Origin: an uncultured Pseudomonadota bacterium | Lineage (GTDB): Bacteria; Pseudomonadota; Alphaproteobacteria; RUG11792 | Length of the DNA: 32,651 nucleotides | Assembly: GCA_902795615.1 (NCBI GenBank) | Contig: CADBLQ010000004.1 | Location: 1-32,651, forward strand | Direction: 5' to 3' | Shown: positions 1-32,651 of the stretch, one piece after another | Layout: each line of letters starts with the position of its first letter | Numbering within the stretch: the first letter of the stretch is position 1 | Program-made: the position numbers and the translations under genes | The notes under the pieces: model-generated | The model's input: only the letters and a program-made list of their open reading frames with translations | The model's database searches: none | What the model was told of the DNA's origin: nothing

Positions 1-358
1 ACTGCTTATGGCTAATACCATTAAAATTAGTTTTTTAAACATTAATTGGTTGTTAACAAAAGGAACTGATTTTTGGATAGCTGGTAATGTGTTAAAAAAT
101 GTTTAATTGATGTTAATGCATGCCTTCTTTCCTCAATATAAAAAAATTTTTCCTTGCACCCACTTGCATTTCCTCCAAAAAGTTTCCTAATCTGTAACTA
201 GGAATGGTTCTCATTCCTAACAAATCCGGGGGAAGGTAATAACTGTTGTTGTGCAACTAGTACAGAGGTATAGGTTCACATACAATAACTACTAACGTTA
301 TATCCCACACTAAGATTTGTTTATTTTCAATAATTTTTTAAAAAGAAAGGAATTTTAT
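1..358. other. Non-coding leader upstream of capsid gene
   Basis: No convincing coding frame is visible. The stretch holds one clear hairpin: TAGGAATG at 199-206 and CATTCCTA at 212-219 form a perfect 8-bp stem with a 5-nt loop. No T-run follows, so it is a leader or boundary structure rather than a textbook terminator. ATGCATGCCT at 116-125 recurs at 1936-1945, on the far side of the capsid-holin pair. An AAAGAAAGG ribosome-binding site lies at 342-350. The missing capsid scaffold domain is not encoded here in frame. Confidence 0.6.
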
Positions 359-1333
359 ATGACAACAGAACGCCCTATGGCTTCAAATGAAACAGGGAAT
401 TTAGAATTACAAAAATTTCTTAGTTACCTAAGAGGTGAAAGTACTTTGAGTAATTCTATGCCTTTACCTGCTTCTTTATCACTTAATATTTCAAATAAGC
501 TAAAAATGCTCAGTCCCATACGGTCTTTAGCAAAAGTATTATATACAGGATTGGATAAACTGGATGTAATAGTTAATCTTAATACTAAGCCCTCATCAGG
601 TTGGGTAAGTGATACACTGATAAAATCAGATACTAATGCATCTGTATCAAAGGTGTCAATTTATCTTCATGAAGTATATTCACGTCCGATGGTATCTGCA
701 TCTGTTCTTGAAGATCAAAACGCACAAGTTGAAGATGTGATACAGGAAAGTATTGCGTCACAAATTGCAGAATTTGAGAACTATAGCTTCTTATATGGAG
801 ATGGAATTACACAACCTAAAGGGATTTTAAAATATGATATTGTAACATCTAATTATACTCTTGCGTCAAAAGCAATTGAGGGAATAACAGTTAATGATGG
901 ATTAAGTAGTTATAAAAAACTCGTTGAGCTTATGGATCTGTTACCATCTAAATATTTTTACGGAGCGTCATGGCTTATGTCTCGAAATGTTGCCTCAAAA
1001 TTACGCTATATGCAAGACAGTAATAGTGGAAAATTCATTTGGCAAAACGCCATATTACCAGGCACTCCCGATACGCTACTTGGTTACCCAGTAGCAATAT
1101 GTGATGATATGCCAAAAATGCTATCTAAAGAAGAGTTAGCAAAGGCAAAAAAACCGGTGGTGCCAATATTGTTTGGCAATTTCTATGAGGGCTACCAAAT
1201 TGCAGAAAGACCAGGCTTTAAGTTGCTTAAAGACCCATTTAACTCAAAACCATTTGTCGAGTTTTATGCTACTAAAAGAATTGGGGGCGATGTGGTAAAT
1301 CACAATGCAATAAAAGCACTAGTCTTAAATTGA
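359..1333 (+). CDS. HK97-fold major capsid protein, GTA-like, without delta domain
   Basis: Major capsid protein of the HK97 fold, 324 residues. The ATG at 359 is chosen because AAAGAAAGG ends 8 nt upstream; the frame is open further up to a TTG at 317 but that has no ribosome-binding site. Family signatures in order: a V-S-x-P-x-V-S-x-S-V-L-E-D block, the FENYSFLYGDGITQPKGIL stretch near residues 138-156, a W-L-M-S-R-N block, LLGYPVAICDDMP, and the C-terminal LLKDPFNSKPFVEFYATKR. The last resembles the RDP..KP.V.FY.TKR.GG end of alphaproteobacterial GTA and Rickettsiales prophage capsids. The protein begins almost at the position of a mature capsid (FLSYLRGE near residues 20-27), so the usual ~100-residue N-terminal scaffold is absent. 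No portal, protease or terminase is adjacent. It may be domesticated or a remnant. Confidence 0.88.
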   Translation: MTTERPMASNETGNLELQKFLSYLRGESTLSNSMPLPASLSLNISNKLKMLSPIRSLAKVLYTGLDKLDVIVNLNTKPSSGWVSDTLIKSDTNASVSKVSIYLHEVYSRPMVSASVLEDQNAQVEDVIQESIASQIAEFENYSFLYGDGITQPKGILKYDIVTSNYTLASKAIEGITVNDGLSSYKKLVELMDLLPSKYFYGASWLMSRNVASKLRYMQDSNSGKFIWQNAILPGTPDTLLGYPVAICDDMPKMLSKEELAKAKKPVVPILFGNFYEGYQIAERPGFKLLKDPFNSKPFVEFYATKRIGGDVVNHNAIKALVLN

Positions 1334-1352
1334 AAAACTTCACGCCTTTATT

Positions 1353-1360
1353 AAGGAGGT
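1353..1360 (+). promoter_or_regulatory. Near-perfect Shine-Dalgarno of the holin gene
   Basis: AAGGAGGT matches the 16S anti-SD almost perfectly and lies only 3 nt before the ATG at 1364. It is the strongest ribosome-binding site I noticed; most genes here have weak ones. It points to active, strong translation and argues against simple decay of this phage-derived pair. Confidence 0.75.
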
Positions 1361-1363
1361 GTT

Positions 1364-1885
1364 ATGATACCTGTTATAAATACAGTTTTATCAATTTGTT
1401 CATTACTTCCGTCATTATCCAAGACATTTTCAAAGTGGTTCAGTAAACATGATGCTAATTCAGTTTCTGAATTACTACTTAACATAACACAATCTATTAC
1501 CGGCACTAATGATGAAAAGGAAATGTTAGACCGGTTACGTAATGACGAACAATTATTAAATCATTTACGGGAAACAATAGTAAAAACTGAAGCTGAAATA
1601 GAACTAGCTCTGCTTAAAGATAGACAGGATGCCCGCAGACGTGATACAGCTCTTAATACACAAGGTATACGTAATGTCCGGGCAAATGTAATGGTACTGG
1701 CAGCATCACTTGGCTTAGTACTATGCCTAATGTTCATTGCCCAATGTCAAAAAGATATTCCTGGCGAAATAATCGGAATAGTATCTACTGTCGCGGGGAT
1801 ATTTGGTGCATGTCTTAAAGACGCCTACAGTTTCGAATTCGGCTCTTCACGTAACAAAACTAATTACAATTTCGATAGCCGCTAA
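1364..1885 (+). CDS. 3-TM holin of the GTA/phage release type
   Basis: 173-residue membrane protein resembling the 'holin of 3 TMs for gene-transfer release' family. A hydrophobic or amphipathic N-terminus (1-20) is followed by a charged helical stretch rich in Glu, Lys and Arg (50-110). Two close hydrophobic segments come next (about 111-126 and 134-150, separated by a short Gln/Cys/Lys loop). The end carries EFGSS (about 157-161), the typical C-terminal Y/F-x-FGSS motif of this family. Family role: inner-membrane pore that lets an endolysin escape during particle release. It lies 30 nt after the capsid gene in the same direction and probably shares its transcript. No endolysin gene is adjacent. 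Assignment rests on topology and the FGSS end; other phage membrane proteins are possible. Confidence 0.7.
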   Translation: MIPVINTVLSICSLLPSLSKTFSKWFSKHDANSVSELLLNITQSITGTNDEKEMLDRLRNDEQLLNHLRETIVKTEAEIELALLKDRQDARRRDTALNTQGIRNVRANVMVLAASLGLVLCLMFIAQCQKDIPGEIIGIVSTVAGIFGACLKDAYSFEFGSSRNKTNYNFDSR

Positions 1886-2090
1886 TCAATGCATGCACTA
1901 AAACATAGTTTTGGCTATACCGAAACACAGTTTTGATGCATGCCTCAGGGATGACCAAAGTTTTGATAATAGACCCTGAATCGAATGTTTACGGATAGCA
2001 AGACAACTACAATTTCTGTAGTAGTAATTAAGGAATTTTAATTTAGTACGCGACAGTTAAAAATATATGTTAGAATAGGATTAGGTTAGG
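1886..2090. other. Non-coding spacer with short repeats
   Basis: No coding frame is supported. ATGCATGC occurs at 1889-1896 and, as ATGCATGCCT, at 1936-1945. AGTTTTG occurs three times (1907-1913, 1929-1935, 1959-1965). TCAGGG (1945-1950) and CCCTGA (1974-1979) can form a 6-bp stem with a 23-nt loop. TAGAAT at 2071-2076 is a plausible -10 for the SRP RNA. I see no recognisable integrase attachment site. Confidence 0.5.
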
Positions 2091-2091
2091 T

Positions 2092-2184
2092 ATGTAGCAT
2101 TGGCGATAATGTTTAGTGGAACTGGTCAGGGTAGAAATACAGCATCCAACACTATTCATTTCGGGTTTTGCTGTTCATGCTTAA
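2092..2184 (+). ncRNA. ffs: Bacterial small SRP RNA (4.5S-type)
   Basis: Signal recognition particle RNA, binding Ffh for co-translational targeting. The conserved apical domain is visible: CTGGTCAGG at 2121-2129, an apical GTA-GAAA-TAC stem with a GNRA tetraloop at 2130-2139, then AGCA at 2141-2144. Flanking arms pair as expected: TGG with CCA, AGTG (2115-2118) with CACT (2150-2153), AATG (2108-2111) with CATT (2157-2160), and GCAT (2097-2100) with ATGC (2177-2180). About 90 nt fits the short alphaproteobacterial form. Ends are approximate. A candidate -10 (TAGAAT, 2071-2076) lies upstream. No strong terminator separates it from the next gene, which starts about 13 nt later. Confidence 0.88.
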
Positions 2185-2196
2185 CCTTTTAGCTCT

Positions 2197-2667
2197 ATGA
2201 AAAAAGATTTGTGGTCTGAATATATTCAATCAGTTACACCTATTGATAACTCAAATAAGTATATTACTCCATTGCAGGAATTACATTATTCAGTGGATAT
2301 GGAAAGATTGCGATTCTCTAGACAACAAAAGCACTTGATTAATGCTGTTTCGACTACAGAACGAGAACTAAGTCTATTTTCTCGTAAGCAGAAAAAACGA
2401 TTTAAAAGCGAGGTAAGTCTGGATTTACATGATAATTTTGATAATATTGATGCTGTTTTAGGCGATTTCTGTACTCGTTGTATTATCAATAATATCAAAT
2501 TTATTACTATAATTACTGGGAAAGGCAGAGGTATCGTCCGTGATAACGTAATTGACTGGTTAAAAAGTCATACTCATTTAGTAAGTGAGTATTTTGAAAT
2601 TAGAGATAGCAATAATGCGTGCGGTTCACTTGGCATTCGACTTAAAACACATAGGAATTTGGCATGA
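2197..2667 (+). CDS. Smr-domain protein (putative DNA nicking/RNA-binding)
   Basis: 156-residue stand-alone Smr protein. The N-terminal ~70 residues begin with the K-D-L-W...V-T-P-I pattern typical of alphaproteobacterial members, which supports this start despite the lack of a clear ribosome-binding site. The Smr domain spans roughly 72-150: an LDLHD motif near 75-79, ITGKGRGIV (the T-G-x-G loop), then NACGSLGIRLK in place of the usual GGxGAxxV/L end. The family is linked to endonuclease or RNA-cleaving activity; the exact role of the small form is not established. The gene overlaps tilS by 4 nt (ATGA), so the two are translationally coupled. Confidence 0.85.
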   Translation: MKKDLWSEYIQSVTPIDNSNKYITPLQELHYSVDMERLRFSRQQKHLINAVSTTERELSLFSRKQKKRFKSEVSLDLHDNFDNIDAVLGDFCTRCIINNIKFITIITGKGRGIVRDNVIDWLKSHTHLVSEYFEIRDSNNACGSLGIRLKTHRNLA

Positions 2668-3611
2668 TTATAACTCCCAAACTGTTTTCACAACTAATGA
2701 ATAAAATGAACGTATCCGGTAAGATGGTCGTTGGGTTATCAGGTGGAGCTGATAGTTTATGCCTTACTCTGCTTCTGAACGAGTATTGTCACAATAATAT
2801 ATTCGCGTGCATCGTTGACCATAAGCTACGTCCTACATCATCAACCGAAATTATTCCTATTATCGATATTTTAGAGCGGAAGAATATCAATTATTGTGTA
2901 AAAATATGGAAACACGACAAAATTACCGGTAATTTAGAACAGAAAGCCAGAATTGCTCGTTATGATTTGTTACATGAATATTGTAATAATGTCAAGGCAG
3001 ACGTTTTGTGTACTGCACATCACGCATTAGATCAATGGGAAACATTTTTTATGCGTTTATCTAGGGGATCGGGATTACGTGGGTTATCAGCTATACACCC
3101 CATTACTAACTTTAGAAACATAAAAATACTTCGACCGTTATTGGCATTTTCTCCACAAGATTTAAAAGAGACTTTGCTACAACGTTTTGGTATAGATAAA
3201 TACGTACATGATGAAATGAATGATGATGAGCATTATGAACGTGTTAGATGGCGTAAAGCATACTTAATGTTTAAAAATTACGAATTAACGACTGCTTCTA
3301 TTAATGCAACAATTAGACGGTTGAATAATGCTAATTCCTGCCTAGATGACATTGCAGAAAGATTAGTTTCTGAATGCTTTAATGGCAATTATTTGGAATT
3401 AAAAACATTTTGTCATCAGCCATTGGAATTACAAATAAGAATTTTGAATGGGATTGTTCAAAAGTTTACTCCTAGAATTATGTCCTATGAACTTTTAGAA
3501 CGTATGGCAAACGAAATAATAAAGCCAAAGTTCTCTGCAATTAACTTTGCCAAACTTATCTTTCGCAAAGATAGGACTAAAAATATAAAAATTTTTCCAG
3601 AAAATCGTTAA
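2664..3611 (+). CDS. tilS: tRNA(Ile)-lysidine synthase, short form
   Basis: TilS modifies C34 of the tRNA-Ile with CAU anticodon to lysidine so that it reads AUA, an essential step in the cytoplasm. The PP-loop SGGADS is at residues 26-31. GNLEQKARIARYDLL and TAHHALDQWETFFMRLSRGSG match the family's N-terminal catalytic domain. The protein has 315 residues, well below the ~430 of full-length TilS, and the C-terminal tRNA-binding domain is missing. Short TilS forms exist in reduced genomes, so function is likely retained. The Asp usual in the TAHHADDQ motif is Leu here. Confidence 0.92.
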   Translation: MIITPKLFSQLMNKMNVSGKMVVGLSGGADSLCLTLLLNEYCHNNIFACIVDHKLRPTSSTEIIPIIDILERKNINYCVKIWKHDKITGNLEQKARIARYDLLHEYCNNVKADVLCTAHHALDQWETFFMRLSRGSGLRGLSAIHPITNFRNIKILRPLLAFSPQDLKETLLQRFGIDKYVHDEMNDDEHYERVRWRKAYLMFKNYELTTASINATIRRLNNANSCLDDIAERLVSECFNGNYLELKTFCHQPLELQIRILNGIVQKFTPRIMSYELLERMANEIIKPKFSAINFAKLIFRKDRTKNIKIFPENR

Positions 3612-3754
3612 TTAAAAAATACCTGCATGTGGTTTCATATAAAAATATTTTTTAACAAATAATTAACTAATTATTCAATATACACAAGACATGTGGAACA
3701 AGTTGATGATTAATTATCGGTAAACAATTAATTTTTAAAAAAAGTAGGTATGCT

Positions 3755-5968
3755 ATGTCTAAGATTAGTAATTTTTCCTTGTTGGCGTATGGTATATTGC
3801 TACCAATAGTAAGCGTGTCAACAGAGCTGGCGTATTCAGCTATGCCCAACCGTGTTATTACGATGCATGATAAGGCTGAAAAAGTCATGTCGTCGATAAA
3901 ACCATTTCAACAACTCTGGTCGATAAGTGGTATGCAGATTTCAGATAGGGAACTCCTCAATACTGTTAGTTATGCAATTGACACAAATGTTAATACCGTA
4001 AATTCTATGTGTAATAATGAGTATTGGGGAATACAAAACCCATACAAATTATCAATCACCAATCTTAAGAAACTTATTACTGTAAGTCGTAATATTAATG
4101 TCAGAAAACAAATTGCTAGTTCTCTCTCTAAAGATTTAATATCTGTAGTAAGAAAGAACCAAGCTTGGAGAGAAGTAAAAAAGGAACGAGACCAGGCATT
4201 AAGTTTAATGACGGATTTTCTTATATACGAAACATTGCTGCAGTGCCAAAACAATCCTCAACTCGCAGTAACGCTTTCATTAAATTTGGACACAACGTCA
4301 GAACGGAGACTATATGCCGTCTTATATAGGAGTGCATACAAGCAAGTATGTGAACAACTATTAGCTAATGGGATGCGTAACACAGAGTTCGTTTTTGAAG
4401 AAGAGCAATTTAAAGAATTTGCAAATGAAACGCCAGCGAAGTATTTTAAACACGATTGGAACTGTTATCTAAATCAATTTAAAGTTATTCACTCAGGGGT
4501 AGTAGCAAATAAAGACAAAAAAATATGGATTAATTCTGTATTGTCAACTGTTAATACATTAAATAAACTTAGAAATCAATGTGTTCAAAGAATTAGAGCA
4601 TTAAATCCGAAAGCAAAGGGCAGTACAAATGAATTAATTACCGCATTTGAAAAATCTGATAGCTTTAAAAAAGCATTAGTTTCAGTAAACGGGTTTGTTA
4701 AGACTGAGATATTAAACCCTGATCATAATAATTTAGATTATTTGATATTTTTATGCAACTTTTATGACTTACAACTTTGTGTCAATAATAAAAAACTGAA
4801 ATCAATTGATACAGTAATTAATATTTGGCAAAATTTAATAAAAAATGTTAACAGAAATTTGCAACGACCACCTCAAAATTATTTAGCTGACTTGCACTTA
4901 ATTATGTCAATGTCAGCGATATCCGCATTTGACTACAAAATGGAAGTCAATGAGAAGAATATTAAAAACATTATTGACATATTTAATCAAATCCAAGAAT
5001 ATGGAGTGAAATTAAGTGGGCATAGTAGTGACACCTTTACAGGTTGTCATCTGGCAATATCCCTATTAAAATACGGTATTAAACCCGAAACATTCTTAAG
5101 TGAACTTTTATCAACAAAACAAAAACTATCTCATATTCACTTCAAAACAACGTGCTATTTGGCATTGTTATCTTGTATAGCGAACAACGATCGTAATTTT
5201 AAAACGTTTGGTTCTGCAGTAGAATTATATAAAACCATTGAAAAAATGTCTGAAAACAGTGCTTTTAGTGAACAAATAGTTATAAATTGTATAAATTTTT
5301 GGAAACAAGGCAACCTACCAGAATTTGTCCAGAAGTTTAACAAAGTTAAGTGTGTTTTTACAAACATAGAAAGTATAAAAAAATACTATAAGGGAAACAT
5401 TGATAGTGATGGTCTAGAATCGTTTTATCTATATGTAACAACGTATGGTTTCAAAATGGGAAATCCTGCAAATTATTTTACGAACAGGAAGTTTGTCAAC
5501 CGTGAAGAGCTTGTAAATTTACTCAAAGGAATAGATTTTGAAAATAAATCAACTGATAGTAAAATTAACTCATACGAATATCGTAATAGTAAAAATACTA
5601 TCAGGAAAACAAATGCAAATACTACAATACAAACTAATGTGATATCAAATAAAACAACTAATCAAAAAAATATTGCAACCAAAATAAATACGGATATTAC
5701 TGCAAAAACCATTGACACAACCAAAAAAAGTTTAAATAATATTAAAACAATTATCAAGAAAACAAAAAATGATGCGCAAGGCAATACGAAACAGAGCGTT
5801 TTAAATAATGGAGTAAAAAATATAAATAATACAGTCGTAATAAACCCAAAACTTACAAACAAGGTTATTAATATTTTTAATAAAAACACTGCTAAAATTC
5901 CAAATGTAAATAAAAAATTGAATATTACAAAAGTAATTAATAAAATAAAAAATAAAAACACTAAATAA
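3755..5968 (+). CDS. Large exported protein of unknown function with basic N/K/T-rich tail
   Basis: Not recognised. 737 residues. The N-terminus looks like a Sec signal peptide: a short Lys-containing start, a hydrophobic core at about 8-24, then a likely AYS-A type cleavage near 27-30. AGTAGG at 3743-3748 is a suitable ribosome-binding site. Residues ~50-600 look alpha-helical, with many Leu/Ile/Asn/Lys heptad-like stretches and several Cys. From about residue 605 onward the chain becomes low-complexity Asn/Lys/Thr/Ile, very basic, with repeated T-N, N-T-K and I-N-K units. A disordered, strongly positive tail on an exported protein could bind nucleic acid, LPS or host surfaces, or be a secretion signal; this is inference. 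It stands alone, followed by a terminator. Confidence 0.8.
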   Translation: MSKISNFSLLAYGILLPIVSVSTELAYSAMPNRVITMHDKAEKVMSSIKPFQQLWSISGMQISDRELLNTVSYAIDTNVNTVNSMCNNEYWGIQNPYKLSITNLKKLITVSRNINVRKQIASSLSKDLISVVRKNQAWREVKKERDQALSLMTDFLIYETLLQCQNNPQLAVTLSLNLDTTSERRLYAVLYRSAYKQVCEQLLANGMRNTEFVFEEEQFKEFANETPAKYFKHDWNCYLNQFKVIHSGVVANKDKKIWINSVLSTVNTLNKLRNQCVQRIRALNPKAKGSTNELITAFEKSDSFKKALVSVNGFVKTEILNPDHNNLDYLIFLCNFYDLQLCVNNKKLKSIDTVINIWQNLIKNVNRNLQRPPQNYLADLHLIMSMSAISAFDYKMEVNEKNIKNIIDIFNQIQEYGVKLSGHSSDTFTGCHLAISLLKYGIKPETFLSELLSTKQKLSHIHFKTTCYLALLSCIANNDRNFKTFGSAVELYKTIEKMSENSAFSEQIVINCINFWKQGNLPEFVQKFNKVKCVFTNIESIKKYYKGNIDSDGLESFYLYVTTYGFKMGNPANYFTNRKFVNREELVNLLKGIDFENKSTDSKINSYEYRNSKNTIRKTNANTTIQTNVISNKTTNQKNIATKINTDITAKTIDTTKKSLNNIKTIIKKTKNDAQGNTKQSVLNNGVKNINNTVVINPKLTNKVINIFNKNTAKIPNVNKKLNITKVINKIKNKNTK

Positions 5969-5981
5969 AACTCATTGATAG

Positions 5982-6010
5982 ATAGCAGATATTAAAGTCT
6001 GCTATTTTTC
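5982..6010 (+). terminator. Rho-independent terminator after the large exported protein
   Basis: ATAGCAGA (5982-5989) pairs perfectly with TCTGCTAT (5998-6005) across an 8-nt loop and is followed at once by a T-run to 6009. It lies 14 nt after the stop codon at 5968. Confidence 0.8.
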
Positions 6011-6029
6011 TATTCACTTAATCTTTGTT

Positions 6030-6059
6030 TTGCAAATCTTACGCAATATTTTTTACAAT
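6030..6059 (+). promoter_or_regulatory. Sigma-70-like promoter of the GlpT-family gene
   Basis: TTGCAA at 6030-6035 and TACAAT at 6054-6059 are separated by 18 nt, just after the terminator and about 34 nt before the ATG at 6093. Confidence 0.5.
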
Positions 6060-6092
6060 ATGGGAAAACTATTGGGATTTTGAGATTTAATT

Positions 6093-7385
6093 ATGCACGA
6101 TAGTATGACTGCTCAACAATATGCTAGACAGAATAAAGATTTTAGGTATTGGCGGATTAGAACTTTATACTCAATAATGATTGGATACGCTCTATTTTAT
6201 GTTGTCAGACAGAACTTTTCATATACAGTTCCGTCATTGTGTAATGAGTTAAGTATTACTAAAGGTGAAATTGGTCGTATAATGAGTATTGGGGCAATTT
6301 TATATGGAACAGGACGATTTTTATTTGGACTAGTTGGAGACAAGTACAGTGCTAGATATGTCATGGCAATTGGACTTGCTGGGTCAGGAATAATGAATAT
6401 TTTTTTAGGGTTTAGTTCGTGGTTTCCTGCAATTGTTTTATTTTTTTCTTTAAATCAGTGTTTTCAGTCGATGGGTAGTCCTCCATGTGCCAAAATGTTA
6501 GCAAACTGGTTTGGAAAATCCGAATTAGGAAGTAAGTGGGGCATTTGGAATACAGCGTTACATATAGGTGGAGCTTTTGCTGGTATATTATCGCCATGGT
6601 TACTAGAGCGTTTTGGTTGGCGTTACGTATTTTATGTACCTGGTATTATAGCTATCGCTATTTCAATACTTATATTTAACAGGCTTCGGGATACACCAAC
6701 ATCTATGGGATTACCGTCAATTGATGAAATAGAAGGGACGGTTCAAAAAGTTACTCATAATGCCCTCAGTTTCAAAGAAACAGCAAAGCTGATTATAACT
6801 AGTAAGGTCGTTTGGGTTATGGGATTTGCTAATTTTTTTATATACATTAATCGCATGACATTTATTAATTGGGGACCAACTCTATTGCAAGAAGGCAGAG
6901 GGAGTTCTCCTTTTTTATCAGGGCATCAAATGGCTCTATTTGATTTAGCTGGGATATTGGGTACAGTACTTGCTGGGTATATATCAGATAAGATAGCCAA
7001 GAACGGTAGAGTAGCGACAGCAACATTCTGCATGACAGGAGCAATTATAATGAATGGTCTGTTTTACTATATACCTCGAAATTCTATAGTATTAACATTT
7101 ATTTGTATGATGGGGCTTGGAGCATTAATGACAGCACCTATTGTATTAATTAATGCTTTTTTATCAGAGACTGTTAATAAAAAAACAGTCGCCACTGCTG
7201 TTGGCTTTGTTGGAACAATGGGGTATGTAGGTACTGCGGTAGCAGGGATAGGAATTGCATATATTGCAGAAAATTTCAGTTGGGATGCTGTTGTAATATC
7301 AACAACGGTAGCTTCAATAATGGCAACATTGCTATTTGGTATCATGTGGTACAGATGTACTAACAGTGATAATAAAAATGAATGA
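6093..7385 (+). CDS. MFS organophosphate:phosphate antiporter, GlpT/UhpC family
   Basis: 430-residue inner-membrane transporter with about 12 hydrophobic segments, the usual family length. It belongs to the organophosphate:Pi antiporter group (GlpT, UhpT, UhpC, PgtP). Signatures: ALFYVVRQNFSYTVPSL, YGTGRFLFGLVGDKYSARY, KWGIWNTALHIGGA and NRMTFINWGPTLL. Arg39 and Arg254 align with the two substrate-phosphate arginines of E. coli GlpT (R45 and R269), and His157 with GlpT H165, so transport competence is likely. Substrate cannot be fixed from sequence; glycerol-3-phosphate or a sugar phosphate is most likely. For an intracellular bacterium this would mean import of host phosphorylated metabolites in exchange for phosphate. 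It has its own promoter. Confidence 0.9.
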   Translation: MHDSMTAQQYARQNKDFRYWRIRTLYSIMIGYALFYVVRQNFSYTVPSLCNELSITKGEIGRIMSIGAILYGTGRFLFGLVGDKYSARYVMAIGLAGSGIMNIFLGFSSWFPAIVLFFSLNQCFQSMGSPPCAKMLANWFGKSELGSKWGIWNTALHIGGAFAGILSPWLLERFGWRYVFYVPGIIAIAISILIFNRLRDTPTSMGLPSIDEIEGTVQKVTHNALSFKETAKLIITSKVVWVMGFANFFIYINRMTFINWGPTLLQEGRGSSPFLSGHQMALFDLAGILGTVLAGYISDKIAKNGRVATATFCMTGAIIMNGLFYYIPRNSIVLTFICMMGLGALMTAPIVLINAFLSETVNKKTVATAVGFVGTMGYVGTAVAGIGIAYIAENFSWDAVVISTTVASIMATLLFGIMWYRCTNSDNKNE

Positions 7386-7408
7386 CATGTAGGCAATTAT
7401 GCTTTATG

Positions 7409-7437
7409 TTGAATAATGTACAATTGTTATGTATTAA
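7409..7437 (+). promoter_or_regulatory. Possible promoter of the PotD-like gene
   Basis: TTGAAT (7409-7414) and TATTAA (7432-7437) are 17 nt apart, about 20 nt before the GTG start at 7458. TAGGCA (7390-7395) and TGCCTA (7443-7448) form an inverted pair flanking the promoter. Confidence 0.35.
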
Positions 7438-7457
7438 ATTAATGCCTAATTTCTGCA

Positions 7458-8615
7458 GTGAGCAACTTTATCAAGCAACATCGAATTATTCAATTATTGC
7501 TTTTGGGAGCAGTAGTAATTGGATTATTTGTAGATTTTAAGAATAATAACAATAATGTTGTAAACATATACGGTTGGTATGGAATTTTTCCTCATAAAGT
7601 CATAAAAGATTTCGAAAGAGAAACAGGTATAAAAGTAGTATATGATTCGTTTGATAACAATAACATTTTAGAAGCAAAATTATTATCAGGTTCTAGTGGC
7701 TATGATGTAGTTTTTCCGTCTTTTATTCCATATGCCTCTCGTGAAACTCTCCTAAAAGTATTTTCTAAAATAGACTACCAACTAATACCAAATGCTATAA
7801 ACACTAATGGTGCTTTAACTCAGAAATTCATAAACTCGGGTGGAAAGATAGAGTATGTTCTGCCAATTTTCTGGGGAACTATGGGCATTATATACAATGC
7901 CAATATCATGAACAGAGAATTTCCCAATCAGCAAAATATTACATACAATGAACTGTTTAATCCTGATTTTATGCAAAAAATATCTAAATATGGTATTTCA
8001 CTACCTGAGGAATACATAGACCTTTTCCCACAAGCAAAAGCTTACCTTCTTAATCACAATACTGAGCTACAGAAAAATATAGATATAAAGAAATATAATA
8101 GCTTAAAAGATGACATTGTTGTCCCACTTTTAGCTTCAATACGAAAGTACGTTACGAAATTTAATTCAACAACTATCATGTTCGATCTACTAGCAGAAGA
8201 AGTATGTTTAGCTATATGTTCTTCCGATCAGGCATTTAAAATAATAAATTCGGCAAGATCAATTGGAAAATACATGAAATATTCAATTACTAAAAATATG
8301 ACACCAGCATGGATTGATTGTGTAGCAATTCCTAAGAATGCTCCACACAAAGCAAATGCTCATAAGTTTATTGACTTTATATTGCGACCAAAAATTGCCT
8401 TAGAAATTACTAATTATTCAGGAATTTTAATTAATATCCCTTCTAATTATCCATTAATTGATGACGATATGCTAGCAATACCCAATATAATTCCTAGCAT
8501 TGAGGAAATAGATAGTTTTATCCTAGGAGCCCCAATTACCAGTGAAGATGATATGAAACGAGAACGTCATGCGACTACTTTATGGTCGAAAATCAAAGTA
8601 GGAGCATTTGCATAA
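7458..8615 (+). CDS. PotD/PotF-like polyamine-type solute-binding protein, orphan
   Basis: 385-residue periplasmic binding protein of the spermidine/putrescine (PotD/PotF) family. It starts with GTG; no other in-frame start gives a better signal, though no clear ribosome-binding site precedes it. A single hydrophobic segment (about 11-27) serves as signal peptide or anchor, with no lipobox Cys. VNIYGWYGIFPHKVIKDFE near 35-53 and the YDVVFPS motif near 79-85 are the family's first lobe. YVLPIFWGTMGIIYN near 126-140 is the classic hinge region, and an AIPKNAPHKANAHKFIDF block lies in the second lobe. No permease or ATPase gene is adjacent, so it either partners with distant components or has changed role. 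Substrate is not determinable. Confidence 0.85.
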   Translation: MSNFIKQHRIIQLLLLGAVVIGLFVDFKNNNNNVVNIYGWYGIFPHKVIKDFERETGIKVVYDSFDNNNILEAKLLSGSSGYDVVFPSFIPYASRETLLKVFSKIDYQLIPNAINTNGALTQKFINSGGKIEYVLPIFWGTMGIIYNANIMNREFPNQQNITYNELFNPDFMQKISKYGISLPEEYIDLFPQAKAYLLNHNTELQKNIDIKKYNSLKDDIVVPLLASIRKYVTKFNSTTIMFDLLAEEVCLAICSSDQAFKIINSARSIGKYMKYSITKNMTPAWIDCVAIPKNAPHKANAHKFIDFILRPKIALEITNYSGILINIPSNYPLIDDDMLAIPNIIPSIEEIDSFILGAPITSEDDMKRERHATTLWSKIKVGAFA

Positions 8616-8647
8616 AGTATGTCGATATAACTAAGTGCGAATGGGTA

Positions 8648-9799
8648 CTACGAAACAAGTGTTAATTGTTCATGTTTTTCGTTTTCAAGTAATTCAGGAG
8701 TTTCTAATCCAAGTGCCTTTAGTTGATTAGCAGCTGGCATTATTTCCTTTCTGATAAAGCCATTTAATTTATCAAATTGTTCTGTCGTTCTATACAAATT
8801 CTTATTGAATGCTTCTGTTACTTCGAATAGCTTTTCAAGCTTAGACTGTAATAATTTACCTGCTTCTCCAATTTTTTTAGCATTATTTGATATTGCTTCT
8901 TGCCGCCATGTACAAGCAATTGCTTTGAGTACAGCGATTAAAGTTAGCGGAGTTGTTATAATTACTTTTTCTTTAATGCCAAATTCCAATAAAGATGGAT
9001 CATGTTTTATTGCAGTACTGAAGAATGATTCACCAGGCAGAAACATTAATACGAACTCTGGAGTATGAGGAAACTGATTCCAATATGATTTTTGAGCTAA
9101 ATCTCGAATATGTTTTTTTATATGACGCACATGTTCTTCAAGTGCCGAAATGTCTCCACTGTTGATGTAACGAATATAGTCATTTAGTGAGGTTTTGGCA
9201 TCAACTATTATATTTTTATCTCCTGGCAAACGAATTATCATATCTGGTCTTAAACGAGAGTATGGGGCATCGGTTACTTGTTGTTCTAAAAAGTCGCAAT
9301 ATGGAAGCATTCCTGATAATTCAACTGTACGACGCAACTGCATTTCTCCCCATTGACCACTTGAGGGTGGTGCAGATAAAGCCTTATTTAATTCAGCTGT
9401 GGTTTTTTGAATGTCTTTTTGAAACAGCATTAAGTCACTAATTTGACGACGCAAATCGCTGTATGAACTCGTACGTTCTTTTTCTAAATCCAAAGTGGCA
9501 GATTGCAGGTGTGACAGCATTTCCTTTATCGGCTCTATTGTTGATTTAAACTCATTTTGCTTATTTGATAAGTCGGATTTTTCACGAACTACTATTTTGT
9601 CAAAAGTCTCCTTTGCCAAATTTATAAATTGTTGGTGACTATTTTGTAACACATTATTTGAAATTTCTTTAAATCGTTCTTCAATATCAATTTCAGCATT
9701 TTTCTGTCGCTGTAATTGATTTTTCATTGAGTATATGAAGTATAATAACGCTCCAATAACCAGTAATAACAAAACTGAAACAATGCTTAACGAGTCCAT
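8648..9799 (-). CDS. rmuC: DNA recombination protein RmuC
   Basis: 383 residues. One N-terminal membrane segment (about 5-23) is followed by a long charged coiled coil (24-130), then the RmuC nuclease-fold domain. The diagnostic blocks are SSGQWGEMQLRRTVELSGM, LRPDMIIRLPGDKNIIVDAKT (PD-(D/E)XK-like D...DAK core) and LIAVLKAIACTWRQE. RmuC proteins limit rearrangements at inverted repeats in E. coli; the molecular reaction is still unclear. Length is below the ~475 of E. coli but normal for reduced alphaproteobacteria. It converges with the PotD-like gene (32-nt gap) and diverges from the TauE gene. Confidence 0.93.
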   Translation of the reverse strand: MDSLSIVSVLLLLVIGALLYFIYSMKNQLQRQKNAEIDIEERFKEISNNVLQNSHQQFINLAKETFDKIVVREKSDLSNKQNEFKSTIEPIKEMLSHLQSATLDLEKERTSSYSDLRRQISDLMLFQKDIQKTTAELNKALSAPPSSGQWGEMQLRRTVELSGMLPYCDFLEQQVTDAPYSRLRPDMIIRLPGDKNIIVDAKTSLNDYIRYINSGDISALEEHVRHIKKHIRDLAQKSYWNQFPHTPEFVLMFLPGESFFSTAIKHDPSLLEFGIKEKVIITTPLTLIAVLKAIACTWRQEAISNNAKKIGEAGKLLQSKLEKLFEVTEAFNKNLYRTTEQFDKLNGFIRKEIMPAANQLKALGLETPELLENEKHEQLTLVS

Positions 9800-9917
9800 T
9801 TTAAGGAATGGTAGAAAGTAACTGCTCTGATTTTAGCATGTTACGCAACTTATTCCGTTCCTCGTTCCATACACACTAGCAGAGCTGGGTATCGACGTAT
9901 ATTTAATGTAGGCGTCT

Positions 9918-9946
9918 TTGCAGATTGGCACAATTTATGATAAAAT
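9918..9946 (+). promoter_or_regulatory. Sigma-70 promoter of the TauE/SafE gene
   Basis: TTGCAG (9918-9923), a 17-nt spacer and TAAAAT (9941-9946). The same ATGATAAAATA core recurs before the gene at the right edge (32596-32606). The start would be near 9953, which gives a leader of about 115 nt. Confidence 0.6.
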
Positions 9947-9952
9947 ACCCTT

Positions 9953-10067
9953 ATTGAAGTGATTGTTTGTTTGGCTGTTTTTTAAGAGCAACCTCGTGTG
10001 GATAAGAACCGCTGAAAAGTATTTTTGTTTGCGTTGACGTTATTATCAACGTGGGGAAGGTTTAAAA
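9953..10067 (+). promoter_or_regulatory. Long structured leader of the TauE/SafE gene
   Basis: The ~115-nt untranslated leader carries CGTTGA (10032-10037) and TCAACG (10046-10051), a 6-bp stem with an 8-nt loop placed just before GGGGAAGG (10053-10060), the ribosome-binding site. A hairpin there could control access to the site. I do not recognise a riboswitch class in it. Confidence 0.3.
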
Positions 10068-11105
10068 ATGTTTGGTATAAGTTCTTTGATAGGGGGAACA
10101 GATTTTAGTCTTTTGTCAGTTTTGCTTACTGGATCAGTTGGAGGATTTACATCGGGTTTTTTAGGAACGGGCTGTGGAATAATTATAACGCCACTTTTAA
10201 TGGATTTTGGACTGCCTCCGTTCGTAGCTATTCCGACACAACTATGTCATGCTGTAGGTACTAACTTTACAAGTTTTCTATCATATAAACGCCGAACAGA
10301 TGTTGATTACCTATTTGCATTTTTTATATTGGTTGGTGGATGCTTTGGTGCTTTTTTGGAATGGATTTTTTTAAAGAATGCCAATAACCCAGAAGTAATT
10401 TTACATAAATTTTCATATATTTACATTGGTATCTTAATTGTCTTTGGTTCAATAATGCTATTTCAGAGTATCGTGACACTAAAATACCCAGCAAAAAAAA
10501 TAACTCAATATAAATTGATGATGCGTAAATGGATGCAGTATTTACCTTTACATAAAGTGTTTGGACGCTTCCGCGTTGAAGCTAGTGTAACTATTCCAAT
10601 TTTTATTGGCTTAATGAGTGGTATCTTAGTAGCCTCACTGGGAGGAGGTAGTAATTTGTTCATAGCTCCTGTAATTACATACTTAATTGGTCGTATAAGT
10701 CCTGTAGTCTACGGTACAACAGCAATGGCTAGCTTCGTTGTTACTGCACTCGTCGCATTGATTTATGCTTCTCAGCATTATTGTTGTGACATAGCTCTTG
10801 TATTACTCCTTTTTGTAGGAGCATCATTTGGCTCTTGGCTGGGTGTAAAACTTACGTATAAAATACGTAGATCCTATATCAATATAATCTCAAGCGGTGT
10901 AATGTTTTTTATGGCAGGTAAACAACTTATCAAAGTTTTAAATGCTAATAGTGCTATGTCGAATTATACGTTATCAACGTCTGAAGGTATTATCGTACAC
11001 CCCGTGAGGTATACAAGTATGTGCATTATATTAGTAATGATAATTGCTTATTTTTACGAACGCACACTAGAAAAAATTAGTAAAACACGATGGTTCAGAA
11101 AATAA
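10068..11105 (+). CDS. TauE/SafE-family sulfite exporter-like permease
   Basis: 345-residue membrane protein with about 8 hydrophobic segments. It shows the two repeated TauE/SafE motifs. The first is near 24-60: G-G-F-x-S-G-F-L-G-x-G, then P-P-F-V-A-I-P-T-Q-L. The second is near 188-225: L-V-A-S-L-G-G-G, then I-S-P-V-V-Y-G-T-T-A-M. The C-terminal half of the second repeat has GASFGSWLGVKL. The family exports sulfite, sulfonates or related organic anions, but most members have no known substrate. The end is 6 nt from the convergent pseudoprotease gene, with no room for a terminator. Confidence 0.87.
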   Translation: MFGISSLIGGTDFSLLSVLLTGSVGGFTSGFLGTGCGIIITPLLMDFGLPPFVAIPTQLCHAVGTNFTSFLSYKRRTDVDYLFAFFILVGGCFGAFLEWIFLKNANNPEVILHKFSYIYIGILIVFGSIMLFQSIVTLKYPAKKITQYKLMMRKWMQYLPLHKVFGRFRVEASVTIPIFIGLMSGILVASLGGGSNLFIAPVITYLIGRISPVVYGTTAMASFVVTALVALIYASQHYCCDIALVLLLFVGASFGSWLGVKLTYKIRRSYINIISSGVMFFMAGKQLIKVLNANSAMSNYTLSTSEGIIVHPVRYTSMCIILVMIIAYFYERTLEKISKTRWFRK

Positions 11106-11111
11106 CAATAA

Positions 11112-12578
11112 TTATTTTACGTGCGTAAGTTTTTTATCATTTTTTATTTGTGATATCCAGAGTTTTATCCGTTCAAGAATACTAAGCGTTGTGTTAGATT
11201 TTTTGTTTTGTTCTGAAACAGTGGTCTTTTTTTTAGGAATGTTTACATCTCGATAAACTGGCACATACAGAATAGTTTCGTTTTTTATACGTTTCTGCCC
11301 TAGTGGAACAAGTCGTAGTTCCACGTATTGTTCTCCGATAGACTGTTTTTCAAGATTGTGAAAACATTCAACACTGGTAACCCCAACATTTCGCACAGTG
11401 AGTATAATGTCCCCCTGTCTAATTCCTGCAACAGATGCCATTCCACCTTCAGTAATAGATTTCACAGATACGCCACAATTCCCTCTTTTAACCTCATCTT
11501 GTAACTTACCAAAAGAATCACCATCTATTATATTAGCGAAAGTTGTTGCTATATCGGAATATAGGGAATGATCCCAATTACTAATAATTTTTACCAATTG
11601 CTTTTTCTGCGTATTATCTAATGGTTCTACCTCGAGTCCTAAGCTACTATCTTCAGACAATTTAATTAGCCAAGGAGTTGCTAATTGCATACCTCTTTTT
11701 ATAATAGAGGCTGGAATTGCATATGACATAGGTGCGTAAATATCTTTTTGGTAAGTTGCTATTCCCAATAATTTTGCGTCAAGAGTTATTAATGCACCTC
11801 CGTGTACTTCTGGTGTAACAACATCAGCAAGTACTGGATTGTAAATTATCAAACGTCGTAATCCCTCAAAAATATCAGATGAAATACGACTACAGAAAAA
11901 TTGATAACCTACGAATGAATTCGTATTAACACCCGGATTACGCTCAGAAATACTTACTGAGTTGACTTTACACTTACCATGAACTATTCCTCCGTTGAGC
12001 AAATACATTTTTTCTTTACTATCCGTTATTGCGGCATCATTGGCAATATTGAGATAATTAAATTTTCTACTAGCCTGTGATTTTGGCAATTCGATTTTTA
12101 AAAATGCTAAACCTAGTTCTGGAATAGCTTTTATTAACTTACCATTGAATTCGTTTTTGGTTAACGGTAACTCACCATTTTCTTTATTCTTCTTTCGCCG
12201 TTCGCTATTAATCGAAATAATAAAACTGTCAGCGTATTTCACACAATCATATGGAGTTACTACAACACCATCACTTGATATAACAACTCCCGAAATAACG
12301 CCATACCGGTATTCAAACGCACTATTTCTCGGTTTAGCGGCTATGTTATAAAAAATATCTTTTCCCGGATTTGCTGGGACTTTTGAACTTATTGAATAAA
12401 TTAAAACTACCGCTGATGAAGTTTCTCGAATAATGCGATTAAATTGTCCTATTTCAGGTAAGTTAATCAAAAAATCCCTTAGTTCTAATAGTTTATCAGC
12501 GGATACAATGGTGGCTGATATTTCACTAATTAATACTCCGAAACACATTAATGTTTTACAGAACAACTTCAGTACCAT
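11112..12578 (-). CDS. Exported HtrA-like pseudoprotease with PDZ domain, T6SS-linked
   Basis: 488 residues. A signal peptide (about 1-23) precedes a trypsin-like DegP fold (about 50-300): the first strand pair around VISGVVISSDGVVVTPYD, then ELGLAFLKI, then the GGALITLDAKLLGIAT strand. A PDZ domain follows at about 365-440 (GVSVKSITEGGMASVAGIRQ, then GDIILTVRNV), and a basic tail ends the protein. All three catalytic positions are changed: His of the VTNxHVV motif is Asp111, the Asp of the D-(I/L)-A-L strand is Gly156, and the Ser of GNSGG is His259. It therefore looks like an inactive scaffold or binding protein. The start lies 3 nt after the tssC stop, so it is probably translated with tssBC. 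A link to the secretion machine is inference from position. Confidence 0.82.
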   Translation of the reverse strand: MVLKLFCKTLMCFGVLISEISATIVSADKLLELRDFLINLPEIGQFNRIIRETSSAVVLIYSISSKVPANPGKDIFYNIAAKPRNSAFEYRYGVISGVVISSDGVVVTPYDCVKYADSFIISINSERRKKNKENGELPLTKNEFNGKLIKAIPELGLAFLKIELPKSQASRKFNYLNIANDAAITDSKEKMYLLNGGIVHGKCKVNSVSISERNPGVNTNSFVGYQFFCSRISSDIFEGLRRLIIYNPVLADVVTPEVHGGALITLDAKLLGIATYQKDIYAPMSYAIPASIIKRGMQLATPWLIKLSEDSSLGLEVEPLDNTQKKQLVKIISNWDHSLYSDIATTFANIIDGDSFGKLQDEVKRGNCGVSVKSITEGGMASVAGIRQGDIILTVRNVGVTSVECFHNLEKQSIGEQYVELRLVPLGQKRIKNETILYVPVYRDVNIPKKKTTVSEQNKKSNTTLSILERIKLWISQIKNDKKLTHVK

Positions 12579-12581
12579 TTT

Positions 12582-14051
12582 TTATACCTCTCGACGGGGC
12601 AACATAGTAACTAGCCTTATTGATGCAGTTAATTCTTCCATTTGAAAATGGGGTCGTAAATATATAACAGCTTTATATGAGCCAGGTTTTCCTGGTACAT
12701 CAAATACGTCCACCCGTCCTTCACGTAATGGATATTGTGCTTTTACACTGGATGACGCATCATCATTTAGTAATATGTACCCTGACAGCCAAGTATTTAA
12801 ATACGCTTCAATATTCTCCTTCATTAAAAATGAGCCTATTTTGTCACGCATTAGGATTTTAATGTAGTGAGCAAACCTAGAGGATACCAACATGTAAGTC
12901 AGTCTTGCTGATAAGCTAGCATTAGCATTAGCATCATCTAGATTGTACAATCTTGGTTTTTGTGTAGTCTGCCCACCAAAAAAGACTGCATAATCGGTAC
13001 CCTTACAATAACAGATGCTCAAAAAACCTAAATCGCTTAATTCTTTCTCACGTCTATCAGTAATTGCTACCTCAGTTGGACATTTTACAGACTTATCACC
13101 TTCAAGGGTTTTAAAAATGTAAGTTGGCAGATTTTCAACCATTCCTCCTCCCTCAACTCCACGAATTGCAGCAGTCCAGCCGTACAATGAAAAAGCATTT
13201 GTTATACGTTGACCAAGAGCGTATGCAGGATTTCCCCAGCAGAATTTGTCAGTATCCCCGACACCTACATCCTCATTAAAGTTAAACCCTACAACAGGTA
13301 GGGTATTATCACCATATGGTAAACGCATTAGTATACGAGGCAACAATAAAGCAACATACCGTGAATCTTCCGAATTTCTAAATGCATTCCACTTAACATA
13401 ATCAGGAGATTCAAACAGCTTTGCTAAATCTCTAGGAAATGGTAAATCTTCAAATTTATCTAGGTTAAAAAACAATGGTGAAACAGCTGAAATGAAAGGA
13501 GTATGTGCAGTAGCGACAACACCTGATATCAGCTCTAATAATCTTATATCCTGTACATGATTTGAAAAATAAAAATCACCAATCAAACAGGAATAAGGTG
13601 AGCCACCAAATGTACCATATTCTTCTTCATATATTTTTTTAAATAAATTACTTTGATCAAATTCTATTGCTTTTGTTAAATCCTCCCGTAGAACTTCAAG
13701 TGACGTGTTAAGCACTCGAACTTTAAGTTGTGAACAAGTTTCAGTATTCATTACAAAGTAATGTAATCCTCGCCAACTACCTTCCAATTTTTGAAATGCT
13801 GGATGATGTAGAATTTCATTAATCTGGGCTGTTAAAAATTCATCAATCTCGGTAATTCTACGCATCAGGAATGGAATTATTTCAGTTTCCTGAGCATCAG
13901 CATCTATCATCAATAACTCCTCGACAAATTCAGACAGCATTTCAACAGCATCATCTTCTTGTTCATCAAAACGTATCATTTTGCGTTCATGGAGCAAAAT
14001 ATCCAATATCTTGGCTTCGTCTGGAATTATTATGGTCGAATCTTCTATCAT
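12582..14051 (-). CDS. tssC: T6SS contractile sheath large subunit TssC/VipB
   Basis: 489 residues, the normal size. TssC forms the contractile sheath with TssB in the cytoplasm; contraction drives the Hcp tube and spike into a target. Visible family blocks: FQKLEGSWRGLHYFV near 90-104, GTFGGSPYSCLIGDFYF, TPFISAVSPLFF, LPRILMRLPYG, FCWGNPAYALGQRI, a GWTAAIRG segment, TDRREKELSDLGF, and the C-terminal end with PGSYKAVIYLRPHFQMEELTASIRLV. Nothing essential appears missing. It lies 3 nt after tssB and 3 nt before the pseudoprotease gene. Confidence 0.97.
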   Translation of the reverse strand: MIEDSTIIIPDEAKILDILLHERKMIRFDEQEDDAVEMLSEFVEELLMIDADAQETEIIPFLMRRITEIDEFLTAQINEILHHPAFQKLEGSWRGLHYFVMNTETCSQLKVRVLNTSLEVLREDLTKAIEFDQSNLFKKIYEEEYGTFGGSPYSCLIGDFYFSNHVQDIRLLELISGVVATAHTPFISAVSPLFFNLDKFEDLPFPRDLAKLFESPDYVKWNAFRNSEDSRYVALLLPRILMRLPYGDNTLPVVGFNFNEDVGVGDTDKFCWGNPAYALGQRITNAFSLYGWTAAIRGVEGGGMVENLPTYIFKTLEGDKSVKCPTEVAITDRREKELSDLGFLSICYCKGTDYAVFFGGQTTQKPRLYNLDDANANASLSARLTYMLVSSRFAHYIKILMRDKIGSFLMKENIEAYLNTWLSGYILLNDDASSSVKAQYPLREGRVDVFDVPGKPGSYKAVIYLRPHFQMEELTASIRLVTMLPRREV

Positions 14052-14054
14052 GAT

Positions 14055-14648
14055 TTACCGTGATGTTTCATCTACAATCTGTTCTGATGTTTTCTCAGTA
14101 ATTGATTTTTTTAAGTCTGCATTCTTGTCTAAAAATTCAGCTTGTTGGAATTTTCTTTCGTCAATTTCTCGTTTTAGTTTATTTAAATTATCGCGATTTT
14201 TCATTATCTGATTTAGCAAATTTTCAAGTGAATCATTGCCATCCATTTTAGTAATAAGATTTTTTAAGTTAGTACGTTTTTTATATAGCTGAGCTAGAAC
14301 AGGTACGTTTTGTGCCAAATTTTGAGGTTCAAAATCTTCCATTTTTTCAAAGTTCAACTCAATACTAGTTTCTGGTACATCTCCCGATATACGGTTCGGA
14401 ACTCGTATAACTAATCTTGGTGATATTACCCGCATCATTTCTGAAAAGTTATCACGATCTACTTCAACAAATTTTCGAAGCTTAAGTGGCGGTAATGGGC
14501 TTGCAGGCATTCCAGAAAGATCCGCAAGAACTCCGACTACAAACGGTAACTCTTTTTTTTCTATTGCATTTCCAATTTCAACATCATATGTTATGTGTAC
14601 TCTAGGACGCCGAATTCTATCAATAGTGTGTTGCCTACTTTCTGCCAT
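14055..14648 (-). CDS. tssB: T6SS contractile sheath small subunit TssB/VipA
   Basis: 197 residues. The N-terminus has RIRRPRVHITYDVEIG followed by KKELPFVVGVLADLSG, the hallmark of TssB. KFVEVDRDNFSEMM and the LNFEKMEDFEPQNL block follow. The C-terminal third is a charged coiled coil, slightly longer than usual (~165-175 residues in many species). It pairs with TssC to build the sheath. First gene of the minus-strand tssB-tssC-pseudoprotease unit, divergent from the secretin gene. Confidence 0.97.
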   Translation of the reverse strand: MAESRQHTIDRIRRPRVHITYDVEIGNAIEKKELPFVVGVLADLSGMPASPLPPLKLRKFVEVDRDNFSEMMRVISPRLVIRVPNRISGDVPETSIELNFEKMEDFEPQNLAQNVPVLAQLYKKRTNLKNLITKMDGNDSLENLLNQIMKNRDNLNKLKREIDERKFQQAEFLDKNADLKKSITEKTSEQIVDETSR

Positions 14649-14681
14649 TGTCCAGTCTCATGATGCTGATGTATATATAAA

Positions 14682-14711
14682 TTAGAACATATTTTTATAT
14701 AATCTAGTCAA
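14682..14711 (-). promoter_or_regulatory. Possible promoter of tssB
   Basis: On the minus strand TTGACT (14711-14706) and TTCTAA (14687-14682) are 18 nt apart, about 34 nt ahead of the tssB start. The -10 match is poor. The 168-nt gap to the divergent secretin gene shows no other strong signal. Confidence 0.3.
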
Positions 14712-14816
14712 ATCACTGTGGTTATTTCGCAGTCGAACAAACATACTTGTGGTATTTGAATTAAAAAGTGACATTGAGAACTGTTGTCGTTTATGCCACT
14801 CTGGTAATAAGTTCAC

Positions 14817-16388
14817 ATGCAATTTCTGAGCATGTTGTGGTACAAAAGCATATTATTTATTGCGTTAATTTTATTAGGATGTGACAAAATTTCTGAGGAC
14901 AAATATTTATCAAAAAATATGAATACTAGTTCAATGAATGAACTGACAGCACCAATTTTGCCAACTGATCGTCAAAAAAAACCACCACAAATTCCTAGAG
15001 CATCAAAACCAACAATTCCAGTAAAATTTAGACAGCCTGTTTCTCTAATATTAAACGAAACACTTCCTATAAAATCTGTACTTTACGAAGTTGCCAACAA
15101 GCTAAACATTAACATGCAAATAGCCTCTGACATCGATGCACGTATAATTTTTAGAGCCAATAACCAACCGTTTATTGAGGTAATTGACGCAATATGTGAT
15201 ATTGCAAATTTGCGATACACTATACAATCTGATTTTATAAAAATTGTTAAAGATACACCATACGCAAAAAACTATGATATTCAATTCCTAAATCTTTCAC
15301 GTGAGAGTGAAAACAAAATATCAATTGCTACAGAAGTAAATGGAGTAAAAAACATAGAAAAGGAAAATACTGATAGTCAAGTCACAATAAAAGCTCAAAG
15401 CGATTTCTGGACTGAATTAAGTAATAGTTTAGGTATCATATTAGGTGGAAGCTCAGAAAACAAATATTCAATTAACAAACAATCAGGCATAGTTACAGTT
15501 TATGCGAATTCAAAAACACATAAAGACGTAGAAACATATATTAATGAAGTAAAAGCAGTTAATACTGGACAGGTGTTAATTGAAGCAAAAATCATAGAAG
15601 TTGTGCTGAAAAATGAGTATAAACGTGGTATTAATTGGAATATTCTTACAGCTGGTAAAGAGTTAGGATATACGCAGTCGTACAATGCTGACGCCTCCAC
15701 TTTGTCATTTAAGACAGATAGCATAGAGGGTATTTTAAAAGCTATGGAGGAATTTGGTTCAGTTCGAACATTATCAAATCCAAGGATTACCGCAATGAAT
15801 AACCAGGCAGCGGTGTTAAAAATTGCACAAAATCATGTTTATTTTAAATTAAATTACGACAAAACATATTCCGGCCGAAATGCTGACCGAGAAGACATTA
15901 ATGTATCAAGTGATATAAAAACAATTCCAATTGGCTTAGTAATGTTTGTTCAACCGTCAATTGACCTCAAAACTAGAACAATTTCACTCTTTTTAAGACC
16001 CACGATTACAAAACTTGAAGACAGTGTAAGTGACCCAGCAGTTGATATTGCACTAAAATCTGTGCAACATCATAAAAAAAACTCATATGTACCATCAAAA
16101 GTTCCGGTTACTGAAGTTAGGGAAGTCGCCTCGATGCTTAAGCTAAAGGATGGAGAAGTTGCTGTTTTAGGAGGATTTTTAGAAGTCATCTCTACAAAGA
16201 AAAAATCCGGATTGCCATTAGTAAGAGATATTCCTGTTTTGGGGGATGCTACTAGTAATACTAATATGAAAGATCAAATAGTAGAACTTGTTATTTTGGT
16301 TAAAGTTAGTATTGCCGATGATACTCCGTTACCTGATAATGCTGATATCAGGCTACAGCGCTATATAGATGATCCACGCAGGTTTTAG
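14817..16388 (+). CDS. Outer-membrane secretin, MshL/PilN type, predicted lipoprotein
   Basis: 523 residues. A lipoprotein signal is seen: a hydrophobic run at 11-20 ending in LLGC, with Cys22 as lipidation site. An ATG at 14832 (residue 6) is an alternative start. After a Pro-rich linker comes a secretin/TonB short N-terminal-like domain (about 70-140, LPIKSVLYEVANKLNINMQI), then an N-domain with VTVYANSKTHKDVETYI. The C-terminal secretin ring domain follows (about 245-500): VLIEAKIIEVVLKNEYKRGI, VRTLSNPRITAMNNQAAVLK and LKDGEVAVLGGFLE. MshL/PilN secretins form pores for type IV pili or type II-like export. No pilus or T2SS partner is visible here; the neighbour is tssB. Confidence 0.9.
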   Translation: MQFLSMLWYKSILFIALILLGCDKISEDKYLSKNMNTSSMNELTAPILPTDRQKKPPQIPRASKPTIPVKFRQPVSLILNETLPIKSVLYEVANKLNINMQIASDIDARIIFRANNQPFIEVIDAICDIANLRYTIQSDFIKIVKDTPYAKNYDIQFLNLSRESENKISIATEVNGVKNIEKENTDSQVTIKAQSDFWTELSNSLGIILGGSSENKYSINKQSGIVTVYANSKTHKDVETYINEVKAVNTGQVLIEAKIIEVVLKNEYKRGINWNILTAGKELGYTQSYNADASTLSFKTDSIEGILKAMEEFGSVRTLSNPRITAMNNQAAVLKIAQNHVYFKLNYDKTYSGRNADREDINVSSDIKTIPIGLVMFVQPSIDLKTRTISLFLRPTITKLEDSVSDPAVDIALKSVQHHKKNSYVPSKVPVTEVREVASMLKLKDGEVAVLGGFLEVISTKKKSGLPLVRDIPVLGDATSNTNMKDQIVELVILVKVSIADDTPLPDNADIRLQRYIDDPRRF

Positions 16389-16407
16389 AGTGATACGTAA
16401 CGTGTTG

Positions 16408-16413
16408 TATAAT
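16408..16413 (+). promoter_or_regulatory. Candidate -10 (TATAAT) ahead of the PD-(D/E)XK gene
   Basis: A perfect TATAAT lies 20 nt past the secretin stop. A weak TTAGAG at 16385-16390 is at 17-nt spacing. A GGAGAC ribosome-binding site stands 7 nt before the ATG at 16536. Confidence 0.4.
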
Positions 16414-16535
16414 ATTGATGTATGTGTACATTTATGGATATAAATTTTTATGGCATATGTAGGACGTTTTTTTACTCTATTGTTGAATTTAATTTTTTTA
16501 AAGTTTTTTCGTAAAGTGTAACTGGAGACGCTGTT

Positions 16536-17519
16536 ATGACAAAAATAATTAATGCTTTCGAAGTTGATAAAAGTAACCAAAATAAACACAACAGACACTT
16601 TGAACCTGACGATAATGTTGAATCTACTGAAAATATCTCTGAACCCAAAGTGTCTACACATTTCGAGTTTGAGTTCGATTACAGCAAAATATTACCAACC
16701 AATGATTTAATATTTAAACGTATTTTCTGGAATAAAGAACATCCTGATATCTTAATCTGTTTCTTGAATGCTATTCTAAGACGTGAAGACCCTATTACTT
16801 CTGTCGAATTAATAAATACAGAAATGGATGACCAATTTATTGGTAAACATGGTATTAGATTAGATCTATTAGGAAGGACAAACAATGGTGAGTTGTTAAA
16901 CATAGAGATGCAGAATAGCAATAATGACAATATGTTTAAAAGATCATTATATTATTGGTCAAAGGTGTATTCATCACAACTAGACCAAGGACAAGCATAT
17001 GAACGTTTAGTACCTGTCATAGCAATAAATATATTAGACTTTAACTTATTTGAAGATAATAGATGTCAAAGGAAGTTTATAATAACAGATGAGAAAACAG
17101 GTAAAGATGACTTTAAGATGTTGGAAATACATTTTATAGAGTTAAGGAAGAGGAAATACATGACGGATAATGATGAGTTATTGGCGTGGACAGAATTCTT
17201 AAAATCACCAAATTCTCCAAATTCTGATGCAATAGAAGTTAAAACATCGACTAAAAATAGGAAAGCAATATCAAATGCGAAGGGTATATATAGTACAGCT
17301 ATAGCTAGTAATGAAGAGCGAGAAAAGATAAGATTATTAAATAAAACTTTAACTGATAACGTTTCTAGAGTTATATCTGCTAGAAATGAAGGTTTAGCTG
17401 AGGGTGAACATAATGCAAAGATTGAAACAGCTAGGAAAATGTTATCAAAGGGGGCAGCTGTTGATTTTGTATCGGAGTGTACGGGATTATCTATTGACAA
17501 AATATTAAAACTACAGTAA
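16536..17519 (+). CDS. Rpn/PD-(D/E)XK nuclease family transposase-like protein
   Basis: 327 residues of the PDDEXK_2 / Rpn 'recombination-promoting nuclease, putative transposase' family, common in high copy in Rickettsiales and related symbionts. It has a charged N-terminal arm (1-45), the typical KILPTNDLIFKRIFWNKEHP opening, and a nuclease core with Asp110, Glu124 and Gln126 (R-L-D-L ... L-N-I-E-M-Q). SLYYWSKVYSSQL and a helical C-terminus ending in a short DNA-binding-like hairpin (DFVSECTGLSIDKILKL) follow. The catalytic residues are intact. No terminal inverted repeats or target duplication were found around it. Family members promote recA-independent recombination in E. coli; here the role is unproven. 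Confidence 0.9.
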   Translation: MTKIINAFEVDKSNQNKHNRHFEPDDNVESTENISEPKVSTHFEFEFDYSKILPTNDLIFKRIFWNKEHPDILICFLNAILRREDPITSVELINTEMDDQFIGKHGIRLDLLGRTNNGELLNIEMQNSNNDNMFKRSLYYWSKVYSSQLDQGQAYERLVPVIAINILDFNLFEDNRCQRKFIITDEKTGKDDFKMLEIHFIELRKRKYMTDNDELLAWTEFLKSPNSPNSDAIEVKTSTKNRKAISNAKGIYSTAIASNEEREKIRLLNKTLTDNVSRVISARNEGLAEGEHNAKIETARKMLSKGAAVDFVSECTGLSIDKILKLQ

Positions 17520-17545
17520 TACCAGCAATTTTATCTCTACCAATA

Positions 17546-17573
17546 AATGAGCGAATCTGGTATTCCGCTCATT
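17546..17573 (+). terminator. Hairpin after the PD-(D/E)XK gene
   Basis: AATGAGCG (17546-17553) pairs perfectly with CGCTCATT (17566-17573) across a 12-nt loop, 26 nt after the stop. No T-run follows, so terminator activity is uncertain. Confidence 0.4.
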
Positions 17574-17652
17574 ACGATCGGAACACACCATTGTTTGCTT
17601 CAGTATATAAGTATTATAAGACTATATTTCGCTATTTTTACCTAAGCAATAA

Positions 17653-17979
17653 CGCAATAAATTTGCTATAGAATTTTCGGCATTTGACCAGATAACAAAA
17701 GTTGAATATGACTGTTCTTCGATTTACAAAATGTCTGATGCAGATAAACTTCGTAAGTTATTCCCAGATATAACAGAAGCTATTCCTGATACCAAACAGT
17801 CGAAATGGTGTAATAGGTTTGGTGCAGAGTTGGGCTTTAGATTTAACATAAATGATTGTTTCTTTACAAAGTTAGGTCTGTTCTATCTATTCCCAACGAA
17901 CATAGCTAAGAAAATAAAGCCATTTGACTTTAAACTTCAATCTGTTGGTGCAAGCTTATCTCTTGGTTTTACGTTCTAA
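17653..17979 (+). pseudogene. 3' remnant of an outer-membrane beta-barrel protein gene
   Basis: The last 82 codons follow an ATG at 17731, but the frame is open and reads like real protein back to 17653, where it starts after a stop without any start codon. The C-terminus has alternating hydrophobic strands: an AELGFRFNIN strand, a FFTKLGLFYLFP strand, and a last strand LQSVGASLSLGFTF ending in Phe, the hallmark recognised by the BAM complex. No signal peptide is present. It is therefore the end of a truncated porin/OmpA-like barrel whose 5' part is lost, perhaps through recombination next to the PD-(D/E)XK gene. The internal ATG has no ribosome-binding site. Confidence 0.6.
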
Positions 17980-17987
17980 TGAAGGAT

Positions 17988-18020
17988 AACTAAAGTAACG
18001 GTAACCCTGTTACTTTGGTT
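17988..18020. terminator. Long hairpin between barrel remnant and nrdG-like gene
   Basis: AACTAAAGTAAC (17988-17999) pairs with GTTACTTTGGTT (18009-18020): 12 bp with one G-T pair and a 9-nt loop. It lies 8 nt past the barrel-remnant stop and downstream of the convergent minus-strand operon, so it may end transcription from both sides. T-runs are short. Confidence 0.5.
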
Positions 18021-18097
18021 ATTTACAAAACATAATTCCTTTTTATTGGACTATATCTCGCGAACCGGTTAAACAACGTGTCATTTCTAATCATAAG

Positions 18098-18772
18098 TTA
18101 GGTGCGTATCTTTACATCAATAACTTTTTTGAGTGCGTCAATCTCTGCGTCACTAGGTAATGGTAAATAAACATCTTCCTGTGCTTCATGCCGTAAGATA
18201 CATTGTTGAAGTATCCATTCATCAACATCATTTTCTTTTAAGAAGTTTGCAATTTGCATTAAATCATTAAAACTAATGTATCTACTATCAACAGTAGTTC
18301 TGATTTCGAAATTTATTGTGTCTCGATATTGCAGGAGTGTATCAAATGATTTTTTTGCAAAAGTTCCAGAGTTCGGCACTTTAGTTATAGCTTCATAATT
18401 TTCAAATGTCGTTTTCATATCAAACCCTACCCAATCAACAACTGATAATACTTTTTTCAACTGAGAAGGACTTGCACCACTCGTATGTAATCCGATATCA
18501 AATCCTAAATTTTTTACCTGAACAATTGCATTGTATAAATCCTGTTGCATTAATGGCTCTCCACCAGAAAATACTACTCCCTCTAGAAGTCCAACACGAG
18601 TTTGCAGAAAAGCCAACACCTCAGTAAACGGAATACGACCAGTTAACACAGGTTGCAACTCGGAGTTATGACAGTAAGCACAACGAAAAGGACACCCCTG
18701 GGTGAAAATTATAGCAGAAATTTTCCCAGGATAGTCTAAAAGTGAAAAATGCTGTATTGCAGCAATTTCCAT
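18098..18772 (-). CDS. nrdG: Radical SAM activase, NrdG type (anaerobic RNR activation)
   Basis: 224 residues. The N-terminus has DYPGKISAIIFTQGCPFR followed by CAYCHN: the CX3CX2C cluster (Cys27, Cys31, Cys34) binds a [4Fe-4S] cluster and SAM. FSGGEPLMQ near 69-77 is the conserved GGE motif. It resembles the longer (~225-residue) anaerobic ribonucleotide reductase activating proteins rather than the 154-residue E. coli NrdG. No nrdD is in the window; an activase without its reductase would have another glycyl-radical or modification target. It lies 2 nt after thrS in an operon with gatC. Family sure, substrate unsure. Confidence 0.85.
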   Translation of the reverse strand: MEIAAIQHFSLLDYPGKISAIIFTQGCPFRCAYCHNSELQPVLTGRIPFTEVLAFLQTRVGLLEGVVFSGGEPLMQQDLYNAIVQVKNLGFDIGLHTSGASPSQLKKVLSVVDWVGFDMKTTFENYEAITKVPNSGTFAKKSFDTLLQYRDTINFEIRTTVDSRYISFNDLMQIANFLKENDVDEWILQQCILRHEAQEDVYLPLPSDAEIDALKKVIDVKIRT

Positions 18773-18774
18773 AA

Positions 18775-20571
18775 CTATAATGTTGCGAGTTTTTTCGTCA
18801 ATTCTTCAATTGACATAGTTTCATTATTATTAGTTCCTAACATTCTCACTGACACTGTATTGTTTTCAACTTCTGATTGTCCAATAATTAATATGCAAGG
18901 AATTTTTTGATGTGAATACTTTCGTATTTTATAAGTAAGCGTATCTGAGCCTACATCTGAAACAACTCTAAAGTCTCTTAGCTTTTTTTCAATATCTTTT
19001 GCGTAATTACTAAATTTATCGGATACGGTAACTATACCAATTTGTACTGGAGCAAGCCAAAATGGAAATTTTCCATTATAGTTTTCGATTAAAATTCCAA
19101 TAAACCTTTCCATCGAGCCTAAGACTGCTCTGTGTAACATAACAGGATGCTTTTTTTCGCCCTCAGCTGTGGTGTAATATATATCAAATCGTTCAGGTAA
19201 GTTAAAATCAACTTGCAATGTTCCACATTGCCAATCCCTACCAAGACAATCTTTTAGTACGAATTCTAATTTTGGGCCATAAAATGCACCTTCTCCCTTA
19301 TTAAGCTCATACTCCAGTCCCGCTTGTGTAGCAGCATCTCTTAACGAATTTTCTGCTAAATCCCAAATATCATCATTTCCAACTCGTTTTTCAGGTCTGT
19401 CAGAAAACTTTACTGAAACGTCAGTAAAACCGAATTTAGCATAAATCTCTTTTAGCATTTTACAGAAATTTATTGTTTCTGAAACTATCTGTTCTGGAGT
19501 ACAGAATATATGACCATCATCTTGCGTAAACGCACGAAGTCTCATGATGCCATGTAACGAACCTGAACTTTCATTCCTGTGGCATAATCCAAATTCTCCA
19601 TATCTTAATGGCAAATCACGATAACTTTTTACTGCCCCAGTTTTGTAACAGATAATATGTCCCGGACAATTCATAGGTTTTATTGCCATTGTCGTTTCAT
19701 TGTCTTCAACAATGAACATGTTTTCTCTAAACTTTCCCCAATGACCAGACGTTTCCCATAGCACTTTGTTTAATAATTGAGGAGTTTTAACTAATTTATA
19801 GCCATAATTATCCATTACTTCTGCTATATATTTTTGAATAGTATTGTATAAAGTCTGTCCTTTAGGTAACCAAAAAACATTTCCTGGGGCTACTTCATCC
19901 ACATGAAACAAATCTAATTCTATACCAAGCTTTCTATGGTCTCGCATTTGTGCCTCTTCCAGCATTTTTAAATACGTTTTGAGTTCCTTTTTATCAGAAA
20001 AGGCAACACCGTATATACGTTGTAGCATTTGACGATTACTATCGCCTCGCCAATATGCACCTGATACTTTTGTCAGTTTGAAGCAATCAGATGGCACAAA
20101 ACCACTTGATGGCAAATGAGGTCCTCTACATAAATCTATAAAATCTCCAACTTGATACATCGAAACAGCATCGGCATCAATTCCTTCTAGTATTTCTACC
20201 TTGTACGATTGATCTTTATCTTTAAACAATTTAAGAGCATCAGCACGAGAAATCTCAGTTCTTGTAAATTTTAAGTCTTGTTGAATCAACTCATGCATTA
20301 TTTTTTCAATTTTTTCTAAATCATCTGTTGAAAAATCTATAGATGAATCAACATCATAGTAAAATCCATTATCAATTGCTGGACCTATAGCAAATTTAAT
20401 ATTAGGATCAATTTTTTGTAGTGCAGTCGCCATTATGTGAGCTAATGAATGTCTTAAAATTTTTACACCATCTGTAGAATACAATGATATTAGTTCACCA
20501 TCAGACCCCGAACAATTATCTATGTCGTGCAATTCACCATTTATTTTTATAGCCACAATTTTTTTGTTCAT
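18775..20571 (-). CDS. thrS: Threonyl-tRNA synthetase with half-length TGS domain
   Basis: 598 residues against about 640 in E. coli. It charges tRNA-Thr in the cytoplasm. The editing domain is intact: HSLAH near 41-45 (HxxxH) and CRGPH near 148-152. The class II core has MNCPGHIICY, GSLHGIMRLRAFTQDDGHIF, the Zn-binding Cys and His residues and LHRAVLGSMERF (motif 3). The anticodon-binding domain is at the end. The first ~30 residues of the TGS domain are missing: residues 1-16 align with the middle of the E. coli TGS. The start is firm because GTGGAG, the end of gatC, gives the ribosome-binding site and the gatC stop is 3 nt before. A tRNA-Thr gene lies about 1.3 kb upstream. Confidence 0.97.
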   Translation of the reverse strand: MNKKIVAIKINGELHDIDNCSGSDGELISLYSTDGVKILRHSLAHIMATALQKIDPNIKFAIGPAIDNGFYYDVDSSIDFSTDDLEKIEKIMHELIQQDLKFTRTEISRADALKLFKDKDQSYKVEILEGIDADAVSMYQVGDFIDLCRGPHLPSSGFVPSDCFKLTKVSGAYWRGDSNRQMLQRIYGVAFSDKKELKTYLKMLEEAQMRDHRKLGIELDLFHVDEVAPGNVFWLPKGQTLYNTIQKYIAEVMDNYGYKLVKTPQLLNKVLWETSGHWGKFRENMFIVEDNETTMAIKPMNCPGHIICYKTGAVKSYRDLPLRYGEFGLCHRNESSGSLHGIMRLRAFTQDDGHIFCTPEQIVSETINFCKMLKEIYAKFGFTDVSVKFSDRPEKRVGNDDIWDLAENSLRDAATQAGLEYELNKGEGAFYGPKLEFVLKDCLGRDWQCGTLQVDFNLPERFDIYYTTAEGEKKHPVMLHRAVLGSMERFIGILIENYNGKFPFWLAPVQIGIVTVSDKFSNYAKDIEKKLRDFRVVSDVGSDTLTYKIRKYSHQKIPCILIIGQSEVENNTVSVRMLGTNNNETMSIEELTKKLATL

Positions 20572-20574
20572 AAC

Positions 20575-20859
20575 TTACTCCACAATTTTGGGAACACAAA
20601 ACATATCAAACTTTTTATTTTTCGTATTTGACAAAACCTCCTGACGTGTATTGCTTAAGCAGGGAGTATCGGTTCGTTCTGGAGTTGAAACATCATTATA
20701 TGTTCGAATCTCTTCAACTGATGATGTATCTATTTTTTGTAATTGATCAATCCAATTAAAAATTGAATTTAATTTATCCAGAAACCGGTCTTTATCTGCT
20801 TCTGAAATTGATAACTTTGCTAAACGGCAAACTTTATCAAAATCACTACTACTAATCAT
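20575..20859 (-). CDS. gatC: Asp-tRNA(Asn)/Glu-tRNA(Gln) amidotransferase subunit C
   Basis: 94 residues, the normal size. VCRLAKLSISEADKDRFLDK matches the R-L-A-x-L-x-I start of GatC, followed by FNWIDQLQKIDTSSVE and a TPERTDTP block. GatC stabilises the GatA-GatB heterodimer that amidates misacylated tRNAs. gatA and gatB, which usually follow, are absent and thrS comes instead (3-nt gap). An AAAGG ribosome-binding site precedes the start. Confidence 0.9.
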   Translation of the reverse strand: MISSSDFDKVCRLAKLSISEADKDRFLDKLNSIFNWIDQLQKIDTSSVEEIRTYNDVSTPERTDTPCLSNTRQEVLSNTKNKKFDMFCVPKIVE

Positions 20860-20970
20860 GAGATTAGCCTTTCATACGCTGATTACCTACTGTGTAAGGA
20901 TAGCACACTCAATGCTCTGCATTAAAATGAGAAATACACTTACAACAAAATCTATATAAGTTAAATAAGG

Positions 20971-20998
20971 AAGTAGAACGCTTCTGAAGCGTCTACTT
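20971..20998 (-). terminator. Strong hairpin after the small exported protein gene
   Basis: AAGTAGAACGCTT and AAGCGTCTACTT form a 12-bp stem with one bulged A and a 3-nt loop, just past the stop of the minus-strand gene at 21004. On that strand it is followed by CCTTATTT, a weak U-tract. Confidence 0.65.
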
Positions 20999-21003
20999 GT
21001 CTG

Positions 21004-21540
21004 CTAACCATTTTTTTTGGGCTGACCAATATTGTATGTTTTATTACTACGAAGTTTTTTGTTTGGAAGTGTTTTGTTTGGGTTACTGCTATATCTTGAC
21101 TTATTCATTTCCATCAGTTTGCTAAAATATTTGCTAGCATTACCGTTTTTTTTGCCAGTTATAATTTTGTAAGTTTCAGTATTCTCCCAACCATCTGGGT
21201 TTTGCCATAGGAAAGTAAAGTTCGCTTGCTTACTTCCTAAGTTCATACTAGCGTAGCATTCGCTAAGGTTATATGGTATATTTGTATGTTTGATCAAGGC
21301 AATAGTTTTAAAAACTGCTCTATCTGCCGTTTTACTCTCTAAATTTTCTGATGTGTTTACTAAGTAAAAACTGGTGACTGGGTTTTGGGGAATAATTGAA
21401 CTATTTCTATATGTTTTAAAAGTCGCCAACATGTCTTCATAGCTAGACTTCGTTGAGCTATCACCACATTTGCCAGAAGGAATAGTTCCAAAAATTGCCA
21501 TTAACGTAGTTATTGTTAATGAATTTTTCAAAATTCTCAT
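21004..21540 (-). CDS. Small exported protein of unknown function
   Basis: Not recognised. 178 residues from the ATG at 21540. GGAGA, 7 nt upstream, decides that start over the ATG 12 nt earlier. The N-terminus (MRILKNSLTITTLMAIFGT) is a Sec signal peptide, with cleavage probably near residues 23-25. The mature part has a moderately conserved-looking middle with Trp and Tyr (about residues 105-130) and a basic, Asn/Lys/Ser-rich tail of about 35 residues. That tail resembles in composition the tail of the large exported protein at 3755-5968. Predicted periplasmic or secreted. Confidence 0.75.
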   Translation of the reverse strand: MRILKNSLTITTLMAIFGTIPSGKCGDSSTKSSYEDMLATFKTYRNSSIIPQNPVTSFYLVNTSENLESKTADRAVFKTIALIKHTNIPYNLSECYASMNLGSKQANFTFLWQNPDGWENTETYKIITGKKNGNASKYFSKLMEMNKSRYSSNPNKTLPNKKLRSNKTYNIGQPKKNG

Positions 21541-21852
21541 AAAGTTCTCCATAAAACATATTGTTCTACAAGGGATAAAAGAATAAGTCTTTTGCCCTTC
21601 ACGGCAATTTTAAACAAAAATTATAGGTATTGTAAAATTTTAAGAATTTTGTGTATTAATATCCCAGTGTTGTGTAACTTTAATATCAAGTTATAGTGAA
21701 TACAAATTGGTACATGGGAAATCCACAAAACTTATTTCGGTGTCAATCAAAAAGTAGTAAAAGTTTTGCATAAGTAAAGACACGATCTCGCTAAATGAAG
21801 GTGTCATAGGTATCAGACGGGTTCAGAAAATAATTCTATCAAAGAACGAGCT
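21541..21852. other. Non-coding region between exported protein and tRNA-Thr
   Basis: No gene seen. On the minus strand TATAAT at 21625-21620 may serve as -10 of the exported protein gene, without a good -35. The leader carries a hairpin: AAGGG (21570-21574) plus AAAAGA (21577-21582) against TCTTTT (21588-21593) plus CCCTT (21595-21599), with a small internal loop. The end of the tRNA transcript should also lie here, but no clear terminator was found. Confidence 0.4.
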
Positions 21853-21928
21853 TGGTGCCGATAGAGGGATTCGAACCCCCGACCTACTGATTACAAATCA
21901 GTTGCTCTACCAACTGAGCTAAATCGGC
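21853..21928 (-). tRNA. tRNA-Thr (anticodon TGT)
   Basis: Full cloverleaf of 76 nt with encoded CCA. D arm AGCTCAGTTGGTAGAGC, anticodon stem ACTGA/TCAGT with loop TTTGTAA (anticodon TGT, reads ACA and probably ACG/ACT), and T arm with GGTTCGAATCC. The acceptor stem GCCGATT/TATCGGC has a T-T mismatch at the seventh pair. Discriminator A. It follows tRNA-His by 11 nt. Confidence 0.95.
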
Positions 21929-21939
21929 ATACCTGAGAA

Positions 21940-22017
21940 TGGGGCGAGTAATCAGAGTCGAACTGACGACCTCCAGAGCCACAATCTGGCGCTCTAACCA
22001 ACTGAGCTACACCCGCC
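21940..22017 (-). tRNA. tRNA-His (anticodon GTG)
   Basis: Cloverleaf with anticodon stem CCAGA/TCTGG and loop TTGTGGC (anticodon GTG). The acceptor stem is GCGGGTG/TACTCGC with two G-T pairs. An extra G at -1 faces discriminator C73, the normal identity pair for HisRS; many free-living alphaproteobacteria instead lack G-1 and have A73. CCA is encoded. Confidence 0.95.
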
Positions 22018-22027
22018 ATACATTCGT

Positions 22028-22057
22028 ATAATAGCATGTGTGAACAACTAAATGCAA
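22028..22057 (-). promoter_or_regulatory. Promoter of the tRNA-His/tRNA-Thr unit
   Basis: On the minus strand TTGCAT (22057-22052), an 18-nt spacer and TATTAT (22033-22028), with the expected start about 7-11 nt further on at the tRNA-His 5' end. On the plus strand TATAAT at 22027-22032 overlaps it and could serve nuoB, so the two promoters may interfere. Confidence 0.55.
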
Positions 22058-22061
22058 TTGA

Positions 22062-22505
22062 ATGGCTGACAACATTTTTCTTACTACTCTTAAAGAGATG
22101 TCTGACTGGGCATCACGTAAATCGTTATGGCCACTGGCTTGTGGATTATCATGTTGTGCAATAGAAATGATGCACACTGCAGCAAGTAGATATGATTTAG
22201 ACCAGTTTGGATGCTTATTTCGTGCCAGTCCGAGACACGCTGATTTAATGATAGTGTCGGGAACGGTGACTCATAAAATTGCTCCACTTATAAAAAACTT
22301 ATATGACCAAATGTTAAGCCCTAAATTTGTTATAGCTATGGGAAACTGTGCTATATCAGGTGGCTTATATGCTGATGCTCCATCTGTACTAAATGGAATA
22401 TCGAATATAATTCCGGTAGATATAAATATACTTGGTTGTCCGCCACGACCAGAAGATTTAGTCAAGGCAATATTTGAACTGCAACAACGTAAATCAGCTC
22501 AGTAA
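22062..22505 (+). CDS. nuoB: NuoB-type Fe-S subunit of respiratory complex I, stand-alone
   Basis: 147 residues, shorter than most alphaproteobacterial NuoB because the N-terminal extension is missing. It carries the N2 [4Fe-4S] cluster that passes electrons to quinone at the membrane arm junction. All four ligands are present: the Cys31-Cys32 pair (GLSCCAIEM), Cys96 (MGNCA) and Cys126 (LGCPPRPE). Also visible are SRYDLDQFG and YDQM. The motif after Cys96 is ISGGLYADAP, not the ANGGGYYHYS of usual proteobacterial NuoB, and GCPPRPE replaces GCPPTAE. Its partners nuoA and nuoC are not adjacent. It overlaps the 3' end of tssA by 12 nt. A related [NiFe]-hydrogenase-type subunit is a less likely alternative. 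Confidence 0.85.
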   Translation: MADNIFLTTLKEMSDWASRKSLWPLACGLSCCAIEMMHTAASRYDLDQFGCLFRASPRHADLMIVSGTVTHKIAPLIKNLYDQMLSPKFVIAMGNCAISGGLYADAPSVLNGISNIIPVDINILGCPPRPEDLVKAIFELQQRKSAQ

Positions 22506-23528
22506 TCGACGTAGCAATAAATGAGCTGATGTTTCTCCTTGTTGTAAATCATTCATAATTTCTAATAAATTCTTATCTTTCCATGAAACAACTAGCTTTA
22601 ATAAATACGGAGCAGGACTGTGTTTGTCGGTTTTTTCTAACTGCTCTGCTAAAGCCTTTAATGCAGAGTATAGAACTTCCCTATTTGATATTTGACCAAC
22701 TTTTATACTTTCCTCACTTATGTTTGGTATCTCTGGAGTAGACATCGTTACATTTGATATCACTGTAGTGCTTTTGAATAAGTGACGAACTGTATTAATA
22801 TCATCTAATAATTGCGTAAATGCCTTCGATGTAGAAGTATTTTCAGTAGCATTCTTTTTTACTAGTATAGCTGATAAATTGTCTATGTTGTGAATAATTA
22901 CATCCGTTTGTTTTAAAATCTTTTCACGTGTTTGTTGGCTTGCATTTTCTGCTATATTATTAATTTCTTCAATTGTTTTAATATTGTCATTTTTTGCTGT
23001 TTCAATTAAGCTGTTGGCTTGTGTAGGGTTTTGTAATATTTTCATTTTTAAATTACGTGCATATTCATAGTTGTACAAACTGAAACCAATTATTGGCAGT
23101 AAAATTACACGCTGATGTATTGTGTTATATATCCAATCCAGAATTCGAATTTTTTGTTCTATATCTGACTTTCCAGCAGTCGTATGTGGGTAGCATGTGT
23201 TCCAATATTTATCAATGAATTTGGTTAAAAACTCAATACCAGTGGCAACACCATTAAAACCATCTAACATAGTAAGAGCTTCAACTAGCCATCCGGCGAT
23301 TTGTAAGTCTTTAGAACGATTTTTGATAGCATCTACGCAAAGACTTTTAACTTTATTCCAATCAGCACGAGCAATATCATGTTCCCATACGCCTTGAGAG
23401 AGTTGTTCATCTTCTTCATACCTGGCATTGCGAATATCATCATATACTGATGTATAAGTCAAATCTTCTCCAACGTCATCTATAAATCCTTCTGCCAATT
23501 CGTTACGTGTATCTTGTGCCATGTTCAT
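22494..23528 (-). CDS. tssA: T6SS assembly protein TssA (ImpA family)
   Basis: 344 residues. The ImpA N-terminal domain is visible near 50-125: DWNKVKSLCVDAI, LQIAGWLVEALTMLDGFNGV and KYWNTCYPH. A helical middle follows. The C-terminal part has SNREVLYSALKALAEQLEKT and HSPAPYLLKLVVSWKDKNLLEIM, the VasJ/TssA-like end. TssA caps the growing sheath-tube and guides its assembly from the baseplate. It lies about 8 kb from tssBC and stands alone, so the T6SS genes are scattered. It diverges from pheT by 63 nt and converges on nuoB with a 12-nt overlap. Confidence 0.92.
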   Translation of the reverse strand: MNMAQDTRNELAEGFIDDVGEDLTYTSVYDDIRNARYEEDEQLSQGVWEHDIARADWNKVKSLCVDAIKNRSKDLQIAGWLVEALTMLDGFNGVATGIEFLTKFIDKYWNTCYPHTTAGKSDIEQKIRILDWIYNTIHQRVILLPIIGFSLYNYEYARNLKMKILQNPTQANSLIETAKNDNIKTIEEINNIAENASQQTREKILKQTDVIIHNIDNLSAILVKKNATENTSTSKAFTQLLDDINTVRHLFKSTTVISNVTMSTPEIPNISEESIKVGQISNREVLYSALKALAEQLEKTDKHSPAPYLLKLVVSWKDKNLLEIMNDLQQGETSAHLLLRRLLS

Positions 23529-23591
23529 ATAGAACGAATGTTTATATAGGTATGTTAAACTCTCCTAGAGATATAAAATCACGCAAATGCC

Positions 23592-26042
23592 ATGAAATTT
23601 ACATTCGATTGGTTAAAAGACCACTTAGACACCACACTATCTCCTTATGAAGTGGCTGAAAAATTAACAATGTTAGGAGTTGAAGTTGAAGAAGTTATTG
23701 ACTACTCGAAAATACTGAATAATTTTGTTATTGGTAAAATAATGAATGCTGAAAAACATCCTAATGCTGATAAGTTACGTGTTTGCTCAGTAGATATTGG
23801 AATTGAAAAACTACTACAAATTGTATGCGGGGCATCTAATGCTCGTGAAGGCATTTATGTTGTGGTAGCGTTGCCTGGAGCAATTGTTCCATCAACACAA
23901 ACCGTACTTAAAAAAGGCACTATTCGTGAAATAGAAAGTCGAGGCATGATGTGTTCAGCAAGTGAATTGTGCTTGGATTTAGAATGTACAGATGGTGGAA
24001 TTATTGAGTTGCCTAATGATGTCATTATTGGGGAAACAGCAGTTACCGGATTGAAACTCAATGATGTTGTATACGACGTGAGTATTACGCCCAACCGTGG
24101 GGATTTATTCAGTGTCCATGGTATAGCACGGCAATTAGCATCAGCTAAGTATGGCACTTTGAAAACAATTGATGTTGGTGAACTCACGCAAACTATTGAA
24201 AATCCTATAGAAATAAAACTTGAAAGTGAAAATTGTGAATATTTTTCAACTGTGGCAATAAAAAATTTTAATGGAAACACACCTGAAAAAATATCTAACC
24301 GTCTGAAGTTATGTGGGCAAAAACTAATATCATGTCCTGTTGATATTGCTAATTATATTTGTTTTGATATGGGGCAACCAATGCACGTATTTGATTTAGA
24401 TAAATTACCTCAAACAATATATATACGTGATGCAAAAGCTGGTGAACAGATAAAAACTCTTGCTGGCAATATTGAACAGTTACCAGAACAGGCATTAATT
24501 GCAAGTAGTCAAAATGAACCAATAAGTATTGTAGGTATTATGGGTGGGCAAAGTACTGCAGTTTCAGAAAATTCGACAAATTTATTATTAGAAAGTTCAT
24601 ATTTTAATAAAGTGTCAATTACCAAAACGGGTCAAACTCTGCACCTTACTACTGATGCTCGCACACGCTTTGAACGGGGTATTGATCCAGACAAAGTAAA
24701 CTTTGCACAGTTGTATTTCATTAAAATATTAAAAACTGTTTGTCCAAGTATTGAGTTATCTGGTATAAAGTCAGTCGGGGCATTGCCTCCAAATAAACAT
24801 AAAATCTCATTATCCTATGAAAAATTCCATGATGTACTCCAATTTGGAGCTGACGATTTTAAAAAAGCTCCCATATTACTGCAAAATATAGGTTGCAAAA
24901 TTTTAGAACAGTCTGGAACTTTAATAACTGTTGAAACTCCATCATGGAGGCATGACTTAGAAATTGAAGAGGATTTAATTGAGGAAATATTGCAATTAAG
25001 TGGATTTGATAAAATTCAAGCAGTGAAATTACCTTATGCTGAGCCAATAACAGATCGTGAACGTAATGATAATTTACTAGATATTTTGATTCATAATGGA
25101 TACCAAGAATGTAAGACTTTCTCACTGATTGATGAAAAAACAGCGGAATTATTTTCTCAAGAGGGTAGTATTATCAAAATTGAAGATGCCCTCTCAGGAG
25201 AATTTGCCGTCTTGCGAACAACGTTAGTTGCATCGCATTTAAAAGCAGTACTACATGCACAAAGCAGAACGTTGCCATCTATAAAAATCTGTGAGTATGG
25301 TAGACAATTTTATCTTGGCATCGAAAATGAATTACAAAATGTTGTTGAACGGATGCTTCCTTTACATCCTGAACTTGTAAAGCAATTTAAAAACGAAAAG
25401 GCTAACATAGTTGAGGAAAGTGTTTTAATTGGAACAATTTCTGAAATTGAAAAACCTCGTCATTGGAATAAACCCAGTTTGATATCTGTTTTTGATGTCA
25501 AAGCCGATGTAGAAGGTTTAATTAGGCAACTTGGAATAAAAACGAAATTGGATACTTCAGCTTCTGCATATTATCATCCAGGACGAAGTGGAAGTTACAT
25601 GTTTCGAAGAGATATATGTGTTGCCCAATTTGGTGAAGTTCATCCTATGGTACTAGATAGTATTGGTATTAAATCACCTGTTTACTGTTTTGAACTTTTT
25701 CTCGATAGAATTCCGGAATTAAAAACTTCAATTATGCCAGTAAGTGAGGTTTCGCCATATCAATCTGTAACACGAGATTTTTCATTTGTACTTAATAAAT
25801 CGGTGACTGCTGATATAGTTATTGAAACAATAAAGAAATTACATATAAATGAAATTAAAAATGTTAAGATATTCGATGTTTACGAATCGGAGAATTTAGG
25901 AGCGGATAAGAAGGCGTTAGCTTTTGAAATAACACTTTTATCAGACAAATGCACATTAACTGATGATGTAATTCAGAATATCTCTGATAAAGTAATTAAT
26001 GCCATTACTCAAAAATGCAATGGAAAATTACGTGGCAAGTAA
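23592..26042 (+). CDS. pheT: Phenylalanyl-tRNA synthetase beta chain
   Basis: 816 residues, full length. The N-terminal MKFTFDWLKDHLDT start is conserved. The tRNA-binding OB domain (about 39-150, IGKIMNAEKHPNADKLRVC), the B3/B4 editing domain (LLLESSYFNKVSITKTGQTL), the B5 domain, the synthetase-like core and the C-terminal FDX-ACB domain (SPYQSVTRDFSFVLNKSV near 718-735) are all present. It pairs with PheS, whose gene is not next to it. It overlaps dnaE at the 3' end, which couples the two. A TATAAA at about 23573 is a possible -10 close to the start. Confidence 0.97.
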   Translation: MKFTFDWLKDHLDTTLSPYEVAEKLTMLGVEVEEVIDYSKILNNFVIGKIMNAEKHPNADKLRVCSVDIGIEKLLQIVCGASNAREGIYVVVALPGAIVPSTQTVLKKGTIREIESRGMMCSASELCLDLECTDGGIIELPNDVIIGETAVTGLKLNDVVYDVSITPNRGDLFSVHGIARQLASAKYGTLKTIDVGELTQTIENPIEIKLESENCEYFSTVAIKNFNGNTPEKISNRLKLCGQKLISCPVDIANYICFDMGQPMHVFDLDKLPQTIYIRDAKAGEQIKTLAGNIEQLPEQALIASSQNEPISIVGIMGGQSTAVSENSTNLLLESSYFNKVSITKTGQTLHLTTDARTRFERGIDPDKVNFAQLYFIKILKTVCPSIELSGIKSVGALPPNKHKISLSYEKFHDVLQFGADDFKKAPILLQNIGCKILEQSGTLITVETPSWRHDLEIEEDLIEEILQLSGFDKIQAVKLPYAEPITDRERNDNLLDILIHNGYQECKTFSLIDEKTAELFSQEGSIIKIEDALSGEFAVLRTTLVASHLKAVLHAQSRTLPSIKICEYGRQFYLGIENELQNVVERMLPLHPELVKQFKNEKANIVEESVLIGTISEIEKPRHWNKPSLISVFDVKADVEGLIRQLGIKTKLDTSASAYYHPGRSGSYMFRRDICVAQFGEVHPMVLDSIGIKSPVYCFELFLDRIPELKTSIMPVSEVSPYQSVTRDFSFVLNKSVTADIVIETIKKLHINEIKNVKIFDVYESENLGADKKALAFEITLLSDKCTLTDDVIQNISDKVINAITQKCNGKLRGK

Positions 26043-29000
26043 CGCACCATTTATTCATTTACGTGTACACACAGCCTATTCATTATGTGAGGGAGCAGTA
26101 AAAATACCTGACTTGGTAACTGCATGTGAGCAGGAAGTTTTTCCTGCTATTGCAATTACTGATACGAATAATATGTTTGGTATTATGGAATTCACTGTTA
26201 AAACTTCAGAACATGGTATTCAACCAATTATTGGTACGACACTAAATCTAAAATTCGACGATATTATTGCTCCAATTCCGTTGCTTGCCAAAACCGAACA
26301 GGGATATGGACATTTAATGAAACTAATGACATCTTTTTACTTTCATAATAATAGATTTATTACATTACATGATTTAGAACAACATTGCAACGACATAATT
26401 TGTCTATCTGGCGGTGTAAGTGGTATTGCTGGAAAACTAATTGCAGAAAAGCAAACAGATAAAGCTAAAGAATATTTGGATGCTTTGTCTAATATATTTG
26501 GTAATAATTTGTATATAGAAATTTCCAGAATGGGAGAAGTGGGAGAAGTAGAAACTGAAGAGTTTTGTGTAAATTATGCAATTGATACTGGAACATCATT
26601 AGTCGCAACAAATGAGGTATTTTTTTTAACAAAAGATATGCACATGGCACAAGATGCCCTAATGTGTATTGCTGATGCTACATACATAGATGTACAAGAA
26701 CGTAGAAAATTAACTTCGGAACATTATTTAAAGACGTCACAGGAAATGTTTGAGTTATTTTCAGATATCCCTGAAGCAGTATTAAATACCTCAATAATAG
26801 CTAAACGCTGTTCGTTTATGCCTGAAAAAAAGAAACCTGAGTTACCACTATTTCTGGACGATGCTAAAATTAATGAAGATGAAATAATGGAAAATAAAGC
26901 CCGTTTGGGTTTGGAAGAAAAACTAGAAATTGTAAAAAATTACAAATCAAATATTAATAAGGATTTTTCTATTATTGAACGAGAATATCGAGATAGATTT
27001 GATTATGAGATATCCGTAATTAAAAAAATGGGTTTTTGTGGATATTTCCTGATTGTATCTGATTTTGTTAAGTGGTCTAAAGAGCATGATATTCCAGTGG
27101 GGCCAGGTCGTGGGTCAGGAGCAGGGTCAATTGTTGCATGGTGTATGCATATTACGGAACTTGACCCAATAAAATATACGCTTTTGTTTGAACGTTTTTT
27201 AAATCCAGAACGAGTATCGATGCCGGACTTCGATATTGACTTCTGTCAATTTAGACGCAATGAAACAATAGAATACGTACAACGAAAGTATGGTAAAAAC
27301 AGAGTGGCTCATATTATTGCACTTGGGAAATTACAGGCTAGGAATGTAGTTCGCGATGTTGGTAGAGTGTTACAAATGCCGTATGGGCAAGTAGATAAAA
27401 TAGCAAAACTAATTCCTCAAAACCCCACTGATCCAGTTACATTAAAACAGGCACTTGATATTGAGCCTCAATTAAAAGATTTGGTGGCACAAGATAGTCA
27501 GATAAAATTTTTAATCGATACTGCTATGCAGTTAGAAGGTTTGTATAGACATGCATCAATGCACGCTGCTGGTATTGTAATTGGGAACAAAAGTATAGAT
27601 GAAATAGTACCAGTATATTCTGACGGAGAAACATCATTAGCAATTACTCAATTTAATATGAAATACGTTGAAATGACTGGACTAGTGAAATTTGATTTTC
27701 TTGGGCTTAAAACACTGACCGTTATTCAATATGCTATAAATGACATTAAAAAATATAAAGGAGTTGAGATAGATATTAATTCAATTGATATGGAAGATTT
27801 AAAGACATTTAAACTGTTATGCGATGTTGATGTAGTAGGAGTATTTCAATTAGAAAGTGGAGGCATGAAAGACGTTATACGAAATTTACAACCTGACAAT
27901 ATTGAGGATATAATAGCACTTATTTCACTTTTCCGTCCTGGTCCTATGGATAATATTCCAACGTATTTGGCTAGAAAACATGGTAAAGAGTTTGTTAAAT
28001 ACTTACATCCGATTTTAGAACCGATTTTAAAGCCAACATATGGAGTAATGATTTACCAAGAACAGGTGATGCAGATTGCACAAAAAATGGCTGGTTACTC
28101 ATTGGCAGAAGCTGATTTATTGCGTAGAGCAATGGGTAAAAAGATAAGGGAGGAAATGGCACGTAATAGAACTATATTTGAAGAAGGAGCAAAAAAAAAC
28201 AATATAAGTGCGAGAATTGCTGGTGATGTTTTTGATATGATGGCAAAATTTGCCAGCTATGGATTTAATAGGTCTCATGCAGCAGCATATGGTGTTATAT
28301 CGTATCAAACTGCATGGTTAAAAGCTAATTACCGATTAGAATTTTATACTGCGTCTCTTAATCTTGAACTTACAAATACTGACAAAATTGCAATATTTAT
28401 ACAAGATGCCAAACAATCAGGTATCACAATACTACCACCTAACATAAACAAATCTGAGGCATTGTTTATTGAAGAAGGAGATAAATCTATAAGATATGCA
28501 CTTGGCGCGTTAAAAGGTAGTGGTCAAGCGGTTATGGAAGAGCTTGTAGCTGATAGAAACAGTAATGGCTTATTTAAAAATGTATTTGATTTTTTCAAAC
28601 GAGCAACAAAAATACGAGCATTTAACGCTAAGCATGCAGAAGCACTTATCTTTTCAGGTTCATTAGATTGTTTACACAATAATAGGCATCAGTTACATGC
28701 TTCTATTAAAAGTCTTCTTGAACTGGGGAATGAAAATTCAAATGTAAAACAGTTTTCATTATTTGGCGAATTATCTCCATCTGGAGTGTCTCTTGCTAAC
28801 GTTCCTGAATGGCAAGTTTTGGAAAAACTGGATTATGAACGCCAAGCAATAACTTTTTACCTAACTGCACATCCTATGGAGTTATACAATGAGTTACTAA
28901 AAAGTATGGGTATTGTTAATAGCAAAGATTTTTCAATTACAAATAACCACATAAAGGTAGCTGGTATGTTAATGGGAAAACGCGAACGCCTATCGAAAAC

Positions 29001-29418
29001 AGGTCAAAAATACGCTTTTGCAATGTTTTCAGATACAAGTAATTCATTTGAGGTAACTGTATTCCCCGACTTGTACGGTAAGGTACGCGAATATTTACAA
29101 ATAGGTAAGCCATACATAATGACTGTTGATATTGAAGGTGTCGGGGAAAAATTAAATATACATGCTGTAGAAGTACAAGATTTAGATATTCTAATTAAAA
29201 AACAAAAAATATATATTGATATAAATAATAATACGAATGTACATGCTTTACGGGAATTCTTAGACAAGTGTAACCCGGGTGATAATAAAATATACTTCTT
29301 TAGTAAAGATCAGTATGGTCAAAATTACGAAATCAATACAGGTTATTCCCGCGACCTAACACTAACAAAACGTAAGTACCTAAAAGACAAGCTCAATATC
29401 AATATAATGTACTTGTAA
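26020..29418 (+). CDS. dnaE: DNA polymerase III alpha subunit
   Basis: 1132 residues from the ATG at 26020, chosen because the conserved FIHLRVHTAYSL block then begins at residue 11; an ATG at 25999 would add 7 residues. Domains in order: PHP (about 10-280), polymerase core with GPGRGSGAGSIVAW and the catalytic PDFDIDF motif near 400, fingers with HASMHAAGIVIG, FRPGPMDNIP and a YGFNRSHAAAYGVISY block, then helix-hairpin-helix and OB domain (IKVAGMLMGKRERLSKTGQKY). It is the replicative polymerase. The overlap with pheT is 23 nt. The C-terminal beta/tau-binding region is a little short (E. coli 1160). Confidence 0.97.
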   Translation: MENYVASNAPFIHLRVHTAYSLCEGAVKIPDLVTACEQEVFPAIAITDTNNMFGIMEFTVKTSEHGIQPIIGTTLNLKFDDIIAPIPLLAKTEQGYGHLMKLMTSFYFHNNRFITLHDLEQHCNDIICLSGGVSGIAGKLIAEKQTDKAKEYLDALSNIFGNNLYIEISRMGEVGEVETEEFCVNYAIDTGTSLVATNEVFFLTKDMHMAQDALMCIADATYIDVQERRKLTSEHYLKTSQEMFELFSDIPEAVLNTSIIAKRCSFMPEKKKPELPLFLDDAKINEDEIMENKARLGLEEKLEIVKNYKSNINKDFSIIEREYRDRFDYEISVIKKMGFCGYFLIVSDFVKWSKEHDIPVGPGRGSGAGSIVAWCMHITELDPIKYTLLFERFLNPERVSMPDFDIDFCQFRRNETIEYVQRKYGKNRVAHIIALGKLQARNVVRDVGRVLQMPYGQVDKIAKLIPQNPTDPVTLKQALDIEPQLKDLVAQDSQIKFLIDTAMQLEGLYRHASMHAAGIVIGNKSIDEIVPVYSDGETSLAITQFNMKYVEMTGLVKFDFLGLKTLTVIQYAINDIKKYKGVEIDINSIDMEDLKTFKLLCDVDVVGVFQLESGGMKDVIRNLQPDNIEDIIALISLFRPGPMDNIPTYLARKHGKEFVKYLHPILEPILKPTYGVMIYQEQVMQIAQKMAGYSLAEADLLRRAMGKKIREEMARNRTIFEEGAKKNNISARIAGDVFDMMAKFASYGFNRSHAAAYGVISYQTAWLKANYRLEFYTASLNLELTNTDKIAIFIQDAKQSGITILPPNINKSEALFIEEGDKSIRYALGALKGSGQAVMEELVADRNSNGLFKNVFDFFKRATKIRAFNAKHAEALIFSGSLDCLHNNRHQLHASIKSLLELGNENSNVKQFSLFGELSPSGVSLANVPEWQVLEKLDYERQAITFYLTAHPMELYNELLKSMGIVNSKDFSITNNHIKVAGMLMGKRERLSKTGQKYAFAMFSDTSNSFEVTVFPDLYGKVREYLQIGKPYIMTVDIEGVGEKLNIHAVEVQDLDILIKKQKIYIDINNNTNVHALREFLDKCNPGDNKIYFFSKDQYGQNYEINTGYSRDLTLTKRKYLKDKLNINIMYL

Positions 29419-29758
29419 TATTAATTAATTTTGCTCATACAATAATATACAGTATAACGATACTAAAGGTGTGACAAGAATTAATGTAACAAGTATTTTT
29501 ATTAGTAAAAAAACGGAGTTATCCCGAAAAGATTTTATTTTTGGATATGCTGTTTTTTAATTTCCATCTTAAGACTTTTGCGGATGTAGAACAAATAATT
29601 TTATCCCAGCCTATATAGAACATAATTTACGTATTTTAGTAATTTTGGTGTCAGTTTTCGACTTTCAATCTCAAATTGTCAAAAATTAACACCAATATTT
29701 AAATATTGTACACTTCATAAATGCATGTGCAATACTGTAGCTACAAACTATTTAGACT
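29419..29758. other. Non-coding region between dnaE and the membrane protein gene
   Basis: No coding frame is supported over these 340 nt. A perfect 16-bp palindrome lies at 29693-29708 (CAATATTTAAATATTG). Read on the minus strand, it is followed by GTGTTAATTTTT and could end the membrane protein transcript. TTGGTGT (29645-29651) and ACACCAA (29689-29695) form a 7-bp inverted pair 37 nt apart. TGTAGCTACA (29736-29745) is another palindrome. AGTAT/ATACT (29452-29465) is a weak stem after dnaE. Confidence 0.5.
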
Positions 29759-30703
29759 CTATCTTCTGACTATCGTATCTGGGAGTGGCGGTATTTCCGT
29801 TGTCTTATCTTTTGACTCTGGGTTTTCTTTACGTTTTTTTTCAATCTTGGCTTCCATTTCAACTATTTTTTCTGTTTGTTTATAATAACAGCCCCAATCG
29901 TAATAGGAATACTTATAACTATGTAATAGAGCAGATCGGGAACCTGTCTTGTCTAAAACGTCAGGTTCAATATCACGTTTCCAACTCATTTTCACGTGCG
30001 TGTCGTCCACAACTGCAAGAGAGATATTCCCAAATTCAATAGCTTTTGCTATTTTGTCATACCACGTTCCTGACACCGACCATGTCTTTTGGTCAGGTGT
30101 CCAATCGGGATTTTTCTTTATTTCACGTTCTATATCACATAACATATCATGGCGAATGCCATCCTTATGAACCGCACGTAAGTACTGAACAGGAAGACAT
30201 GCTTGAGCGATAAAGACAGTAATACAGGATAACAGTGCAACTATTGTCGATACAGCAATTTTGTAAGAACGTAACTGAATGCGATTATTTGATGTAAAAT
30301 AACTAGCACAAAAAGCGAATACTGCAAAAGCATTTATTAATAGACCGAGTAAGAACGGTTTTGTTCCTAGTTCACCAATTAAAAAGCTTTTAACACTTGT
30401 TGCAATATTTCCCATAACAACAGTGAGTAAACTTATTAACCAAAACATATTAAATATTTTTGTAGCTACAATGATACCGTTTGATGACGGTAACTCAGAC
30501 TCATCAATACCATCTTTACAAGTCCAAAAGATTACAAGAGGAGCTAGCAAAAGCGTAATTGCTGAAGCAGACCATACGTTGTAGTAAACAACTGCCATTT
30601 GTAGGTTAACTCCATACAATGCTTCTATACCGCGAACAACCGTACAACAAAAGGCATATAAAAATAGCAGTACTAAAAAGTTATATGTCGCATTAAACTT
30701 CAT
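29759..30703 (-). CDS. Multi-pass membrane protein of unknown function
   Basis: Not recognised. 314 residues. About five hydrophobic segments in the first 170 residues (roughly 7-25, 38-60, 82-104, 115-137, 148-168) are followed by a soluble C-terminal part of about 140 residues. That part contains a Trp-rich stretch around 197-214, a DDTHVKMSWK segment and an acidic/basic tail with many Glu and Lys (about 282-310). No catalytic motif is seen. It may be a transporter-like or sensor protein; no family can be named. It has the same direction as the secreted protein gene upstream, but a terminator lies between. Confidence 0.75.
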   Translation of the reverse strand: MKFNATYNFLVLLFLYAFCCTVVRGIEALYGVNLQMAVVYYNVWSASAITLLLAPLVIFWTCKDGIDESELPSSNGIIVATKIFNMFWLISLLTVVMGNIATSVKSFLIGELGTKPFLLGLLINAFAVFAFCASYFTSNNRIQLRSYKIAVSTIVALLSCITVFIAQACLPVQYLRAVHKDGIRHDMLCDIEREIKKNPDWTPDQKTWSVSGTWYDKIAKAIEFGNISLAVVDDTHVKMSWKRDIEPDVLDKTGSRSALLHSYKYSYYDWGCYYKQTEKIVEMEAKIEKKRKENPESKDKTTEIPPLPDTIVRR

Positions 30704-30801
30704 AAAATATATAATTTTTTATATTCCCCTAATTTGATTGTACCATGGTGTGGATGTACGTGTCAAACATATTTATGATTTACTGGTTTATATATTAAAG
30801 A

Positions 30802-30828
30802 AGGCACAAACCCTAAGGTATTGTGCCT
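30802..30828 (-). terminator. Terminator of the secreted beta-type protein gene
   Basis: AGGCACAA (30802-30809) pairs with TTGTGCCT (30821-30828), a perfect 8-bp stem with an 11-nt loop. On the minus strand it is followed by TCTTTAATAT. It lies 30 nt after the stop at 30858. Confidence 0.65.
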
Positions 30829-30857
30829 AAATTATTTCTATCTCTGCAATTAAAGTA

Positions 30858-32294
30858 TTATAAATTCAATATTGCTCCACTTCCAACTGTAATTTCAGAA
30901 GCTAAGTCTCCACTTGCAGGTGCAACTACTGTAATTCCTTTAAAGGTGTATTCAGTATTGGTTAATTTTACATTTACATTTTTCCCAATCTCTAACGAGT
31001 ATCCTTTCTCATCATCCACAGTAGGTTTATCGCTTATTACGAATTCCTTCGCTGTTGTTTCAACTTGACCTTTAGTGTGATTTGATACCTTTAAGTTTAG
31101 ATCTTTTTGTGTTGCCGTTGCATTTATTTTGCAAAAACTTGCTACTTCCGGTGAAAATTCAACGTCTGTCATGCTTGCTGACTTTAAAGCAACTGTTAGG
31201 TTGTTATTTTGCTCACCATTGAAAGTGATTGTTTTCAACCCTGCATTAGTAGTCTTTAGCGAAAGTGTCTTTTTTACACTAGGTTTTATATTCATATTGA
31301 ATGTATAAGAAGTATTAGTGCTTTCAAGACTTGATAATAAGTCGTAGCCTGTGTCTGTAGCCTCCCAATCAATCAAGACGTTACCTGCAGTATTAGGTGT
31401 TATTTCAGCTTTATCCTCAGCTGTCGTATTTTTATTTATATCTGCACCGAAATCTACTGAATAACTTACAGCTTCATCTGTACCCATATCATTTGTTTCA
31501 CTGGTAGGTATAACCGTTATGCTCTTCTCGTCGAGAGTCTTGTTTAAGGTTTCGTCATCAGCTATGAATTTAGTACCAGGGCTAGCAGGTGAAGTCATAT
31601 CTATTATCGAAACATTATAATAATTGCTGTCTACAATCTTTTCCACTTTAAGTTTTGCCCCAGATATTTCCCCCTTTCCTTTGGTTACCCAAAGATCTTG
31701 AATTGAAGCATTCGTAAGAGTACAGTTTGCAATTTGCCCTGATAACTGGGTTCTTGCTACTTCATAGTCAGTCCGAATTGTGTTAGCATCGCTGTACTCA
31801 ATGCTTAGCTTATCATTTGCGTTGAGACCACTAGCATTCAATTTAGTAAAGGTTCCATTGGTAATGTTTATTGACCCGCCTGAACCAAATTGAACGGTTG
31901 TGCCACCAGTATTTACTGTACTACTATTACCAAACGCCATACTACTGGACACATTCATGGTTGGGTTATAATCTTGACTAGATATGGTTGTCTTAGCTAA
32001 CGTGAGATCCCCATTGAATGTTACATTACTAAAACTTAGTGAAACATTCCCTGTTGCAGAGAAGTTACCACTATACGTAACATCTTTATCAGCCACAATC
32101 GTTGCTGGTGAGTCTGCATCATCTGATGTTGCTGAACATGTCGCTGTAAACACGTATGCGTCACTTGTTTGCAAATTTAATTGCCCACCGGTAGCAACGT
32201 TCACTGGATAACTAATAGTATTGGTAGTAGATGTAGCATTTACCAAATTGATGCTTGCAAGCATTGCAAAAATTAATAACAATTTGTTTGTCAT
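30858..32294 (-). CDS. Secreted Ser/Thr/Asn-rich beta-structured protein, adhesin-like
   Basis: Not assigned to a family. 478 residues. A clean signal peptide (MTNKLLLIFAMLASINLVNA, cut after residue 20) follows a GAGG ribosome-binding site. The first ~140 mature residues are short alternating strands rich in Ser, Thr, Asn, Gly and Val (for example GNVSLSFSNVTFNGDLTL, then VQFGSGGSINITNGTF), as in beta-helix passenger domains. Further beta-type stretches continue to the end, with few charged clusters. It has no C-terminal barrel, no LPXTG and no type I secretion repeat, so it is not a classic autotransporter. It may be periplasmic, released, or surface-bound by a partner. A repeat-rich promoter region precedes it. 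Confidence 0.78.
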   Translation of the reverse strand: MTNKLLLIFAMLASINLVNATSTTNTISYPVNVATGGQLNLQTSDAYVFTATCSATSDDADSPATIVADKDVTYSGNFSATGNVSLSFSNVTFNGDLTLAKTTISSQDYNPTMNVSSSMAFGNSSTVNTGGTTVQFGSGGSINITNGTFTKLNASGLNANDKLSIEYSDANTIRTDYEVARTQLSGQIANCTLTNASIQDLWVTKGKGEISGAKLKVEKIVDSNYYNVSIIDMTSPASPGTKFIADDETLNKTLDEKSITVIPTSETNDMGTDEAVSYSVDFGADINKNTTAEDKAEITPNTAGNVLIDWEATDTGYDLLSSLESTNTSYTFNMNIKPSVKKTLSLKTTNAGLKTITFNGEQNNNLTVALKSASMTDVEFSPEVASFCKINATATQKDLNLKVSNHTKGQVETTAKEFVISDKPTVDDEKGYSLEIGKNVNVKLTNTEYTFKGITVVAPASGDLASEITVGSGAILNL

Positions 32295-32640
32295 ATTACC
32301 TCATGTAAATAAATTAAATATTTGTAATAGCATAAACATTTCGTAAGATATAATATAAGCTATATATAATATATATACTTATGCTATTACTTAATTATGA
32401 TAAATTACAAATAGTGCAAAAATAGTTAACTATTTAATTTTAATTAAAATTAATTTCTATAGCTAACTAAGCTCCTATTACTGTTGATGAAGCTAACGGT
32501 ACTTAGCTTATGATAATGAAGAGGGTAACTTTGTATTTAAAAACAGATTAAGATAGAAAAAATGAAGATACGTCAATATTTATCAACCTTCAGATATGAT
32601 AAAATATTCACAAGATAGAAATACATTAGGGGATAATACT
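32295..32640. promoter_or_regulatory. Palindrome-rich divergent regulatory region
   Basis: 346 nt without a gene, between two divergent starts. GTAATAGCATAA (32324-32335) and TTATGCTATTAC (32379-32390) are perfect 12-bp inverted repeats around a 43-nt TA-rich core. AAATAGTTAACTATTT (32420-32435) is a 16-bp palindrome, and the next 20 bp (32434-32453, AT only) are another perfect palindrome. AGCTAAC occurs at 32461-32467 and 32491-32497. AAGCTAA/TTAGCTT (32490-32496, 32503-32509) can form a 7-bp hairpin. TATGATAAAAT at 32595-32605 is a -10-like element for the right-edge gene. Confidence 0.55.
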
Positions 32641-32651
32641 ATGAACAATGA
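32641..32651 (+). CDS. Start of a further gene, cut by the window edge
   Basis: ATG-AAC-AAT-GA at the very end follows AGGGG (32628-32632) at 8-nt spacing and a -10-like TATGATAAAAT about 40 nt earlier, so a gene probably begins here. Only three codons are visible and nothing can be said of the product. Confidence 0.4.

Follow-up and report, generated by a model that had tools for sequence, protein, structure and literature searches.

Organization of the tssB-tssC operon

What is a protease-like gene doing in an operon that encodes the sheath of a type VI secretion system (T6SS)? In the window (the whole 32,651-nucleotide stretch of DNA that was analyzed), three minus-strand genes follow one another in the order tssB, tssC and a gene for an HtrA-like protein, hereafter P0001, with 3 nt at both junctions. 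The initial annotation had reported this order and the spacing after tssC, and we recovered the three reading frames at exactly the same positions:

14055..14648, minus strand: tssB (sheath small subunit, VipA), 197 aa; PF05591 4.9e-52; TIGR03358 172.4 bits, over cut-off
12582..14051, minus strand: tssC (sheath large subunit, VipB), 489 aa; PF05943 9.5e-126 and PF18945; TIGR03355 638.7 bits
11112..12578, minus strand: P0001, HtrA-like pseudoprotease with PDZ domain, 488 aa, third gene of the operon

The TssB and TssC profiles both scored above curated NCBIfam cut-offs, and the P0001 gene is present in one copy in the genome. No T6SS family was found among the Pfam and NCBIfam matches of P0001, which thus corresponds to no known core component (TssA-M), in agreement with its initial placement outside the standard T6SS set. 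Promoter-like sites next to its gene, which is separated from tssC by the 3-nt gap, were no more frequent than in shuffled sequences.

Fold and predicted location of P0001

P0001 matched Trypsin_2 just below the curated cut-off (3.6e-5) and PDZ (PF00595) above it (23.4 bits), with weaker matches to the NCBIfam DegP/HtrA models. Across its family, Trypsin_2 was detected in 24 of the 25 scanned members and PDZ in all 25. AlphaFold models were obtained for P0001 (pLDDT 73) and for a compact relative (pLDDT 80), and the best PDB matches of both in Foldseek were DegP/DegQ/HtrA structures (best E-values 3e-17 and 1e-19, respectively); whole-chain TM-scores were low (0.3–0.56) despite these strong E-values, which may be explained by a differing placement of the two domains. 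Consistently, hhalign aligned P0001 to the DegP of its own genome over 350 columns (E 8e-16, 20% identity). The HtrA/DegP-like fold and the PDZ domain first proposed from the sequence are thus both borne out, and the protein can be divided as follows:

12513..12578, minus strand: putative Sec signal peptide, residues about 1–22; basic start and hydrophobic stretch, a heuristic call from hydropathy only
11664..12455, minus strand: protease-like (trypsin fold) domain, residues about 42–305; Trypsin_2, fold model, Foldseek and profile alignment to DegP; boundaries approximate
11244..11651, minus strand: PDZ domain, residues about 310–445; PF00595, PDZ in 25/25 members and fold model; boundaries approximate

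The PDZ domain carries a helical insert following its first strand. The N-terminal segment, already read as a signal peptide in the initial annotation, is signal-like by hydropathy; most family members likewise have hydrophobic and basic N-termini, one possible case excepted none has a lipobox, and no TM-like segment was found in P0001 downstream of the N-terminal hydrophobic stretch. From these sequence features, P0001 is predicted to be exported to the periplasm. In the protein of one genome (G032, L068:9462-11426), the protease-like domain is enlarged by an insert of about 200 residues that is acidic and repeat-like.

Loss of the catalytic triad

The triad columns were set by alignment with 11 intact DegP proteins of the same order, including the DegP of the same genome (L171:3033-5081). 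All three catalytic residues are replaced in P0001:

12246..12248, minus strand: Asp111 codon, at the catalytic His position; DegP TNYHVV is matched by TPYDCV
12111..12113, minus strand: Gly156 codon, at the catalytic Asp position; PKSDLAVL is matched by PELGLAFL
11802..11804, minus strand: His259 codon, at the catalytic Ser position; GNSGG is matched by EVHGG

The profile alignment (E 8e-16) agrees on these replacements, which are the same residues that the initial annotation had named; an intact triad elsewhere in P0001, the outcome that it had foreseen as fatal to its reading, was rejected by both the family and the profile alignment. In the oxyanion loop, Glu257 stands where DegP has Gly; this Glu is invariant in an alignment (A1) that excludes the most divergent member (G003). 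P0001 therefore lacks both defining features of an active HtrA serine protease, the His-Asp-Ser triad and the GNSGG oxyanion loop, and is predicted from its sequence to have no proteolytic activity.

The same degeneration extends across the family. The His column holds D, E, S, N, T and other residues, with His once; the Asp column holds Asn in 22 members, Gly in 5 and Asp once; and the Ser column varies freely, with Ser found twice, one of the two being in a protein truncated at the end of its contig. Since no complete member retains more than one triad residue, and H-D-S is intact in 11/11 DegP paralogue controls of the same order, triad inactivation is old and common to the whole family rather than a recent loss in one genome. 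A non-classical or other hydrolytic activity through different residues, for which the conserved polar residues Glu257, Asn78 and Lys202 could form a new site, is very unlikely: these residues have no demonstrated spatial cluster, and the free drift of the His and Ser positions leaves no alternative triad visible at the usual site.

Conservation and evolution within the order

Among 35 genomes of the order, a group of gut-dwelling relatives of intracellular Alphaproteobacteria, tssC was detected in 30, and in 30/30 of these the HtrA-like gene lies directly 3' of tssC. Most of these linked copies were found by direct tblastn; that of G003 is very divergent (L060:8218-9312, family HMM 84 bits), and that of G009 is cut by a contig end and still next to tssC. 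The gap between the tssC stop and the HtrA-like start has a median of 6 nt and a range of −4 to 25 nt, a spacing in keeping with translational coupling. Across the order, the only genes at this locus that recur together are tssB, tssC and the HtrA-like gene, while the outer flanking genes vary by genus. A search for the same gene order in relatives, suggested when the locus was initially annotated, thus found it in every tssC-bearing genome of the order, and the opposing possibility raised there, a chance neighbor with its own promoter, is countered by this conserved linkage and by a gap too small for a promoter.

The HtrA-like gene tree groups genera together, and its distances track those of TssC (Mantel r 0.59, 0/2000 permutations), with the HtrA-like protein evolving about 7-fold faster. 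Reading frames are intact wherever the gene is complete, and dN/dS for close pairs is 0.10–0.15, compared to 0.01–0.07 for TssC; synonymous sites approach saturation in pairs from the window's own genus, and the two pairs from genus g19 are more reliable. With a dN/dS of 0.10–0.15, P0001 is maintained rather than decaying, and a pseudogene reading is rejected. A single genome, with its lost triad and low sequence conservation, would have permitted the view that P0001 is a chance neighbor or a decaying gene riding a conserved operon. However, this view is refuted and retains next to no probability given the 30/30 linkage with varying flanks, which itself rejects chance linkage, the intact frames, the dN/dS values and the PDZ domain in all scanned members.

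Fast evolution and the position as last gene of a T6SS operon would also be accounted for if P0001 were a periplasmic immunity or self-protection protein that neutralizes T6SS effectors arriving from sister cells. Its roughly sevenfold rate relative to TssC, its predicted periplasmic location, and a PDZ domain and cleft suited to peptide binding all fit this idea. Immunity genes are, however, normally strain-variable and paired, whereas P0001 is single-copy, universal and vertically inherited, is under purifying selection, and has no conserved effector gene next to it, so that we consider an immunity role improbable.

The main rival reading is that this dead HtrA acts in general envelope quality control by binding and modulating the cell's active DegP; its link to the sheath would then be one of co-expression only, for instance if firing of the T6SS puts stress on the envelope. 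HtrA proteins form trimers, and the same genome encodes a DegP that looks active and retains its triad, both of which favor such a partnership. There is also a precedent in MamO of magnetotactic Alphaproteobacteria, an HtrA-type pseudoprotease that activates MamE-dependent proteolysis without activity of its own (PMC4794232). Yet in the genomes in which tssC was not detected (four incomplete and one, G004, 96% complete), no copy of the HtrA-like gene was detected either, while HtrA/DegP-family matches are still present. A general DegP partner would also not be expected after tssC in 30/30 genomes despite repeated rearrangement of the flanks, and we therefore view this reading as unlikely.

The MamO comparison itself extends to an HtrA trypsin-like fold, a degenerate triad and a place in the gene set of one envelope-linked structure. 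It ends at function, since MamO acts in magnetosome formation through metal binding and MamE activation whereas the gene for P0001 is tied to those of the T6SS sheath, and at sequence, since P0001 scores only 19 bits with the MamO family model NF040961, whose cut-off is 800, and so falls outside that family. With DegP, DegQ and DegS (S1C), P0001 shares a protease-like domain followed by PDZ and an export-type N-terminus, but it has lost the triad and oxyanion loop, has one PDZ domain where DegP and DegQ have two, and sits in a tssB-tssC operon.

Distribution outside the order

When 385 genomes of the class were searched with the family profile, scores were 234–499 bits within the order; outside it they did not exceed 88 bits, and the matches there were ordinary DegP-like proteins. 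Similarly, among the best 80 T6SS loci nearest to the TssC encoded next to P0001 (GTDB species genomes), the gene was found near tssC in members of this order only; about 65 of these loci lie outside the order, including other Holosporales and the Paracaedibacteraceae UBA6184, and have no HtrA-like gene nearby. A divergent hcp directly follows tssC in many of the loci outside the order. No relative of the HtrA-like protein was found on viral contigs.

A [tssB-tssC-hcp] unit has been described in Bodocaedibacteraceae, Paracaedibacteraceae and Caedimonadaceae (PMC8163844). The Holosporales T6SS described there resembles the present one in its tssB-tssC core, in occurring in related bacteria and in being a reduced T6SS spread over several loci; the slot after tssC, however, is occupied by hcp in that unit and by the pseudoprotease here, with a divergent Hcp-like gene elsewhere in this order.

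Named records within the group are metagenome-assembled genomes whose titles read goat rumen, RUG "uncultured proteobacterium" and "Holosporales bacterium". According to a review of Holosporales (PMC11909080), termites and springbok harbor an uncharacterized gut clade of Paracaedibacteraceae, which may be the same clade as this order.

The remaining T6SS of the order

Other T6SS genes are scattered over the genome. Within the window, a tssA gene is unlinked to the tssB-tssC operon; two genes of a divergent Hcp-like family of the order, at other loci, are listed below it:

22494..23528, minus strand: tssA; TIGR03363 177 bits, over cut-off
L172:1319-1981, minus strand: divergent Hcp-like gene
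L213:5503-6162, plus strand: divergent Hcp-like gene

tssA shares 12 nt with the 3' end of nuoB, which is on the opposite strand, and lies apart from other T6SS genes. Genes tssK, tssL and tssM lie together at L170:6116-12951 in this genome, and across the order TssL was detected in 32/35 genomes and TssK in 33/35. TssM (L170:8341-12951, plus strand, 1536 aa) has the IcmF N-terminal domain (PF14331) as its sole recognizable domain; it is 44–69% conserved between genomes, beyond the N-terminal domain it gave zero Pfam matches, and a TssM profile of the order matched no PDB sequence. Neither TssJ (PF12790) nor the C-terminal IcmF_C domain of TssM (PF06744) was found in any of the 35 genomes, with E. 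coli controls positive for both. The T6SS of this order thus departs from the canonical TssJLM envelope complex, as defined by a TssJ lipoprotein and the IcmF_C domain of TssM.

Absence by Pfam alone is no proof, as the Hcp proteins illustrate: the Pfam model PF05638 found no Hcp in the order, yet 27/35 genomes carry members of a divergent Hcp-like family, found from L172, that lie apart from tssB-tssC (in this genome, at G000:C15) and escape that model. Like Hcp, TssJ and the C-terminal domain of TssM may be present but too divergent for Pfam models, and "Hcp-less" Holosporales T6SSs may simply have an unrecognized Hcp. The Holosporales T6SS has been called non-standard and lacking TssD and TssJ, in a sentence that appears to swap the descriptions of the two (PMC11909080).

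Proposed role of P0001

On balance, we lean towards P0001 being a clade-specific, non-proteolytic, periplasmic accessory scaffold or adaptor of the T6SS at the envelope. It would be produced together with the sheath from the tssB-tssC operon and exported to the periplasm, having kept the HtrA fold and PDZ domain and lost proteolysis; at T6SS assembly sites in the envelope it would then serve as a non-catalytic adaptor or scaffold, with the PDZ domain or the cleft of the former active site holding on to a periplasmic component of the apparatus. The most likely partner would be TssM, which is long and divergent, in a T6SS that has no recognizable TssJ outer-membrane anchor. Both this T6SS function and the binding partner are putative, and operon membership may reflect shared expression only. 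Among the three roles initially suggested (scaffold, effector chaperone and regulator of the membrane complex), the chaperone has least in its favor, since loading of T6SS cargo takes place in the cytoplasm.

Non-core envelope proteins that position or support a T6SS have precedents in TssJ, TagV and TssW, including TssJ-independent firing; TagV is a lipoprotein and TssW an outer-membrane anchor, both extra envelope proteins supporting the T6SS (PMC7614798, PMC12607579). Their abstracts report no HtrA relationship, and, unlike TagV, the P0001 family has no lipobox bar the one possible case. P0001 is not a general substitute for TssJ, since published Holosporales T6SSs are also reported to lack TssJ (PMC11909080) and the loci of other Holosporales-type T6SSs have no such gene near tssC. 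A bolder version of the scaffold proposal, in which an oligomer of the dead HtrA forms a periplasmic ring or gate that replaces TssJ and the TssM C-terminal domain and is essential in this TssJ-less T6SS, seems doubtful.

Our literature search covered open-access papers and found no description of an HtrA or trypsin-like pseudoprotease associated with a T6SS. The ingredients, HtrA pseudoproteases and T6SS, are known; to the extent tested, the novelty lies in their combination, its strict conservation and the position in the hcp slot. Because TssJ or Hcp could not be found, T6SSs of Holosporales-type symbionts have been called incomplete, and the HtrA-like gene is a conserved candidate for a missing envelope part in one such lineage. 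This suggests that a protease fold was recruited as a non-enzymatic machine component, comparable to MamO in magnetosomes, and makes a dead-HtrA gene after tssC a genetic marker for this T6SS subtype in metagenomes.

Neighboring genes

PADLOC gave zero matches, and a defense role was rejected on this basis. In the genus to which the window belongs, an MshL-type secretin gene (window 14817-16388, plus strand) lies divergent to tssB (also at L031 and L032). In genus g19 (G028, G029, G030) the secretin gene directly adjoins tssK, and elsewhere in the order it is unlinked; with linkage in two genera only, the secretin was rejected as a conserved T6SS partner, and its association with T6SS genes could be due to chance. 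The window also holds a PD-(D/E)XK nuclease family transposase gene (16536-17519, plus strand; PF12784 6e-48). Two hypothetical proteins predicted to be secreted, encoded in this genome at window 30858-32294 (minus strand) and L171:97-1560 (minus strand), are alike in style, both being rich in Asn and Thr.
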